Source: Halobaculum halobium (GTDB lineage: Archaea > Halobacteriota > Halobacteria > Halobacteriales > Haloferacaceae). Taken from it: a stretch of DNA of 64,000 bases. Numbering within the stretch: position 1 is the stretch's first letter; every line of letters begins with the position of its first letter. A model generated the notes under the pieces. That model ran no database searches. It saw nothing but the letters and a program-made list of their open reading frames with translations, and was not told the origin of the DNA. The stretch covers positions 868,001 through 932,000 of the forward strand of contig NZ_CP126158.1 of assembly GCF_030127145.1 (NCBI RefSeq), written 5' to 3'. The position numbers and the translations under genes were made by a program. Below, piece by piece: positions 1 through 64,000 of this stretch.

Positions 1-1208
1 TCGCCGGTGTGGAACCATCGCTTCCCGTCGCGCTCGGTGAACACCTCCTCGTTCGCCTCTGGGCGGTTGTGGTACCCCTGCATCACGTTCGGGCCGCTGA
101 CGACGACCTCACCGGTCACGTCGTCGAGGGCTACCTCCTCCTCGTCGACCGGTCCCTCGTCGACCGGATCGATCTCCTCGAACTCGTCATCGACGACCAT
201 CGAGGAGACGCCGGGAAGTGTCTTCCCGATGGAGCCGACGCGGCGGCCCTTCTCGGGCGTGTTGAAGTGCGTCACCGGGCTCGTCTCGGTGAGGCCGTAC
301 CCCTCGTAGATCTTCACGTCGAACAGCTCCTCGAATCGACGCAGCACCTCGACGGGGATACCCGACCCGCCGACGCCGCACAGCCGGAGGCTGGAGAGGT
401 CGCGCTCGGCGGCGTCCGGCTGGTTGATCGCGTCGTTGTACATCGCGGGGACGCCGTGCATCAGCGTCAGTTCCCGGGACTCGATGAGGTCGAACGCCTG
501 CTGTGCGTCCCACGCGGGCAGCGGGTAGTACGCGCCGCCGTCGAACAGCGTCGCGTTCATCACGACCGTCATGCCGTAGATGTGGAACAGCGGAAGGACG
601 CCCAGCTGCCTGTCGTCGGTCGATATCCCGCCCGGGACGAGCGAGGCGGACATCGCCGCGTTCGACGCGAGGTTGTCGTGGGTGAGGAGGACGCCCTTCG
701 GCGTCCCGGTGGTCCCCGAGGTGTACGGCTGACAGGCGATGTCGTCGTCCCCGCGATCGACCGTCTCGAACGCCGGGTCGCCGCAGAACTCCTCGAAGGA
801 GACGGTCCCCTCGACCGCCTGACCGATCGTGACGACGGTGTGCACGTCGGTGTCCTCGCGTACGTCCGCGACGTGCTCGGCCAGGTCCGGCAGCGTGACG
901 ACCACCTCGGCGCCGGAGTCGGTGAGCATGTGCTCGATCTCGCGGGACTTGTACTGCGGGTTCATCGGAACGACGACCCCGCCGGCTCGCAGCGTTCCGT
1001 GGAAGCCGATCACGAACTGCGGAAGGTTCGGTAGGTAGATGCCGACCCGGCCGCCGGTGTCGACGCCGGCGTCGGCGAGTCCGGACGCGAACGCCCCTAC
1101 CTGCCCCCAGAGGTCCCGATAGCTGATGTCGGTCCCGTCGTACCACACCGCCGTCTCGTCGGGGTGTTCCTCGGCGGTCGAACCGACGTGCGTGACGAGG
1201 TTTGTCAT
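1..1208 (-). CDS. Acyl-CoA synthetase (AMP-forming), C-terminus cut by window edge
   Basis: This enzyme would activate a carboxylic acid (probably a fatty acid) to its acyl-CoA through an acyl-adenylate. The frame is open from an ATG at 1206-1208 to the left edge, giving 402 visible residues. It carries the adenylate-forming phosphate loop YTSGTTGTPKGV, the GYGLTETSP motif, and ends inside the conserved WFHTG motif, so only the small C-terminal lid domain is missing. The order of motifs and lack of frameshift indicate a functional gene. It lies near menC and menA, but its N-terminus reads like a general fatty-acid ligase, and a better menE candidate starts at 63284. The substrate is inferred only. 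Confidence 0.88.
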   Translation of the reverse strand, partial: MTNLVTHVGSTAEEHPDETAVWYDGTDISYRDLWGQVGAFASGLADAGVDTGGRVGIYLPNLPQFVIGFHGTLRAGGVVVPMNPQYKSREIEHMLTDSGAEVVVTLPDLAEHVADVREDTDVHTVVTIGQAVEGTVSFEEFCGDPAFETVDRGDDDIACQPYTSGTTGTPKGVLLTHDNLASNAAMSASLVPGGISTDDRQLGVLPLFHIYGMTVVMNATLFDGGAYYPLPAWDAQQAFDLIESRELTLMHGVPAMYNDAINQPDAAERDLSSLRLCGVGGSGIPVEVLRRFEELFDVKIYEGYGLTETSPVTHFNTPEKGRRVGSIGKTLPGVSSMVVDDEFEEIDPVDEGPVDEEEVALDDVTGEVVVSGPNVMQGYHNRPEANEEVFTERDGKRWFHTG

Positions 1209-1376
1209 GCCATCGAACCGGTGGGTCGGTCCCGGCTAAAGTCTTTCCCGGTCGTTCACGAAGGTAGGTGGCGGCGATCGGTCCGTGCGACGGCGACGCG
1301 CTCTCCCGTCGCGACCCGCTGTGCGGTGCGACCGCGAGTCGGTGGAGCCATAGCCGTGCGGGACCGACGGCTCGCC

Positions 1377-1913
1377 ATGAGCGAGACGACCGGACCCGAA
1401 CTCGTTCGCCAGACAGCGACGCGCAGGCGCCTGCTCGCGGCCGTCGGAGCGACGGGAGTAGCGGCGGCGCTTTCGGGCTGTATTGGCGGCGGTGGCACTG
1501 GCGGCGGCAGCGGCGGTAGCAGCGGTGACGGTGGAGGCGGCGGAGGCGGCGGAGGCAGCGACGGGACCACGCGGTACGACGGCTGGCTCGCAGACGCGAA
1601 CGGGTACGACGGTGAGGCCGTCGACCGGACCGGCGACGACGAGGTGACCGTCGCGGTCGGCGCCGGCGACGGCCTCGCCTACGACCCGGTCGCCGTCCGC
1701 GTCTCACCGGGGACGACCGTCACCTGGGAGTGGAGCGGAATGGGGAGCCGGCACAACGTCGTCGACGACGACGGCCGGTTCGAGAGTGCCTACTACGCGG
1801 CAGAGGGCGCGACGTTCTCCCGCGAGTTCGCGGACCCGGGCGTCGCGAAGTACTACTGCACCCCGCATGAGAACCTCGGAATGGTGGGCGTCGTCGAGGT
1901 CGTCGACGAGTAA
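1377..1913 (+). CDS. Halocyanin-like blue copper lipoprotein
   Basis: This is a predicted membrane-anchored electron carrier of 178 residues. A twin-arginine-like N-terminus (TRRRLL) and the lipobox LSGC (Cys35) indicate export and lipid attachment. A Gly/Ser-rich linker covers about residues 37-62, followed by one plastocyanin-like domain. The four expected copper ligands are visible: His126 (RHNV), Cys161 and His164 (YYCTPHE) and Met169. The ATG at 1377 was chosen because it directly precedes the signal sequence; an upstream in-frame extension to 1164 has no such features. It probably shuttles electrons on the outer face of the membrane, fitting the nearby menaquinone genes, but the link is only positional. 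Confidence 0.9.
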   Translation: MSETTGPELVRQTATRRRLLAAVGATGVAAALSGCIGGGGTGGGSGGSSGDGGGGGGGGGSDGTTRYDGWLADANGYDGEAVDRTGDDEVTVAVGAGDGLAYDPVAVRVSPGTTVTWEWSGMGSRHNVVDDDGRFESAYYAAEGATFSREFADPGVAKYYCTPHENLGMVGVVEVVDE

Positions 1914-1942
1914 CTCCGGAGCAGCAAAGTTCGAACGGGCCG

Positions 1943-2995
1943 TCACGCAAGCCCGCCGAACGCGTTGCCGGCGAGCCCCGGTCCGGCCGGAACCATGATC
2001 CGCCCGTCAGCGACGGGAGCCGGGTCGTCGGCGACGAGGTCGGTCGCCAGCAGGTCGCCTGTCGCGAGCCCATGCGCGCGTTCGTCGCCGTCGGGAAGCG
2101 CGGCCGCGACGTGGACCGCCGCGGTCCGCGCAACGGCTGCGTCGATGGTCGTCGTAACGACCGGGTCGACGCCGGCGTGGGCGGCCGCGCGACCTGCCGC
2201 GAGCGCCCGCGAGGGACCGCCCAGCGCCATCGGCTTGAGGACGACCGCGTCGGCGGCGCCGGCAGCGATCACCTCGCCGACGCGGTACTGCGTCAGGGAC
2301 TCGTCGAGCGCGACGGGCGCGCCGACGCCGCGGAGCGCGGCGTGTCCGGCGAGGTCGTCCGCGGGAAGCGGCTGTTCGACGTACTCGACGAGTCCCTCCA
2401 GCGCCGCCAGCGCGCGCCGCGCGTCGGCCCGGTCCCAGCCGCCGTTCGCATCGACCCGGAGCGCGATCGCGTCGCCGTCCGTGTCGTTCGTCTCAGCCGC
2501 CCCGAGAGCGTCGTCGACGGCGCGTACTCGATCGACGTCCTCCTCCACCGGTCTCGTGCCGACTTTTAGTTTCACCGTCCGGTAGCCAGAAGCGACCGCC
2601 GTCTCCGCGTCCGCGACGGTCTCGGCGACGGTCCCGTCGCCAACGGTCGCGTTCGCGGGGACGGACAGCGGCGGGGACCCGCGCGCCAGCGTCGCGGCGA
2701 CCGCCCGCCCCGCCCGCCGAGCGAACGCGTCCCGATACGCCGTCGTGACGGCGTGGCGCGCGGCAGGCGCCTCCGGTCCCGGCGGAACGCCGTCGTCGCG
2801 TGCGCGTTCGAGCGCCCCGCGACACTCGGACGGCGACTCGGTCCACCCCGGGAGCGGCGTCGCCTCGCCGACGCCCGTAGCACCGCCGATGTCGACGCGG
2901 ACGATGGTGCCCGCTCTGGTCTCGATGTCGCCGGCAGCGGTCGCCAGCGGCGTGGCGAGATCGACTGCGAACCCCCGAAGCGCGACGACGCTCAC
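1943..2995 (-). CDS. menC: o-Succinylbenzoate synthase
   Basis: This enolase-superfamily enzyme dehydrates SHCHC to o-succinylbenzoate in menaquinone synthesis. The 350-residue protein shows the superfamily's catalytic layout: KLK at 142-144, metal-binding Asp182 (RVDANGGW), Glu207 (YVEQPL), Asp231 (ALDES) and a second Lys254 (VLKPMALGG). The GTG start at 2993-2995 overlaps the menA stop codon as GTGA, which fixes the start and suggests translational coupling. Dipeptide epimerases share this fold, but the menA overlap favours MenC. Confidence 0.92.
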   Translation of the reverse strand: MSVVALRGFAVDLATPLATAAGDIETRAGTIVRVDIGGATGVGEATPLPGWTESPSECRGALERARDDGVPPGPEAPAARHAVTTAYRDAFARRAGRAVAATLARGSPPLSVPANATVGDGTVAETVADAETAVASGYRTVKLKVGTRPVEEDVDRVRAVDDALGAAETNDTDGDAIALRVDANGGWDRADARRALAALEGLVEYVEQPLPADDLAGHAALRGVGAPVALDESLTQYRVGEVIAAGAADAVVLKPMALGGPSRALAAGRAAAHAGVDPVVTTTIDAAVARTAAVHVAAALPDGDERAHGLATGDLLATDLVADDPAPVADGRIMVPAGPGLAGNAFGGLA

Positions 2996-3939
2996 AGCGC
3001 CAGCCCGACGGCGAACAGCGCCGCGAACGCGGCGAGCAGCTTCCCGGTGCGTTCCAGCGCGGGGTTGAGCGCGTCGCCCGCCGTCTCGGTCACCACGGTT
3101 TTCGCGAGGGGGACGGCGAGCGGGAGCGTCGCCATCGGCAATAACACCGTGAGGTCGCCCGTCGAGGCGGCGAACACCGGCGGGATCGCGTACGCCATGC
3201 CGATGAGGAGGACGAACTGCGCGCGCGAGAACCCGTAGCCGAACCGGACCGTGAGGGTGTTCTTGTCCGCCTCGGCGTCCTCCTCCCTGTCCCTGAGGTT
3301 GTTGACGACGAGGATGTCCGTCGAGATGGCGGCGATCGGAAGGGCGGCGACGACCGCGGCGACGGGCACCAGTTCGGCGCGCGGGACGAGCGTGAGGAAC
3401 TCGACGCCCAGCGCGGCGGCGGCCTGGACGTAGTAGGTGCCCGCGACGGCGACGAGGCCGAAGAAGACGAACACGAACACGTCGCCGAGGCCGTGGTACG
3501 CCAGCGGGTACGGGCCGCCGGTGTAGGCCACGCCCATCGCCACCGAGACGAGCCCGACGATCATGATCGGCAGGCCCGCGACCGCGACGAGATACGCGCC
3601 GACGACGATGGCCGCGAGGAACGTCAGCCACATCGCCCGCTTCACCTCGGCGGGGTCGATGAGCCCGCCCGCCGTCACTCGGGTGAATCCCTCGCGCTCG
3701 GCGGTATCCGCGCCCCTCTCCGCGTCGTAGTAGTCGTTCGCGAAGTTCGTCCCGATCTGGATCAGCGCAGCCCCCACGAGGGCGACGAGCGCCGGCAGCG
3801 GGGCGAACACGCCGTCGCGAACGGCGAGGCCCGTCCCCACGAGCACCGGCGCGAGCGCCGCCGGCATCGTCTGGGGGCGCGCAGCGATCACCCACGCGCG
3901 TCGCTTGGAGATGTCCGCTTGGCTCGTCTCCGTACTCAT
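2992..3939 (-). CDS. menA: 1,4-Dihydroxy-2-naphthoate polyprenyltransferase
   Basis: This UbiA-family membrane enzyme attaches the prenyl tail to dihydroxynaphthoate, giving demethylmenaquinone. The 315-residue protein has about nine hydrophobic segments. The first Asp-rich prenyl-diphosphate/Mg motif is at 68-78 (NDYYDAERGAD), and a second Asp-rich stretch lies in the loop near residues 190-215 (NNLRDREEDAEAD). The ATG at 3939 was chosen because the longer in-frame extension to 4041 is basic and proline-rich, unlike a haloarchaeal N-terminus. It overlaps menC by one GTGA, so the two are probably one transcript. Confidence 0.92.
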   Translation of the reverse strand: MSTETSQADISKRRAWVIAARPQTMPAALAPVLVGTGLAVRDGVFAPLPALVALVGAALIQIGTNFANDYYDAERGADTAEREGFTRVTAGGLIDPAEVKRAMWLTFLAAIVVGAYLVAVAGLPIMIVGLVSVAMGVAYTGGPYPLAYHGLGDVFVFVFFGLVAVAGTYYVQAAAALGVEFLTLVPRAELVPVAAVVAALPIAAISTDILVVNNLRDREEDAEADKNTLTVRFGYGFSRAQFVLLIGMAYAIPPVFAASTGDLTVLLPMATLPLAVPLAKTVVTETAGDALNPALERTGKLLAAFAALFAVGLAL

Positions 3940-4044
3940 TATCGGAGACTGGGGCGGGCGGGGCATGAAGGGTGGGCTTCCCGGTCGGCCGCGCAGGCTG
4001 CGCGGACGGGGAGAGCTATACGTCCTCCCGTTCGACGCCATCGC

Positions 4045-4590
4045 ATGGCACGCGTTCCGTACGTCGACCCGGAGGAGTTACCCGAAGAGTACCGCGATCT
4101 CGTCGTCTCGAAGCTGCAGGGGAAGCCCGTGAACGTGTACGCCGCGCTCGGCAACAACCCCGAAGTACTGGCGGGCACTCGTGCGTTCCTCTCGTCGCTG
4201 TGGGAGTCGAGCGGCCTGCCCGACCGCGAGCGCGAGTTGGTGATCCTCCTCGCGTCCGCCGAGAACGGCAGCCGGTACGAGTGGCACCAGCACGTCCGGA
4301 TCGGCCGCGACGCCGGCGTCACCGAGGCCGAGATGGCGGCGATCGCCGACGGCGACTTCGACGCCTTCGACGACGACGAGGCGCTCCTGCTGCGGTACGC
4401 TCACGCCGCGTTGGGACGCGAGGTCGACGACGCGCTCCACGAGGCGTTCGTCGCCGCCCGCGACGAGTCGACCGCCGTCGGCGTCGCGTCGCTGGCGAAC
4501 GGCTACACCTCGCTGGCGGGCGTGCTCGACGCCCTCGACGTGGGACTGGAGGAGGGCGAGGAGTTCGCGGGCTGGGATCCGCGGGCGTAG
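4045..4590 (+). CDS. Carboxymuconolactone decarboxylase-family protein
   Basis: The 181-residue, all-helical protein belongs to the CMD/AhpD-like fold. The family region runs from about residue 45 to 150, with the signature ending in EWHQH (79-83) followed by IGRDAGVTEAEM. It has no CxxC pair, so it is not an AhpD-type peroxidase; it resembles the cysteine-free YEW-x-x-H subgroup whose reactions are poorly known. It is transcribed against menC/menA and menB, so it is not part of their transcript. The ATG at 4045 gives a start (MARVPYVDPEELP) typical of the subgroup. Confidence 0.82.
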   Translation: MARVPYVDPEELPEEYRDLVVSKLQGKPVNVYAALGNNPEVLAGTRAFLSSLWESSGLPDRERELVILLASAENGSRYEWHQHVRIGRDAGVTEAEMAAIADGDFDAFDDDEALLLRYAHAALGREVDDALHEAFVAARDESTAVGVASLANGYTSLAGVLDALDVGLEEGEEFAGWDPRA

Positions 4591-4684
4591 CCGGCAGGTC
4601 GCGGTGGCGGTAGTGTCGCTGTCGCGGTGCGGAAACCACTAGGAGTTGTACCGCGAGTGAAGGCCGGAAGGCCCGAACGAGCGG

Positions 4685-4816
4685 CTCTTTTGGCATTACG
4701 GGAAGTCTTCGACTTCCCGTCAGCAGCAGGAATGCGAGGCGTTCCTGCAGCATGAACGGGTTTTGGCGGGGTTCGACGAGCGAGCGAAGCGAGCGAGGAG
4801 GACCCCGCCAAAAGAG
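4685..4816 (+). repeat. Three consecutive stem-loops with an alternative long-range pairing
   Basis: In the gap between convergent genes there are three adjacent hairpins. Stem 1 is ACGGGAAGTC (4698-4707) paired with 4711-4720 around a 3-base loop. Stem 2 is 4726-4735 paired with 4739-4748 (one G-T pair), also with a 3-base loop. Stem 3 is TTTTGGCGGGG (4761-4771) paired perfectly with 4803-4813. A further segment, CTCTTTTGGC (4685-4694), is the exact reverse complement of 4807-4816 and could compete with stem 3. The interior holds a 15-base string, CGAGCGAAGCGAGCG (4781-4795), that recurs exactly at 37511-37525. It could be a two-way terminator, a small mobile repeat or a structured RNA. Confidence 0.75.
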
Positions 4817-4822
4817 GTTCGT

Positions 4823-5764
4823 TTAGTAGTGCCATGGGTAGTCGCTGAAGTCCTGCTCTCTACCCGCTAAGAAGGCGTCGCGGCCCTCCTGGGCCTCCGG
4901 GGTCATGTACGCCAGTCGGGTCGCCTCGCCGGCGAACACCTGCTGACCGACCATCCCGTCGTCGGTCATGTTGAACGCGTACTTCAGCATCCGCATCGCC
5001 GTCGGCGACTTGCTCGTCATCTCGTCGGCCCACTCCAGCGCCACGTCCTCCAGGTCCTCGTGAGATATCGCCTCGTTGGCCATCCCCATGTCGACGGCCT
5101 CCTCCGCCGAGTAGGTCTTCCCGCGGAAGAACACCTCGCGGGCCTTCTTCTGGCCGACCTGCTTGGCGAGGTACGCCGAGCCGAATCCGCCGTCGAAGCT
5201 CGCCACGTCGGGGTCCGTCTGGAGGAACTTCGCGTGCTCCTCGCTGGCGAGCGTGAGGTCGCAGATGACGTGCAGCGAGTGGCCGCCGCCGACGGCCCAA
5301 CCCGGGACCACGGCGACGACGGGCTTGGGCATGAAGCGGATGAGCCGCTGGACCTCGAGGATGTGGAGGCGACCCGCCTTCGCCTCCCGCACGAGTTCGT
5401 CGTCGGACTCGTCGGCCTCGTCGTCGTCGCGGTACTCGTAGCCCGACTCCCCGCGGACGGACTGGTCGCCGCCCGAGCAGAACGCCCAGCCGCCGTCCTT
5501 CGGCGACGGGCCGTTGCCGGTGAGGAGGACGCAGCCGACGTTCGCCCGCTTGCGGGCGTCGTCGAGCGCGGCGTACAGCTCGTCCACGGTGCCGGGGCGG
5601 AACGCGTTGCGCTTCTCGGGGCGATCGAACGCGATCCGAACCGTGGGCGAGTCGATCGCGCGGTGGTAGGTGATGTCGTCGAACGCCTCGCTGCCGTCGA
5701 CCGGCTCCCAGCGCTCAGGGTCGAAGATCGCCGAGACGTCGTCCGCGTCGTCGCTGTCGCTCAT
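4823..5764 (-). CDS. menB: 1,4-Dihydroxy-2-naphthoyl-CoA synthase
   Basis: This crotonase-family enzyme closes the second ring from o-succinylbenzoyl-CoA. The 313-residue protein has the MenB-specific FCSGGDQ (95-101) and the oxyanion-hole segment GWAVGGGHSLH (155-165), followed by QTDPDVASFDGGFGS (182-196). Length and these motifs separate it from ordinary enoyl-CoA hydratases such as the one at 19629. The ATG at 5764 precedes a typical acidic N-terminus. It is on the same strand as menA and menC but separated from them by the convergent CMD gene, so it must be transcribed separately. Confidence 0.93.
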   Translation of the reverse strand: MSDSDDADDVSAIFDPERWEPVDGSEAFDDITYHRAIDSPTVRIAFDRPEKRNAFRPGTVDELYAALDDARKRANVGCVLLTGNGPSPKDGGWAFCSGGDQSVRGESGYEYRDDDEADESDDELVREAKAGRLHILEVQRLIRFMPKPVVAVVPGWAVGGGHSLHVICDLTLASEEHAKFLQTDPDVASFDGGFGSAYLAKQVGQKKAREVFFRGKTYSAEEAVDMGMANEAISHEDLEDVALEWADEMTSKSPTAMRMLKYAFNMTDDGMVGQQVFAGEATRLAYMTPEAQEGRDAFLAGREQDFSDYPWHY

Positions 5765-5872
5765 ACCCGAACGCGCGGCCGGCCCGCGCAAAAAGGTGCG
5801 CCTGTTGTGGGATCGTGACCGTCACGCGATCGTTCCCCAGTGTATTTGCCAACCGGGCAACAACTCTCGCGC

Positions 5873-6316
5873 ATGTCCCTCGCTACGTCCGTCCTCGTCA
5901 GGGTCGTCCACGTCGTCGGAATGGCGCTCGTGTTCGGCGGCGCAGCGTCCGCGTGGGCGGCACTTCGAACCCCGGCCGCCGGAGCAACGAGCGGCTTCGA
6001 CCCGGTCTCGCTCGCTCGGACCTACGAGTGGGTCTTCTGGGGGGCGATGGGCGCGATGGTCGTCACCGGCGTGGGCAACCTCGGCGCGCTCGGACCGCCG
6101 GGCCCGGCGAGTCGCTGGGGGACGATACTGACGGCGAAGCTCGTCGCGATCGCCGTCTTCGTCCTCGGGTCGTTCGTTCGAACGCTCGTCGTGTTCAGGC
6201 TTGGGCGAGACGGCTCCGCGGGCGCCGGCCGTTCACTCCTCGCCAGGAGCTACGGGGCGACGGCCGGCGCAGTGGTGATCCTCGTCTCGCTCGCGGAGGT
6301 GCTTGCGCATGGCTGA
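5873..6316 (+). CDS. Four-helix membrane protein, CopD/DUF2269-like
   Basis: A 147-residue protein with four hydrophobic segments (about residues 5-25, 48-66, 80-100, 125-145) and His residues near helix 1 (VVHVVGMALVFGG). This resembles the small CopD/DUF2269-type membrane proteins, some of which bind haem or copper. A similar protein is at 58165-58626. The ATG at 5873 starts the first helix directly; the in-frame extension to 5840 is not needed. Its last 8 bases overlap the next gene, so the two are coexpressed. Function is unknown. Confidence 0.72.
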   Translation: MSLATSVLVRVVHVVGMALVFGGAASAWAALRTPAAGATSGFDPVSLARTYEWVFWGAMGAMVVTGVGNLGALGPPGPASRWGTILTAKLVAIAVFVLGSFVRTLVVFRLGRDGSAGAGRSLLARSYGATAGAVVILVSLAEVLAHG

Positions 6317-6833
6317 GGCCGGGCGCTTCGAACCCTGGGTCGTCTCGTCGTTCAACCTCGTCGCACTGAGCGTCGTCGGGATCACCGCAGCACACGTCGG
6401 CGGCGCTCTCGAGGGCGAACTCGCCGGATTCGGGACGCTCCCGGGCGTCGCCGTCTTCGTCTACCTGTGGCTCCTCACCGCGGGTGCGACCCGGTGGGCG
6501 CTGGCCGGCCGCGGCCTCGCCGGCTTGCGGGACGGCCTCGGCGGCCTCCGGTCGCTTCTCGTCCGCGGCGTCGCGGCCGGGGCGCTCATCGGGACGGCGT
6601 TCCTCCTCGGAGTGCTCGTCGTGTCGTTTCTCGTCAGCCTCGCACAGAACGGCCTACAGCTTCTCTCGATGGCACTCATCGCGCTCATCGGGTGCGCTGT
6701 CGCGGGCGTCGTCGGGGGCCTCATCGGCGGACTGTCGGTCGTCCTGGACGCCGGCGGGTACTGGGCGGCAGGGAAGATCGTCGACCGCTGGGTGGACCCG
6801 AACCGATCAGCGAGGCCCGCCGGCGACGAGTAG
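6309..6833 (+). CDS. Unrecognised small membrane protein
   Basis: A 174-residue protein with about four predicted membrane helices (around residues 10-30, 42-58, 80-107, 115-150) and a Gly-rich stretch near GGLIGG. The C-terminus is short, charged and probably cytoplasmic. The ATG at 6309 overlaps the previous gene's stop (8-base overlap), indicating one operon of two small membrane proteins. I do not recognise the family. Confidence 0.68.
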   Translation: MAEAGRFEPWVVSSFNLVALSVVGITAAHVGGALEGELAGFGTLPGVAVFVYLWLLTAGATRWALAGRGLAGLRDGLGGLRSLLVRGVAAGALIGTAFLLGVLVVSFLVSLAQNGLQLLSMALIALIGCAVAGVVGGLIGGLSVVLDAGGYWAAGKIVDRWVDPNRSARPAGDE

Positions 6834-6942
6834 CGTCGGCGTCGTCCCGCGGTCGCGCTCCCGAGGCCCACGATCGCCCGCCGCGTGGCCGAGCCGGGGG
6901 CGTCCGTCGAGAAACCGGCGTCCGCCACTCGGCGCTCAACGC

Positions 6943-8739
6943 TCAGTCAGTCAATCGTTCGGCGGTGCGCTCGGCGATCTCCTCGCGCACGCGGTGGCTC
7001 GCCTCGGCGTCGCTCGCGACCTCGATCACGTCGGTCCCGTCGCTCGCGGCGCTCTCGCGGTACAACTCGCGGAACCCCTCGCGGTCGTCGCCGTCGACGC
7101 GGGCAAATGACAGGTCGTACAGCTCTCCCGTGGGCTCGAAGTCGAGGTCGTGGGGCGTCTTGAACTGGCTCGTGAACGGCGGGTCGAACGCCTCGATCGG
7201 GAGCATGTGGAAGATGCCGCCGCCGTCGTTGTTGATCAGAACGACCGTCGCGCCGACGTCACACCGCTCCAGTGCGAGCAGGCCGTTCATGTCGTGGTAG
7301 TACGCGAGGTCGCCGGTGACGAGCGTCAACTCGTCCGTCGTCGCCGACCCGGCGCCCAGCGCCGTCGAGACGATGCCGTCGATGCCGGAGGCTCCCCGGT
7401 TCCCGAGCATCGTCAGCCCCTTGGCCGCGGGGGCGGCGAAGCGGTCGGCGTCGCGGACGGGCATCGAGTTCGAGACGAACACGGTCGACGGCTCGGGCGC
7501 CAACTCGGTCACGTCGGCGAGCACGCGGCCTTCGAAGAAGCGTCCGCCGTCGGCGGTGGCCTCGACGGCGTCCCAGTGGGCGGCCTCGGCGGCCTCCCAG
7601 CGCTCGCGCCACGCGGTCGAATCGGAGTCGAGCGCGCTCCCGACCCCGCCGCCCCCACCCACCTGCCGCGAGAGCGCGCCGCAGAGCCGCGAGGGGTCGG
7701 CGACGACCAGGTCGGTGGCTGCGAACTCCGCCTCGCGCCACCCGCCGGCGGGGTCGACGAGCAGTTGTCGCGCGCCGGACCCCGCGAGGTACTTCCGGAG
7801 CGGTTTCGAGGTCGGCGAGGCGCCGAACCGCACGACGACCTCCGGGTCCGGCCAGTCCTCCGGAACACCGCCCGCGAGGAAGCCGTCGTAGCCGCCGAGG
7901 ACGGGCGCGACTCGGACAGCCGAGCCGAATCGAAGCCCCGAGAGCGGGTCCGCGAGCACGGGGAACCCGGTCGCGTGCGCCAGCGCGGTGACTGCCTGGG
8001 GGTCGGGGCCCGGCGGGTCCGCGGGCCCGGCGACGATCAGGCCGCGCTCCGCGTCGAGCACGCTGGCGATGCGCTGGAGGTCGCGGTCGTCGGGCATCGG
8101 GTGACCGGCAGTCGTCGAGACGAACGGGCGGCCGCCCTCGCGTCCCTGGGCGGCGAGTTCGGGGAGATCGTCGGGCACGTCGCCGTCGACCGCGACGGGT
8201 TCCAGTGGTTTGCAGAACGGGACGTTCAGGTGAACCGGACCGGCCGGGGTGCCCTCCGCGGTCGACACGCCGCGCGCGAGGTCGGTGCGCAGCGAGCGCA
8301 GTTTCCGGTCGTCGGCCGCGGGCTCGGGGAGATCCTTGTACCACCGGACGGCGTCGCCGTACAGTTTCTCCTGATCGACGGTCTGGTTGGCGCCGGAGTC
8401 GCGCAGTTCCGGCGGCCGATCGGCCGTGAGCAGGAGCATCGGTACTCTGGACTGGGCGGCCTCCATCACCGCCGGATGGAAGTTCGCGGCTGCGGTGCCG
8501 GACGTGCACACGAGCGGCGTCACCTCGCCTGTGCGGCGGGCGCGACCGAGCGCGAAGAAGGCGGAGGCGCGCTCGTCCAGGTGCGAGAACACGTGGACGT
8601 CGGGGTGTTCGGCGAGCGCGACGGTCAGCGGCGTCGAGCGCGAACCGGGGGTGACGCAGACGGCGTCCACGCCTGTCGCCGCGAGCTCGTCGGCGACGGC
8701 GCGACCCCACAGCGTGTTTCGGTTCGGGGCGGCGGTCAT
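6943..8739 (-). CDS. menD: SEPHCHC synthase (thiamine-diphosphate enzyme)
   Basis: MenD joins isochorismate and 2-oxoglutarate in the first committed step to menaquinone. The 598-residue length fits the family. The N-terminal PYR domain has the conserved cofactor-activating Glu56 (HLDERASAFF) and the substrate-loop motif TPGSRSTPL (30-38). The C-terminal PP domain has the diphosphate-binding GDLAYYHDMNGLLAL and INNDGGGIF stretch. No isochorismate synthase (menF) or MenH gene was seen in the window, so the upstream step must be encoded elsewhere. Confidence 0.94.
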   Translation of the reverse strand: MTAAPNRNTLWGRAVADELAATGVDAVCVTPGSRSTPLTVALAEHPDVHVFSHLDERASAFFALGRARRTGEVTPLVCTSGTAAANFHPAVMEAAQSRVPMLLLTADRPPELRDSGANQTVDQEKLYGDAVRWYKDLPEPAADDRKLRSLRTDLARGVSTAEGTPAGPVHLNVPFCKPLEPVAVDGDVPDDLPELAAQGREGGRPFVSTTAGHPMPDDRDLQRIASVLDAERGLIVAGPADPPGPDPQAVTALAHATGFPVLADPLSGLRFGSAVRVAPVLGGYDGFLAGGVPEDWPDPEVVVRFGASPTSKPLRKYLAGSGARQLLVDPAGGWREAEFAATDLVVADPSRLCGALSRQVGGGGGVGSALDSDSTAWRERWEAAEAAHWDAVEATADGGRFFEGRVLADVTELAPEPSTVFVSNSMPVRDADRFAAPAAKGLTMLGNRGASGIDGIVSTALGAGSATTDELTLVTGDLAYYHDMNGLLALERCDVGATVVLINNDGGGIFHMLPIEAFDPPFTSQFKTPHDLDFEPTGELYDLSFARVDGDDREGFRELYRESAASDGTDVIEVASDAEASHRVREEIAERTAERLTD

Positions 8740-8821
8740 GGCCGCCGCTTCGGCCGGCCGGCGGATAAACGGCCGTATCTCCGTCCCGTCGTCGACGCGG
8801 GGCGACGATGCGCCTTGGTGG

Positions 8822-9244
8822 TTATCCCAGTAATCGGCTGTGTTCGACCTTCATACACCGATCCTGTGTGGTCAGCAGACCGGCGCCCTCGGCGCGCGCG
8901 AGCGCCTCGTCGTCGGTGATGCCGAGTTGAAGCCACAGCCCCTCCACGTCGCCGCGGGCCTCGTGGCGTGCGAGCACGTCGTCGACGATGTCCGACACCT
9001 CTTCGCTCGGGCGGAACACGTCGACCAACGCGATCTCCTCCTCGACGTCCGCGAGCGAGTCGTACGCCTCGCGGCCGAGAATCTCGTCGGCGTAGGGATT
9101 CACCGGGATCACCTCGTAGCCGCGTTCCTGCAGGTACGCGGGGATGTCGTGGGCGGCCTTCCCCGGCGTGCTCGAACACCCTACGACCGCGACAGGGTCC
9201 ATCGACAGCAACTCGTGCAGGCCGTCGTCATCGGTGACTGGCAT
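8822..9244 (-). CDS. CoA-binding domain protein
   Basis: A 140-residue single-domain protein with a Rossmann-like CoA-binding fold. The glycine-containing first loop reads VAVVGCSSTPGKAAHDIP, followed by GYEVIPVNPYADEILG and a C-terminal segment LWLQLGITDDEA that is typical of the stand-alone YccU-like group. Function is unknown in most members. The ATG at 9244 was preferred to an extension to 9271. It is 82 bases upstream of menD on the same strand and may share its transcript. Confidence 0.85.
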   Translation of the reverse strand: MPVTDDDGLHELLSMDPVAVVGCSSTPGKAAHDIPAYLQERGYEVIPVNPYADEILGREAYDSLADVEEEIALVDVFRPSEEVSDIVDDVLARHEARGDVEGLWLQLGITDDEALARAEGAGLLTTQDRCMKVEHSRLLG

Positions 9245-9315
9245 GCTCGAGCGTCCGCCTCCATCGGTCAAAAGGGTTCGTCCGGATCGAACGCGCCGCG
9301 GCGGCGACCTGCGTG

Positions 9316-9924
9316 TCAGGCGTTCGCCAGCCTGACCGACGGCTCGCCGTCCTCGCTGGTCTCGATGATCCCGTCGAACAGTTGCTTCAGGGTGTTCATC
9401 GTTTGGTCGTCGTGGGCCGTGGAGTCGAGACAGTACAGCCCGAGGCCGTCGACGCTTTGGATCCGCCCTGTGAACACGTGGAGGAACCGGAACACTGTCT
9501 GGAGATCCGAGTACATCAACAGCGTCGACAGCGAGTGGACCATGACGCGGTTCTGTCGGATGCCGCGGTCCTTGTAGAACGCCTCCAGGAACGACGAGAG
9601 CTTGATCCCGATGCCGGTCATATCCACCGGAGAGGAGGTGTACTTGATGCGGTCGCTGTCGCGCACGTCGTTGACGCCCTGCTGGCGCGTGACGGTGTCG
9701 ACGACCGCGACTGGCCGACCCTCGTACGGTTCGCGCTTCTCGAACTGTTTCAGAAGGCGATCCGCCGAGTCTTTGGTCGTCACCATGATCGCGCCCTCAC
9801 CGTTTCGCGTTCCCTCCGCGAGTACGTCGAGCGCGAGTTCGCGCTTCCCGCTCAGCGGGGGACCGGTGAGGAGAACGTTCGATCCGGGCTCGATCTCCGC
9901 CCCGAGCGCCTCTACCTCATACAT
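9316..9924 (-). CDS. RecA/RAD55-like single-domain ATPase
   Basis: A 202-residue RecA-superfamily protein of the haloarchaeal KaiC/RAD55-like type. The Walker A loop is GPPLSGKREL (about residues 21-30), and a Walker-B-like strand appears in the NRVMVHSLSTLLMYSD region, although without an obvious acidic pair. Such proteins are often signalling or gas-vesicle/archaellum-associated ATPases in haloarchaea, but nothing nearby assigns a role. Length is about that of one RecA core, without output domains. The ATG at 9924 begins the first beta strand. Confidence 0.75.
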   Translation of the reverse strand: MYEVEALGAEIEPGSNVLLTGPPLSGKRELALDVLAEGTRNGEGAIMVTTKDSADRLLKQFEKREPYEGRPVAVVDTVTRQQGVNDVRDSDRIKYTSSPVDMTGIGIKLSSFLEAFYKDRGIRQNRVMVHSLSTLLMYSDLQTVFRFLHVFTGRIQSVDGLGLYCLDSTAHDDQTMNTLKQLFDGIIETSEDGEPSVRLANA

Positions 9925-10077
9925 AGAATGCCTCCGCGAACCGATCGGCGCAGACGGCGCGCTCTCGCGGGCTCGTCGTTCGCTCCGTCTCGCCGGGAGT
10001 CATCCAACTACACATGGGTTGCCGTGAGCCGGTATTATTCTTTATGATTAGCTGGACGACGTGACGCCCCTCGGTGG

Positions 10078-10923
10078 TCATCCCATCACCGCCACGGCTC
10101 GGCCAGCGACGAACGCCGCCGCCGCGAGAAACGTCCCGCGTTTGATCCACCGCTGTGCCGTCCCCGGATCCCGGAATCCCCAGGCGGTCGCGCCGAGCAT
10201 CGTCGCGTCCGCGGGCACGACGACCGCGAGATACGCCAGACCGAACGTCCCGTCGACGTAGGGTATGGCGCTCGCAAGCGTCGCCGTCACCATCGCGACC
10301 GTCGCGAGCGCGAGCGCGGGCCGCTCGCCGACGACGATCGGAAGCGTCCGGAGCCCCTCCTCGCGGTCTCCGGCCACGTCCTCGACATCCTTTACCACCT
10401 CGCGCGCGAACGTCGCCGTCGCGGCCAGCCCGAACAGCGTCCACGTCGGCGGCGCGACCGGCCCGACCGCGGCCGCCCCGAACAGAAACGTCGAGCCGGT
10501 GAGGGAGGCGACGACCGCGTTTCCCACCGCCGGCAACCCCTTGAACAGTTGCGTGTACGCCAGCAGTGCCAGGAGGTTCACAACCGCGATTACCAGCGCC
10601 AGCGGCGGCAGCGACAGCGCCGCGGCCGTGGCGATCAGAAACAGCGCGGCCGCGAACCCCGCCGCCTCGCGGGCCGAAACCCGGCCGCTCGGGATCGGCC
10701 GCTCTGGCCGGTTCACGGCGTCGATGTCGCGGTCGAAGTAGTCGTTGACCGCGTTCCCGGCGCCCGTCGCCGCCGCGGTCGCGATCACCGCGGCCGCGAC
10801 CGCCCAAGCCGCGTCAAGCCCGCCCGCGACGAACGAGCCGACGAAGGTGAGCGACCCCGCTGCGACCGCGTTGCCGACGCGGGCGAGTTCGAGGTACCCG
10901 CCGATCGTCCGAATCGCGTCCAT
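10078..10923 (-). CDS. Digeranylgeranylglyceryl phosphate synthase
   Basis: This UbiA-family membrane enzyme adds the second geranylgeranyl chain to GGGP, building the archaeal diether lipid core. The 281-residue protein has eight to nine hydrophobic segments. The first Asp motif is NDYFDRDID (60-68), followed by NRPERPIPSG, which is characteristic of DGGGP synthases. The second is KDVEDVAGDREEG. The NRPxRPIPSG segment separates it from the MenA paralogue at 2992-3939. Confidence 0.92.
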   Translation of the reverse strand: MDAIRTIGGYLELARVGNAVAAGSLTFVGSFVAGGLDAAWAVAAAVIATAAATGAGNAVNDYFDRDIDAVNRPERPIPSGRVSAREAAGFAAALFLIATAAALSLPPLALVIAVVNLLALLAYTQLFKGLPAVGNAVVASLTGSTFLFGAAAVGPVAPPTWTLFGLAATATFAREVVKDVEDVAGDREEGLRTLPIVVGERPALALATVAMVTATLASAIPYVDGTFGLAYLAVVVPADATMLGATAWGFRDPGTAQRWIKRGTFLAAAAFVAGRAVAVMG

Positions 10924-11263
10924 CGTTCGCGGTCACCGGCCGGTTGGGGATAAAGGGCGCGGGAAGAACGCGACGCCGGTGAGCGCTTGGGCGGAGAGAT
11001 CGCCCCGCGGCGAGCGTGTTCGGGCGGCGGAGTCCGAACAGCCGGTGTCGCTCTCCCGCCGTGGTCTGCGACCACGCGGAGAGCCCGACGCCGGAGCTCA
11101 CGCAGCATGGTACCGAACCAACGCCCGCCCGACTATCTCCTCGCCTCGAGCCGTAGTGGCCGTCGCTATCGGTCGATGACTGCCAACTGTTGTCTATCTC
11201 TTTGGTTCCCCGATCGATTCGAAGCGCGGGACTTAAGCGGGGCTGCCGGAAACAGACAGGTGC
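10924..11263. other. Intergenic stretch before tRNA-Arg
   Basis: These 340 bases lie between the divergent DGGGP synthase gene and the tRNA. I see no convincing protein-coding frame and no repeat. The last 35 bases hold the likely tRNA promoter. Confidence 0.5.
11232..11237 (+). promoter_or_regulatory. Probable TATA-like box of tRNA-Arg
   Basis: CTTAAG lies about 27-32 bases before the tRNA 5' end, the usual archaeal TATA position. Support is position and AT content only. Confidence 0.4.
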
Positions 11264-11338
11264 GGGCGCTTAGCTCAGTCTGGACAGAGTGCTTGGCTTC
11301 GGACCAAGTTGCCGCGGGTTCAAATCCTGCAGCGCCCA
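11264..11338 (+). tRNA. tRNA-Arg (anticodon TCG)
   Basis: The sequence folds as a complete cloverleaf of 75 bases including the discriminator A. The acceptor stem GGGCGCT/AGCGCCC is perfectly paired. The D stem is GCTC/GAGT with a 10-base loop. The anticodon stem is CTTGG/CCAAG with loop CTTCGGA, giving anticodon TCG (reads CGA, Arg). The variable region is five bases and the T arm is GCGGG-TTCAAAT-CCTGC. No CCA is encoded. The composition of the DNA changes immediately downstream, so this tRNA is a likely insertion site for the island at 11339-16237, although I could not find a duplicated 3' end. Confidence 0.95.
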
Positions 11339-11523
11339 TTCCTTCGCCGCCCGTTCCACCTCCAACCGGAGGTTCTCCGTACAGGCCCTCTCGACACCAA
11401 ATCCGGCGTTTGAACCTTCTCTGAACTCCCCACTTTCTGAGCGTTCAAATGGAATTCCCATGTGTTGGTCTGAGCTGCCGAGATGGCCACTCGGTCTGGT
11501 TTTGCCGGAAAACAAACAATTAG

Positions 11524-11534
11524 TCTTTTTTATT
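11524..11534 (+). promoter_or_regulatory. AT-rich TATA element for the membrane-protein gene at 11555
   Basis: A T-rich run (CTTTTTTATTT) is centred about 26 bases before the ATG at 11555, the spacing expected for a leaderless haloarchaeal transcript. It is one of the most AT-rich spots in the window. Confidence 0.5.
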
Positions 11535-11554
11535 TCTGTGTCTCCTGAACGTGG

Positions 11555-13138
11555 ATGTATGGGAAGTTGATAAAAGATGGCCCTAGTGTCGGGCTTGTTG
11601 CGACTTTTGGGGGTATCGAACTCGTTTTACGATCGTTCGGGGAATCATCATCCCCAGCTACCGATTTTATTGCCTCGGCGACGAGCCTCTTCGGAAGTGA
11701 AATCGTTACTTCGCCTATCCTATCTTGGAGTATCGGATGGATGTTTTTGGGAAGTTTAGCATATCAGATCTTCTACCGGGTTGATGTCCTCCAAGACGAG
11801 GCTCATGTCAGCCGTCGGTCTGCCTATTTCGCTGGAGCCGCTCTTGCGACACTCATTGGAGCAGGACTTACGTGGCGTGTCTTTGGGTTGGTAGTCTCAT
11901 ATGGATCTATCCCGCCTGTCATTGCTGATGGTATTATCCAAGCCACATTGCTTCTCGCGTTGATTCTCATACTCATGTCTGACAACCCAGTTACTGATGG
12001 ACAACTCGCGGTAGTACTCGGTGCAGCGATGATGATCGCTGCGATGCTGTATCCTCTTCCCGAGGTTGCTGTTATTGTCTGGTTCATTACGGGTATTGGC
12101 GTCAACAGAATTCCGTTAGGGCCCCAGCTCAAGCAAGTTCTCAATGATCCGGTTGAACGATTGATGATTGGCGTCGCCGCAACGACAGTAAATATACGGG
12201 GTTTTGTGTCCGCATTGTATATCATCGCGGGACTTATTCTCTCTGTAGCAGTATTTCTTGATTCACCAGGAACCATTGAGCAAAACATCCGAACTCTCGT
12301 TGTGAGCTTCACAACCGGGTCAGGTTCTGGGGATTTCGCCGTTTCAACAGTTGAAGAAGTCGCATTTCTGAGCTTGACCGCTTTCGCGCCAGCAGTGTAC
12401 GGTGTTTGGTACTGGTTGCGAGTTACAGAACGACTGCCGTTCGCCTTGGGACTGGCAGCAGACCCAACGGAAGACGATTCAGGATCCGGTCGGTTTGGTG
12501 TGCGAGAATGGGGGCCAGATGATAGCGGTGGGGATCATACCGAAGTCGAGGGTGTAGCGTATCGACCAATTCCCCCTGGATTTGGAATCCCAATTGTTCT
12601 TCTCTTCGCACCGTTACTCGTCTACGTTGATTCCACATCAGAGATCTCGTCGGGAACCATTCCGCGTGGCTATCTCATCGCCGCGGGGTCCGCTGCCATC
12701 CTAGCAATTGGGACTATTGGCATCACCATCATACGGGCACGGACTATGTCAGAATACGACTCGGACGCTCCGACGGTTGCTGCTTGGGCCCTTGCGCTGC
12801 AACTAGCGTTCGTTGCATTACTGGGTCCTACTGAAGTCACGTCTGTTATCAACAATTTCCTGACAGGTCAACGCTTAGGTGTTGATCTCACTGCTGTCGG
12901 GTCTGCACTTGCGGGCGCTATTATTTTGGGCGCGCTGGTGGTTCTTCCCTCGAAGATTCCCAAGATCGCGGATGCGAATCCGGTGCTTGGCATGAGCCTC
13001 CTTGCTGTCGTGTTCGGAGTAGTAGTGGCCGTGATTGGCGCAGGAAATACGCTTGTGGGTGGTATTGCCGGAATAGCGGTTATTGCTGGTATTGCTGGGG
13101 TTGTTATTGGATCCATAGTAGAAATTAGTGATTTTTGA
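11555..13138 (+). CDS. Large polytopic membrane protein of the island, family unknown
   Basis: The 527-residue protein has about twelve to fourteen hydrophobic segments and one long soluble acidic loop (about residues 298-340, rich in Asp, Ser and Gly). The last two or three segments form a Gly/Ala/Val/Ile-rich hairpin. I recognise no transporter signature, nucleotide-binding site or catalytic motif. Codon use is strikingly different from neighbouring genes, with many A- or T-ending codons, indicating acquired DNA. It starts with a promoter-spaced ATG and is the first gene after tRNA-Arg. Other proteins of the island are on the opposite strand or further downstream. Confidence 0.8.
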   Translation: MYGKLIKDGPSVGLVATFGGIELVLRSFGESSSPATDFIASATSLFGSEIVTSPILSWSIGWMFLGSLAYQIFYRVDVLQDEAHVSRRSAYFAGAALATLIGAGLTWRVFGLVVSYGSIPPVIADGIIQATLLLALILILMSDNPVTDGQLAVVLGAAMMIAAMLYPLPEVAVIVWFITGIGVNRIPLGPQLKQVLNDPVERLMIGVAATTVNIRGFVSALYIIAGLILSVAVFLDSPGTIEQNIRTLVVSFTTGSGSGDFAVSTVEEVAFLSLTAFAPAVYGVWYWLRVTERLPFALGLAADPTEDDSGSGRFGVREWGPDDSGGDHTEVEGVAYRPIPPGFGIPIVLLFAPLLVYVDSTSEISSGTIPRGYLIAAGSAAILAIGTIGITIIRARTMSEYDSDAPTVAAWALALQLAFVALLGPTEVTSVINNFLTGQRLGVDLTAVGSALAGAIILGALVVLPSKIPKIADANPVLGMSLLAVVFGVVVAVIGAGNTLVGGIAGIAVIAGIAGVVIGSIVEISDF

Positions 13139-13408
13139 CAGACAAGTACGTAATGGGCATCTTAGTGTTGAAAATATATTGCGTTTCTATAGCTCATACA
13201 CTATCGGATTTGTCATCATCTCCTTCATAGACGGAAGTTGTCCGAACACTATTTCATCTGTATCTATCATCAAGCGTCGACGGTCCCCCTGCGCATCTTC
13301 TTGGGACCGCGATCGACGTGCATCCCTCCCTCTCACTTCATAGGGAGCGGGCCGATGGGGAGGCGGCGCGCGAGTGGCCCCTGTGGGTTCGAGCGCGCTC
13401 CGAGCCGG
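13139..13408. other. Gene-free island spacer
   Basis: The first half of this 270-base gap between convergent genes is AT-rich and the second half returns to high GC near 13265. No repeat, RNA or coding frame stands out. The abrupt shift may mark a join between DNA of two origins. Confidence 0.4.
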
Positions 13409-14200
13409 CTACTCGACGAACTCCAAGTTTTCTGGCTTGTACGTGTACAGCGTGATTTCCTGGTCGTCACAGTACGACGAGAGCAACGCCTCGCTGAATC
13501 CCTGCCAGTCGCCCGGTCCCTCGTCCAACGAACTGGGGAACGCTACCCGGACTGCCTCGCTGTCGAGTTCCTGACCGTAGAGTTCGACCTTCGTCTCCGG
13601 CGGCAGCACCTCGACGACGACCGCCTCTGACGCCTCCTGGTCGTCGGCCCGCTTCACCCGATCACCCGGCTGGAACGGGTTGTCCGGCTTCTGGTTCATG
13701 TGTGCCGTGTTCGGTCCGAGGTCCTGCAGGCTGTTCATCGGCTGCGCCGCCAGGTGCTGCAACTTCTCGGGCTCGTCGCCGGAGTACGCCTCCCCCGTTC
13801 GGACCTTCGATTTCAGAACTGCCATGTGCTCCCAGCCGAGGAGGATCAGCGAGTCCTCGTTATCGCGGTGCCACGCCATCACGATGATGTCGTCCTCCGA
13901 GTCGTTCTCGACGAGCGTTCGCGGGAGGAAGGCAGCCACATCACGCGAGGTCTTGACGTCGATATTGTACCCGAACACCTCGAAATCGTGTCCCGAGAAG
14001 CTTTCAGGATTACATCGCCGCATCGCGTCCTCGTTCTCCCATTCCCACATCTCTGCCGGGACGTATTCTCGACAGAACTGCTCGAACGCGATCTCCCCGA
14101 GGTTCCCCACGCGCTTCTTTCCGACGTCCTCCGCACCCTGCTGTTTCGCCTGGTAGTCAGCTCGGGACCGATCGATCTCGTCTGGCGTGAACTGATACAC
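13409..14200 (-). CDS. Protein with PD-(D/E)XK nuclease-like motif
   Basis: A 263-residue soluble protein. Residues 33-83 read like a PD-(D/E)XK core: a helix with Glu36 (GNLGEIAFEQF), then Asp72 (GHDFEVFG) and the strand IDVKTS with Asp81 and Lys83. This layout is found in restriction endonucleases, Holliday-junction and repair nucleases. The C-terminal part (about 170-263) has a small beta-rich region of unknown type (GDRVKRADDQEASEAVVVEVLPP). The GTG start at 14200 is supported by a TATAAA box 26-31 bases upstream. No partner methylase adjoins it. Nuclease activity is inferred from the motif alone. Confidence 0.75.
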   Translation of the reverse strand: MYQFTPDEIDRSRADYQAKQQGAEDVGKKRVGNLGEIAFEQFCREYVPAEMWEWENEDAMRRCNPESFSGHDFEVFGYNIDVKTSRDVAAFLPRTLVENDSEDDIIVMAWHRDNEDSLILLGWEHMAVLKSKVRTGEAYSGDEPEKLQHLAAQPMNSLQDLGPNTAHMNQKPDNPFQPGDRVKRADDQEASEAVVVEVLPPETKVELYGQELDSEAVRVAFPSSLDEGPGDWQGFSEALLSSYCDDQEITLYTYKPENLEFVE

Positions 14201-14225
14201 TATTCACCGCACTGCGAAGTTGTAC

Positions 14226-14231
14226 TTTATA
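14226..14231 (-). promoter_or_regulatory. TATA box of the PD-(D/E)XK gene at 14200
   Basis: TATAAA on the minus strand sits 26-31 bases before the GTG at 14200, exactly where a leaderless haloarchaeal promoter is expected. It decides in favour of the GTG start. Confidence 0.6.
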
Positions 14232-14286
14232 CGTACCTGTCCAAATTGGCTGTTTTCGTATTCAGGGTAATCTTGTCGCCGAGCCC

Positions 14287-14601
14287 TTAGAGATCGTCCT
14301 CGTCGAGTTCCCCAACGAGATACGCTTCTCCTTTCTCGGTGATCCGGTAGTTCCCTTGCCCGGTGTCGGTTTTCGTCACTATGTGGTGGTCAAGAAGTTC
14401 TGAAAGACGAGAAGAAATGTGTTGTCGCGTGAGATCGAGATTCGCACTCATTATCGAGGGCGACAGAATGAGGCCGGATTCCTTGAGAAGTTCGGTTTTC
14501 CCGACGCGACACCGGCCGTAAACCACGTAGAAGTCGTGGCCCGGCGACTCGAACGCCGTGTCGAGGGCGTCGAGTTCCTCCGTCCGATCGTAGAAGGTCA
14601 T
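14287..14601 (-). CDS. Chimeric protein: truncated archaeal ATPase start joined to a phage-repressor-like winged helix
   Basis: The 104-residue product has two parts that normally belong to different proteins. Residues 1-41 match the beginning of archaeal P-loop ATPases of mobile elements (MTFYDRTEELDALDTAF, then the P-loop GRCRVGKTELLKE). From about residue 42 it reads as a phiH1-repressor-type winged helix (ESGLILSPSIMSANLDLTRQ, then the wing GQGNYRITEKGEAYL). The join falls at LLKE/SGL, where both parents have similar residues, suggesting recombination at short homology. The rest of the ATPase is missing, and so is the first helix of the repressor. It may still bind DNA and act as the island's regulator, or be a remnant. 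Confidence 0.72.
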   Translation of the reverse strand: MTFYDRTEELDALDTAFESPGHDFYVVYGRCRVGKTELLKESGLILSPSIMSANLDLTRQHISSRLSELLDHHIVTKTDTGQGNYRITEKGEAYLVGELDEDDL

Positions 14602-14666
14602 ACTCTGAGTAATGATTAGTACCATAATGATTGTGCCTTTCTCCCAGGCTCAACGTCATCCCCATC

Positions 14667-14673
14667 TTCATAA
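14667..14673 (+). promoter_or_regulatory. TATA-like box of the nuclease-like gene at 14697
   Basis: TTCATAA ends 24 bases before the ATG at 14697, consistent with a leaderless start. The divergent promoter of the chimeric repressor gene (start 14601) lies in the same 95-base gap, so a regulator bound here could control both. Confidence 0.4.
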
Positions 14674-14696
14674 GCTGGTGATAGCATTATCCCGCC

Positions 14697-15938
14697 ATGG
14701 CAAGTGCGGCGTCGCCGCTCTCGGAACCACGCGTGTTGGCGCACGCGAAGCGCCGCCTGTTCCCAGATGATGCCGACGACGGGTACGCGGTCGTCGATAC
14801 CCAGTTCTCATCCGATCAGTGGCTCGCAAACGAGTCCATCGATCCGGACATCACGGACCAACTAGCGCCTTTCAATCACGTCCGGGTCGGCTCTGGCTAC
14901 CCCGACCTCATCGGTGTTCGTCTACTGAGCGACGAGTTACTGGCCGTGGACCGCCTCGGCGATGACCCACCGCTGGTGGCGGTCGAAGCGAAAGGCCACA
15001 CAAATCGAAGTGCAGCCGACGTCGAGCGTGGAATCGTCCAGGCGTACGACCGGCTCCACGAAGCGAACGCCGCGTACGTCGCAGTCCCGGCGGATACCGT
15101 CTCACAGTCTGCTCGGACGCTGGCCCGGGAGCTGAACGTCGGCATCCTCGGCGTGACTCCCGACGGAACAGTCGATCCGGTCGAAACACCTCGAGTCGTC
15201 GGAAACCGAACGACGACCGAGACGACGGCCATCCGATTCCAGGCCAGTGCGCAAGGCGTCGCCGACAAGTCGTTCGGCCTCAATCATCCGAAGAACTACC
15301 TCGCGTATCCACTCGCTGTCTCCCACCGCCGCGAGACGGAACAGGTTCTTTCGGAGTACGTCGTACGCGCCACCGATGACGCCAGAACCGGGGCGGCCTT
15401 TCTGAACCTCATCGACGACCAGTCCGCCTCGACTCGGCTGACTCCCCTCGGACGAGAGGTTGTCAGGTTCGCGTTGCGGGAGTACGAGTCGGTCGAGGCC
15501 GCGCTAAAGGAGTTCGACGACTGGAAGCGCTCGCGGGAACGCTTCTGTGATCTAGTCCCGAAGTGGGGCATGCTCACCAGACGTGTGGTATACGATTATC
15601 CGGCAACGCAGTTGCTCGTCGAAGAACTCCAGCATATGCACGAAGACGGTATGACCGAGCCATCCCTCCCCGACGTCGTGGAGTATCTTCACGAGCTACA
15701 CCCGTCATTCACCATCGAACTGTTCGTCCGCGGTGACGACGACGTCCGGAGTCGCGTCCTGAACGCCGACGGGGAGTTACAACGTGAGCCCCTCGGCGAT
15801 GGGGGCATCTACCATTCGCCGACTGTGTTCCAGCTCAAAGCGATGCTGTATCACGCCGGCATCCTGACTTCACGGGGTGCGGAACCGTCGAACCTGAACC
15901 CACCGACCGACGAGTGGGCGTTACGCGAGTCGATATAA
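14697..15938 (+). CDS. PD-(D/E)XK nuclease-like protein with C-terminal helical region
   Basis: A 413-residue soluble protein. Residues 60-130 contain the elements of a PD-(D/E)XK core: Pro69-Asp70 (GYPDLIG), then Glu97-Ala-Lys99 (LVAVEAKGH), then a helix with Gln115-Ala-Tyr117 (GIVQAYDRL) that resembles the RecB-type QxxxY element, and a strand AYVAVP. The C-terminal half (about 240-400) looks helical and may bind DNA (LTPLGREVVRFALREYESVE). An uncharacterised nuclease of an accessory region is the best guess. It is divergent from the chimeric repressor-like gene and from the second PD-(D/E)XK protein at 13409. Its GC is intermediate between the membrane gene and the core genome. Confidence 0.75.
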   Translation: MASAASPLSEPRVLAHAKRRLFPDDADDGYAVVDTQFSSDQWLANESIDPDITDQLAPFNHVRVGSGYPDLIGVRLLSDELLAVDRLGDDPPLVAVEAKGHTNRSAADVERGIVQAYDRLHEANAAYVAVPADTVSQSARTLARELNVGILGVTPDGTVDPVETPRVVGNRTTTETTAIRFQASAQGVADKSFGLNHPKNYLAYPLAVSHRRETEQVLSEYVVRATDDARTGAAFLNLIDDQSASTRLTPLGREVVRFALREYESVEAALKEFDDWKRSRERFCDLVPKWGMLTRRVVYDYPATQLLVEELQHMHEDGMTEPSLPDVVEYLHELHPSFTIELFVRGDDDVRSRVLNADGELQREPLGDGGIYHSPTVFQLKAMLYHAGILTSRGAEPSNLNPPTDEWALRESI

Positions 15939-15996
15939 CCAGCACGGCTGGAGTTCGTTGTCAGCCAAATCGGGTCGATACTCCCCTTTGATCTAA

Positions 15997-16152
15997 TCAG
16001 GGGTGGGTTCTCAGTGGGTGCAAGTGAGACCCACCGAAGCGGAATTCGCCGAATCCCTCAGCGAGCATCTTCGGCGGGTTCTCGCCGACAGGATCGAATC
16101 GAGTGTCTGTGAGCTGTTCCAGGCGGTCCCAGTCGATGGAGACGTGTCCCAC
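15997..16152 (-). pseudogene. Possible remnant coding frame at the island's right end
   Basis: Between 15939 and 16237 the minus strand has one frame that reads like protein: from a GTG at 16152 to a TGA at 15997-15999, 51 residues containing HVSIDWDRLEQLTDTRFDP, a short Gly/Phe-rich part and HLHPLRTHP. The frame stays open further upstream but meets the next gene out of frame and has no good start. I do not recognise it. It may be the tail of a lost island gene. The rest of the gap holds nothing visible. Confidence 0.3.
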
Positions 16153-16237
16153 TGGAGCATCGTCCAGCGGGGTTGAAATCGCGGGAGACGGAAGGACCGG
16201 CGATTGGTCGTTGCGCTCGGTCTCCGTCGACTCTCGC

Positions 16238-16453
16238 TTACTCCTCCTCCAAGAGCCCCATATCCTCGACGACGAGGTCGGCGATCCGGTCGGCGAGTTC
16301 GGCCTCGACGCCGGCGACGTCCTCGCCGTCGTGGCGCGCCTCGTTGTGTCGCTCTAGTTGGTCAGCGAGGTCCGAAAGCGGCACGCGCGTCCGGGTGTCG
16401 CACTCCTCACAGACGATGGGTACGGTGGGGTCGTCGTCCCCGTCGGTGGACAT
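16238..16453 (-). CDS. Small zinc-finger-like haloarchaeal protein
   Basis: A 71-residue acidic protein with one CxxC pair (IVCEECDT) followed about 20 residues later by a His pair (ERHNEARH), a C2H2-like arrangement that could bind one zinc ion. The C-terminal helix is very acidic (GLLEEE). The ATG at 16453 gives this compact product; an extension to 16711 would be basic and arginine-rich, an out-of-character shadow of the next gene. Role unknown. Confidence 0.7.
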   Translation of the reverse strand: MSTDGDDDPTVPIVCEECDTRTRVPLSDLADQLERHNEARHDGEDVAGVEAELADRIADLVVEDMGLLEEE

Positions 16454-16515
16454 GCACGGCGCTCGTACGGGGATCATCCTAAACGGGTCGGTTCGACCGT
16501 GTTGGACCGTCGGCG

Positions 16516-17805
16516 TCACTCCAGTCGCGTGGGATCGAGGTCGTCCTCGAGCGCGCCGAGCCGGTCCGCCATCGAGATTCCCGACAGCAGCACCGTGACG
16601 CGGAACTCTTCGGCGGTCGGATCGGGGTAGTCGCCCCAACGGATCTCGGGAACCTCCGTCTCCTCTTCGATGAGGCTTCGCGCGCGTTCGAGCCCGCGTC
16701 GACTGAGCCACGCCGGCGGCGCGTGGAAGACGACGGCCGCGCGCGACGCGCTGGTAAGATCACACGGGAGACTGAGGCGATGGGTGATCGCCTTCCGGGC
16801 GGCGTTGGTCGCGACCGACACCGCTTCGCCCTCGTCGACGGCGGGTCCGTCCGCGCCGCCGATCCGATCGAGCAAACCGCCGACGAACCCCTCGCGGCGG
16901 CCGTTCTCCACCTCGGCTCCCGCGGATCCAAGCGCCGTGACGCCGCCGGCGCCGAGGGTGTTCGTCAACTCGCTGGCGTCGAGCACGCGCTCGGGCGTCG
17001 GGTCGGCCGCCTCGCCGGCGGCCAGAAACGAGCCGAGCCGTCCGGCGACGGCGTCGTCCAGCGCCGGCCACGCTGCCGCGTACGGGGCGGCGCTGGCGCG
17101 CCACACGTCGAGGTCAGCGAGCAGGAGGTCGTCGCTCGCGGCCGAGAGCGCGCGCACCGCGCCGGCGGCGTTGGACGCGAGCGGTCGCTCCGGGCGCTCC
17201 GAGCGATCCGAGTGATCCGAGTGATCCGAGCGATCCGACGCATCGGGCGCATCGGGCGCGTCGCGATCGTCGCCGGAGCCGGGGCCGGGGTGATCGGTCC
17301 CCAGAGCAGCTGCTTCGTCGGTTGCCGACCGCTTCGGTCCGTCCGTCGTCGCGTCGGTGGCGTCGCCCTCGCCGCCGGTCTCGGAGACGCCCGGGAGCAC
17401 CCCGAGCGCGTACACCGGCGTTGCCGTCACCTGCCCGAGCAGGTCGACGACCGCCGGAGCGATGCCGGCGCCCGTACCGCCCCCGAGCGCGGCACACACG
17501 AGCGCGGCGTCCGTGCGCCCGACGGGAAGCGAGTCGACCGCCGCTTGGAGCTCCGGGCGCTCCTCGCGCGCGATCTCCGAGGCGAGGGTCCCGTCGCCGG
17601 TGGTTCCCTCGCCGTCGGTGTGGACCGCACCCAGCAGGTGTCGCGCCTCCTCGTCGACGCGCGACAGCGCCGCGAGGTCGCCCGCGTCGGTGTCGACCGC
17701 GATGGCGCCGGCGATGTAGTCGACGGCGCGTCGCCCCTCGTCCGCCAGCAGCGCGTCCGCCAGGGCGGTGCCGCCGCCGCCGACGCCGACGATTCCGATC
17801 TGCAT
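16516..17805 (-). CDS. CetZ/FtsZ-like tubulin-superfamily GTPase with low-complexity insert
   Basis: The 429-residue protein starts with the nucleotide-binding loop GIVGVGGGGTALADAL (4-19) and has the tubulin signature GGGTGAG (108-114). The region AVDTDAGDLAALSR (36-49) and LPVGRTDAALV match haloarchaeal CetZ proteins, which shape cells rather than divide them. The usual T7 loop is reduced to LDDAVAGRLG (249-258). An insert at about 143-208 is composed of repeated Asp-Ala-Pro, Ser-Asp-His and Arg units and has no counterpart in canonical CetZ or FtsZ. It is a divergent paralogue; whether it hydrolyses GTP cannot be told. Confidence 0.78.
   Translation of the reverse strand: MQIGIVGVGGGGTALADALLADEGRRAVDYIAGAIAVDTDAGDLAALSRVDEEARHLLGAVHTDGEGTTGDGTLASEIAREERPELQAAVDSLPVGRTDAALVCAALGGGTGAGIAPAVVDLLGQVTATPVYALGVLPGVSETGGEGDATDATTDGPKRSATDEAAALGTDHPGPGSGDDRDAPDAPDASDRSDHSDHSDRSERPERPLASNAAGAVRALSAASDDLLLADLDVWRASAAPYAAAWPALDDAVAGRLGSFLAAGEAADPTPERVLDASELTNTLGAGGVTALGSAGAEVENGRREGFVGGLLDRIGGADGPAVDEGEAVSVATNAARKAITHRLSLPCDLTSASRAAVVFHAPPAWLSRRGLERARSLIEEETEVPEIRWGDYPDPTAEEFRVTVLLSGISMADRLGALEDDLDPTRLE
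17190..17262 (-). repeat. 9-base tandem repeat within the tubulin-like gene
   Basis: About eight imperfect 9-base units (plus strand GATCCGAGT, GATCCGAGC, CATCGGGCG and variants) encode the DAP/SDH/SDR run. The in-frame unit length keeps the gene open, so copy number could vary without breaking it. Confidence 0.75.
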
Positions 17806-17930
17806 CTCGAGTGAACGCGGCCCCCGCGGGTACATAATCGTGATGGAGCCCGGAGCGCGCGACTGCACCCGAACGGTCCGCCCCGGCGGACGGGGAAAAG
17901 CGGTATGACGCACGCCGCCGTGGTCGTCGT

Positions 17931-18428
17931 ATGGTCGAACTCGAGTCCGTCGCCGCTGTCGCCGACAACGGCGTCATCGGTGACAACGGCGAACTCCCGT
18001 GGCCCTCCATCCCCAAGGACAAGCAGCAGTACCGCGACCGGATCGCGAACCACCCGGTGATCCTCGGCCGGACGACGTTCGAGTCGATGCTCGACGACCT
18101 CCCGGGCACCGCACAGATCGTCCTCTCGCGCAGCGTCGACTCGGTCGAGGTCGACACGGCCCACGTCGCGGCCGACGCGGACGAGGCGGTCGCGATCGCC
18201 GAGTCGCTTGGCGCCGACACCGCGTCCGTGATCGGCGGGGGCGCGATCTACGAGCTGTTCCAACCGCACGTCGACCGGATGGCGCTCAGCCGAGTCCACG
18301 GCGAGTACGAGGGCGACACCACCTACCCCCACTGGGACGAGGCCGACTGGGAGTTGGTCGAGGCGACCGAGTACGACCGCTTCACGCTGGAGGAGTGGGT
18401 GCGCGTCGACCGCGACGCCGGCGAGTGA
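17931..18428 (+). CDS. folA: Dihydrofolate reductase
   Basis: DHFR reduces dihydrofolate to tetrahydrofolate with NADPH. The 165-residue protein has the N-terminal [18 protein letters not shown], the P-x-D-x-x-x-Y/F helix region ([11 protein letters not shown]), the cofactor strand [11 protein letters not shown] and the GGGAIYELF motif. Length and motifs match haloarchaeal DHFRs. It is divergent from the tubulin-like gene. No thymidylate synthase gene is nearby, unlike some haloarchaea. Confidence 0.94.
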
Positions 18429-18511
18429 CCTGCCGGCCGCGCCGCTCATGGGGCCTCCGTGAGCATCGGACCAGCGGAAACCGATAGGTAGCTCGGGCCC
18501 GTGGTCAGCAT

Positions 18512-18991
18512 ATGACAGCCATCACGTTGCTCGCGCCGGTCTCGCTCTCGATCCCGCTGCTGTTCCTCGTCGGCGTCGTCGGGGGGATCCTCGCGACGCT
18601 CGCGATGGACCGCGTGATGGACCAAGTCGACGAGGGGTGGACGCCGCCGAGCGTCGCCGCGGGCGTCCTCACCGATACCCACCCCGACAACTCCCCCGAG
18701 CGGCTCGCCACCGCGGTCCACTACGTCGCCGGGACGCTCTCGGGACCGCTGTACGTCTGGCTGCTGCTGGCCGTGGGCAGCGTCCTCGGCACCGGCCTCT
18801 TGGGGGCGGTCGTCGCCGGGGTCGTGATGTATCCGCTGATGGTCGGCTTCTTCGCGGTGGTCGTTCTCCCGCGCTCGACGGGGCTCCCCCGGCAGCGCCT
18901 TCGGGCCGTCCGCCGGGCGTGGGCGACCGAAGCTGGCGTGTACCTGCTCGTGCTCGTCCCGGTCGTCGGCGTCGCCGCGGCGCTGCTGTAG
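18512..18991 (+). CDS. Four-helix membrane protein, unknown
   Basis: A 159-residue protein with hydrophobic segments at about 12-32, 65-88, 92-120 and 140-158. The first is followed by a polar loop (MDRVMDQVDEGWTPPSVAAG). It has no motif I recognise. It lies 84 bases after DHFR on the same strand. Confidence 0.68.
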   Translation: MTAITLLAPVSLSIPLLFLVGVVGGILATLAMDRVMDQVDEGWTPPSVAAGVLTDTHPDNSPERLATAVHYVAGTLSGPLYVWLLLAVGSVLGTGLLGAVVAGVVMYPLMVGFFAVVVLPRSTGLPRQRLRAVRRAWATEAGVYLLVLVPVVGVAAALL

Positions 18992-19052
18992 GCACCGACC
19001 AGATCTGGCGGCCGCCCGATCCGTTTTTGAGGCCCACCCCCGTCTCGCCGCC

Positions 19053-19580
19053 GTGTTCCGACGCATCCGCGAGACCGCCCCGGCCGGCCTCGTCCCGCTG
19101 GCGTGGACCTTCGCGATCGCCGCCCACCTCGACCTCGTCACCGACCGGTCCGTCCTGATCGCCCACCTCGTGATGGACGTGTTGCTCGTCGCGTTCGTCG
19201 TCCTCTCGTGGACGGACATGCGCGAGGGGGTGTTGCGCGCGTGGCGGACCGTGATCCTCGCGGGCATCCCCGTCACGCTCGCCGGCACGGCGGGGCTGCT
19301 CGCACCCGGCCTCGGGACGACGCCGGTGCTGGCGTCGGTCGTCGGCTGGACGCTCCTCCCCGTCCCCGCGCTGGTGTCCACTGCCCGCGCGTCCGCCGGG
19401 AGCGCCCGGACGGTGAACGGCGCGGCCGCGGCGCTCTCGCTCGCCGGCGCGGCCGCGTATCTCGCGGGCGTGTTCGTCGGCGGCCCCGCAGACCCGGCGC
19501 TCGGCCCCGTCGTCGCCGGACTCGCCCTCGTCGGCGTCGGACAGACGGCGGGAATCGTCGACGCGGTGGTCCGATACTGA
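19053..19580 (+). CDS. Membrane protein, unknown
   Basis: A 175-residue protein with about six hydrophobic segments and a short basic N-terminus. The GTG start at 19053 is assumed, since no in-frame ATG precedes the first helix. It follows the previous membrane gene by 61 bases and may be co-transcribed. No recognised domain. Confidence 0.62.
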   Translation: MFRRIRETAPAGLVPLAWTFAIAAHLDLVTDRSVLIAHLVMDVLLVAFVVLSWTDMREGVLRAWRTVILAGIPVTLAGTAGLLAPGLGTTPVLASVVGWTLLPVPALVSTARASAGSARTVNGAAAALSLAGAAAYLAGVFVGGPADPALGPVVAGLALVGVGQTAGIVDAVVRY

Positions 19581-19628
19581 GCGGTCTTCCGACGAGAACC
19601 GCGAGAAGTTCGCGTCGCCGCCGTCCGG

Positions 19629-20498
19629 CTACCGCCCCTCCCACTCCGGCTCTCTGTCCTCGAGGAACGCGTCGATCCCCTCGTCTTTGTCCCGGGTCGC
19701 GAACAGCCCGACGAACAGCTCCGACTCGTAGTCCAGCCCCTCGTCGAGGCCCATCCGCGATGCGGCCCGCACCGCCTTCTTCGCGTGCTCCAGCGCGACG
19801 GGGCTCTTGTCGGCCATCGACGCCGCGAGGTCGTACGCGCGGTCGTCGAACGCGCCGTCGCCGTGCACTTCATCCACGAGCCCGATATCGTCGGCCTCGT
19901 GGGCGTCGATCACCTCACCCGAGCAGATCAGCTTCATCGCCTGCCCCTCGCCGACGAGCCTGACGAGCCGCTGGGTGCCCCCGCCGCCGGGGATGAGCCC
20001 CAAGTTGATCTCGGGCTGGCCGAGTTTCGCGCGCTCGTGGGCGATGCGCACGTCGCACGCCTGCGCGAGCTCGCAGCCGCCGCCGAGCGCGTGCCCGTTG
20101 ATCCGGGCGATCACCGGCTGGCGGAGGTCCGCGACGCGCTCGTACACCCGGGGACGCTCGCTCGCGCGACGCTGTTCGGTCACGCCGCGCTCGCGAAGCT
20201 CGGTCACGTCCGCGCCGGCGACGAAGGCCCGCGCCTCGTCGGCGCCCGTGAGCACGACGACGCGGACGCCATCGGAGCCGTGTGTCGCCTCGACCGCGTC
20301 GAGAACGCGCGTCAGCTCCCCGCGAAGCTGCGCGTTCAGGGCGTTGCGCGCCTCCGGCCGCGAGAGCGTGACCGTGGCGACGCCGTCGACGCGGTCGCCG
20401 ACCGCACAGTCGACGAACTCGCAGTCGGCGGCGACGCCCTCGGGGTCGGCGTCGTCGCCGGCGTCGTCGCCAACGGCGGCCCCGTCGCGGTCGCTCAT
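19629..20498 (-). CDS. Enoyl-CoA hydratase/isomerase family protein
   Basis: This crotonase-fold enzyme probably hydrates short or medium enoyl-CoA in beta-oxidation. The 289-residue protein has an acidic N-terminal extension (about 1-30), the oxyanion-hole segments AFVAGADVTEL and INGHALGGGCELAQACD, and the catalytic region LGQPEINLGLIPGGGGTQRL with its Glu. Its ATG overlaps the upstream hydroxyacyl-CoA dehydrogenase stop (ATGA), so the two consecutive steps of the pathway are translated together. Confidence 0.9.
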   Translation of the reverse strand: MSDRDGAAVGDDAGDDADPEGVAADCEFVDCAVGDRVDGVATVTLSRPEARNALNAQLRGELTRVLDAVEATHGSDGVRVVVLTGADEARAFVAGADVTELRERGVTEQRRASERPRVYERVADLRQPVIARINGHALGGGCELAQACDVRIAHERAKLGQPEINLGLIPGGGGTQRLVRLVGEGQAMKLICSGEVIDAHEADDIGLVDEVHGDGAFDDRAYDLAASMADKSPVALEHAKKAVRAASRMGLDEGLDYESELFVGLFATRDKDEGIDAFLEDREPEWEGR

Positions 20499-21418
20499 CG
20501 CGCCGCCCCCGAGCCGTCGCCGGCGGTCGCGCCGCTGCCGCCGACCGAGTCGTCGGCCGGCCGAACCGCCTCACCGTCTTCCCACACGTAGAAGCCCTCG
20601 CCGGTCTTCTTCCCCAGCTTTCCGGCGCGGACCTTCCGCTTGAGCGCCTGCGGCGGGCGGAAGCGCTCGCCCAGTTCCTCGCGCAAGTACTCCAGCACGT
20701 CGAGGCGCACGTCCAGCCCGATCACGTCGGTGAGCTGCAGCGGCCCCATCGGGTGGTTGTACCCCAACTCCATCGCGGCGTCGATGTCGGCGGCGCTCGC
20801 GACACCCTGCTCGTACATCCGGATCGCCTCGACCCCGAGCGCGACGCCCAGGCGGGAGGAGGCGAAGCCGGGCGAGTCGCGCACTTCGACGGCGGTCTTT
20901 CCGAGGGACTCGACGAACGAGCGTGCCGTCTCTAGGGTCGCCTCGTCGGTCCGCTCGGCCACGACGACCTCGACCAGTCCCATGAGGTGAACCGGGTTGA
21001 AGAAGTGGAGCCCGAGCAGGCGCTCGGGGCGGTCGAGCGCGCTCGCCAGCTCCGTCACCGACAGCGCGGACGTGTTCGACGCCAGCACCGCGCGGTCGCC
21101 GGCGTGGGCTTCGGTCTCGCCGAGCACCTCGCGCTTCAGGTCCAAGTCCTCGGGCACCGCCTCGATCACGAGGTCGGCGCCGTCGGCCGCCCTCGCCAGG
21201 TCAGTCGCCCCCGTGATCCGATCGAGGGCGGCCGCGCGCTCGGCGGGTTCAACCTTCCCGCGGTCGACGCCCTCCGAGAGGGTGTCGTCGATCCGGGCGA
21301 GACCGTCCTCGACGTACGACTCCTCAACGTCGCGCAGGGCGACGTCGTGGCCGGCGGTCGCGGCCGCCTGCGCGATGCCGGCGCCCATCGTGCCCGCGCC
21401 CAGTACCGTGACTCGCAT
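20495..21418 (-). CDS. 3-Hydroxyacyl-CoA dehydrogenase
   Basis: This NAD-dependent enzyme oxidises (or, in reverse, makes) 3-hydroxyacyl-CoA. The 307 residues include the Rossmann loop GAGTMGAGIAQ (7-17), the catalytic His in GLHFFNPVHLM, and the C-terminal dimerisation domain with YNHPMGPLQLTDVIGLD. It is a single-function protein, not fused to the hydratase as in bacterial FadB, but the two genes overlap by 4 bases. A short acidic tail follows residue 290. Confidence 0.93.
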   Translation of the reverse strand: MRVTVLGAGTMGAGIAQAAATAGHDVALRDVEESYVEDGLARIDDTLSEGVDRGKVEPAERAAALDRITGATDLARAADGADLVIEAVPEDLDLKREVLGETEAHAGDRAVLASNTSALSVTELASALDRPERLLGLHFFNPVHLMGLVEVVVAERTDEATLETARSFVESLGKTAVEVRDSPGFASSRLGVALGVEAIRMYEQGVASAADIDAAMELGYNHPMGPLQLTDVIGLDVRLDVLEYLREELGERFRPPQALKRKVRAGKLGKKTGEGFYVWEDGEAVRPADDSVGGSGATAGDGSGAAR

Positions 21419-21506
21419 AGCTGGGAGGTGCCGCGTGCGGGCATAAGGGTGGGTGGTGCGGCCCTCGGCTCCGGCGGGGCCGACTCCGCTGCACGCACGC
21501 GCCGCC

Positions 21507-22931
21507 TCAGTCGCTCGCGCCCGGCCGATACGCGCGACTGACCGCCTTCCAGCGGTTCGAGCGGAACCGATGGAGGTTCACCGCCAGCGGCACCGCCGTC
21601 TCCGCCAGCAGCGAGAGGAGCAGGCCGCCGACTCCGAGCGCGGGGATCACCGTTCCGGCCCACGCCAGCGGCAGCGCCGCGAGGTACGCGCCCGCCAGCG
21701 TCGCGACGAAGGGGACGCGGGTGTCGCCGGCGCCCCGCAGCGTGCCCGTGATCGATCCGTCGACGCCGAGCGCGACGACCGAGATCGCCGCGACGCGGAC
21801 GAAGTCGGCCGACAGCGACAGGTTCGACGGGTCATCGACGAACACGGCCGCGATGGGTTCGGCCGCGGCGACCACGACCGCGGCCGCGACGAGATACACC
21901 AACAGCGACAGTCGGGTGATCCCGCGGCCGTACGCCTCGGCTTCCGTCTCGTCGCCGCGGCCGAGCTCCTGCCCGACGAGCGTCGACGCCGCGATCGAGA
22001 AGCCCCACGAGAAGCTCCCGATGAGCGCGCGCACCTGCCGGCCGACGCCGACGGCCGCGACGGCCACGGGACCGAACGTCGCCGCGATCGCCAGCAGCGG
22101 GAACACGACGAGTCCCTGGGCGGCCCGTCTGGCGACCAGCGGCGCGGAGACGCGACTTATCTGGCCCAGGAGTTCGCGGTCGTGTGGCGACCCGCGGATC
22201 CGGAGCGGGACGGGGCTGGCGCCGCGACCGCGGAGGTAGCTCCGGCCGGTCATCCCCCACGCGAAGACGACGGTCACGAGCCCCGTCGCCAGCGCGGTGC
22301 CCAGCGCCGCGCCGGCGACGCCCATGTCGAACCCGAGGACGAACGTCGCCGACAGCGCGATGTTGGCGAGGCCGCCGCCCGCGCGGACGACCATCGGGGT
22401 GACGGTGTCGCTCACGCCCGCGTACGTCCGGCTGGCGATCAGGTTCAGGAACTCGAACAGGAGGCCCGGCGCGACCACCGCGAGGTAGGTCGCGCCGTAG
22501 CCGATGGCCGTCTCGTCGCCGCCGAGCAGGCCGACGAGCGGCTCGGCCGCGAGGCCGAACGCCGCGACCGCGGGCACCGCGAGCGCAAGCGCGATCAGGA
22601 CGCTGAGGCGGACGACCGCGGCGGCGCGTTCGTCCTCGCCGCCGCCGTAGTTCTGGGAGACGAGCGAAACAGTGCCGCCCGCGAGCCCGATCGCGACGAA
22701 CTTCGCGGCCATCCAGAACGCGTTCGCGAGCGTCAGGCCGGCGACCGCTGTCGGGCCGATGACGAGGCCGACGAGCGCGAGGTCGACGGTCCGCTTCGAC
22801 ATGATGGCGAAGCCGGTGACGATGCGGGGCCACGCCAGGTCCGTCGTCGCGCGGAGGCGCGACTCCTCGATGACGCCCGCGCCGGCGAGGGCCGCAGCGA
22901 GCGCCGCGCCGGCGCGACGAACCAGTGACAC
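21507..22931 (-). CDS. MATE-family efflux transporter
   Basis: A 474-residue membrane protein with about twelve helices and the internal two-fold repeat of MATE antiporters, which export organic cations using Na+ or H+. Family-typical stretches include VDLALVGLVIGPTAVAGLTLAN, AIGLAGGTVSLVSQNYGGG and the second-half equivalent LVGQELGRGDETEAEAYG. The GTG start at 22931 is assigned because the first residues are a short amphipathic helix. The substrate is unknown. Confidence 0.88.
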   Translation of the reverse strand: MSLVRRAGAALAAALAGAGVIEESRLRATTDLAWPRIVTGFAIMSKRTVDLALVGLVIGPTAVAGLTLANAFWMAAKFVAIGLAGGTVSLVSQNYGGGEDERAAAVVRLSVLIALALAVPAVAAFGLAAEPLVGLLGGDETAIGYGATYLAVVAPGLLFEFLNLIASRTYAGVSDTVTPMVVRAGGGLANIALSATFVLGFDMGVAGAALGTALATGLVTVVFAWGMTGRSYLRGRGASPVPLRIRGSPHDRELLGQISRVSAPLVARRAAQGLVVFPLLAIAATFGPVAVAAVGVGRQVRALIGSFSWGFSIAASTLVGQELGRGDETEAEAYGRGITRLSLLVYLVAAAVVVAAAEPIAAVFVDDPSNLSLSADFVRVAAISVVALGVDGSITGTLRGAGDTRVPFVATLAGAYLAALPLAWAGTVIPALGVGGLLLSLLAETAVPLAVNLHRFRSNRWKAVSRAYRPGASD

Positions 22932-23016
22932 GTCAGTCGCGACGGCGGCGCGACGCTAATCGGTTCCGTTCGAGGGTCGTGCCCGCCGGAACGTCCCGGG
23001 GTCGCGAGCGACGCGG

Positions 23017-23475
23017 TCACGCGAGCAACAGCCCCGCGACCGCCCCGGTCGTGAGGACGGTCAACGCGTCGGCAGTCGGCCCGCTCCAGCCCTCGTCGGC
23101 GACGACGAACCGCCCGCGCTCGCGGACGGTCTCCGGGTCGGCCGCGACCGCGAGGTCGCCGTTCGACAGCGCCGCCCAGTACGCCAGCGGCGCGATCGCG
23201 AGATACCGGAGTCCGGATTCGGCCGGGAGCGCGGCGTCGAGCCCGGCGGCCGCGCCGACGTACGTTAGCGGCGCCAGCGCGACCGCCCGAATGATCAGCG
23301 ACGGCGTCCCCTCGGGGACGCGCGCGTCGAACCGCCCCAGCGGGCGGCCGGCGCCGCCCCACGCCGGCAACACCTCGACCTCGGCGTCGAGCCCGAACAG
23401 CCGGGCGACGGCGGCGTGGGCCGCCTCGTGTGGGAGAACGGCGACGGCGACGAGTAGACGTCCGATCCGGGACAC
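23017..23475 (-). CDS. Small membrane protein with HExxH motif (metalloprotease-like)
   Basis: A 152-residue protein whose first segment contains HEAAH (His16-Glu17 to His20) inside a hydrophobic helix, as in site-2-protease-like zinc metallopeptidases. Three further hydrophobic segments follow. The second motif of S2P proteases (LDG or NxxPxxxLDG) is not evident, so activity is uncertain. The GTG start at 23475 was chosen since the upstream in-frame region is Arg/Pro-rich and overlaps the next gene's promoter region. Confidence 0.6.
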   Translation of the reverse strand: MSRIGRLLVAVAVLPHEAAHAAVARLFGLDAEVEVLPAWGGAGRPLGRFDARVPEGTPSLIIRAVALAPLTYVGAAAGLDAALPAESGLRYLAIAPLAYWAALSNGDLAVAADPETVRERGRFVVADEGWSGPTADALTVLTTGAVAGLLLA

Positions 23476-23644
23476 GGCGGTGGTACGCGCCCGACGGCCA
23501 TAGGGGTTGCCCGGAGGAAGCGGACGCACGGACCGCCGGCCCGTCGCTCCCGCGTCGCCCGACGAACGCCGTCCGACGGCGGCGCTCGCCCTCCCCCGCC
23601 GTGCCGGTCGGAAGGGTTCTCCGTGTGGGGCCCCGCTGTCGAAT

Positions 23645-24256
23645 ATGAACGCCGACGACCTCCGCGACGCCTGGGCGGATCGCACCGGGGAGTTCTCTCC
23701 GCGGTACTACGCGCACTACGGCCCCAACGAGGTGAGCAGGCGACTCGCCGCCCTGCTCGGCGACGCCGTCGGCTGGGACGCGCGCGTGCTCGAACTCGGC
23801 TGCGGCTCCGGCCGCCACCTCGCCCACCTCCACGACGAGGGGTTCTCGACGCTCGCCGGCGTCGACATCAACCCCGGGTCCTTCGACGTCCTCCGCGAGG
23901 AGTACCCCGACCTCGGAACGGCCGGCGCGTTCCACGCCGGCGCCATCTCGGACGTGCTCCCCGCGTTCGACGACGGGAGCTTCGACGCCGTGTACTCGGT
24001 CGAGACGCTCCAGCACGTTCATCCCGAAGAGATGTCGGCGACGTTCGACGAGGTCGCGCGCGTCGTCGGCGACGTGCTCGTCACCGTCGAGTTGGAGGGC
24101 GACGGCGAGGCCGGCGGCGGGATCGTCGAGGTCGACGACGGCCTCCCGCTGTACCGGCACGACTGGGGGTCGGTGTTCGAGGCGCGGGGGCTCACCGAGA
24201 CGAGCGTCGAGTCCATCGGGTACGACACGGTGCGCGTGTTCGAGCGCGCCGACTGA
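23645..24256 (+). CDS. SAM-dependent methyltransferase
   Basis: A 203-residue class I methyltransferase. Motif I is VLELGCGSGRHLAHL (about 52-66), then the acidic end of strand 2 (LAGVDINPGSFD) and motif IV region FDAVYSVETLQHV. The C-terminal half is short and lacks a recognisable substrate domain. The substrate is unknown. Confidence 0.85.
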   Translation: MNADDLRDAWADRTGEFSPRYYAHYGPNEVSRRLAALLGDAVGWDARVLELGCGSGRHLAHLHDEGFSTLAGVDINPGSFDVLREEYPDLGTAGAFHAGAISDVLPAFDDGSFDAVYSVETLQHVHPEEMSATFDEVARVVGDVLVTVELEGDGEAGGGIVEVDDGLPLYRHDWGSVFEARGLTETSVESIGYDTVRVFERAD

Positions 24257-24297
24257 GCGCCCGCACCGTCCTCGTTTTCGACGCGTTCCGTACGCGA

Positions 24298-25854
24298 CTA
24301 CCCCCCGGACGGGTACTCGTCCGGGTACGACTCCGCCGCCATGGGGTTCTCGCGGTCGCTCGGTGGCCCCTGAACGGCGACGTACGGCTCCGTTTCGAGA
24401 TACTCCACCAGCGAGGTGGTGCCGACGAAGCCGCACGGCGACTTCCGGAGGTGGACGTACTGGAGGCCGGTGTCCGAGAGCCACGTCTCGATCACCTGCT
24501 CGGCGGTGTTCTCGAGGAACGCGGTCACCTCGTCGGCGGCCGTCCCGGGGTTGTGGACGTGGACGAGCGTGTCCGTCGGCCGGACCAGCTGCGACTCCTC
24601 GTAGTAGCGTAGCTCCCGCGCCTCCTCCGCCGACAGCGCGTTCACGTACGCGTCGGCGTTCACGATCGACGTGAGCGCGGTGTCGTCGTCGCCCGCGTCG
24701 TCGGGGCGGATCGCCCCGAACGCCTCGCGCACTCCCTCGCCCGACGACGGCGCGTGAACGCCGTCGCGGTCGGCGTCCCACGTGCCGATCAGGTCGACGA
24801 CGTGGAGTCGGCCGTCGGCGAGGAGGGCGCCCACGTCGTGGCCGAACCCCGAGAGGATCGTCTCCAGCCCGTGGGGGCGGAGGTGGATCGTCGGAACGAC
24901 CGCGAGGCGGTCGCCGCGAGCGAGCGCGGCGTCGAGGAACGACCCCAGGAACGTCGAGACGTTCGCGGTGCCGTCGTGCTCGAAGAGCACCCCGGCACCC
25001 GCGACGACGCCGCCGCCGACGAGCCGGTCGAAGCCGTCGATGCCGATGGGGCGGTGCCCGTGGGTCTTCACGGCCGGCGGCTGGCTGCGCCGCCCGGGAA
25101 CCGCCCGGGCACCGCGCTCGGCGTCGATGTGGAGTTCGAGGCGGCGGGTGTCGTGGTCGACGCCGCGGAGCTTCGCGATCTCGACGAAGCGGTGGTTGTC
25201 CTCGCGGATGCGGTCGCGCGTCAGCGAGACGACGCCGTGGACGGCGTACTGGAGCAGATCCCCGACGGAGTCGTCGCCGCCCTCCTCCGCGGTGAACACC
25301 AGCGTCGCGTCGCCGCGGTCGGTGAGCGTCGCGATCACGTCGAGGAGGACCCGTCGGTACGTGTGCGTGTCAGTGAACCCGGCGATCCCGTTTGCGGAGT
25401 CGACGACGACGCGGTCGTAGTCCTCGTAGCGCTGGAACTCCTCGCGGAGCGTCGCCGGCGTCAGCTCCCGCGTGTACTCGCCGAACGACATGGTCCCGCC
25501 GACGGCGGCGTCGTCGTCGAGTCGCTGAAGCGTCATCGCGTCGTCGTCCCCCTCAGGGTCCTCAAGCGTCACGCCGGGCGTCGCGTGGAGCGAGAGCACG
25601 TCGAGCCGGTCGTCGTCGAGGGCGAACGGAAACGCCGCGAACGAGTCGGCGACGTCGTCGAGCGTCTGCTCGGTGGTGACGTACAGGCACCGCTCGTCCG
25701 CTTGCACGCCGGCGTCGAGGAACTGCATGCTCAGCGTCGACTTCCCCGTCCCGGGGCCGCCGCGAACGAGCGTCGCCTGCCCGCGGGGGAGGCCGCCGCG
25801 GAGCATTCGATCGAGCACCTCGTCGCCGAGGCTCGCGGCAGTCTCGTCGGTCAT
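24298..25854 (-). CDS. KaiC-like protein, two RecA domains, second one degenerate
   Basis: The 518-residue protein has a complete first KaiC/RecA domain with Walker A GGPGTGKST (32-40) and strand FQRYEDYDRVVVDSANG as Walker B. A second RecA-like domain starts near residue 268 (PIGIDGFDRLVGGG), but where the second P-loop should be it reads VLFEHDGTANVST, with no GKS/T. Haloarchaeal HTR-like/KaiC-like proteins often act in signalling, but no kinase or regulator lies next to it. The nearest genes are a methyltransferase and a lipid kinase. Confidence 0.82.
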   Translation of the reverse strand: MTDETAASLGDEVLDRMLRGGLPRGQATLVRGGPGTGKSTLSMQFLDAGVQADERCLYVTTEQTLDDVADSFAAFPFALDDDRLDVLSLHATPGVTLEDPEGDDDAMTLQRLDDDAAVGGTMSFGEYTRELTPATLREEFQRYEDYDRVVVDSANGIAGFTDTHTYRRVLLDVIATLTDRGDATLVFTAEEGGDDSVGDLLQYAVHGVVSLTRDRIREDNHRFVEIAKLRGVDHDTRRLELHIDAERGARAVPGRRSQPPAVKTHGHRPIGIDGFDRLVGGGVVAGAGVLFEHDGTANVSTFLGSFLDAALARGDRLAVVPTIHLRPHGLETILSGFGHDVGALLADGRLHVVDLIGTWDADRDGVHAPSSGEGVREAFGAIRPDDAGDDDTALTSIVNADAYVNALSAEEARELRYYEESQLVRPTDTLVHVHNPGTAADEVTAFLENTAEQVIETWLSDTGLQYVHLRKSPCGFVGTTSLVEYLETEPYVAVQGPPSDRENPMAAESYPDEYPSGG

Positions 25855-25992
25855 GTCACACTCAACGCCCTCGAACGGACTTAACCGTACCTCCCCCGGC
25901 CGGTTCCACCGGCGCGTGTCGCCGGTGCGCCCCGCCCGGGGAGTGCGCGGCCGACGGTGGAGTTGAAGTGCGACGGCGGCGTTCGCTCACCC

Positions 25993-26937
25993 ATGCAGAT
26001 CGGGTCGCGTCGCTGTCTCGTCAATCCCCACAGCGGCACGGGCGATCACGCCGACCACGTCCGTCGAGCGATGGAGGCGCGCGGGTTCGCAGTCACCGAG
26101 ACCGAGAGCGCCGCCCACACCGTCGAGTTGGCGCGCGAGGCGGGCGAGGAGCCCGCCTCGACGCTGGCGGTCTGCGGCGGCGACGGGACGATCAACGACG
26201 CGCTCCGCGGGCTGTACCGGGCGGACGCCCTCGGCGACGTGACGCTCGCGGTGCTCCCGGCGGGGACGGCGAACCTCCTCGCGGGCACGCTCGGTATCGA
26301 GTCGCTGGATCGCGGCATCGAACTGTCCGACACCGGCGAGGCCCGCGCGCTCGACGTGGGGGTCGCCGAGGGGGCCGACGGCGAGCCCCGCGTCGGCGGG
26401 GCCGCGGGTTCGGTCGGGTCCGCCGAGCCGTTTCTCGTCTCGTGTATCGCTGGACTGCCGGCCGACGCGAGCACGGCGACCTCGGACGAACTGAAGGGGC
26501 GGTTCGGCACCCTGGCGTTCCTCCTCACCGGGGCCCGGGAGACGATGAACTTCGACGGCCTGGCTGTCCGCGTCGAGTCGCCGACGCGGTCGTGGGTCGG
26601 GGAGGCCACCTGCGTGCTCGTCGGCAACGCCCGAAAGTTCGTCGAGGACGGCGGGCAGGCCGACATGGAGGACGGCCGGTTCGACGTGGTCGTCGTCGAG
26701 CGGATGCCGCCGCAGGCGCTCGCACTCGAGGCCGCGGCCCACCGTCTGCTCGGCGAAGAGACCGACGGCGTCGTCCACTTCCGTGCGGGCGAACTCCACG
26801 TCGCGAGCGACGGCGACGAGCCGATCACGTTCAGCCGCGACGGCGAGATCGCGACCCACGAACGGCTCGACTTCCGGATGCTTCCGGGCGCGCTGGACGT
26901 GCGTGTCGGCGACGCCTACGAGCCGACCCCGGAGTGA
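25993..26937 (+). CDS. Diacylglycerol kinase-family lipid kinase
   Basis: This 314-residue protein belongs to the DAGK/YegS/sphingosine kinase fold. The phosphate-binding elements are visible: VNPHSGTGDHADHV (10-23), CGGDGTINDAL (61-71) and LPAGTANLLAGTLG (88-101). The C-terminal beta domain ends with GELHVASDGD. It probably phosphorylates a lipid or sphingoid-like alcohol; the archaeal substrate is unknown. ATG at 25993 starts at the first beta strand. It precedes the flippase gene by 49 bases on the same strand. Confidence 0.88.
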   Translation: MQIGSRRCLVNPHSGTGDHADHVRRAMEARGFAVTETESAAHTVELAREAGEEPASTLAVCGGDGTINDALRGLYRADALGDVTLAVLPAGTANLLAGTLGIESLDRGIELSDTGEARALDVGVAEGADGEPRVGGAAGSVGSAEPFLVSCIAGLPADASTATSDELKGRFGTLAFLLTGARETMNFDGLAVRVESPTRSWVGEATCVLVGNARKFVEDGGQADMEDGRFDVVVVERMPPQALALEAAAHRLLGEETDGVVHFRAGELHVASDGDEPITFSRDGEIATHERLDFRMLPGALDVRVGDAYEPTPE

Positions 26938-26986
26938 TCGCCTCGGTTCGTCGGGCTTATTTCCGGCTCGCCGCTCCGACGAGTCG

Positions 26987-28600
26987 ATGGAGTCGAGCGG
27001 CGATCCGACCGAGCGACCGAGCGAGGTCGACGGGGAGGAGGGCGGCGGCGACGCCGACGAGCCGCTCGACCCGACCGAGGCGCGCCTCGCGGACGCGCTC
27101 GAACGCGTGGCCCACGGCGCCGTCGTCTCCACGCCGAGCATCCTCGCCCAGCGCGGCCTGACGCTCGCGTTCACCGCGCTGTTGACGAACACGTTCGCCG
27201 CCGAACCGTACGGGTTGTTCGCGCTCGCGCGCCGGCTCTCTCGGTTCCTCCGGCGGCTCGCGATGGGGTTCGGCAGCGGGCTCAGCCGGTTCCTCCCGAC
27301 GGTCGACGATGCGGCCGAACGCGACGCGCTCGCGACGTTCGCGGCCGCGCTGGTGGTGGGCGTCTCGGCCGCCTTCGGCGCCGGCCTGTTCCTCGGCGCG
27401 CCCGCAATCGCCGCGTTCACCGGGAAGGGGCCACCGTTCCCGCTGTACCTACGGGCGTTCGGCGCGGGGCTGCCTCTGACGGTCGGGCTGTTCGTGGTCG
27501 CGCGCGTCCTGCGGGCGACCGAGGAAGTGACCGCGCTGAACACGTTCCAGCGGGTCGCGTTCCCGGTCGTCCAGTTGGCCGTCGGCGTCGCCGGCGCGGT
27601 CGTGGTGAGCGATCTCGCGGGCGTCGCCGTGGGCCTGCCGGTGGCGATGGGTGCGCTCGCGCTCGTCGGGGCGGGGTGGCTCGCGCGCTCTCGGGGATTC
27701 CGCCCTCGGGTTCGCGTCCCCGACGCCGCGGCGATCCGGCGCCGGTACGTCGGGTACACGACGCCGCTGTTTCTCAGCGGCTTCGCGACCACGACCCAGC
27801 GGCTGGGCTTTTACCCGCTGATCGCCGTGTTCCTGTCCGGCACCGCCGGCGGGGTGTTCGCCGTCGGCGTCCTCGTCGGGAGCCTCGTTCGGCTCCCGCT
27901 GATGGCGATCAACCAGTTCATCCCGCCGGTCGCGGCGGCGCTCAACGACGGCGACCACCCGGCGGCCCTGTCGCGGCTGTACCACGTCACGAGCCGGCTG
28001 GTGCTGGTCGGCGTCGTCGGGCTGTCTGTGCCGACGATCGTCCACCGCGAGGCGGTGATGGCGCTGTTCGGCCCGACGTTCGTGCAGTACGCGCCGCTGC
28101 TCCCGGGGTTCGTGTTCGCGCAGGTGCTCGCCTGCGCCGCCGGGAGCGTCGGCATCCTCCTGCGGATGACCGACCACCAGCGCGCGCTGCTGGTCGTCAA
28201 CACCGCCATCACGCTGTTTCTGGCCGTCACGGCGATCCCGCTCACCGTCGAGTTCGGTCTCCCCGGGCTGGTCGCCAGCTACCTGCTGATGCTGGGCGTC
28301 AACAACGGGCTGGAGGTGGCGGTGTTGTACCGCGTCGAGGGGCTCCAGCCGTTCACTCGCGCGCACGGAAAACCGCTGCTGGCGGCGGTCCCCTTCGCGG
28401 CCGTCGCGCTGGCGACGAGGGAGTTGCTTCCCCGCGGTCCGGCGGCGGTCGTCGGCACGCTCCTCGGACTCGCGGCCTACGTCGGCGTGCTCCGCGCGCT
28501 CGGGTTCTCGCCGGTCGAACGGCGGTTGCTCGCGACGCTGACCGAACGCTACCGGCGCACGCTTGCGGTTGTTCGGGACCACGTCACAGATGCGGCGTGA
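26987..28600 (+). CDS. Polysaccharide/lipid-linked sugar flippase-like protein
   Basis: The 537-residue protein has an acidic N-terminal tail of about 50 residues and 12-14 membrane helices of the MVF/Wzx (polysaccharide biosynthesis) type. These proteins flip lipid-linked oligosaccharides for glycoprotein or polysaccharide synthesis. A TATA-like CTTATTT at 26956-26962 fits a leaderless start at 26987. No glycosyltransferase is adjacent; the nearest are about 9 kb away (37762, 38960). Confidence 0.85.
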   Translation: MESSGDPTERPSEVDGEEGGGDADEPLDPTEARLADALERVAHGAVVSTPSILAQRGLTLAFTALLTNTFAAEPYGLFALARRLSRFLRRLAMGFGSGLSRFLPTVDDAAERDALATFAAALVVGVSAAFGAGLFLGAPAIAAFTGKGPPFPLYLRAFGAGLPLTVGLFVVARVLRATEEVTALNTFQRVAFPVVQLAVGVAGAVVVSDLAGVAVGLPVAMGALALVGAGWLARSRGFRPRVRVPDAAAIRRRYVGYTTPLFLSGFATTTQRLGFYPLIAVFLSGTAGGVFAVGVLVGSLVRLPLMAINQFIPPVAAALNDGDHPAALSRLYHVTSRLVLVGVVGLSVPTIVHREAVMALFGPTFVQYAPLLPGFVFAQVLACAAGSVGILLRMTDHQRALLVVNTAITLFLAVTAIPLTVEFGLPGLVASYLLMLGVNNGLEVAVLYRVEGLQPFTRAHGKPLLAAVPFAAVALATRELLPRGPAAVVGTLLGLAAYVGVLRALGFSPVERRLLATLTERYRRTLAVVRDHVTDAA

Positions 28601-28666
28601 GGTGGAAGCGGCCCCGCCCCCGTTCCGACAGTTACTCCTAAATAGCGATCAGTGGTACCAAGCACC

Positions 28667-29299
28667 ATGGTTGCGGCACCGTGGTCCGACCCGAAGGAGT
28701 CCCGGTCCGACCGTTGGGGACGGCCGAGCGGCCCCGAGCGACGCGGCGGAGACGTGCGGACCGTCCGGCAGCGCGCGGTTTCGACCGCCGCGCCGTATCG
28801 CCGCCGTGGACGCCGGTCCCAGTCGGGCGAGTCGCTCGCGAGCCAGTTTCGGAGCCGCGAGTACGAGCACGCGCGGACCGAATACGACGCCACCCTGGCG
28901 GCCGACGGCGAGATCCGGCTGCTCGTGAAGGGCCACCTCTGGGGCCGCGACGAGCGCGACCAGCGCTACCGGGTCCAGCACCGGCGTCCGCCCGACCCGA
29001 CCGACTCGGTGCCGTTCGACGAGTACGAGACGTGGGCCCGGTTCCAGTTCGGTCGCGTCGAGGACCGCACGGCCGCGGACGACGACGCGCTCGTGTTCCG
29101 TCCGGCGACGCCGCCGACCGACGAGACGCGCACGCTCCAGTGGGGCGACCTGTTCCCGCTGCACCGTCGGCTGCTCGCCGAGCTGGAGCTGGTGCGCAAC
29201 CCCGCGTTCGCCGAGTACCGGCTCCGTGAGACGGACGAGTGGCAGGAGATCCGCGACGATCTGAAGTGGGACCTCGACGCGTTCGCTCGCGGTCCCTGA
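28667..29299 (+). CDS. Hypothetical charged protein
   Basis: A 210-residue, soluble, Arg- and Asp-rich protein. The first 60 residues are Arg/Pro/Ser-rich and probably disordered; the rest (YEHARTEYDATLAADGEIRL onward) looks folded, with Trp and Phe residues (ETWARFQFGRVEDR). I recognise no family. A TATA-like CCTAAATAG at 28637-28645 supports the ATG at 28667. Confidence 0.65.
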   Translation: MVAAPWSDPKESRSDRWGRPSGPERRGGDVRTVRQRAVSTAAPYRRRGRRSQSGESLASQFRSREYEHARTEYDATLAADGEIRLLVKGHLWGRDERDQRYRVQHRRPPDPTDSVPFDEYETWARFQFGRVEDRTAADDDALVFRPATPPTDETRTLQWGDLFPLHRRLLAELELVRNPAFAEYRLRETDEWQEIRDDLKWDLDAFARGP

Positions 29300-29355
29300 C
29301 CCGTCCCCGTAGCCGTCGCCGGTAGCTACAGGAACCCCCCGACCGCACGTCCGGT

Positions 29356-30267
29356 ATGGCCGACGCATCTCCCGACGCCGAGGACGCGATGCCCGCCGGA
29401 CCCGCCCGCGCCGACCCTCCCTTCGATGCGCCCGACCTCTCCGGGTCGACGGCGTTCGTCACCGGGACGACCCGGGGCATCGGCAAACGAATCGCCCTCA
29501 CGCTCGCCGAGCACGGCTGCAACGTCGTCTCGACCGGAAAGACCGCCGAACCCGGCGGCGAGTTGCCGGGGACGATCCACAAGACGGCAGCGCAGTGCGA
29601 GGAGCGCGGCGTCGACGCCCACGCGATCCAGTTGGACGTGCGCGACGAGGACGCCGTCGAGGCGGCCGTCGACGAGGCCATCGAGGAGTTCGGCGAGATC
29701 GACATCGTGATCAACAACGCCAGCGCGATCCAGCTGGCGAACGTCGCGGACCTCCCCGCGAACCGGTTCGACCTCATGACGGACGTGAACGTCCGCGGGA
29801 CGTATCTCGTCTCGCGGGCGTTCCTCCCGCACCTCCGGGAGCAGGAGTCGGGGTGGATCCTCACGAACGCGCCGCCGGTGACGATGGACCGCGCCCCCGG
29901 AAAGGCGGCCTACGCCTGGTCGAAGCTCGGGATGTCGTTCGTCACCCTCTCGCTGGCCGAGGAACTGGCGGCCGACGACATCGGCTGCAACACGTTTTGG
30001 CCGGTGACCGCCGTCGACACCCGGGCGACGCGGTACTTCGGCCTGGGCACCGAGGACGACTGGCGGACGCCGCACGTGCTCGCGGACGCCGCGCTCTCGA
30101 TCCTCGCGCGCGACCCGGCCGAGTACACCGGCCACTCGGCGTACGACGAGGACCTCCTGCGCGCCGCCGGCGCTAGCGACGCAGCCATCTCGGCGTACAA
30201 CCTGACCGAGGGCGACCCCGCACCGACCTCCGCGCAGATGTTCGCGCCAGAGTACACACGCAAGTGA
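29356..30267 (+). CDS. Short-chain dehydrogenase (HSDL2-like)
   Basis: A 303-residue NAD(P)-dependent oxidoreductase. The Rossmann loop is TGTTRGIG (about 36-43), with INNASAIQLANV and the active-site YAWSK. The catalytic Ser position reads TNAPPV instead of a clear Ser, as in some HSDL2-like enzymes where the motif is altered. N-terminal 25 residues form an acidic/Pro tail; the final 30 residues are unlike classical SDRs. The substrate is unknown. Confidence 0.87.
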   Translation: MADASPDAEDAMPAGPARADPPFDAPDLSGSTAFVTGTTRGIGKRIALTLAEHGCNVVSTGKTAEPGGELPGTIHKTAAQCEERGVDAHAIQLDVRDEDAVEAAVDEAIEEFGEIDIVINNASAIQLANVADLPANRFDLMTDVNVRGTYLVSRAFLPHLREQESGWILTNAPPVTMDRAPGKAAYAWSKLGMSFVTLSLAEELAADDIGCNTFWPVTAVDTRATRYFGLGTEDDWRTPHVLADAALSILARDPAEYTGHSAYDEDLLRAAGASDAAISAYNLTEGDPAPTSAQMFAPEYTRK

Positions 30268-30366
30268 GGCGCCGACGGCGGCGCTCGCCCGACGCGCCGA
30301 CGCGCGACTTCCGGCACCGCCGGAACCGTCACCGAGTACTTCGGCACGGTCGGCCAACGGGGGACC

Positions 30367-30492
30367 GTGCGACTATCTACAGCCGTGCTGTTGATCGGTG
30401 TCGGTCTGTTCGCGCTTCCCGTCCCGGGAACGTTCATCGGCGGCGGGCTGGTGATCGTCGCCGGCGCGGTGCTCCGGTACCTCGGGGAGTGA
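30367..30492 (+). CDS. 41-residue membrane microprotein
   Basis: A GTG at 30367 opens a 41-codon frame to a TGA at 30490-30492. The product begins MRLSTAVLLIGVGLFALPVP, continues with a Gly-rich second hydrophobic half and ends VLRYLGE: a short basic start, two short membrane segments around a Pro-Val-Pro-Gly turn, and a charged end. The composition is plainly that of a membrane protein rather than chance. The gene is convergent with kynureninase (6-base gap). It is too short for ordinary gene finders. Function unknown. Confidence 0.62.
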   Translation: MRLSTAVLLIGVGLFALPVPGTFIGGGLVIVAGAVLRYLGE

Positions 30493-30498
30493 CCTCAG

Positions 30499-31839
30499 TC
30501 AGGTGACACCGGCCCCGCGCGGGTCGTAGTCGCGGTACGCGCCGGTCTCGTCGATCTCGCGGATCGTCTCGACTACGTGCCACACGTCTTCGAAGCGGGT
30601 GTACAGCGGCGCCGGACAAACCCTGACCACGTTCGGCGGTCTGAAGTCGACGACACCGCCGCGGTCGCGCAGCGCCTCGCTCACGCGGTAGCCCTCGGGG
30701 TGTTCGATCGCGACGTGGCCGCCGCGCCGGTCGTGCTCCCGCGGCGTCCCGACCGAGAAGTCGTCGCCGAGACGGTCGTCGACCAGGTCGATCAGGTAGT
30801 CCGTGAGCGCGAGCGACTTCTCGCGCACGGCGTCGATGCCGGCCTCCCGGACCAGCTCCGTCGCGCCTTCGATCGGCGCCGAGGAGAGCATCGGCACCGT
30901 CCCGATCTGCCACGCGCCGGCGGTGTCGGCCTGGTCGTAGGTGTGGCGCATCTCGAACTGCGTCGACTTGTCGTTGCCCCACCAGCCGGCGAGTGCGGGC
31001 GTGGTGCCGTGGTGGCGCTCGTTGACGTACAGCCCCGCGGTCGCGCCCGGCCCGGCGTTGAGGTACTTGTACGAGCACCACACCGCGAAGTCGGCGCCCT
31101 CGTCGTCGTCGCCGGCGTCGCCGAGCGCGTGATCGACGGCGCCGACCGAGTGGGCGCAGTCGAACCCCGCGAGCGCGCCGTGCTCGTGAGCCGCCGCGGT
31201 GATCCGGTCGACGTCGAGCAGTTGCCCCGAGCGGTAGAGCACGGAGGGCATGAACACGATCCCGACGTCGTCGCGCTCGCGGAGGACGGCCTCGATGTCG
31301 CCCTCGTCGATGGTTCTCCCGTCGCGAGACTCGACGGCGACGAGCTGTTCGTCCGGGTCGATCCCGCGCTGGCGGAACTGCGCGCGGATCGCGTAGTGGT
31401 CCGTCGGGAAGTCGAGGTCGTTGACGAGCACCGCCGGGGGGTCGGCCGCGGGGTCAGGGCCGGCAGGCGTGCCGGGGAGCGTGTCGAGGAACGTCCCGAT
31501 CAGGGTGTGGATGTTGACGGTGGTCGAGTTGGCGACGACGACCTCGGACTCGCGGGCGCCCACGAGGGGCGCGAGCAGGTCGCCGAGGTGTTCGCCGTAG
31601 TGGAACCAGTCGGGGTCGGCGGCCTCCCACCCGCGGATCGCGAGCGCGCGCCACTCGTCGACCACGCGGTCGAGCGTCGCCAGCGCGGTGTCGGGCGCGA
31701 GCCCCAGCGAGTTGCCGTCCATATAGCGCTCGCCGTCGGGCACGGAGAAGTGGTCGCGGTACCCGCGGAGAGAGTCGTCAGCGTCGCGCTCGCGGGCCTC
31801 GGCGAGCGAGTGGGTGGGCCCTGCGTCCGTGTCGCTCAT
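30499..31839 (-). CDS. kynU: Kynureninase
   Basis: This PLP enzyme cleaves kynurenine to anthranilate and alanine. The 446-residue protein shows the start YMDGNSLGLAP (39-49), the phosphate-binding ANSTTVNIHTL (103-113) and the PLP Lys258 in CSYKYLNAGPGA. ATG at 31839 is used; a GTG two codons upstream is possible. No tryptophan dioxygenase or formamidase gene is in the window, so its role (tryptophan breakdown or anthranilate supply) is open. Confidence 0.92.
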   Translation of the reverse strand: MSDTDAGPTHSLAEARERDADDSLRGYRDHFSVPDGERYMDGNSLGLAPDTALATLDRVVDEWRALAIRGWEAADPDWFHYGEHLGDLLAPLVGARESEVVVANSTTVNIHTLIGTFLDTLPGTPAGPDPAADPPAVLVNDLDFPTDHYAIRAQFRQRGIDPDEQLVAVESRDGRTIDEGDIEAVLRERDDVGIVFMPSVLYRSGQLLDVDRITAAAHEHGALAGFDCAHSVGAVDHALGDAGDDDEGADFAVWCSYKYLNAGPGATAGLYVNERHHGTTPALAGWWGNDKSTQFEMRHTYDQADTAGAWQIGTVPMLSSAPIEGATELVREAGIDAVREKSLALTDYLIDLVDDRLGDDFSVGTPREHDRRGGHVAIEHPEGYRVSEALRDRGGVVDFRPPNVVRVCPAPLYTRFEDVWHVVETIREIDETGAYRDYDPRGAGVT

Positions 31840-31900
31840 GACCACCGCTTCGGGTGGGGACAGTTAGGCGTTGGCGTCGTGTCCCGCGCGGCCGCGGCGC

Positions 31901-33201
31901 TCACTCGTCGGCGGCGGTCGCCGCCGCGCCCGCCCCGGTGTCCGCCTCCAGGTCGCCGACGAGGAGCAGACCGCCCCCGACCGCCACGACGCCGACGGCG
32001 ACGGCGACCGAGACGGTCCTGAGGGCGGCGGCGTAGCCGGCGCCCTCGGCGACGAACGCGACCGCGGCGCCCATCGCGACCGGCGCGCCGGTCGATCCGA
32101 GCCGGCCGATCGACTCCCCGAGGCTGACGAGGCCGCCGCGGGTGTCGTCGCCGGCGAGCCCCGTGATCGCCGAGCGGTACAGCGTCAGCGACACCGAGAA
32201 GCCGGCGCCGACCGGGACGCCCGCCGCGAGCGCGACCGGCACCGACGGCGCGAGCGCGAGAGCAGCCAGGCCGATCCCGGCGACGACGAGCGCGGCGAAC
32301 GTGGGGACCGTTCGGCCGAACCGGGCGGTGATTCGCCCGGTCTGGGTCGTCGCGACGGCGCTGGCGACGGACGCGACCGCGACGAGGGCGCCGGCGGCGC
32401 CGGGGTTCCGCCCAGCAGCCGGACGACGACGATCGAGTTGTAGGTGAGAAAGCCGAACCAGAGGAACCCCGGCGCGGCCCGCCCGAACAGCGTCGCGGCG
32501 ACGCGCGGCCGCGCCGCCAGCGCGAGGAGCGCCCGGACGCCGGACCGGTCGGCGTCGTTCGGGTCGCCGTCCGCGGGCGCTCCCGCGGCTGCCGACCGCT
32601 CGCCGCCGAGCGCGGCGGACTCCTCGAACCGGAGCCACACGACCGCCGCGACGGGGATCGCCGCGGCGTATAGCGCGAAGGGGTACTGCCACGCGAACGC
32701 CACCAGCAGCCCCGCGAGGAACGGGAACACCGTCAGCGACGCGCCGACCGCCGTGAAGCGGACACCCTGAGCGGCCGACTCGCGGGCGCCCGAGAACAGG
32801 TCGCCCGTCGCCGTGATCAAGATCGGTCCGATCCCGGTGTAGCCGACGCCTTGGAGGAGTCGGAGGAGCAGTGCGACCCGGAAGTCGGTCGTCAGCGTGA
32901 GCGCGAGTCCAGCGAGGCCGAACAGCGCCAGCCCGCCCGCAAGGACCGGCTTTCGGCCGTACCGGTCCGCGAGCACGCCCGCCACCGGGATAAACACGAT
33001 TCCCGGTGCCGTGAACGCCGACAGAAGCAGGCCAGCCTCCGTCGCGGAGACGCCGTAGGGCCCGGTCAGCGACTCCACCACCGGCGAGACGACGGAGGCG
33101 CCCATCGGCGAGATGAGCGACGCGAGCAACAGCAGCCGGAAGTCGCGGTCGGCGAGCACGTCGGCGTCGCCGCCGAGGAGCCGACGGAGCGAGATCGACA
33201 C
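31901..33201 (-). pseudogene. MFS transporter, broken by one frameshift
   Basis: A 12-helix major facilitator is encoded in two frames. From the GTG at 33201 the protein runs through the MFS loop motif VLADRYGRKPVLAG and helices 1-7 to VVRLLGGTP, then loses its frame near 32402-32405 (a run of four G on the plus strand). The next helices (GALVAVASVASAVATTQTGR onward, 5 more) continue one frame over to a TGA at 31901. Inserting one base in the run restores a full-length protein of about 430 residues. Whether this is a sequencing indel or a true lesion cannot be told here. The substrate is unknown. Confidence 0.82.
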
Positions 33202-33326
33202 GCCGCCCCCTCCGGCGCGGCCGCGCAAGAGCGACTCGGTTCCGGCGCGGGGGTACTCCCGCCTGGGCCGCCGGGCGGAGGCGCAGTCGGGAGGGATTCT
33301 TGACGCCCCCGGCCGTCCGGTGTCGC

Positions 33327-34334
33327 ATGACCGACTCCGCCGACGGTGACGCACGCCCCGACCGACTGGCCGACCTCGATCCGGAACTCCGCGAAGTCGT
33401 CGCCGAGGTCGAGGCGCTCGGCGTCCCGCCGTGGCACGCCCTGTCCGTCGAGAGCGCCCGTCGCATCGAGGACGAGTTGTTCGGCGGCGACGGGGGCGCC
33501 GATCCGAACCGAGACCGCGGCTCTGTCGAACCGGTCGCCTCGACGCTCGATCTCGGTATCGACGGTCCCGACGGCGACGCCCTCCCGCTGCGAGTGTACC
33601 GCCCCTCGGAGACGCCCGCGCCGACGCTCGTCTTCTTCCACGGCGGCGGCTGGTGTCTCGGGACCCTCGATTCCGCGGACGACCTCGCACGACGGCTCTG
33701 TCGCCGCGTCGGCGCGGTCGTCGTCTCGGTGGATTACCGACTGGCGCCCGAGCACCAGTTTCCCGCCGCCGTCGACGACGCGGTCCGCGCCCTCCGGTGG
33801 ACTCGCGAGCACGACGCCCGATTCGGCGGCAACGGCGTCGTCGGCGTCGCCGGCTCCTCGGCGGGCGGAAACCTCGCGGCCGCCGCGTCGCTGGCGACCC
33901 CAGACGGCGAGGCTCCCGCGGTCCAGACGCTCCTGTACCCGATCGTCGGCAGCGACTTCGGGACCGACTCCTACGAGGCGAACGCCGACGGGCCCTTGTT
34001 GACGCGCGCCGACATGCGGCGCTTCTGGCGAGAGTACCTGCGGTCGGACGTGGACGCCGCGAACCCCCATGCCGCGCCGTTGCGGGCGCGGGATCCGGAC
34101 CTCGCGGCGACCGCCCCCGCCGTCGTCGTCACCGGCGAGCGCGACCCCCTGCGCGACGACGGCGCGGCCTACGTCGACCGGCTCTCAGACGTCGGCGTCG
34201 ACGCCGAACACCTAGATTACGAGGGGATGTGCCACGGCTTCCTGTCGTTCGCCGACGAGGTCGCGGTCGCCGATGCGGCGTTCGACGACCTCGCGGCGGC
34301 GACCCAGGAGCGGTTGGCGGCCGCCGGAGACTGA
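33327..34334 (+). CDS. Alpha/beta hydrolase, hormone-sensitive-lipase type
   Basis: A 335-residue esterase/lipase. The oxyanion motif HGGGW is at 105-109, the nucleophile in GSSAGG at Ser178, with candidate triad partners Asp273 (GERDPLRDDG) and His303 (GMCHGFL). This is the HSL-like family, cytoplasmic here (no signal peptide). It is intact, in contrast to the frameshifted genes on both sides. Confidence 0.9.
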   Translation: MTDSADGDARPDRLADLDPELREVVAEVEALGVPPWHALSVESARRIEDELFGGDGGADPNRDRGSVEPVASTLDLGIDGPDGDALPLRVYRPSETPAPTLVFFHGGGWCLGTLDSADDLARRLCRRVGAVVVSVDYRLAPEHQFPAAVDDAVRALRWTREHDARFGGNGVVGVAGSSAGGNLAAAASLATPDGEAPAVQTLLYPIVGSDFGTDSYEANADGPLLTRADMRRFWREYLRSDVDAANPHAAPLRARDPDLAATAPAVVVTGERDPLRDDGAAYVDRLSDVGVDAEHLDYEGMCHGFLSFADEVAVADAAFDDLAAATQERLAAAGD

Positions 34335-34365
34335 TACGTGCGAGTCGAGGACGGGCGGTCGGAGA

Positions 34366-35429
34366 TCAGTCCGTCCCCGAGAGCCGCTCGTACGCCGCCC
34401 ACGACGCGTCCTCCGCCGGCGGCTCGACGCGATCGCCGTCGACGAACACGCCGGAGCCCTCGCACACGTCGCCGACGACGCCGACGGGCGTTCCCCGGTC
34501 CGAGAGCGCGTCGAGAACGCGGTCGACGGCCGCGGGGTCGACCGCAAGCAGGAGCGTCCCGGAGGTGGTACACGCCCACGGGTCGAGGTCGAGCGCCTCA
34601 CAGGTCGCCACGGCGGCGGCGTTCGTCGGCACCGCCGCCGAGTCCACGTCGATGCGGACGCCGCCGGCCTCGGCCGTCTCACACAGCGCCCCCGAAGTCC
34701 GCCCTCCGTCGCGTCGTGCATCGCGGTGACCCCGGCGTCCGCCGGCGATGCCCCGCCGTTCCGGCCGGCTTCCGCGGCCGCGAGCGCGTCGCGCACGACG
34801 CTCGTCTCCTCGAGCAACGCGGCCGCGTCGCCGATCGTCGCCCCGTCGATCCCCCGTTCGGCGAGCGCGTCGGGGTACAGCGACGCGAACAGTCCAGCGG
34901 TCTCGATCCCCGGTCCCTTCGTCACGAGCAGGCGGTCGCCCGGGCGGGCGCCGTCCGGGCGGATCACGTCGTCGTGGTCGCCGACGCCGAGCACCGTCGC
35001 GGCGCCGACCCACGGGAGCGACGCGCCGGGGTATCGGGCGGTGTGGCCCGTCGGGATGGCGACGCCCAGCGCCTCGCACTCGGCGGCGACAGCCGCCCAG
35101 AAGGCGGCGAAATCGTCGTCGCTCACGTCGCTCGGGAGCGCAAAGGAGGGACAAAAGTGGGTGGGCGCGACGCCGGAGACGGCCACGTCGCCGAGGGCGA
35201 ACGAGAGCGCAAAGCGGCCGGCGCGCTCGAACCCCAGATCGGGGAGCAGCGAGATCGGGTCGGTCGCGGTCACGACCGCGCGGTCGGCAACGTCGACGAC
35301 GCCGAAGTCAACGCCGTGGGTCGGCCCGAGGCGAACGTCGTCGCGGGCGGCGCCGAGGGCCGGGCGGACCACCGACTCGAAGGTGTCGCGGTCGACCTTC
35401 CCCCGTCGCGTGGCGCGGTCGTCGGTCAT
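34366..35429 (-). pseudogene. AIR synthase-related (HypE/SelD/ThiL superfamily) protein, broken by one frameshift
   Basis: From the ATG at 35429 the first domain reads THGVDFGVVDV, VTATDPISLLP and GDVAVSGVAPTHF, typical of PurM-superfamily ATP-binding proteins. The linking region DRLLVTKGPGIETAG and MHDATEGGL follow, and then the frame shifts in a run of five C (34689-34693 on the plus strand). One added base restores GALCETAEAGGVRIDVDSAAVP and the rest to the TGA at 34366-34368. The restored protein is about 354 residues. No Cys/Sec typical of SelD is seen near the N-terminus, so it is an uncharacterised AIR-synthase relative. Confidence 0.8.
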
Positions 35430-35543
35430 GGGTTCAGGTGTACCGGGGCGCCCCAAAGCGGTTGCGCCACCGAGCGGCGTGCGAGGCCGCGGGGAACGAC
35501 CCGGGAGCCAGATCCCGTTCGCGACGCAGATCCCGTGCCCGGC

Positions 35544-36970
35544 TCAGAACCGCGGCGCCATCGGGTGCTCGACCTCGTGTTGCGTCCGCGGCGCCGGCGC
35601 CTCTCTCGTCACTTCGCGTCCGTCGGGCCAACGGACGGTGAACCGCTCGGGCGCCTCGTCGCCGAGACCGAAGTGCGCCACCGGCTCCATCTGACAGAGG
35701 TAGCTCGAGCCGGCACAGACGACCTTCGTCCGCGTCCACGACGCGGTCTCGACCGTGACGGCGGCGCCCCGGGCGGGCGCCCCGTACTGGGTGGTCGGGC
35801 GCACGCGAAGCCAGCCGTTCTCTGTCGCGTTCGGGACGGCGTACAGCGAGAGCGGCTGGGCGGCGAGTTCGCCGTGGACGACGAGCAGTTCGAGGGCGCC
35901 GTCGCCGTCGAAGTCCGCGACGGCGGCGCCGGTCCCGAGGCCGCGCGGCTCCGCGGCGGCTCCGGGGTCGACGGCGGTCCACCCCCGGCTCCCGGGTCCT
36001 TTCGGAACAGGCGGTTCGTGGCGCCCAGCGCGTTGCAGAACAGCTCCTCGCGGCCGTCGTTGTCGAAGTCGGCCGCGACGAGTGTCCGAGTGCGAGTCGG
36101 CGAGGCGAACGCCGGCGGCGCGGCGTCGGTGAACGCCCTGCGGGTCGGACCGCCGTCCGCGTGCGCGTTCGCGTCCCCCCGCTCGGACCCCGACGTCACG
36201 GGGGTGAACAGCCGGTTCCGCGTCTCCCAGCCGCCGACCGCGAGGTCGCCGTCTGCCACCGTGACTCCCCTGGCATTCGTTCCGGGGGCCGTGACCCCCG
36301 CGTCGCGGGCGACCTCCTCGAAGTGGCCCGAGGCGTTTCGGAACAGCCGGTTCGGCCCGCGCTCGACGCCGACGAACAGGTCCATCCGGTCGGTCACGAT
36401 AGGGCCGGCGTACAGCGATCGTGCGCCGGCGTCCAGTTCGAGACCGACGGCCTCCGACATGTCCGAAAGCTCACCGTCGTCGCCGAGTTCGTAGAAGCGG
36501 GACGGAACCCCGTAGCAGGCGACGAACACGCCGTAGCGCCCGGTGCCGTAGCGATCGATCGCGGCGACCGAGCGTCCGGCTCGGAAGTTCCCGCGGTCGG
36601 CGTTGATCCCGAGGCCGAACAGGTCACGCCAGCGGATCGCGTCGTGGTCGGGCAGGACGTCCACGGGATCGAGCAGCAGGTCGGTGTCTCGGGTCTGCCC
36701 TTGGTACGACTCGGTGTTGTGGACGTAGATCTCCTCGGCGCCGTCGGCGTCGAGGTCGGCGGCGACGACGCCGATCGCGTGTCGTCCCTCGTCGGCGACG
36801 GCGGGCGTCGCCACGTCGCGGAGGGCGCCCTCGCGCCACACGAGTAAGCGGTTCTCCGGCCCGTAGCCGGTTATCAGCGCGCACGGCCCGCTCACGCCGG
36901 GCGTGACAGCGACCCCGTAGCCGCGGTGAGGGGTGTCGTCGGCGACGGCGTCGGACCGGTCCGCGAACAC
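35544..36970 (-). pseudogene. CRTAC1/VCBS-repeat and ASPIC/UnbV-like protein, broken by one frameshift
   Basis: The product contains FG-GAP/VCBS-type repeat units (for example VVAADLDADGAEEIYVHN and VAADFDNDGREELFCNA) that normally fold as a calcium-binding beta propeller, then a C-terminal ASPIC/UnbV-like segment (YGAPARGAAVTVETASWTR). The frame is lost in a run of five C (35982-35986 on the plus strand) just after NRLFRKDPGAG, and one added base restores WTAVDPGAAAEPRGLG through to the TGA at 35544. The GTG at 36970 (VFADRSDAVADD) is the most natural start. No signal peptide is visible. The function is unknown. Confidence 0.78.
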
Positions 36971-37059
36971 GCGCGCTCCTCGGAGACGGGGGTACAAGAG
37001 GGCTCGGTTCCGCCCCCCGAGGAACAACGCTTTTCGGACGCCAGGGCGAACCGGAATCC

Positions 37060-37500
37060 ATGGCAGATGACGACCCAGAAGACGCCGGATCGGACGCGAA
37101 CGAGAGCGCCGAGGGAGCCGACGGCGACGAGGAGAAGTCCTTCCGTGAGCGCGTCGAGGAGATCCGCGAGCGACGCGAACAGGAGCGCGAGGAGGGCGAG
37201 GGCGGCGCGCCCTCCCCCGAGGAGATGATGGGCGGCGGCGGCCCCGGCGGCATGGGCGGCGGCGGCAACCCCTTCGCGCAGATGATGGGCGGCATGATGG
37301 GCGGCGGCGGTCCCGGCGGCATGGGCGGCGGCGGCGGGCCGGGCGGCATGGGCGGCGGTCCCGGCGGTCCCGGCGGGCGCGGCGCCGAGGAGGAATCGGT
37401 CGGCAACGAGGAGCTCGTGCGCGAGGTTCGCCAGCTCCGCGACGAGGTCCGCGACGCGACCCGGCAGCTGCAGCGGATCGCGCAGGCGCTGGAGGACTAG
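37060..37500 (+). CDS. Gly/Met-rich low-complexity protein with coiled-coil ends
   Basis: A 146-residue protein in three parts: an acidic/charged N-terminus ending in a helical Arg/Glu run (SFRERVEEIRERREQEREE), a central Gly/Met/Pro repeat (GGMGGG and MMGG units, about residues 57-108), and a C-terminal coiled coil (VREVRQLRDEVRDATRQLQR). It could be a scaffold or an assembly/condensate-forming protein; this is inference. It is divergent from the CRTAC1-like gene and has a start ATG at 37060. Confidence 0.72.
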   Translation: MADDDPEDAGSDANESAEGADGDEEKSFRERVEEIRERREQEREEGEGGAPSPEEMMGGGGPGGMGGGGNPFAQMMGGMMGGGGPGGMGGGGGPGGMGGGPGGPGGRGAEEESVGNEELVREVRQLRDEVRDATRQLQRIAQALED

Positions 37501-37707
37501 CGAGGCAGATCGAGCGAAGCGAGCGGCGCCTCGGTCGGACAGCGGAGCGGTCTTCCCGCGGCTTCGTCCAGGAGCAAGCGAGACGCGAGTACACGACCGG
37601 GGAGTGAACGAGCGTCTGGACGACGGCCTTCGAATATCGCTCCGCGATGTTGTCACCTCGCGAGACCGCAGGTCTCGTGAACCGCGGGCGCACGGGCGAG
37701 CCGCCCG
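37501..37707 (+). repeat. Second array of short hairpins between convergent genes
   Basis: This gap holds a CGAGGC/GCCTCG stem (37501-37506 with 37528-37533), a GTCCAG/CTGGAC pair (37566-37571 with 37616-37621), and three compact hairpins with 3-base loops: ATCGC-TCC-GCGAT (37636-37648), CGAGACC-GCA-GGTCTCG (37661-37677) and CGGGCG-AGC-CGCCCG (37693-37707). It contains an exact copy (37511-37525) of a 15-base string in the array at 4781-4795. The rest of the gap to 37761 holds no gene. Confidence 0.65.
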
Positions 37708-37761
37708 GTAGAACGCCGCGAGACTCCCCGATTGCGACGGACTGCAGGCGAGGAACGGCCG

Positions 37762-38883
37762 TTACTCCGTCACCGCGTCGTACACGTCCTCCAGTCGATC
37801 GACCGCGTGCTCGACGCTGATCGACTCGCGGCGATCGAGACACCGCTCGGCGAGCGCCTCCCGTTCGCCGAGCGTGCGGTCGATGGCGTCGGCGAAGGCA
37901 GCGGCGTCCCCGCGCGGGTAGTGGTAGCCGGTCTCGCCGTCGACGACGGTGTCTGCGAGCGCGCCGGCGTTGACCCCGACGACGGGCGTGCCGCAGGCGT
38001 TCGCCTCCAGCGCGACGAGCCCCTGCGTCTCGACGGGCGAGGGAAACAGGAAGGCGTCGAGACTCGCGTACAGCGCCGGGAGGTCCTCGCGCGGGAGGAA
38101 GCCGAGGAAGCGCGCGTCGACGCCGGCGTCGTCGCAGGCGTCGCGGACGGCGTCGCGGGCGGGCCCGTCGCCGCCGAACACGAGCGTCGCCTCCGCGTCG
38201 GCGGCGGCGACGGCCGGCGGGATTTCGGCCAGCTCCTTCTCGAAGCCGTGGCGACCGGTGTAGCCGACGACGGGGCCGTCGTCGGGGTCCGGGAGGTCGT
38301 ACTCGGCGCGGAAGTCGGCCAGGGCGGCGTCGTCGGGCCGCGCGAAGAACGCGATGTCGACGCCGTTCGGCACCACTTCCACGCGCGAACGGACGCCGAT
38401 GTTCCTGAGGTGCGCTCCCGCCGGTTCGCTGGGGACGACGACCGCGTCGGCGGCGTTCATGTACCGGCGCTCGTATCGGCGGGCGGCGCCCTCGACGGCG
38501 GCGGCGGCCGGTCCCGCGGCGAGGTAGTCGGCGTACTCGGCCGTGGGCGTGTGGTAGGAGGCGACCAGCGGGGCGTCGGTCCGCCGCGCAAGATACCACC
38601 CCGAGAGACCGAGCGCGAAGGGCGTGTGCGCGTGGACCACGTCGGCGTCGCGGACGGCGTCGGGGACGCCCGGGAGCCCCATGCGGAAGCCGTCGTAGAA
38701 CGGAAATCCGACGCTCCGGGTGGTGTACTCGCCGTCCGTGGGGTCGTGTCCGGGCGCGTCGGGGAACACTACGTCCATCCGGCCGCCGCGCGTGCGCCAC
38801 TCCTCACGCCACGACTCCAGCGTGTAGGTAACGCCGTTCACCGTCGGCAGATACGTATCGGTGAACGCGGCGACGGTCTGCAT
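37762..38883 (-). CDS. GT4-family glycosyltransferase
   Basis: A 373-residue retaining glycosyltransferase of the GT-B fold. The N-terminal domain shows FTDTYLPTVNGVTYTL and DVVHAHTPFALGLSG; the C-terminal donor domain has VPNGVDIAFF, GRHGFEKELAEI and the conserved E-x7-E region SPVETQGLVALEANACGTPVVG. It probably makes a glycolipid or glycan. It is paired with a second GT4 gene 76 bases upstream on the same strand. Confidence 0.9.
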   Translation of the reverse strand: MQTVAAFTDTYLPTVNGVTYTLESWREEWRTRGGRMDVVFPDAPGHDPTDGEYTTRSVGFPFYDGFRMGLPGVPDAVRDADVVHAHTPFALGLSGWYLARRTDAPLVASYHTPTAEYADYLAAGPAAAAVEGAARRYERRYMNAADAVVVPSEPAGAHLRNIGVRSRVEVVPNGVDIAFFARPDDAALADFRAEYDLPDPDDGPVVGYTGRHGFEKELAEIPPAVAAADAEATLVFGGDGPARDAVRDACDDAGVDARFLGFLPREDLPALYASLDAFLFPSPVETQGLVALEANACGTPVVGVNAGALADTVVDGETGYHYPRGDAAAFADAIDRTLGEREALAERCLDRRESISVEHAVDRLEDVYDAVTE

Positions 38884-38959
38884 TCGTCCGCCGTTTCCGG
38901 AGCGAGGGGTAATGCCTTGCGTCTTCGACGCGAGCGTCGCCGGGAGTGCTCCGGGCCGC

Positions 38960-40030
38960 CTACCGCGCCTCGATCAGCTGCTCGTAGGTGTCGACCAACT
39001 CCTCGCCGACGCGCTCCAGCGAGTGGTCGGCGGCCGTCTCCCGCGCGTTCTCGCCGAGCCGCTCGCGGAGGTCGGGGTCGTCCGCCACGCGGTTCAGGGC
39101 GTCGGCGAACTCCTCGCGCGTCTCACACAGCAGGCAGTCGTGTCCGTCTTCGAAGTACTCCCGGAACACCGGGATGTCGCGGAGGACGCACGGCTTCCCG
39201 CAGGCCATCGCCTCCAGGACGACGATGCCCTGATTTTCCTCCTTCGTCGGGAAGAAGAACACGTCGCCCGCGCCGAACGCGCCGGGCTTGTCGTCGACCC
39301 ACCCGGTGAAGGTGACGTTCTCGGGCGGATCGCTCGTCCACCGGGTGACCGTCGGCGACGCCTGCGGCCCGGAGTCGACGGTGCCGAACCAAGCGAAGTC
39401 GTGCTCGGTCATCGCCGCAACCTCACAGAAGTCGGTGAGGCCCTTTCGTTCGAAGACCGAGCCCACTGCGAACATGACGACGCCGTCGAGGTCGAACCGC
39501 TCCCGGTACTGTTCGCGATACGCCTCGTGGTCGGCGACCGAGCCGTGGTCGATCCCGTTTGAGATCGCGCGGATCGGCGCGTCGACGGGGTACTCCAGCA
39601 GCCGGCGTTTCGTGTACTCGGAGGGCGTGAGCACGAGGTCCGCCTGCGAGTAGAACCACCGGAGGTAGCGACGAAGCGCGGGGGCGACCGCGTTCGACCC
39701 GCGGAAGCTCTCGCGGAAGTCCTCGCTGGTGACGTGACAGTGCAGCACCAGCGGCGTGTCGGTCAGCCTCGCGTACCGTGCGAGCGCGACGCTCGCGGGG
39801 CCGATGAGGTTCAGGTGGATCACGTCCACGTCGGCGAGGACTCCGCGCCCGGCGAGGCCCCGGCGGACGGCCGCACGCGGGCCGCCGTCGCCCCACGGCG
39901 AGGTGACGACGTCCACGTCGCTGCCGGCGGCGCGGGCGCGGTCGAGCGCCTCGACCTGCTGGTCGTGGGCGGTGCCGATGCCCGCGCGGTCGAGTTGGGC
40001 GTCGAGTTCGAGGTAGTCGAGGACGCGCAC
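38960..40030 (-). CDS. GT4-family glycosyltransferase, second copy
   Basis: A 356-residue GT-B enzyme. It has the N-terminal region VDVIHLNLIGPASVALARYA, the acceptor-binding segment LTPSEYTKRRLLEYP, ISNGIDHGSVADH and the donor-site motif FFPTKEENQGIVVLEAMACGKPCVL. It may act with the gene at 37762 in one short operon for a glycolipid or exopolysaccharide. Acceptor and donor cannot be read from the sequence. Confidence 0.9.
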   Translation of the reverse strand: MRVLDYLELDAQLDRAGIGTAHDQQVEALDRARAAGSDVDVVTSPWGDGGPRAAVRRGLAGRGVLADVDVIHLNLIGPASVALARYARLTDTPLVLHCHVTSEDFRESFRGSNAVAPALRRYLRWFYSQADLVLTPSEYTKRRLLEYPVDAPIRAISNGIDHGSVADHEAYREQYRERFDLDGVVMFAVGSVFERKGLTDFCEVAAMTEHDFAWFGTVDSGPQASPTVTRWTSDPPENVTFTGWVDDKPGAFGAGDVFFFPTKEENQGIVVLEAMACGKPCVLRDIPVFREYFEDGHDCLLCETREEFADALNRVADDPDLRERLGENARETAADHSLERVGEELVDTYEQLIEAR

Positions 40031-40178
40031 GGTCGGGTGGCTCCCGCTTCGGCGGGTCGGGGTTTGAGCGTGCTGGATCCGGGTCGGACGGGGACCACTC
40101 CGTCACTCGGCGTGCGGATCGCGTCAGAGATCGACACCCCGGGGCAACGCTGAACAGTCGGCGCCGAGCAGTCCGGGT

Positions 40179-40646
40179 ATGGAACTCGTCGAGGCCACCG
40201 CCGACGATCTCGATGCGCTCGTCGAGCGCTGGTACGCCCTCGCGGAGTCGATGGAGGAACACTCAGAGCTGAACGAACTCGTCTATGCGGACGCCGACGA
40301 GGTCCCCGACGACGGGTTCCGCGCCCACCTCGACGACGAGCGCGTCACGGACTACCTCGTCGTTCACGAGCGCGAGCGGATCGGGTTTCTCACCCTCCGA
40401 GAGGACCAGCACCCCTCGCGGCGGTACTCCCGGTCTCTCCGGATCGTGAACGTCGCTATCGACGAGGCACACCGGAACCGCGGCCACGGCACGGCTGTCG
40501 TCGAGCGCGTGAGAGAGATCGCTCGCGAGCGTGGGTGTGACCACCCCGCGGTGTCCTGTGAGTGGGAGAACGACGACGCGCGCCGGTTCTACCGCGACGC
40601 CGGCTTCCGCCCGAAACAGGTCGACTACGCACAGCCGCTGGAGTGA
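40179..40646 (+). CDS. GNAT-family N-acetyltransferase
   Basis: A 155-residue acetyltransferase. The acetyl-CoA motif is VAIDEAHRNRGHGTAVVERV (pyrophosphate loop RNRGHG), followed by the C-terminal ENDDARRFYRDAGFRPKQV. It is divergent from the GT4 pair. The substrate (amine, peptide or small molecule) is unknown. Confidence 0.88.
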   Translation: MELVEATADDLDALVERWYALAESMEEHSELNELVYADADEVPDDGFRAHLDDERVTDYLVVHERERIGFLTLREDQHPSRRYSRSLRIVNVAIDEAHRNRGHGTAVVERVREIARERGCDHPAVSCEWENDDARRFYRDAGFRPKQVDYAQPLE

Positions 40647-40767
40647 GCCGGCAGACGTGGCGTGTCGGTCGCCGCGCCCCGACCCCGCGTTCGTTCCCGA
40701 CGTTCGGGCGACCGATCCCCGCTTCCACAACGCTTGAGCCGCGCCGCGCGAATCGACACCCGTTCAC

Positions 40768-42051
40768 GTGACGAAGCGTCTCTTCACCACCCTCTGTGGA
40801 CTGGTCTTCCTCGTCAACTTCGGGCGGGTCGCGTTCGCCCCGCTGGTCCCGGAGTTCCAGCAGGACCTGGGGATCTCCGCGGCGGCCGTCGGCTCGGTCA
40901 CGACGCTCGTGTGGCTCGGCACCGCCGCCCCGCGGATCCCGATCGGGTGGGTGCTCACTCGCGTTCGCCGCGAGCGCGTCGTCCTCGCGACCGGGGTCGC
41001 GCTGTCGGCGGCGGCGGCGCTCACCGCGACCGCCCAGTCGCTGCTCGCGCTTCGGACCGGCGCGTTCGCCGTCGGCCTCGCAACCGGCGGCTACTTCGTC
41101 GCCGCGATCCCGCTCATCGGCACGCTGTACCCCGAACGGACGGGCAGGGCCGTGGGCGTCCACGGCACCGCGAGCCAGGTCGCGAGCGTCCTCGCCCCGG
41201 CGCTCGTGCTCGCGGTCATCGGCCGTCTCGGCGACTGGCGGATCGTCTTCTGGGCGCTGGCCGTCGCCGCCGCGCTCTCGACGGCGTCGTTGGTCCTCGT
41301 GCTCCGCCGCGGTGGCGGAGGCGGCCCGCGCGTCGCCGACGGCGGAACACGCGACGAGGGCGATCCCTCCGGCCCCGCAGACGGAGCCGCGGAGCCAGCC
41401 AACGACCTCGACACCGCCGGGACTCCGCCGGAGCCGCGAAGTTTCCTGTCGGCGTTGTCGCACTGGCGGATCGTGCTCGCCGGGATGTCGCTCGTCGCCG
41501 TCGCCGGGTTCGCCTGGCAGGGCGTGTTCAACTTCTACGTGAGCTACCTGCTCTCGGAGGGGCTGTCGACGGCGAACGCGAATCTGTTGCTCACCGTCGC
41601 GTTCGCTGCGGGCGTGCCGGCGTTCTGGCTCGGGGGGCGGCTCGCGGACCGGCTCCCGAACGTGCCGTACCTGCTCGCGCTCAACGCGACGTTTCTCGCG
41701 TCGCTGGTGGCGCTCACGTACGCCGGCTCGCTCGCGGCGTTCGCGCTCGTCTCGGTGGTCATCGGCTACGCCGCACACGCGCTGTTTCCCGCCGTCGACA
41801 CGTACATGCTGTCGACGCTGCCGGCCGCAGACCGCGCCAGTGCCTACGCCGTCTTCTCGGGCGCGTCGCTGCTGTTCGAGGCGAACGGCTCCGGCGTGGT
41901 CGGCGCGCTCACCGACGCCGGCGTCGGGTTCGATCGCGTGTTTCGGCTGTTCGCCGTCGCGGTCGCGGCCGTGCTCGTACTTGCGGCGCTGCTGTACGTC
42001 GTCGGCCGATTTCCCACGCCCCTCGATCACGAACCACCGATCGACGGGTGA
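40768..42051 (+). CDS. Major facilitator superfamily transporter
   Basis: A 427-residue 12-helix MFS protein with loop GWVLTRVRRERVVLATG, helix 4 region TGGYFVAAIPLIGTLYPERTG, and a central acidic, Ala/Pro-rich loop of about 50 residues. Unlike the transporter at 31901 it is intact. The GTG start at 40768 begins with a short basic stretch and helix 1. The substrate is unknown. Confidence 0.87.
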   Translation: MTKRLFTTLCGLVFLVNFGRVAFAPLVPEFQQDLGISAAAVGSVTTLVWLGTAAPRIPIGWVLTRVRRERVVLATGVALSAAAALTATAQSLLALRTGAFAVGLATGGYFVAAIPLIGTLYPERTGRAVGVHGTASQVASVLAPALVLAVIGRLGDWRIVFWALAVAAALSTASLVLVLRRGGGGGPRVADGGTRDEGDPSGPADGAAEPANDLDTAGTPPEPRSFLSALSHWRIVLAGMSLVAVAGFAWQGVFNFYVSYLLSEGLSTANANLLLTVAFAAGVPAFWLGGRLADRLPNVPYLLALNATFLASLVALTYAGSLAAFALVSVVIGYAAHALFPAVDTYMLSTLPAADRASAYAVFSGASLLFEANGSGVVGALTDAGVGFDRVFRLFAVAVAAVLVLAALLYVVGRFPTPLDHEPPIDG

Positions 42052-42197
42052 TCGCCAGCCCGGACGGCCGGTCGGTGACTGACCGTCGGCGACCCGCCGG
42101 CCGCGGATGACGGTCAGTCGGCGCGAACGACTGTTTCCCGTCGATCCGGGCGACTCGCGACCGAAACGTTTTGGTCTTCTATGATGAACTATCCTGT

Positions 42198-43010
42198 ATG
42201 TCAGGGACCCTCCCGTCGAGCGCTGACGACCCCGACGACGACGAGGGGTCGGACGGGACCGACCGCGCCCCGGAGGAGACCAGCGGCGCGCGGACCGACG
42301 GGGGCGCTGCCGAATCCGACGCCGTCCGAACGAGGCGTCCACCCGCATCGGACGGCGTGGAGTCATCAGCCTCGGTCGACGCCGACTCGCAACTCGGTGA
42401 CGTCGAGCCATCCTCCCCAGACGGCGCCGCCGACGCGGACACCGGCGACAACGAGGGCGTTCGGATCTGTTGGATCGACGACGACGGCGCGGACGACCTC
42501 ATCGGAGCGCTCGCGCCGGAGACGGCCAGGACGATCCTCGGAGCCGTCCACGAGGAACCGCAGACGGCGTCGGAGTTGGCCGACGCGGCGGACACCTCCG
42601 TCCAGAACGTCCGCCACCACGTCTCGAAGCTCGTGGACACCGGTCTGGTCGAGGCCACGGACACCCGGTACTCGGTCAAGGGCCGGGAGATGACCGTGTA
42701 TGGTCCCGCGGACGACCGCGTCGTCGTCGCCGTCGGGGGGGAGTCCGAGCGCTCTTCGCTCCTGGACTCCCTGCGCGGGCTGGGAGGCGCCGTCGCGGTG
42801 CTCGCGGGCGCGAGCCTCCTCGTGCAGTCGCTGTTCGGCGCAGAGGTGGCAACCCTCTCCGGTCCGGAGACGGCGCCGCGGATCGGCGACGCCGTCGGGG
42901 GAACCGGCGGCGCGATCCTGGGGACGGTCTCCCCGGGCGTGGCGTTCCTCGTCGGCGGACTGCTCGTCCTCGCCACGCTCGTGGCCGCCGATCGCGTTCG
43001 AACGCGGTGA
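42198..43010 (+). CDS. Membrane-anchored ArsR-type winged-helix regulator
   Basis: A 270-residue protein: an acidic disordered N-terminus of about 90 residues, then a winged helix with LGAVHEEPQTASELADAADT, SVQNVRHHVSKLVDTGLV and the wing DTRYSVKGREMTVYG, then two hydrophobic segments (about 190-215 and 240-262). Such layouts place a DNA-binding regulator at the membrane. The following protease gene starts 7 bases after its stop codon, so the two are probably one operon; the protein may sense a membrane or processing signal. That link is inference. Confidence 0.85.
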   Translation: MSGTLPSSADDPDDDEGSDGTDRAPEETSGARTDGGAAESDAVRTRRPPASDGVESSASVDADSQLGDVEPSSPDGAADADTGDNEGVRICWIDDDGADDLIGALAPETARTILGAVHEEPQTASELADAADTSVQNVRHHVSKLVDTGLVEATDTRYSVKGREMTVYGPADDRVVVAVGGESERSSLLDSLRGLGGAVAVLAGASLLVQSLFGAEVATLSGPETAPRIGDAVGGTGGAILGTVSPGVAFLVGGLLVLATLVAADRVRTR

Positions 43011-43016
43011 CCGACG

Positions 43017-44375
43017 GTGGGTCGAACGGCAGCACTGATCGCGGTCGTCATCGTCGTCGCGAGCGCCGGCGCCGGCCTCGTGGGCGCGGACGTGACCCGC
43101 GGCAGCGGCGCCGTCGCCGGCGGCAGTTCGGCCCCGCAGTACGGCGATGTCGGCCGGTTCTTCGGCGGCGTCACCGCCGGGGCCGTTCCGGGGTCGTCCG
43201 TTCACGCTCCGATAGACCGGGCGCGGGTCGAGCGGGCTCCGGCCGGGTCGGTCGACGGCGCCCGGGACGCCGACGAGGTTCGCGTCGGCGTCATCGGGAG
43301 CGCCTTCGGCGACGCGGCCGATATCGACGGCCGGGTGGTCGCCCGGGAGCGCGTGACGAGTTCGCGGTTCGGCCTGATGGTGGGCGACCGCGACGCGGCC
43401 AGCCACGACGCGACCGTCGCGAGCGTCGTCGCACAGCGCGCCCCCGAGTCGTCGCTGTATCTCGCTTCGGTCGGCCACGAACCGACGCCGGCGGAGTACG
43501 CACGCGCGGTGGACTGGCTCGTCGAGCGCGACGTCGACGTGATCGTCGATGCGGGGAGCTACTACCCGCGGACCGCCGACGGAATGGACCGGATCGCACG
43601 GGCAGCCGAGCGCGCGGCCGACGACGGCACCGTCTTCGTCACCTCCGGCGGAAACACCGCACGGCGCCACTGGGGCGGCTCGGCGGCCGAATCGGGCTGG
43701 CTGGCGTTCGACGACGACGGCACGCAGGGGAACCGCCTCGGGGACGGGCGGATTTCCGGCGCCGTGACGCTGCGGCTATACTGGGCCGGGACGGGCGACT
43801 ACGACCTGTACCTGTACCGCGACGTGGCCGACGGTCGCGACGAGGTCGTCGCGAAGTCGACCCGCGAGTCGGGTCAGGCGGAGGCGATCGACGCGGTGGT
43901 TCCCCGCGGCTCCTACTACGTCGCCGTTGACGTACGCGAGCCCGGGGGAGGCGACGTCGACCTGTTCGCCGCCCGCCACCGACTCGCGCAGGTCGCCGAC
44001 AACGGGAGCGCGGTCGCGCCCGCGACCGCCGACGGCGTCATCTCCGTGGGCGCGGTCAGCCCTGACGGCCGCCTCGCGGCGTACTCGCCGTCGGCCACGG
44101 ACGTGCGAGCGGCGGGAACGGTCGGCCTCTCGGACGGGACGACCCTCAGAGGGACCTCCGCCGCCGCGCCGGCGGTCGCAGGCGTCGTCGCCGAGATGAC
44201 CGCCGCCGCCGGCGAGGACGGACTCACGCCCGCCGAAACGGAGCGCCTACTCCGCGAGACGGCCGTCAACGGGCGGATCGACCGCGGATCCGCCGTCGCT
44301 GCCGCGATGGAGGGGAACCGGACGGGCGAGGACACGACCGCGGGGGGCGGGCCGTGGGCGTATCGCGGCCCGTGA
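43017..44375 (+). CDS. Subtilisin-family (S8) protein lacking the canonical Asp, with an inserted PPC-like domain
   Basis: A 452-residue exported protein: hydrophobic N-terminus (ALIAVVIVVASAGAGL) as signal or anchor, then a subtilase core. His130 (SHDATVASVV), the oxyanion Asn213 (VTSGGNTA) and the nucleophile Ser381 (GTSAAAPAVAG) are present. The Asp motif reads VGVIGSAFG, with Gly94 where Asp is expected. Residues about 246-320 form a beta-rich segment (VTLRLYWAGTGDYDLYLYRD) like a pre-peptidase C-terminal domain inserted before the Ser. It may be inactive or use another acid. It follows the membrane regulator by 7 bases. Confidence 0.82.
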   Translation: MGRTAALIAVVIVVASAGAGLVGADVTRGSGAVAGGSSAPQYGDVGRFFGGVTAGAVPGSSVHAPIDRARVERAPAGSVDGARDADEVRVGVIGSAFGDAADIDGRVVARERVTSSRFGLMVGDRDAASHDATVASVVAQRAPESSLYLASVGHEPTPAEYARAVDWLVERDVDVIVDAGSYYPRTADGMDRIARAAERAADDGTVFVTSGGNTARRHWGGSAAESGWLAFDDDGTQGNRLGDGRISGAVTLRLYWAGTGDYDLYLYRDVADGRDEVVAKSTRESGQAEAIDAVVPRGSYYVAVDVREPGGGDVDLFAARHRLAQVADNGSAVAPATADGVISVGAVSPDGRLAAYSPSATDVRAAGTVGLSDGTTLRGTSAAAPAVAGVVAEMTAAAGEDGLTPAETERLLRETAVNGRIDRGSAVAAAMEGNRTGEDTTAGGGPWAYRGP

Positions 44376-44438
44376 CCCACGGTCGACGATCCCCCGCGTG
44401 CCGAAACGGTTAGGCCGACACCCCGACGTTTCGAATTC

Positions 44439-44828
44439 GTGCGAGAACCCGGCGGCGCCGCGGTCGCCGAGCGCGTCGAGGAGTACTGGGAGTGGGCCGC
44501 CGTCGCGCTGTTCCTGCTGGTGTCGGTCGACCTCCTGACGACTATGTACGCAGCGGCCGTCGTGGGACCGGGGGCGGAGGCGAACCCGCTGATGCGGTGG
44601 GCGCTCGGACAGCCGCTCCCCGTCCTCGTCGGCGTGAACCTCGTCGCCGTCGCGCTCGCGACGGTCGTGTTTCGGGGGCTCATGGAGACCTACCGGATGA
44701 CGCCGGCGGGCGTTCGTCCCTACTACGGCCTGCTCATCGAGGCGTGGCTGGGGCTGCTCGTCGCCGCCGGGCTGGCGCTGTTCGCGAACAACCTCTCGGT
44801 GATCGTGCTCGGCGAGAGCCTGCTGTGA
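44439..44828 (+). CDS. Small membrane protein (DUF5658-like)
   Basis: A 129-residue protein with about four hydrophobic segments, including FLLVSVDLLTTMYAAAVVGPGAEANPLMR, which resembles the short membrane DUF5658-type proteins of archaea. The GTG start at 44439 is leaderless-like. The family assignment is tentative and the function unknown. Confidence 0.6.
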   Translation: MREPGGAAVAERVEEYWEWAAVALFLLVSVDLLTTMYAAAVVGPGAEANPLMRWALGQPLPVLVGVNLVAVALATVVFRGLMETYRMTPAGVRPYYGLLIEAWLGLLVAAGLALFANNLSVIVLGESLL

Positions 44829-44932
44829 CCCCCGCCCGCGGCGAGGAGGTCGACGGCCGCGGCGACGACGCGGTCGGCGGGCCGGACTGAAGGTTCACGT
44901 ACGAAAGCGGGACCATCGACGGACTGAAACCC

Positions 44933-47332
44933 GTGGCAACCACCGACTACACCGTGACCGAGGCGACGGACGAGCCGTGGCGGACCGTGTTCGGGCACTC
45001 CGACCCGTACCCCGAGCAGGCGGACGGGATCGACGCCGCCCGCGCCGTCGCCGACGACGGGGGATACCTCGCGCTGGAGGGCGCCTGCGGCACCGGGAAG
45101 ACGATGCTGGCGCTGACCGCCGGCATCGACCTGGTGCGCGACCCCGACAGCGACTACGAACGCGTGCTCGTGCTCACGAGCGTCAAACAGCAGCTCCGCC
45201 AGTTCGAGGCCGACCTCCGCACGATCAACCGAACCCTCCCGGACGACTGGCGCCCGGTCTCCGGCATGACGCTCGTCGGCAAGGCCGACGTGTGCCCGTA
45301 TGCCAGGGAGAACCGCGGCGGCGTCGACACCGGGAACGTGTACGAGCGCTGTGAGGGGTTGCGCGAGCGCACCCGAGACCTCGTCGGCGACGCCGACGGG
45401 GGTGAGGCCAGCGCCGGCGCGCTCGCCGAACAGGCGCGGCGCGCACAGACCGGACTCGCCGACACCGGCGAGGACGGGGCGAGTTACCTCGAAACCGCCG
45501 GCGAGCCGACGCCGTATCTCCCCGAGATGCCAGCGCACGGCGGATCGGCTACCCGCGAGGGCGTCGAGTACTGCCCCTTCTACGCGCAGTACCTCGACGA
45601 CCTCCCGGAGGACGGCGACGCCGCGGAGGCGGTGCCGTTCGACTTCGCCGACCGCGGGCTGATCGACGCCGAGGAGCTGGTCCGCCTGTCGGCGGGCCAC
45701 GGCACGTGCCCCCACTCGATGATGGGCGCGGTCCTCCCGCAGGTGGAGGTCGTCGTCGGCAACTACTACCACGCGTTCGACCCGACGACAGTCGGAGGAT
45801 TCACCGGCGCGCTCGTCGACGACTCGACGTTCGTCGTCTGCGACGAGGCCCACATGTTGGAGCCGCGGGTCCGCGACCTGGTCTCGGACGGCGTCGCCGA
45901 CGCGAGCCTCCGCGACGCCGAGAACGAACTGACGCGCGTGCTCCAGCCCGTGCAGTTCGAGGAGTCCGGCCGCCGGGTCGAGGGGACGACCGACGCCGAC
46001 CTCGTTCGGGGCGAACTCGCCGACGCGGACGTGAGCCTCGACGAGGTGAAACTGCTCACCGAGTTCGTTCGCGACCTCCGCGAGGAACTCGACCGCCGGG
46101 TCGAGGGCTTCCTCGACGCCGAGCGTCGCGGCTGGCGCGACGACCCGACGGACCTGGACGACGAGGAGATCCCGCTGCGCGACCCCGAAGCCCCCGGCGT
46201 CGACGAGATAACAGAGTGGGCCAGAGACGCCGGCTACGGCGAACAGGTGTGGGCGCGCGCCGAGCAGGTGGGGGCCGTCGTCGCCAGAATTCTCGACGAG
46301 GCCGAAGACGAGGACCGCCAGCGCGCCGTTCCCGGCGTCGGCCGGACGCTCAACGCCTGGTACCGCTGCGACCACGAGACGTACTTCCGGGAACTCGAAC
46401 TCCTGCGCACGTGGGACGAGACGGAGGCGCCCGACTCGTGGCGGCGCGCGTACAACGCCCGACTGGCGCTGCACAACTGCGTGCCCGCCGACGCCATCGG
46501 CGAGCGCCTCGCCGACTTCGGCGGCGGCGTGCTCATGTCGGCCACGCTCGCGCCGCTCGACGTGTTCCGCGAGGTGACGGGGCTCAACTACCTCGAATCG
46601 GAGGGCCGCCCCGTCGAGGAGCGGACCTACGGCCTCGGGTTCCCCGAGGAGAATCGGGCGTCGTTCGCCGTCGACGCCCCGAAGTTCACGTTCTCGAACC
46701 GAGGTCCCCCCGGGGAAGACAACGAGACCCGACGGGCGCACGCCGACGCCGCCGCGGAAGTCGCCGCCACGACGCCCGGAAACGTCCTCGTCGGGATGCC
46801 CAGCTACGGCGAGGCCGAGTGGATGGCCGGCGAGTTGGAGGCGGACGGGCGGATCGACAAGGAGGTCCTCATCGACGAGTCGAGCGACGACACCGCGACC
46901 GAGGCGCTCAAGGCGGACTTCTTCGACGGCGACGCGAAGGTGCTCGTCACGAGCATCCGCGGCACGCTCACCGAGGGCGTCGACTACGAGGGCGATCGCC
47001 TCGCGGCGGCGGTGATCTGCGGCGTCCCGATCATCAACACGTCGTCGCCGCGGACGCGCGCGGTGAAGACGGCGTACGACCGGGAGTTCGGGGACGGATT
47101 CGAAACGGCGCTGACCGTCCCGGCCGTGCGGAAGGCCCGACAGGCGATCGGTCGGGTGATCCGCGGGAGCGACGAGGTCGGCGTGCGCTGTCTGGTCGAC
47201 GCGCGGTACGCGCGGGAGTCGTGGAACGCCGTCCGCGAGTACCTCCCCGAGTACGAGCGCGAGGAGTTCCGACCGGTGAGCCCGGACATGCTGCGCTTCG
47301 GGCTGGAGCGGTTCTGGGACGACCGGCAGTAA
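44933..47332 (+). CDS. XPD/Rad3-like Fe-S DNA helicase
   Basis: This 799-residue superfamily 2 helicase unwinds DNA 5'-to-3' in repair in related archaea. Walker A is GACGTGKT (50-57) and the DEAH box is at 304-307 (CDEAHML). Four Cys that would ligate a 4Fe-4S cluster are present: Cys121 (DVCPYA), Cys140 (YERCEG), Cys214 (EYCPFY) and Cys259 (GTCPHS). The C-terminal helicase motif VI reads QAIGRVIRGSDEVG. The GTG start at 44933 gives an acidic N-terminus. Confidence 0.92.
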   Translation: MATTDYTVTEATDEPWRTVFGHSDPYPEQADGIDAARAVADDGGYLALEGACGTGKTMLALTAGIDLVRDPDSDYERVLVLTSVKQQLRQFEADLRTINRTLPDDWRPVSGMTLVGKADVCPYARENRGGVDTGNVYERCEGLRERTRDLVGDADGGEASAGALAEQARRAQTGLADTGEDGASYLETAGEPTPYLPEMPAHGGSATREGVEYCPFYAQYLDDLPEDGDAAEAVPFDFADRGLIDAEELVRLSAGHGTCPHSMMGAVLPQVEVVVGNYYHAFDPTTVGGFTGALVDDSTFVVCDEAHMLEPRVRDLVSDGVADASLRDAENELTRVLQPVQFEESGRRVEGTTDADLVRGELADADVSLDEVKLLTEFVRDLREELDRRVEGFLDAERRGWRDDPTDLDDEEIPLRDPEAPGVDEITEWARDAGYGEQVWARAEQVGAVVARILDEAEDEDRQRAVPGVGRTLNAWYRCDHETYFRELELLRTWDETEAPDSWRRAYNARLALHNCVPADAIGERLADFGGGVLMSATLAPLDVFREVTGLNYLESEGRPVEERTYGLGFPEENRASFAVDAPKFTFSNRGPPGEDNETRRAHADAAAEVAATTPGNVLVGMPSYGEAEWMAGELEADGRIDKEVLIDESSDDTATEALKADFFDGDAKVLVTSIRGTLTEGVDYEGDRLAAAVICGVPIINTSSPRTRAVKTAYDREFGDGFETALTVPAVRKARQAIGRVIRGSDEVGVRCLVDARYARESWNAVREYLPEYEREEFRPVSPDMLRFGLERFWDDRQ

Positions 47333-47359
47333 CCGCCGGGACGGCGAAGCGTGGCCGCC

Positions 47360-47914
47360 TCAGCGACGCGCGACCAGCACGAACGTGTCGGTGCGCGTCT
47401 CGGCGCGCTCGACGGTGAATCCCGCGTCCTCGAACGCGCTCGCGGCGTCGCCGACGCCGAAGCGCTCGTCGCGCGGCGGCCCGGCGTCGCCGGGGCCGTC
47501 GGCGGTCCAGTCGACCGTGACGACGCGGCCGCCGGGGCGGACGACCCGCGCGAGCTCCGCCAGCGACGAGTCGTTGGCGTACTCGTGGTAGGTCATCGTC
47601 GAGAAGGCGGCATCGAGCGCGTCGTCCGAAAACGGGAGGTCGCCGACGCCGGCGGTGACGGTCTCGACGGTCTCCGGGATCCCCTTCTCGGCGTACAGGT
47701 CGTGCATCTCCGACTGCACGTCGACGGCGTAGCAGGTGCCGACGTGGGGTGCGACCACGTCGGTGTAGAAGCCGGTTCCGGAGCCGAGATCGGCGACCGT
47801 CGCGTCCGCGGGGACCGCGAGCGCGGCGATCAGTTCCTCCTCAGAACAGTACCGGAAGCGTCCCGGGTCTTCGAGTTTGTCCGCGCGGTCGGCGTCGAAC
47901 GTGTGGAATCCCAT
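47360..47914 (-). CDS. SAM-dependent methyltransferase
   Basis: A 184-residue class I methyltransferase. Motif I is VADLGSGTGFYTDVVAPHV, then YAVDVQSEMHDL and FSTMTYHEYAND. The protein is short, with no additional substrate domain. It resembles ubiE/arsenite-type methyltransferases only generally; the substrate is unknown. Confidence 0.86.
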   Translation of the reverse strand: MGFHTFDADRADKLEDPGRFRYCSEEELIAALAVPADATVADLGSGTGFYTDVVAPHVGTCYAVDVQSEMHDLYAEKGIPETVETVTAGVGDLPFSDDALDAAFSTMTYHEYANDSSLAELARVVRPGGRVVTVDWTADGPGDAGPPRDERFGVGDAASAFEDAGFTVERAETRTDTFVLVARR

Positions 47915-47983
47915 CGCTTCCGGCTAGGGGGCCGGGGGTAAAGACCCCCTGCGGTTTTGTCGGCTCGGACCGACGGGCCGGGT

Positions 47984-48589
47984 ATGCACGTCCGCGAGGC
48001 CGAGCGCGGCGACGCGGAGGCGATCGCGTCGATCGCGCGGGCGTCCTGGCACGCCGCCTACGGCGAGTTCCTGTCCGAAGAGGCGATCGACGCCACGGTC
48101 GACGAGTGGTACGCGCCCGAGACGCTCCGTCGCCACATCGCCGCCGCCGGCGCGTTCCTCGTCGCGATGGCCCACGGAGAACCGGGAGCGGAGGGCGACG
48201 GGGTGGACGCGGACGACGCCGGCGGAATCGTGGGATTCGCACACGTCCGGTACGCCCCGGAGGTCGGGAACGTCGTCCTCCGGCGGATCTACGTCCGCCC
48301 CGACGCGTGGCGCGAGGGGATCGGAACCGCCCTCCTGGGCGCGGTCGCGCGACGGTTCGTCGACGACCACGAGCGGCTCTCGACGGTCGTGTTCGCCGAG
48401 AACGAGGTCGGGCTCTCCTTTTATCAACGGAACGGGTTCGAGATGATCGGCGAGCAGACGACCGCGTTCGGCGGCGAGGAACACGACGAGCGGATCGTCG
48501 TCGCCGACCTCGAGGACCTCGCGGGGCTCGCCACGGAGACGGATCCCGCTGAGGGATCCGGAGACGGTCGACCGCCCCGAGAGGGTTAA
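47984..48589 (+). CDS. GNAT-family N-acetyltransferase
   Basis: A 201-residue acetyltransferase with N-terminal HVREAERGDAEAIASIARAS, acetyl-CoA motif IYVRPDAWREGIGTALLGAV and C-terminal ENEVGLSFYQRNGFEMIGE. An acidic insert lies at about 58-75. It is followed by an acidic tail. The ATG at 47984 matches the usual GNAT start. Confidence 0.87.
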   Translation: MHVREAERGDAEAIASIARASWHAAYGEFLSEEAIDATVDEWYAPETLRRHIAAAGAFLVAMAHGEPGAEGDGVDADDAGGIVGFAHVRYAPEVGNVVLRRIYVRPDAWREGIGTALLGAVARRFVDDHERLSTVVFAENEVGLSFYQRNGFEMIGEQTTAFGGEEHDERIVVADLEDLAGLATETDPAEGSGDGRPPREG

Positions 48590-48614
48590 GTCGATCCGCG
48601 GACCAGGTGCTCGC

Positions 48615-48800
48615 ATGTCAGTTCGTATCCGTCGCCCCCGTGCCCGGGCCTGCGAGCGGTGCGGCCGCGAGGAGCGCTTCGACGACGCGACCGGAAGCTG
48701 GGTCGTCGCAGACGACGCCGTCGGCGCGGTGTACTGCATCCACGAGTGGGACATCAACGGCTCGTTCGTCCCGTTCGAGGACGGCGCGAACGAGGCGTAA
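48615..48800 (+). CDS. HEWD-family small protein
   Basis: A 61-residue protein with one CxxC pair (CERCGREERF) and the family signature CIHEWDING. Such HEWD proteins are widespread in haloarchaea, possibly zinc-binding, of unknown role. It sits 25 bases after the acetyltransferase. Confidence 0.8.
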   Translation: MSVRIRRPRARACERCGREERFDDATGSWVVADDAVGAVYCIHEWDINGSFVPFEDGANEA

Positions 48801-48847
48801 CGAGCCCCCAACCGGGTCGCGTCGCCCGCGCGACTGCCGGTCGCGGG

Positions 48848-49573
48848 TCAGGCGTCCGCCCGTTCGATCAGCTCGGCGAGCACCGTCATGGTGCCGTCCA
48901 TGAACCCGGCGTCGACCGTCACGTCCGCGGCGTCCCTCGCGACCTCGTCGGCGTTCGCGAGCGCGTAGCTCTCGCCGGCGACCGCGAACGTCGAGGCGTC
49001 GTTCATCGAGTCGCCGACGGCGACGAACGCCCCGGGGTCGCGATCGAGGATCGACGCCGCCTCCCGGAGTCCCCTCCCCTTGGTCACAGCCGGGTCGGTG
49101 AGGTGGTATGCGTACCCCGTGTCGAGAAACGTCAGGTCGAACTCCTCGGCGATCTCCCGAAGGAGCGCCTCGTCGGCGGTGACGCGCGCGGCGACCTCCG
49201 TCTCGCGCCAGCGATTGACGGTGTCGGCGTCGCCCCAGCCCAACTCCCCGCCCCGTTCGCGGAAGGCGTCGACCGCCGCGGCGACCCGCTCGGCGTCGCC
49301 CTCGATCCGCACCCGCTCGTCGACGCAGACGACGCCGCCGTTCTCGGCGATCACCCGCTCGGGGATTCCGGCGAAGTGGCACAAAGCGATCGGGTACGGA
49401 AACGACTTCCCCGTGGCGAGCACGACCGGTGCGGGCCACTCGGGCAGCACCCGGAACACGCGGGGATCTATCGTGTGCTCAGGCGTCGTCAGCGTCCCGT
49501 CGATATCGAGCGCCAGCGGCGGGAGGGTCGCCCCGGACGAGATATCGAGGCCTGCAGGGGCGTCGGTCGTCAT
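48848..49573 (-). CDS. Phosphoglycolate phosphatase, archaeal HAD type
   Basis: A 241-residue HAD-superfamily phosphatase. Motif I DIDGTLT is at 23-29 (Asp23 and Asp25), motif II VLATGKSFPY, and motif IV VAVGDSMNDASTF. The length and cap domain fit the archaeal phosphoglycolate phosphatase group, which removes phosphate from 2-phosphoglycolate; other sugar phosphates are possible. The start ATG at 49573 omits seven doubtful codons. Confidence 0.87.
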   Translation of the reverse strand: MTTDAPAGLDISSGATLPPLALDIDGTLTTPEHTIDPRVFRVLPEWPAPVVLATGKSFPYPIALCHFAGIPERVIAENGGVVCVDERVRIEGDAERVAAAVDAFRERGGELGWGDADTVNRWRETEVAARVTADEALLREIAEEFDLTFLDTGYAYHLTDPAVTKGRGLREAASILDRDPGAFVAVGDSMNDASTFAVAGESYALANADEVARDAADVTVDAGFMDGTMTVLAELIERADA

Positions 49574-49702
49574 TGCCGAGGGAACGGCGGGCACGCGAAA
49601 AGGGGCGTCGGTTCCGGGGTCGGGTGTCGACGGCGCGAACCGGGCCTCAGATGTCGACAGTGCGAACCGAACCGGGGATCGGCGCTCACCGGTGGTGAGA
49701 GC

Positions 49703-50521
49703 TCAACGCATTCCCGGAGGCGGGCCGTCGTCGCCGATGTCGTCGTCCTCGGTGTCGACGTCGAGGCCCAGCTCCTCGCGCCGTTCGCGCAGGGCGTCGA
49801 TCTGCCGGCGGTAGTACAGGAGGCCGCCCCCGCCCACGACCGCGAGGACGGCGAACACCGCCCCGAAGATCTGGATGTCCTGCGACAGGTAGAATTGGAC
49901 GATCACCGAGTCAGTCTGCACGTCGTCCCAGCGGACGTGCAGGCGGTTCTGGTCGTCGACGTCGGTGGTCGCGCCGCCGGGGGTGACGTCGCCGAACACC
50001 GGCAGCGACGCGCTGCGGTTCGGCGGCAACACGACCTCGTAGGAGCCCTTGACGTACGTCGGCAGCACGAACCGCTTGGGCGTCGAACCCGCGGTGAAGG
50101 CGATCCGGTCGCCCTCGACGTCGCCCTCGCCGGGGAAGTCGATGCGGACGACGTCGCGCGTCCGCTCGACGGCGCCGCGATCGGCAAGCTCCGACCCGGT
50201 GATCACGGTCCCGTTGGGGTAGCGGTAGCGCACCGCCCGCACGTCGAGCGGATTCGTGCCGCCGAGGCCGTCGCGTCGGAACAGCTCGACTTCGCTGCCG
50301 TTGACCGCGTACACCGCCGAGAACGTCGCGTTGTCGTGGATCGTGATGTGGGCGTTCAGATCCGACTCGACGCTCGCGTTCCAGTCGTACTCGCCGCCCG
50401 CGGGCGACTGATCGAGCCGCTCGTCGGAGACGGAGCCGCCCCCGAAGAAGCCGAGACACCCCGACAGCGCGAGCATGCCGACCAGCGCCGCGAGCGCGAG
50501 GAGTCGTCGCCGTCTGGCCAT
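49703..50521 (-). CDS. DUF5803-like lipoprotein
   Basis: A 272-residue protein with an Arg-rich start, hydrophobic segment and lipobox LSGC (Cys22), so it is exported and lipid-anchored. The middle is a beta-rich outer domain and there is a second hydrophobic helix near 222-243 with an acidic cytoplasmic-type tail. The family match to DUF5803 is tentative. It is the last gene of the TFE-DUF2110 operon, 1 base after DUF2110's stop. Confidence 0.78.
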   Translation of the reverse strand: MARRRRLLALAALVGMLALSGCLGFFGGGSVSDERLDQSPAGGEYDWNASVESDLNAHITIHDNATFSAVYAVNGSEVELFRRDGLGGTNPLDVRAVRYRYPNGTVITGSELADRGAVERTRDVVRIDFPGEGDVEGDRIAFTAGSTPKRFVLPTYVKGSYEVVLPPNRSASLPVFGDVTPGGATTDVDDQNRLHVRWDDVQTDSVIVQFYLSQDIQIFGAVFAVLAVVGGGGLLYYRRQIDALRERREELGLDVDTEDDDIGDDGPPPGMR

Positions 50522-50522
50522 G

Positions 50523-51197
50523 CTACTGCGGGATGACCGCCTTCAGTTCCGACGGGAGATAGCCGCCGATAGCGGCGAGCAGCCCCGGCGGGTCAGTGTT
50601 CTCCCGGCAGACGATACTCTGTTCGAGCAGCCCGAGTCGCTCGACGGTGACGATGTCGTTCGCGTGGCCCGCCCGATTGACGGTCGCGCGGACCTCCGCG
50701 CGGGTCGCGGAGTTGACGTTCACGCGTCCCTGCCCCCGTGTCCAGTCGTACAGGCGGTCGCGCTCGGCGTCCGCGAGCTCGTGGTCGCCGTCGTCGTCGT
50801 ACACGAAGCGAAGCGAGAGGTGCTGGACGATGCCGAGCCGATCTCGGATCTGTTCGGGTGAGCCCGCACCGAGGCCGAGGCCGTTGCTGGGAATCCGGAT
50901 CTCCGTGCCCGCGTCCAGGACGAACCCGTCCTCGTCCCACCCTTCGAGCGTGCCGACGTAGGTCTCGCCGTCGGTGAAGTGGTCGGTGATCTCCCCCCAC
51001 TCCTCGCGGAGCACGTTGCGGGCGACCGTCTCGTCGTCGCCCGACACCGTCACCGAGACGAAGTCGTCGTACCGGACGCCGACCTCGAACTCGACGTCCA
51101 GATCACCGAGCTCGTTGGCGACGAGGGAGGTCATCCCGTCGAGCGCTCGATCGTGAGCGTCGCCGGTGACGTAGCATTTGGTCGCGAGGACGACCAT
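50523..51197 (-). CDS. DUF2110-family archaeal protein
   Basis: A 224-residue soluble protein that matches the archaeal DUF2110 group (VVLATKCYVTGDAHDRALDG at the start). In haloarchaea the gene regularly follows tfe; here it starts directly after the TFE stop codon, with no intervening base. The C-terminal part may be an RNA- or nucleotide-binding region, but this is not established. Confidence 0.8.
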   Translation of the reverse strand: MVVLATKCYVTGDAHDRALDGMTSLVANELGDLDVEFEVGVRYDDFVSVTVSGDDETVARNVLREEWGEITDHFTDGETYVGTLEGWDEDGFVLDAGTEIRIPSNGLGLGAGSPEQIRDRLGIVQHLSLRFVYDDDGDHELADAERDRLYDWTRGQGRVNVNSATRAEVRATVNRAGHANDIVTVERLGLLEQSIVCRENTDPPGLLAAIGGYLPSELKAVIPQ

Positions 51198-51737
51198 CTA
51201 CGCTTCCGCCTCGGCTTCCTCGCGGTCGACGTTGAGCTCGTCGCCGAGTTGGTCGATGCGCCACTCCATCGCCTCGACGAGGCGGCTGTTCTCCATGGAC
51301 TCAAGCGGCGACCCGCACTCGGGGCACTCGAAGCCGAACTCCATCGCCTCCTCGAACTCGAACCGGATCGAGTCGACCTCACAGAGGTAGAACTGATGAT
51401 CGGACTCGTAGGCGCGACGCTCCTCAAGCCCCTCGAGCAGGCGGTACATCTCCTCCTCGAGGTTCTCGGGGATGTTCTCGTAGTGGAACGTCCACAGGTA
51501 GGTGAGCCACCCGGAGTCCTCGTCGCGCACGCGACGATAGGACGCCAGATCGTTCTCATAGAGGATGAACAACGCGCGTCGCACGTCGTTCAGCTCCAGT
51601 CCCATCTCCTCTGCGAGCTCCTCGTCGGTGACCTCGCCGTCCGGCGGGGCCGCGGCGACGGGCATCCCCGTCGGACCGACCAGCTCGTGGAGGTACTTCT
51701 GGATAACAGGGTCTTCTAGGAGGCCCTCAAAAGCCAT
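51198..51737 (-). CDS. tfe: Transcription initiation factor TFE, alpha subunit
   Basis: TFE stabilises the open promoter complex with TBP, TFB and RNA polymerase. The 179-residue protein has the N-terminal winged helix (about 5-90, with EEMGLELNDVRRALFILYEND) and a zinc-ribbon (residues 116-145). That ribbon normally has two CxxC pairs; here the first is reduced to C119-x-x-D122, while the second, C138-x-x-C141, is intact. TTTAAC, 26-31 bases before the ATG at 51737, is a good TATA box. The ATG was chosen over an upstream in-frame start at 51869 for this reason. Confidence 0.93.
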   Translation of the reverse strand: MAFEGLLEDPVIQKYLHELVGPTGMPVAAAPPDGEVTDEELAEEMGLELNDVRRALFILYENDLASYRRVRDEDSGWLTYLWTFHYENIPENLEEEMYRLLEGLEERRAYESDHQFYLCEVDSIRFEFEEAMEFGFECPECGSPLESMENSRLVEAMEWRIDQLGDELNVDREEAEAEA

Positions 51738-51904
51738 TTGTCGAGTATGGGGGAGGATATCGGTTAAAGTCACCGACTCGGCGGGTCGCTGTGACGAGAC
51801 CGCTGGGCGACGCTGGCGAATCGGGTCTCCCCACTCGCGGACTCCTCGCACCGTCCCCGTCACGTACAATTATCACCGTCGCACCCGACAGCGGAACTCG
51901 ACGC

Positions 51905-52507
51905 ATGTCGGACTCCTTCCCGTCCGTCCCCGACGCTGCGCTCGCCGAGGGGGGGTGGTGTGAGCGCGAGCGTCGCGAGACGACGGAGTTCGACGCCGCG
52001 GTCGTCACCGTCGCGGCCGCGACCGTCGTGTACGAGGATCGCGCGCTCCGAGACCGCGTCGCCGAGGAGACGGGGGTGGACCGACTGTGGCGCTTCTTCG
52101 TCGCGAGCCGGCTCACGGTGTCACCGGCGACCGGACCGTCGGCGCCGCTCACGAAACTCGTAGCGAACCGAGCGCACGCCGGGTTCGCTGACTCGCTCGC
52201 GGAGCGCGGCTTCGAGGGAGTCCGGCGCGTCGCCGCCGCGGATGTCGACGCCATCGACTCTGCGCTCGGCGACGACTCCCGTGTCGCCGGATACGAGGCG
52301 CTGTGTCGCCTCGACGGCGTCGACGTTCGGGCCCGCGGGTGGGCGGCGGTCCGGCCCGTTGCCGGCGCCTACCTCCTCGTTGGCGGCGCCTACCCCACGG
52401 CGGTCCGGACGGTGCCGGACGAGCGGACCGACGACGCGCTCGCCGAGGCGTTCGACCCCGATCGGTTTCGCGAGGAGCTGTTCTCGCTGATGCGCGAGAC
52501 GCGATGA
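51905..52507 (+). CDS. Hypothetical protein, divergent from tfe
   Basis: A 200-residue acidic protein, predicted soluble, with regular alternation of helices and strands (TVVYEDRALRDRVAEETGVD, LVANRAHAGFADSLAERGF). I do not recognise a family. The ATG at 51905 is preferred over the upstream frame to 51791 because the latter overlaps the tfe promoter. Confidence 0.65.
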   Translation: MSDSFPSVPDAALAEGGWCERERRETTEFDAAVVTVAAATVVYEDRALRDRVAEETGVDRLWRFFVASRLTVSPATGPSAPLTKLVANRAHAGFADSLAERGFEGVRRVAAADVDAIDSALGDDSRVAGYEALCRLDGVDVRARGWAAVRPVAGAYLLVGGAYPTAVRTVPDERTDDALAEAFDPDRFREELFSLMRETR

Positions 52508-52549
52508 GGGCACCAGGTCGAGACAGAGTGCACCGACTGGGAACGGACC

Positions 52550-52942
52550 TTACCACCGACCGCGAAGCACCGTAATGGCGAGGCCCGTCGCGTCGATCCG
52601 TGCGGGTGCGACACCCAGCGCGCGAGCGAGTGGCCCGGCCGAGACGCCCGGATCGACGCGCGCGACCTCCACGCCGTCGACGTGGACGCCGAGCGGGACC
52701 CGGTCCAACAGCCGATCGACCCGCTCGGGGAGCGACTCTCGAAGCGATCCGAGCCGTCCGAGCGCGCGAAGGCTGTCTGCCGAAACGTCGATCCGACCGT
52801 CGGCCGAACGGACGGCCAGTCGGTCGCCGTCGACGGCAGCGTCGACGTCGACGGCGACATGGAGGTCGCCGACTGCGACCGGTTCGGGGTCGCTGCCCGC
52901 CGCTCGGGAGCCGAATTCCTCGCCAGGCGGCTCGCCGGTCAC
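52550..52942 (-). CDS. Hypothetical protein, translationally coupled
   Basis: A 130-residue protein, Val/Asp-rich with several beta strands (VGDLHVAVDVDAAVDGDRLAV), no membrane segment. The GTG start overlaps the stop of the upstream gene as GTGA. Family unknown. Confidence 0.6.
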   Translation of the reverse strand: MTGEPPGEEFGSRAAGSDPEPVAVGDLHVAVDVDAAVDGDRLAVRSADGRIDVSADSLRALGRLGSLRESLPERVDRLLDRVPLGVHVDGVEVARVDPGVSAGPLARALGVAPARIDATGLAITVLRGRW

Positions 52943-53172
52943 TCCTCGGAGTCCCCGTGCTCGCTCGACGAGATGCGGAGCGTCCCGTTGAGTCGCCAGT
53001 GTGCATGGCTCGTATCCTCATCCGCACTGCTGGGGACGTCTACCTCCAGATCGTCGAAGGTGTAGCTGATCTCAGCACCCCGACCCGTCAGCCGTTCGTA
53101 CAGCGCGATGCCGAAGTCGGGCCACGTCGTCGTCTCCCCTCGACCGGGCTCCGGCGTATCGTCGGCGCTCAT
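52939..53172 (-). CDS. Small hypothetical protein, first gene of a two-gene operon
   Basis: A 77-residue acidic soluble protein (PDFGIALYERLTGRGAEISY). It overlaps the next gene by 4 bases, so the two are coexpressed. No domain recognised. Confidence 0.6.
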   Translation of the reverse strand: MSADDTPEPGRGETTTWPDFGIALYERLTGRGAEISYTFDDLEVDVPSSADEDTSHAHWRLNGTLRISSSEHGDSEE

Positions 53173-53551
53173 CAGTACCCGGAACAACGGCTCCGACCGA
53201 CTTATCGGTGTTCCCCGTTCACTGCGGTTCCCCGTTGCCGTTCTCAGTGTCTCCGTTTCGGCGGGGGTTCCCCGTCGAGAGCCGTCCGCCCACGCTCGTC
53301 CAAGTCCGCTCCCGCCGCGTCAGTCGGCATGGCTTCCGTGCGTAGGAGTCGGCGACGGTGGCACCCACGCCTCGAATCGATGACGAGGCCAGACCGACGA
53401 TGCGGCCAAACCGACGACGCGGTCAGACCGACGACGTGGGCGTCGGTGGCGGCGCCCGACGCCCGGGGCGAGCGTTGACCGAAACCCGGTAGGACTGTCT
53501 GCGTACGTGAAGGGGTTCAAGTTCGGTTTCCAGACTCTTCCCCAGTGGGTT
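53173..53551. other. Intergenic region with tandem repeat
   Basis: This 379-base gap lies between the upstream end of the 52939-53172 gene and the 3' end of trmI. No open frame looks coding. It contains a 17-base tandem repeat (53389-53439) described separately. The promoter of the gene at 53172 should lie at its left end. Confidence 0.5.
53389..53439 (+). repeat. Three tandem copies of a 17-base repeat
   Basis: The units CCAGACCGACGATGCGG (53389-53405), CCAAACCGACGACGCGG (53406-53422) and TCAGACCGACGACGTGG (53423-53439) differ at two to four positions. No spacers separate them and no CRISPR-like genes are near. Confidence 0.7.
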
Positions 53552-54295
53552 TCACTCGGAGCGCCGAGCGAACAGCAGGTATCCCGTGTGGCCGACGCCC
53601 GCGGTACTCGGCCGGGTGCCGCGCTCGTCGACGGTGAGCTCGCGCTGGATCGTCTCCAGGGTCTCCGCGTCGCCGAGTCCGGCCTCCCGCGCCGCGAGTT
53701 CGGTGTCGCGCGCGTCCTCGACGAAGGGAGTGTACACAGCGACGTAGCCGCCGGGGACGAGCAAGTCCGGAGCTCGCTCGACGACCGCGGCGGCGTCGGC
53801 GGTGTCCAAGGTGATCAGATCGAACGGGTCGCCCGCGGCGAGTTCGTCCAACTCCTCGGTGAGGTCGCCGGTGCGAACTTCGACGCGGTCGCTGACGCCG
53901 CCGAGGTCCATGTTCTCGCGGGCGACTTCGGCGAAGTCGGGGTCGATCTCGTAGGTCGTCACCTCGGCACCGATCCGGCCGAGATATCCCGAGAGCACAC
54001 CTGTCCCCGTCCCCGCGTCCAGCACGCGGTCGCCCGACTGCGCGCCGGTGTGGCCGATCACGAGCCCGATGTCGCGGGGCATCATCGGCGCGCCGGTGCG
54101 CTCGAAGTGGTTGAACAGATCCGGCCCGCGCAGGCGGCGGGCGTGGAACTCCTCGCCGAGGTGCGTCTCCAACACGTCGCCGTGAGCCACGTCCTCCGGG
54201 ACCTCCACAACCCCGAGGTCGGTCTGGAGTTCGTCGCCGGGGCCGCGGAGGTACTCGCGGTCCGAGTCAGGGTGAACGAGCAGGTACGAGCTCAC
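53552..54295 (-). CDS. trmI: tRNA (adenine-N1)-methyltransferase
   Basis: This enzyme methylates adenine N1 in the T-arm region of tRNA. The 247-residue protein has the family start ([13 protein letters not shown]), then [20 protein letters not shown], motif [18 protein letters not shown] and [15 protein letters not shown]. The GTG start at 54295 overlaps the stop codon of nac as GTGA; the protein is a common companion of NAC in archaea. Confidence 0.92.
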
Positions 54296-54690
54296 TCCAG
54301 GCTGGAGATGGCCGCCGCGAGGTCGCCGTCGGCCGCCTCGAGCGCCTCGCGAGCGTCGGCCTCGCTCACGCCCGCACGGGTCGCGACGAGCTGCACGTCC
54401 TCGTCTGCGATTCCGCCGGCGTCCGCGTCGCTGTCGGCGGCACCTCCGCCGGCGTCGTCGGCCGCAGCGTCGTCGCTTGCGCCGAGTTCGCGGGTTTCCG
54501 GCTCGCCGACGATCTGGTACGTTTCCTGGCCCTGGGCGTCCATGCGCGTGACCTGGGCGCCGTCGAACACGAGTTCCTCGTCGCCCGTGCGGATGACGAC
54601 CTCCTCGGCGTCGATCTCGGTCACGTCGATGCCCATCTGCTTCATCATCTGCTGCATCTTGCGCGGGTTCATCCCGCCGCCTCCGAACAT
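54292..54690 (-). CDS. nac: Nascent polypeptide-associated complex protein
   Basis: NAC binds nascent chains at the ribosome. The 132-residue protein starts [20 protein letters not shown], followed by the NAC domain ([13 protein letters not shown]), an Asp/Ala-rich linker and a C-terminal UBA domain (about 95-132, [19 protein letters not shown]). The ATG at 54690 matches other archaeal NACs; an in-frame start at 54801 would add a spurious arginine-rich stretch. Confidence 0.93.
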
Positions 54691-54827
54691 ACCCGAGGCG
54701 TCGCTCGCGGCGAGCAAAAGCGTGGCGAAGCACCCGCTCGCCGCGAGCGACCACGGCCGTGCGCGAACGGTCCGGCGGGGCGCGGTGGGTCGCGTCGACA
54801 TCCGCGCATTTCATTTCGCGGCCGCCC

Positions 54828-55634
54828 ATGCGTGACCCTGTGTATCTCTCGCACCAGACTTGGCCCGAACTAGGCGAGTACGTGGCCGAGGAGTCGCTCG
54901 CGATCGTTCCCCTCGGGTCGACCGAGCAGCACGGCCCGCATCTACCGCTGGCGACTGACTACCTGATCGCCGAGGCGCTCGCGCGCGAGGCGAGCGACCG
55001 GACCGGCTTCCTCTGTACGCCTCCCGTCCGGATCGCCGTCTCCGAACACCATCGACAGTTCCACGGGACGATGTGGGTCGAGCCCGACGTGTTTCGCGAC
55101 TACGTCGAGAGCCTCTCGCGCAACCTCGCGTACCACGGCATCGACCGGATCGTGTACGTGAACGCCCACGGCGGCAACGCCCAGCACCTCCGCGAGGTCG
55201 GCCGCCGCCTCCGACGCGACGAGACGGCGTATGCCGTCGAGTGGATGTGGGACGAGTCGATCCCGGACCTCGTCTCGGAGGTCTTCGAGCACAACGGCCC
55301 CCACGGCGGGCCCAAGGAGACGGCGATGGTCATGCACATCGCCGAGGAGCTCGTGCGGACCGAGCAGTTGGAGTCGGCCCGCGACGGCGGGATCGTCGAT
55401 CTCGAAGACGCGAACCTTCGGACCCACGGCGCGCGCACGTTCTACGACTCCGCGGACAACTCCGGGAACGGCGTCTTCGGCGACCAGACCGACGCGACAC
55501 CGGAGAAGGGCGCAGAACTGTTCGAGGCGGCGAGCGATCAGCTCGTCCACCTGCTGGAGTGGCTCGACGGCCAGCCGTTCGGGGATCTCATGCCAGAGCA
55601 GCACGTCGATCCGCAGCCTGGAAGCCGGCGATGA
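54828..55634 (+). CDS. Creatininase-family amidohydrolase (ArfB-like)
   Basis: A 268-residue metal-dependent amidohydrolase. The motif GSTEQHGPHLPLATD (30-44) supplies Glu33, His35 and Asp44; NAHGGN and a C-terminal Glu complete the site. In archaea this family includes ArfB, the deformylase of riboflavin and F420 synthesis, which is the most likely role, though creatininase itself is not excluded. It overlaps the next gene by 4 bases (ATGA). Confidence 0.85.
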   Translation: MRDPVYLSHQTWPELGEYVAEESLAIVPLGSTEQHGPHLPLATDYLIAEALAREASDRTGFLCTPPVRIAVSEHHRQFHGTMWVEPDVFRDYVESLSRNLAYHGIDRIVYVNAHGGNAQHLREVGRRLRRDETAYAVEWMWDESIPDLVSEVFEHNGPHGGPKETAMVMHIAEELVRTEQLESARDGGIVDLEDANLRTHGARTFYDSADNSGNGVFGDQTDATPEKGAELFEAASDQLVHLLEWLDGQPFGDLMPEQHVDPQPGSRR

Positions 55635-56413
55635 ATGACGCGGCGGCTGACGACCTTGCGGCCGCGCTCGCGACGGCACACGAAACCGTGACTGCGGTCG
55701 ATCCTGACGGCGTTCCGACAGGTGGTCTCCCGTCGTCGATCGATGCTGGCTACCGCGTTCAGACGCGGCTCGTCGACCGGCTCGTCGCCGACCGCGGCGA
55801 CCCGGTCGGCTACAAGATCGGGTTCACCAACGAGCGTGTCCGTGCGGACCTCGGCGTCGACGAACCCGGGTACGGCCGGCTCCTCGAGGAGTCAGTCCAC
55901 GACGCGACCGACGGCGACGAACCGGTGTCGGTCCCGACCGAGGAGTTCATCGATCCCCGCGTCGAGCCGGAGGTCGCGTTCCGGCTCGGCGACGACCTCC
56001 CGGCGGACGCCTCTCGCGACCGCGCCCACGACGCGGTCGAAACGGTTCTTCCCGCGATCGAGTTGGTCGACAGCCGGACGGGTTGGGCCTTCGACGCGCC
56101 GCTGGCGATCGCGGATAACTGCCTCGACGCTGGGATCGTCCTCGGCGACGGGACCGGCCCCTCGAGCCTCGCGCTCGGCGAGGAGTCGGTGACGCTCAGG
56201 GTCGATGGCGAGCCGAGCGACTCGGGCGTCGGCGCCGACGCGCTCGGACACCCGCTGGCGGCGCTCACGTGGCTCGCGGACGCGGTCGACGGCCTCCCGG
56301 TCGGCACGCTCGTCACGACCGGGTCGCTGACGGAGCCGGGTTCCGTCGCAGCCGGAGAGACCGCGAGCGCGACGTTCGCGTCGCTTGGGAGCGTCGAACT
56401 CCGGCTTCGGTAG
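55631..56413 (+). CDS. 2-Keto-4-pentenoate hydratase-like enzyme
   Basis: A 260-residue protein of the fumarylacetoacetate hydrolase fold, MhpD-like. It shows VGYKIGFTN, the metal ligands region FIDPRVEPEVAFRLGDDL and LPAIELVDSRTG. It would hydrate 2-hydroxypentadienoate-type substrates from aromatic breakdown, although no other genes of such a pathway are here. Overlap with the creatininase-like gene implies co-translation. Confidence 0.87.
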   Translation: MNDAAADDLAAALATAHETVTAVDPDGVPTGGLPSSIDAGYRVQTRLVDRLVADRGDPVGYKIGFTNERVRADLGVDEPGYGRLLEESVHDATDGDEPVSVPTEEFIDPRVEPEVAFRLGDDLPADASRDRAHDAVETVLPAIELVDSRTGWAFDAPLAIADNCLDAGIVLGDGTGPSSLALGEESVTLRVDGEPSDSGVGADALGHPLAALTWLADAVDGLPVGTLVTTGSLTEPGSVAAGETASATFASLGSVELRLR

Positions 56414-56635
56414 GGCGAACAGGCGACACTCGCACCCCGGTCAGTCGTTCGGGGCGTCCCCCTCCGCCCCGCTTGCTCCCACCGGCATCCGTCGGGAGAT
56501 CCGGACTCGTTCCCGCCGCGGCGTGTCGCACAGCCGTATCACGCGACGGGACGGTTCTCAGCGCATGCGGGGGCTGGTGCGGTGTTCGTATTTGAACTCT
56601 CGTCCGTCTGGGGACGGGTGCGGCCTCCGCTGCTG
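56414..56635. other. Gene-free gap
   Basis: Convergent gene ends flank about 220 bases without a visible coding frame or strong hairpin. Nothing further was seen. Confidence 0.5.
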
Positions 56636-57325
56636 TCAGTCGACCTTCGTACTCACGGCGAGCCCGGAACCGACCGGGAGAACGGCGGTTTCGAAGGCGT
56701 CGTCGCCGCCGACGGCATCGAGGTAATCGGCGATCCCCCGCGTCTGATCGTTCGCCGTCGCCGGCGCGTTCCCGGTGTCTCCGGCGGCTTCGCCGCTACC
56801 GGCTTGGACCTCGACGTGCGTCAGCAGCGCGTCGAAATCAATCGGGCCGCGCATCACGTTGTCGGCGGCGACGACGCCCCCCGGAGCGAGGTTGTCGCGG
56901 ACGGCGTCGAACGCGTCGGCGTATCGTTCCTTCTGGTGGTCGATCAACACCACGTCGAACGGGCCGTCGTAGCGCCCGACCGTCTCCATGGCGTCCCCCT
57001 CCTCGAAGACGCAGCGCTCGGCGAGCCCCGCGTCGGCCATGAACTCCCGGCCCTGATCGAGTTCGTCGGCGTCGAACTCCGTCAGGATCACCCGGTCGGC
57101 GCTGCCGCGGAGGAACCACGACGCGGAGTAACCGAACCCCGACCCGAACTCGAAGACCGTGTCGGCGTCCGTGAGCCGCGCGAGCAACCGGAGCACGGCC
57201 CCTGATTCGGGGCCGATGTTCGGGAAGTCGTGCTCGCGGGCGAACGCGGCCATCCGCTCTTGTACCGCAGTGTGACCGGGACCGGTCGCGCGGACGAACC
57301 GCGCGACGTCGTCTGGCAGGACCAT
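56636..57325 (-). CDS. O-methyltransferase (catechol-type)
   Basis: A 229-residue class I methyltransferase of the O-methyltransferase 3 family. It shows FEFGSGFGYSASWFL (motif I), VILTEFDADELDQG and FDVVLIDHQKERYAD (motif IV), matching the catechol/caffeoyl-CoA OMT pattern with the DNVMRGPID helix. The substrate is unknown. ATG at 57325. Confidence 0.88.
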   Translation of the reverse strand: MVLPDDVARFVRATGPGHTAVQERMAAFAREHDFPNIGPESGAVLRLLARLTDADTVFEFGSGFGYSASWFLRGSADRVILTEFDADELDQGREFMADAGLAERCVFEEGDAMETVGRYDGPFDVVLIDHQKERYADAFDAVRDNLAPGGVVAADNVMRGPIDFDALLTHVEVQAGSGEAAGDTGNAPATANDQTRGIADYLDAVGGDDAFETAVLPVGSGLAVSTKVD

Positions 57326-57453
57326 GAACGGCGAACGACGGCCCGTGCCTTGTATCCCGACGCTGGGTGCGACGGCGCCGACACCGACAGCGCGGAGGCG
57401 TCCGGGGTCCGACCCGGGAGTTATGATGCCCGATCGCCGCCTATCTGTACGCG

Positions 57454-58134
57454 ATGGAAACCCACCTCACGCTGCCGTTCGGCCACCGCGATCCGCTCCC
57501 GCCCGGTCACGCCGACGAGGTCAGAACGCCCGACGTCCTCGTCGAGCGGTTTCTCCGGGAGCACACCGACCCCGGCGACCGCGTGCTCGACCCGTTCGCG
57601 GGGTTCGGGACGACGCTGATCGCAGCCGAGCGGCTGGGGCGGGTGCCGTTCGGCGTCGAGTACGAGGCCGATCGCGTCGCCGCGATCCGCGACCGCCTCG
57701 GCGACGACCACGGCGGCGCCGTCCGCCACGGGAGCGCCCTCGATCTCGATGAGACGTGGTTCCCTCCGTGCGACTGCTGCTTCACGTCGCCGCCGTTCAA
57801 CACGCACAGCATCGATATGAACCCCTTCGAGAACTACGAGGGCGAGAGCACGTACCCGGACTACCTCGACGACGTCGAGGCAGCGTTCGGCGGTGTCGCC
57901 TCGGCGATGGCGCCCGGCGGTACCGTCGTGGTCGACGTCGTGAACGTCCGCGAGGGCGGGCACGTCACGCCGCTCGCGTTCGACGTTGCCGACCGGGTGA
58001 GCGAGGTGCTCCGGTTCGACGGCGAGGTCGTGATCGAGTGGGAGGGCGACGGCTACGACGGTACCCCGGGACGCTACGGCTACGGATTCGACCACTCGTA
58101 CTGCCTGGTGTTCGAGAACGGAGACGGAGCGTGA
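57454..58134 (+). CDS. DNA/RNA methyltransferase with DPFAGFGTT and SPPF motifs
   Basis: A 226-residue class I methyltransferase. Motif I DPFAGFGTT (46-54) comes before the catalytic motif IV TSPPF (111-115), and no separate target-recognition domain follows. The SPPF type is typical of N4-cytosine or N6-adenine amino methylases, including some RNA-guanine N2 enzymes of archaea. No restriction endonuclease is adjacent, so it would be a solitary enzyme; the substrate (DNA or RNA) cannot be decided. Confidence 0.83.
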   Translation: METHLTLPFGHRDPLPPGHADEVRTPDVLVERFLREHTDPGDRVLDPFAGFGTTLIAAERLGRVPFGVEYEADRVAAIRDRLGDDHGGAVRHGSALDLDETWFPPCDCCFTSPPFNTHSIDMNPFENYEGESTYPDYLDDVEAAFGGVASAMAPGGTVVVDVVNVREGGHVTPLAFDVADRVSEVLRFDGEVVIEWEGDGYDGTPGRYGYGFDHSYCLVFENGDGA

Positions 58135-58164
58135 GCGCGTCGAGTCAGACCGAGGGTGAGCGCG

Positions 58165-58626
58165 TTAGACTGAGAGGTAGCCGCCGAGCACGAGCAGGAC
58201 GAACCCGACCGCGGCGGCGGCGGTGTAGAACGTTCCGGCGTCGCGCCCGGCGGTGCGGACTTTCCCCGTCTCGAGCGCCGAGCGGACCTTGCTCCCGCCG
58301 ACCTCGACAAGCCCCGTCATGACCAGCCACAGCGCCAGCATCGTGAGCACGACGTGGCCCCGCGGCGGCGTGAACAGTCCCTCGGCGCCGTACACTGTCG
58401 CGGCCATGTGACCGCCGGTGGCGATGAACACGAGCGCGCCGACCCGCGTGATCGTCGAGACGCCGGAAACGACGCCGCCGAGGAGTTCGGGACTCGCGTC
58501 GCCGTCTTTCGCGAGCGGGATAACCTTCCACGCGGTGATGACGACTGCGCCGACCCAGAGGCCGGCGAACAGAGTGTGAAACACGTACGCCGCGGTGAGC
58601 GCGGCCTGCATCGGGGCGACTTGCAT
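58165..58626 (-). CDS. Four-helix membrane protein, CopD/DUF2269-like
   Basis: A 153-residue protein with four hydrophobic segments. A His in helix 1 ([16 protein letters not shown]) and a His in helix 2-3 loop ([10 protein letters not shown]) resemble those of the protein at 5873-6316 and of CopD-like families, which bind copper or haem. A TATA-like box is not obvious. ATG at 58626. Function unknown. Confidence 0.7.
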
Positions 58627-58848
58627 GGGCAGTTCCAGCGGCGGCAGTCACATAAATCCCGACACGACGAGGCGACGAGCCTCGACACGACGGGGAGGCG
58701 GGGCAGTCGTGACGACGATCCGAGTGCTGCGGCCGATCCGTCCGCGGCCGTCGCGTTACACGTGGCGGACGCGCGACGGCCGCGGAGGCGGCTCGCGACC
58801 GATGTCGGCTCCAGTCCGCTTAAGCCGCGGGCGCGAGATGGATCGCTC

Positions 58849-60525
58849 ATGTTCGACCCCGACGATCTCGAAGCGATCCGCGAGGGAAAGCGGGAGTGGG
58901 AGGAAGAGACCCTCTCCCCGACGCTCGACCGATTCGGGGAACGCAAGGAAGCGTTCGACACCGACACGGGCGGGCAGGAGGTAAAGCGGCTGTACACCCC
59001 CGAGGACGTGTCCGACATCGACTACGAGGAAGACGTCGGCTTCCCCGGCGAAGAACCGTACACGCGCGGCGTCTACCCGACGATGCACCGCGGGCGGCTG
59101 TGGACGATGCGCCAGTACGCGGGAATGGGTACGGCCGCCGAGACGAACGAGCGCTTCCAGTACCTCATCGATCAGGGGTCCTCGGGGCTGTCGATGGCGT
59201 TCGACCTCCCGACGCAGATGGGGTACGACTCCGACGCCGCGATGGCCGCCGGTGAGGTCGGGAAGTCGGGGGTCGCAATCGACTCGCTCGCGGACTTCGA
59301 ACGCGTCTTCGACGACATCCCGCTGGACGAGGTTTCCACGTCGATGACGATCAACGCGCCCGCAGCCGTGCTGCTCGCGATGTACGTCGCGGTCGGTGAC
59401 CGCCAGGGGGTGGACCGCACGGAGCTCCGCGGCACCATCCAGAACGACATCATGAAGGAGTACATCGCGCGGAACCTCTACATCTACCCGCCAGAGGAGT
59501 CAATGCGACTCATCACGGACATCTTCGCGTTCTGCGCCGAAGAGACGCCGAAGTTCAACACAATCTCCATCTCGGGGTACCACATCCGCGAAGCCGGCTC
59601 CACCGCCGCACAGGAGATCGCGTTCACCCTGGGCGACGGCATCGAGTACGTGCAGGCGGCCGTCGACGCCGGCCTCGACGTGGACGAGTTCGCACCGCAG
59701 CTCTCCTTCTTCTTCAACGCCCACAACAACATCTTAGAGGAGGTGGCGAAGTTCCGCGCGGCCCGGCGAATGTGGGCGAAGATCATGGAGGACCGCTTCG
59801 GCGCGGAGAATCCCAAGTCGAAGCAGTTGAAGTTCCACACCCAGACCGCCGGGTCCACGCTCACCGCCCAGCAGATCGAGAACAACGTCGTTCGCGTCGG
59901 CTACCAGGCGCTCGCGGCGGTGCTCGGCGGCACGCAGTCGCTCCACACCAACGGGAAAGACGAGGCGCTGTCGCTGCCGACAGAGGACTCCGTGCGGACG
60001 GCCCTCCGGACGCAGCAGATCCTCGCGCACGAGTCGGGCGCCGCCGATACGATCGATCCCCTCGCCGGGAGCTACTACGTCGAGAGCCTCACCGACGGCA
60101 TCGAGGAGGAGGCGTTCGAGATCCTCGACGAAGTCGACCGCCGCGGTGGGATGCTCGACGCCGTCAAGAGCCAGTGGGTCCAGCGCCAGATCCAGGACAC
60201 CGCCTTCGAGCGCCAGCGCGAGATCGAGGAGGGCGAGCGGGTCATCGTCGGGGTCAACGAGTTCGAGGTCGAAGAGGAGGCTCACGTCGACCTCGAGGAG
60301 GTGTCCGAGGAGGAAGAACAGGCGCAGATCGATCGCGTCGAGGAGCTTCGCGACGAGCGTGACGCGGAGGCCGTCGATGAGGCGCTGGCGTCGCTGCGCG
60401 ACGCCTGCCGCGGCGACGCGAACGTGATGCCCCACATCATCTCCGCCGTGAAAGCGTACGCGACCGTCGGGGAGATATCCAACGTGATGCGCGAGGAGTT
60501 CGGCGAGTACAAGCCCGGGCAGTAG
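58849..60525 (+). CDS. Methylmalonyl-CoA mutase, large subunit
   Basis: This enzyme converts methylmalonyl-CoA to succinyl-CoA with adenosylcobalamin. The 558-residue protein has the catalytic barrel ([58 protein letters not shown]) but no cobalamin-binding domain, as usual for split haloarchaeal mutases; the small subunit is not in the window. CTTAAG at 58819-58824 is a good TATA box for the ATG at 58849. The next gene is the epimerase, 85 bases away. Confidence 0.94.
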
Positions 60526-60610
60526 TACGACCCGTCAGTGGTCTCCGACTGGTCGGCTGTCGACGCTCAAGCCGGTCGGATTTATTCGTCCTCCGCCGTA
60601 CCCGCCGCGT

Positions 60611-60997
60611 ATGCACTTCGACCACGCGGGGATCGCGACCGCCGACGCCGCTGAACTGGCCGCGCTGTTTTCGGATCTGCTCGGCTGTACGATCGTCCAC
60701 GAGGAGGAGTTCGACGGGATGGCCGTCGTCTTCCTCGATCTGGGCGGCTCGTACCTCGAACTGCTGGAACCCCTCGGCGACGAGGGGACCATCGCCGGCT
60801 ACCTCGACCGCAACGGTCCCGGGATCCACCACCTCGCGTTCGCGACCGACGACGTCGGGAGTGCACTCGACCGCGCCGACGACCACGGGATCGAGGTGAT
60901 CGACGAGGAGCCGCGGCCGGGCGCGTGGGGCCACGAGGTCGCCTTCCTGCATCCGCGCGACACCGGCGGCGTGCTCGTGGAGTTCGTCGAGCACTGA
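60611..60997 (+). CDS. mce: Methylmalonyl-CoA epimerase
   Basis: This 128-residue VOC-fold enzyme interconverts (R)- and (S)-methylmalonyl-CoA, upstream of the mutase. It begins HFDHAGIATADAAELA and ends with the metal-binding LHPRDTGGVLVEFVEH. Metal ligands expected for the family (His, Gln/Glu, His, Glu) can be placed at His4, Glu50 region, His74 and Glu125, approximately. TTTAT at 60580-60584 is a TATA-like box, so it may also have its own promoter. Confidence 0.93.
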   Translation: MHFDHAGIATADAAELAALFSDLLGCTIVHEEEFDGMAVVFLDLGGSYLELLEPLGDEGTIAGYLDRNGPGIHHLAFATDDVGSALDRADDHGIEVIDEEPRPGAWGHEVAFLHPRDTGGVLVEFVEH

Positions 60998-61093
60998 GCC
61001 GTTCGGTCGTGATCGGTTGTCACACTAGACGGCCTGTGTTATTTGTACTCCACCGCCGGTAATATTATTGTAGACTGGGAGTCGTGTTCACCC

Positions 61094-63184
61094 GTGCGAC
61101 GACGCAACTTCCTCGGTGTGGTCGGCGCGGGCGCGGGGGCGCTCGCGGTCGGCTCGACCGGTGCGCGTGCGGAGACGACGGACAGCGACCAGGTGGACGA
61201 ACTGCTCTTCGACTCGACGGCGAGCCTGCTTGGCGCCGACGGAACGCCCGCGGCGCCGGACGCGGACTTCGTCGCGGTGCGCGCGGAGCCGACCGCCGTG
61301 AACGTGGACGAGGACGGCGCCAGTGACGCGGTCGCGTACCCGGAGGATCAGCCGATCCCGCTGGTCGGCGTCGACGACGGGGTGGTCGCCTTCGGCGCGC
61401 CGATCGTCCAGAACGGCACGGACTTCCTCTACGGCAACGAGGAGGTCGTTTTGAACGCGCTCGATCGCGTCGCCGGGTCGGGGACGGTCGCGTTCGACGA
61501 GACGCACGGGCAGTTCTACGACGCCGACGCCCACACCGCGTTCATCCAGTACGCCGAGTTGAACGGCTACACGTTCGAGGCGACGGGCACCGACGGCGAC
61601 CTCGCCTCGGCGTTGTCGGAGGCGGACGCGGCGGTCGTCACCTCGCCCAGCGAGGGATTCACCGCGGCCGAACGCGACGCGCTCGCCGCGTTCGTCGCCA
61701 ACGGCGGCGGCCTGTTGCTGTTCGACCAGTCGGACTTCGGGGACTTCGACGCGACCGACAACCTCAACGAGATCGCGGGGGCGCTCGATCTCGCGTTCCG
61801 CTTCAACGACGACCAGGTGATCGACGAGGCGAACAACGCGGGCATCGGCTTCCTCCCGACGACGACGCGGTTCGACGGCGACTTCTCGGGGCTGTTCGCC
61901 GACCGAGCGGGACTCGGGTTCGAGGTTGACACCTCCCGAACGTACACCGCGGAGATCGTAGCGGTGACCGACGGCGACACCGTCGACGTGCGCATCCCCC
62001 GTGAGGGCGCGCCGGACTACTTCGACACGGTTCGCCTGCTCGGTATCGACACCCCGGAGACGACCGCCGACCCGGAACTCCCGGCAGAGTGGGAGGGGAT
62101 CGACTCGCTGGAGTACCTCCTCTCGAAGGGCGGGGCGTCGGCGGCGTGGGCGCGCGAGGAGCTCTCGGGCGCGACGGTCGACCTCTCGTTCGACCCCGCC
62201 GAGGGCGCCCGCGGCGACTTCGGCCGCCTGCTGTGTTACCTCCGCTACGACGCCGACGGCGACGGCGGGCGCGAGGACTTCTACAACCGGCGTGCCGTCG
62301 CCGGCGGCTACGCCCGCGTGTACGACTCCGGGTCGACGAACCACGACGCGTTCATCGAAGTCGAGCGGAAGGCCCGCAAGCGCGGGCTCGGCGTGTGGGA
62401 GGAGAGCGATCCCGGCGCGTCCGCCCCGACACGCCCCGCCCGGGTCGAGCGCGTCCTGTTCCCGCGGGCGGCACCGGTCAAGGCCGGCGAGGGGGCCGAG
62501 GTCGTCGCTCGCGCGGGCGAGTCCGCCTCACTGCCCGGGACGCCGCTGGCGGCCGTCGACAAGGATGCGAGCGTCGCGGTCATCGGGGCCCAGACGATCA
62601 GCGAGGACTACGACGGCCCAGACGCGCCGGTCGACGATCCCGACACGTACGACGCCTACCAGTTCACCGCCGGCGTCGTGGACGAACTCACCGCGCGCGC
62701 CGGCGAGGTGCTGATCGACGGCGGGCACGGCCAGTTCGCCGCCGGTGAGTCGGTGAGCGCCGAGGACGCCGCCTACTTTCAGCGGTATCTGGAGGGGCTC
62801 GATACCGGCTTCACGCAGTACAACGACGTGGCGTCGATGCGGAAGCTGACCCGCGGCCGCGCGATCGTCGTCTCCGCGCCGACCGAGGACTACGCCGAGG
62901 CGGAACTGGCAGCGCTGCGCCGGTACGCCCGCGGCGGCGGCGCCGTCGTCGTCCTCGCCGGCCGCGCGGCCGACCGTGGCCGGGTGAACGGGCTGCTCGA
63001 CGCACTCGACGCCGATCTCGCGATCGGCGCCGGCGCCGTCACCGACGCGAGCGCCAACGCGGGGCGACCAGATCTTCTCGTTACGGCCGACGTGGACGTC
63101 GAGCCGCCGGTCCTCGGTAGCGAGCGCGGTCGGGGCGGCGAGGACGACGGGGAGAACTCGCTGGCGGGCGTGCTGTTCGACTGA
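61094..63184 (+). CDS. Tat-exported thermonuclease between two DUF4350-like domains
   Basis: A 696-residue protein. The GTG at 61094 begins a twin-arginine signal (RRRNFLG followed by an Ala/Gly-rich hydrophobic stretch), so it is exported folded. Domain order: a DUF4350/GATase-like domain at about 130-240 (FDETHGQFYD, VTSPSEGFTAAERDALAAFV), a staphylococcal-nuclease domain at about 282-440 (TYTAEIVAVTDGDTVDVR, VRLLGIDTPET, EGARGDFGRLLCYL, RKRGLGVWEE), and a second DUF4350-like domain at about 537-650 (IDGGHGQFAAGES, YARGGGAVVVLAGR). The nuclease should cleave DNA or RNA outside the cell; the role of the flanking domains is unknown. Confidence 0.83.
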   Translation: MRRRNFLGVVGAGAGALAVGSTGARAETTDSDQVDELLFDSTASLLGADGTPAAPDADFVAVRAEPTAVNVDEDGASDAVAYPEDQPIPLVGVDDGVVAFGAPIVQNGTDFLYGNEEVVLNALDRVAGSGTVAFDETHGQFYDADAHTAFIQYAELNGYTFEATGTDGDLASALSEADAAVVTSPSEGFTAAERDALAAFVANGGGLLLFDQSDFGDFDATDNLNEIAGALDLAFRFNDDQVIDEANNAGIGFLPTTTRFDGDFSGLFADRAGLGFEVDTSRTYTAEIVAVTDGDTVDVRIPREGAPDYFDTVRLLGIDTPETTADPELPAEWEGIDSLEYLLSKGGASAAWAREELSGATVDLSFDPAEGARGDFGRLLCYLRYDADGDGGREDFYNRRAVAGGYARVYDSGSTNHDAFIEVERKARKRGLGVWEESDPGASAPTRPARVERVLFPRAAPVKAGEGAEVVARAGESASLPGTPLAAVDKDASVAVIGAQTISEDYDGPDAPVDDPDTYDAYQFTAGVVDELTARAGEVLIDGGHGQFAAGESVSAEDAAYFQRYLEGLDTGFTQYNDVASMRKLTRGRAIVVSAPTEDYAEAELAALRRYARGGGAVVVLAGRAADRGRVNGLLDALDADLAIGAGAVTDASANAGRPDLLVTADVDVEPPVLGSERGRGGEDDGENSLAGVLFD

Positions 63185-63283
63185 GTCGCCGGTGACACGC
63201 CGACCACGACGGAGCGCGCGGGGTCGGTCGACGCCACCGCACCGATAGAAAGAGGGTAGTGGGATGACGTTCATCCCGAGGGT

Positions 63284-64000
63284 ATGCGCGACTGGCTGTC
63301 CCACCGGGTCGCCGCCACGCCGGATGCGGAGGCGCTCGTGCTGGCGAGTTCGGGGGAGAGGCTGACGTACGCAGACCTCGACGCCCGCGTCGAGGCGCTC
63401 GCGTCCCGGCTGGCCGGACTGGGCATCGCTCCCGGCGACCACCTCGCGGTCGTCCTCGACAACCGCCCGGGGTACGTCGCGCTCGTCCACGCGGCGATGC
63501 GCCTCGGCGTCCGGTTGGTCCCCTGTTCGGACCGACTCACCGCCGCGGAACTCGCGCCCAAGCTCGCCGCCGCCGACGCGACGGCGCTGGTGTGCGGCGC
63601 CGACACGGAGACCCTGGCTGTTCAGGCCGCCCTCGGCGACGCCGCAGACGCGCGGGAGACTGTCGGGGAAACCGACGGCGCAGTCGAGGGAGCACCCGCC
63701 GAGGGAGCGGCCGAGGACGACGCACCAGCGGGGTGGCAGTCCGTCGACGAGTTCGAGCCCGCCCGGATCGACGGGGAGAACGCGGGCGACGCGGATGGGG
63801 CGAGCGGTTCCCCGGTCCCGGTCGTGTCGCTCGACGACCCCGACGACGACCGCGTGGTCGGCATCGACGCCGCGCCCGACGGGGACGTTCCGGCCGTCCA
63901 CTGGGGCCGCGGCGACACGCTCGTCATGCTGTTCACGTCGGGCTCGACCGGGACCCCGAAGCTCGTACAGCTGTCGATGGGAAACGTGCTGGCGTCGGCG
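63284..64000 (+). CDS. menE: o-Succinylbenzoate-CoA ligase (probable MenE), cut by window edge
   Basis: The first 239 residues of an adenylate-forming ligase. It begins MRDWLSHRVAATPDAEALVL, has YADLDARVEALASRLAGLGI and the P-loop region MLFTSGSTGTPK, and runs off the window. The acidic Ala/Asp-rich insert at about 125-185 is not seen in the ligase at the left edge. The short N-terminus resembles haloarchaeal MenE, which would supply the substrate of MenB. A related acyl-CoA ligase is possible, since the C-terminus is outside the window. The other men genes are about 55 kb away in the window. Confidence 0.68.
   Translation, partial: MRDWLSHRVAATPDAEALVLASSGERLTYADLDARVEALASRLAGLGIAPGDHLAVVLDNRPGYVALVHAAMRLGVRLVPCSDRLTAAELAPKLAAADATALVCGADTETLAVQAALGDAADARETVGETDGAVEGAPAEGAAEDDAPAGWQSVDEFEPARIDGENAGDADGASGSPVPVVSLDDPDDDRVVGIDAAPDGDVPAVHWGRGDTLVMLFTSGSTGTPKLVQLSMGNVLASA

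What the first reader, a model, noticed from the sequence alone, without database searches (positions are those of the whole stretch)
11339..16237. Compositionally foreign island directly behind tRNA-Arg(TCG) with a candidate nuclease pair
The DNA from just after the tRNA to about 16.2 kb is visibly richer in A+T and in A/T-ending codons than its flanks (most extreme at 11.5-13.2 kb). It encodes only accessory proteins: a large membrane protein, two proteins with PD-(D/E)XK-like motifs and a regulator-like chimera. tRNA genes are common archaeal integration sites. The set could be a small, undescribed defence or conflict island (two nucleases with a membrane partner). The functional idea is inference, and no duplicated tRNA end was found.
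Basis: partly seen in the sequence, partly recalled or inferred. Interest (0 to 1): 0.75.

Follow-up and report, generated by a model that had tools for sequence, protein, structure and literature searches.

The report
Decayed virus relic behind a tRNA
The odd DNA behind this tRNA gene is a patchwork: the worn-down remains of an integrated salt-loving-archaeon virus that kept one nuclease-like gene, next to an unrelated lone nuclease-like gene common in these archaea, and not a single new defence system.

Summary
In this Halobaculum genome, 11.34-15.94 kb is strongly A+T-rich against its flanks and sits directly behind tRNA-Arg(TCG). It is not one two-nuclease island but a mosaic. (1) 11339-11441 and 13314-14494 are remains of a pleolipovirus-type provirus. 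Two congeners carry the intact 13.8-13.9 kb provirus in the same tRNA, bounded by the 13-nt att sequence of Haloferax virus Halfgib1, with the same nuclease-like gene (here 13409-14200, up to 96% identical) in the same slot. Here the structural genes, integrase and attR are gone, and the 'regulator-like chimera' is the deletion scar: the viral regulator fused in frame to the start of an ATPase gene. (2) The 413-aa protein (14697-15938) belongs to a family found, nearly always once, in 60% of sampled Halobacteriales genomes, stand-alone and without a methyltransferase nearby; its predicted fold resembles a Type IIS restriction enzyme. (3) The 527-aa membrane protein is a rare orphan of unknown origin. 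The two nuclease-like genes co-occur no more than chance predicts. A second, independent Haloferax relic at the same tRNA also keeps an intact copy of the viral gene, which is under purifying selection. Biochemical activity and a defence role are inferred, not shown.

The parts
11264..11338 (+). tRNA-Arg(TCG); its last 13 nt (11326-11338, CCTGCAGCGCCCA) are the left attachment site (attL)
   Evidence: ARAGORN; the same 13 nt is the annotated attP of Halfgib1 and is duplicated at both ends of the G001 and G008 proviruses
11339..11441 (+). Remnant of the left end of the provirus
   Evidence: Homologous to the DNA behind the tRNA only in the two congeners with an intact provirus (92% and 81% identity); in the other congeners similarity stops within about 20 nt of the tRNA
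11555..13138 (+). 527-aa protein with about 10 predicted membrane spans, GC3 0.46; orphan of unknown origin lying where the viral core genes should be
   Evidence: Strong relatives in only 2 other genomes of 392, at other places (contexts); no phage, plasmid or genome-contig hit; span count
13314..14494 (-). Retained viral segment (nuclease-like gene plus most of the regulator)
   Evidence: 92% DNA identity to the G008 provirus over 1.18 kb, 79% to G001
13409..14200 (-). 263-aa PD-(D/E)XK nuclease-like protein, short (viral) form of family phrog_18072
   Evidence: PHROG 18072 at E 3e-155; E36, D72, D81-x-K83 invariant in 22 aligned sequences; 96% identical to the G008 provirus copy; dN/dS 0.056
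14287..14625 (-). Chimeric 112-aa ORF: first ~45 residues of an ATPase_2 protein fused in frame to the viral winged-helix regulator; join at about 14480-14494
   Evidence: Pfam ATPase_2 on residues 11-50, phrog_2440 regulator on 45-112; DNA match to the provirus ends at 14494 and match to an ATPase/413-aa gene pair starts at 14480; three-way alignment
14495..14696 (.). 5' end of the ATPase_2 gene and the intergenic region between it and the 413-aa gene
   Evidence: Continuous DNA match 14480-15148 to G008:C2; 14556-15939 to Halorubrum loci
14697..15938 (+). 413-aa solitary PD-(D/E)XK protein with a predicted Type IIS-like (PaqCI/FokI-like) recognition region
   Evidence: P69-D70 and E97-x-K99 invariant in 19 aligned sequences; AlphaFold pLDDT 78.6; VIA-align Z 9.1 to PaqCI, 7.3 to the FokI recognition domain; present in 176 of 293 Halobacteriales genomes
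16238..16453 (-). Conserved right flank of the variable site (71-aa zinc-finger-like protein, then CetZ-like and DHFR genes)
   Evidence: Found at the far side of the variable site in most congeners, at distances of 1.2 to 29 kb from the tRNA

Best explanation
tRNA-Arg(TCG) is a recurrent landing site of mobile DNA in Halobaculum and its relatives. Shown by comparison: a pleolipovirus-type provirus integrated into the 3' end of this tRNA in an ancestor of this strain, next to an ATPase_2 / 413-aa nuclease-like gene pair. A later deletion removed the integrase, attR and most of the ATPase, fusing the start of the ATPase gene in frame to the viral regulator. The viral structural genes are also gone, and an A+T-rich membrane-protein gene of unknown origin lies where they should be. 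What is left is the viral nuclease-like gene, the fused regulator, the membrane-protein gene and the neighbouring 413-aa gene. Inferred: the viral nuclease-like gene is kept because it still works, most likely as a nuclease against competing DNA (an accessory or superinfection-type defence gene brought in by the virus). Also inferred: the 413-aa protein is a separate resident DNA-surveillance nuclease, probably sequence- or modification-specific.
For: Intact proviruses at the same tRNA in G001 and G008 with VP3-like, spike, NTPase, regulator and integrase proteins homologous to Halfgib1, bounded by CCTGCAGCGCCCAT. Window DNA 92% identical to the G008 provirus over 13314-14494; left-end remnant 11339-11441 shared only with these two. 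Deletion join at 14480-14494. The short nuclease-like form sits in the same slot, between NTPase and regulator/integrase, in six proviruses (G001, G008, G090 = Halfgib1, G112, G126, G096). An independent relic in Haloferax G095, also at tRNA-Arg(TCG), keeps an intact copy (95% to Halfgib1) with only fragments of NTPase and regulator. Purifying selection: dN/dS 0.045-0.065 between relic and nearest intact copies; 19 synonymous and 5 nonsynonymous changes on the window branch. Defence context of the family: Halfgib1 carries it next to a Type II restriction-modification pair and a SIR2 protein, and Halorubrum relatives next to an Mrr nuclease and a D12 methylase. The same site holds a complete Type I R-M system in G003.
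Against: No direct evidence of expression or activity. The nuclease assignment of the 263-aa protein rests on motifs only: its structure model failed (pLDDT 39) and no usable Pfam or PDB match appeared. Only 7 of 28 integrase-matched elements carry it nearby, so it is an accessory gene. The time since decay is unknown, so part of the purifying selection may predate it. The membrane protein is not explained.
Confidence: 0.8

Rival explanations
1. A genuine small defence or conflict island: the two nuclease-like proteins and the membrane protein act together as one system acquired as a unit.
For: Adjacent genes with foreign composition; two intact PD-(D/E)XK active-site motifs; the two nuclease-like families lie within 6 kb of each other in G029, G080 (a fragment) and G103 as well.
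Against: Separate histories: the 263-aa gene comes from the provirus, while the 413-aa gene is a stand-alone haloarchaeal gene. Genome co-occurrence is no better than chance, p = 0.12. The membrane protein is absent from the other loci of either. The genes lie on opposite strands. No PADLOC model matches either nuclease-like protein.
Confidence: 0.06
2. The island is dead DNA in ordinary decay; the open frames survive by chance and have no function.
For: Integrase, structural genes and attR are gone; the ATPase and regulator are broken into a fusion; G001 and G008 show decayed fragments of the 413-aa gene.
Against: The 263-aa and 413-aa frames are full length with all conserved motif residues intact; pairwise dN/dS about 0.06 for the first and 0.10-0.14 for the second against their nearest relatives; the same viral gene survives intact in an independent relic, G095.
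Confidence: 0.12
3. The 413-aa protein is not a defence enzyme but a DNA-repair or recombination nuclease of haloarchaea that happens to lie at this tRNA.
For: 176 of 293 genomes and 59 of 87 genera, nearly always one copy; no methyltransferase-like motif protein within 6 kb in 23 loci; no conserved neighbours in 20 further genera; nuclease domain also similar to NucS/EndoMS.
Against: Absent from about 40% of sampled genomes; decayed in two congeners (G001, G008); recognition-like C-terminal region most like Type IIS restriction enzymes.
Confidence: 0.4

Closest known systems
Haloferax virus Halfgib1 (MW344766; Pleolipoviridae; PMC7911831), an active provirus at tRNA-Arg; Halfvol3 of Hfx. volcanii is reported there at the corresponding tRNA
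   Same: Same 13-nt att sequence at the 3' end of tRNA-Arg(TCG); carries a nuclease-like gene and winged-helix regulator homologous to the window's
   Different: Halfgib1 is complete and inducible according to PMC7911831; the window keeps only about 1.3 kb of such an element and no integrase
phrog_18072 (viral protein family, function unknown)
   Same: The 263-aa protein matches over its full length, E 3e-155
   Different: PHROGs gives no function; the invariant PD-(D/E)XK residues and the longer cellular form with a repeated C-terminal domain are described here
Type IIS restriction endonuclease PaqCI (PMC10201449), and the FokI, BpuJI and N.BspD6I recognition domains
   Same: The 413-aa model has the PaqCI domain order (N-terminal nuclease, C-terminal recognition region) and aligns best to these
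   Different: No cognate methyltransferase found nearby; sequence identity about 12%; no activity known
PADLOC candidate PDC-S27 (archaeal ATPase_2 proteins)
   Same: The ATPase whose 5' end survives in the chimera belongs to a family whose full-length member matches PDC-S27 at E 6e-48
   Different: Only about 45 residues remain in the window, so no working ATPase

Membership tests
Integrated pleolipovirus-type provirus | Attachment site at a tRNA 3' end shared with related viruses | tested here: met
   attL 11326-11338 identical to Halfgib1 attP
Integrated pleolipovirus-type provirus | Duplicated att sequence at the far end (attR) | tested here: not met
   No repeat of 11 nt or more of the tRNA end in the following 6 kb
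Integrated pleolipovirus-type provirus | Core genes (VP3-like, spike, NTPase) and integrase | tested here: not met
   None at the site; translated search of the gaps between genes found no relic. It is therefore filed as a relic, not a provirus
Type IIS restriction endonuclease (413-aa protein) | PD-(D/E)XK catalytic residues | tested here: met
   P69-D70 and E97-x-K99 invariant in 19 aligned sequences
Type IIS restriction endonuclease (413-aa protein) | Recognition domain fold | tested here: inconclusive
   Best matches are PaqCI, FokI, N.BspD6I and BpuJI at Z 6.7-9.1, but the best Foldseek E is only 3.6e-3
Type IIS restriction endonuclease (413-aa protein) | Cognate methyltransferase encoded alongside | tested here: not met
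   No methyltransferase-like motif within 6 kb in 23 loci (a motif heuristic)
Type IIS restriction endonuclease (413-aa protein) | Cleavage at a fixed distance from an asymmetric site | not testable with these tools
   needs purified enzyme
Known anti-virus defence system (PADLOC) | Match to a system model | tested here: not met
   No hit for the two nuclease-like proteins or the membrane protein
PD-(D/E)XK nuclease (263-aa protein) | Conserved E, D and (D/E)-x-K residues | tested here: met
   E36, D72, D81, K83 invariant in 22 aligned sequences
PD-(D/E)XK nuclease (263-aa protein) | PD-(D/E)XK fold | tested here: inconclusive
   Model confidence too low, pLDDT 39; no PDB profile match

The most novel reading that the evidence does not exclude
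The 413-aa family is a Type IIS-like (PaqCI/FokI-type) nuclease kept as a single, methyltransferase-free gene in most haloarchaea: a conserved, non-restriction-modification DNA-surveillance or genome-maintenance enzyme. The neighbouring viral nuclease-like gene is a repeatedly domesticated weapon of pleolipoviruses.
Probability: 0.3. Interest if true: 0.65.

Novelty: new member of a known kind. Interest (0 to 1): 0.42.

Why it matters
It shows how a temperate archaeal virus decays at a tRNA hotspot and what survives: the structural genes and integrase go, the accessory nuclease-like gene stays, and a deletion creates a chimeric regulator. An independent Haloferax relic keeps the same gene, which makes domestication of a viral nuclease testable in a genetically tractable genus. 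It also draws attention to a solitary Type IIS-like protein found in about 60% of sampled Halobacteriales genomes without a methyltransferase nearby, for which no function was found here.

Tried and rejected
Single two-nuclease defence system: rejected on separate histories and chance-level co-occurrence. PADLOC, Pfam and NCBIfam models for the three main proteins: no usable hits. PDB profile searches with both nuclease-like families: no meaningful match. Structure of the 263-aa protein: failed, so no fold search was made. Origin of the 527-aa membrane protein: no phage, plasmid or wide genome-contig relatives; two strong relatives in order-wide genomes, both stand-alone. Viral-contig scan for the 263-aa protein: nothing. 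The idea that the 413-aa gene is generally tRNA-linked: looked promising in Haloferacaceae, but only 2 of 20 further genera have a tRNA within 4 kb, so dropped. The idea that the 263-aa protein is the restriction partner of the Halfgib1 cytosine methylase: unlikely, because that virus has its own Type II restriction enzyme next to the methylase. Relics in 15939-16237: none recognised.
Full report
WHAT WAS CLAIMED AND WHETHER IT IS THERE. tRNA-Arg(TCG) is at 11264-11338. GC drops from about 0.71 to 0.49-0.62 just behind it and recovers near 16.2 kb. Third-position GC and tetranucleotide composition of 11.5-13.2 kb lie far outside the range of the rest of the window. Four genes fill the stretch: a 527-aa membrane protein, a 263-aa protein, a 112-aa chimera and a 413-aa protein.

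WHICH GENOME AND SITE. Two of the congeners have plasmid-sized contigs of exactly the lengths of the Halobaculum litoreum and H. marinum plasmids, so the genus is Halobaculum. All ten congeners in the set have this tRNA with the same left flank (UbiA, DUF7504, CoA-binding protein, menD), and most have the same right flank (zinc-finger-like protein, CetZ-like, DHFR), but what lies between differs between lineages. Distance from tRNA to right flank: about 1.2 kb in G010, 2.3 kb in G007 (413-aa gene plus an ATPase fragment), 4.9 kb here, 10 kb in G004 and G006, 15 kb in G001, 18 kb in G008, 29 kb in G002. In G003 a complete Type I restriction-modification system lies directly behind the tRNA. It is an integration hotspot.

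THE VIRAL PART. In G001 and G008 the site holds a 13.8-13.9 kb provirus. Its VP3-like, spike, ORF7-like, NTPase, winged-helix regulator and integrase proteins match Haloferax virus Halfgib1. It is bounded by CCTGCAGCGCCCAT, at the tRNA end and again behind the integrase. The annotated attP of Halfgib1 is the same 13 nt, and Halfgib1 is reported to be integrated at tRNA-Arg in Hfx. gibbonsii (PMC7911831). The window aligns to the G008 provirus at 92% over 13314-14494. It also shares 11339-11441 with G001 and G008 only. These two pieces are the relic. The structural genes, integrase and attR are missing.

THE CHIMERA. Residues 11-50 of the 112-aa ORF match ATPase_2; residues 45-112 match a viral regulator family. 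At DNA level the match to the provirus runs to 14494, and the match to an ATPase / 413-aa gene pair in G008:C2 begins at 14480. The three-way alignment shows the window following the ATPase up to GAACTTCTCAAGGA and the viral regulator from GAATCCGGCCTC onwards. The join is best read as the scar of a deletion that took out the integrase, attR and most of the ATPase.

THE 263-aa PROTEIN. It matches phrog_18072. Residues E36, D72, D81 and K83 of a PD-(D/E)XK pattern are invariant in 22 aligned sequences. Viral and proviral copies are 263-265 aa; cellular copies of 338-351 aa carry a second copy of the C-terminal domain. Six proviruses carry it in the same slot, but a related provirus at the same tRNA in G129 does not, and only 7 of 28 closely related integrases have it nearby, so it is an accessory gene. 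Neighbours elsewhere include a Type II restriction-modification pair and a SIR2 protein in Halfgib1, an Mrr nuclease with a D12 methylase in Halorubrum, and a BREX cluster on a Halomontanus plasmid. In Haloferax G095 the same tRNA site holds a second, independent relic: intact 264-aa gene, fragments of NTPase and regulator, no integrase. dN/dS between relic and nearest intact copies is about 0.05-0.06; on the window branch there are 19 synonymous and 5 nonsynonymous changes. That it is a working nuclease is inferred.

THE 413-aa PROTEIN. Its PD...ExK residues are invariant in 19 aligned sequences. The AlphaFold model is usable (pLDDT 78.6). Its best structural neighbours are mostly Type IIS enzymes: PaqCI over the full length (Z 9.1), and the recognition domains of FokI, N.BspD6I and BpuJI on residues 185-413 (Z 6.7-7.3). 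PaqCI has the same order, N-terminal nuclease and C-terminal recognition domain (PMC10201449). The Foldseek score alone is weak, and the tool warns that Z under 8 may reflect only a common arrangement, so this is suggestive. The family is in 176 of 293 Halobacteriales genomes and 59 of 87 genera, nearly always once, with no conserved neighbour in 20 genera and no methyltransferase-like motif within 6 kb in 23 loci. Copies 89-91% identical, with the same ATPase start upstream, also sit beside tRNA-Arg(TCG) in Halorubrum. It is not an island-specific gene.

THE MEMBRANE PROTEIN. About ten predicted spans, GC3 0.46. Only two other genomes of 392 hold a strong relative, as a lone gene. It occupies the place of the viral core; whether it came as viral cargo or separately is unknown.

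VERDICT. Foreign, yes; one defence island, no. It is a decayed pleolipovirus-type provirus with a retained accessory nuclease-like gene, abutting an unrelated resident nuclease-like gene, at a genus-wide hotspot.

Noticed in passing
L136 (Haloferax G095) 8293-11230: Second decayed pleolipovirus provirus at tRNA-Arg(TCG) that keeps an intact short-form nuclease-like gene next to fragments of NTPase and regulator.
   Followed up: partly
L028 (Halobaculum G003) 4626-10866: A complete Type I restriction-modification system lies directly behind the same tRNA-Arg(TCG), followed by integrases in L102.
   Followed up: partly
L035 (Halobaculum G010) 11179-11853: The shortest version of the site holds only what looks like a toxin-antitoxin pair (82-aa and 138-aa PIN-like proteins); the same two families occur in G002 (L104 5907-6563).
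   Followed up: no
L026 (G001 provirus) 2813-3856: Provirus cargo gene with weak matches to a PADLOC candidate (PDC-M19A) and DarG, suggesting that the slot between NTPase and regulator carries varying conflict genes.
   Followed up: no
L021 (Halfgib1) 8994-14219: Cargo region of the virus holds a Type II restriction enzyme, a cytosine methylase, the 265-aa nuclease-like protein and a SIR2-TPR protein.
   Followed up: partly
G000:C1 52640, 2768655, 2790546 and 2812648 (L193-L196): Four equal-scoring hits to a cytosine methylase, three of them about 22 kb apart near the contig end, suggesting a repeated element or an assembly repeat.
   Followed up: no
L124 (G008:C2) 8800-10850: A second, broken copy of the ATPase_2 / 413-aa gene pair elsewhere in G008, which gave the reference for the deletion join.
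   Followed up: partly
L033 9713-11702 and L106-L110: The 413-aa gene sits beside tRNA-Arg(TCG) in both Halobaculum and Halorubrum (87-91% identical to the window's), pointing to transfer between genera at the same tRNA site.
   Followed up: partly
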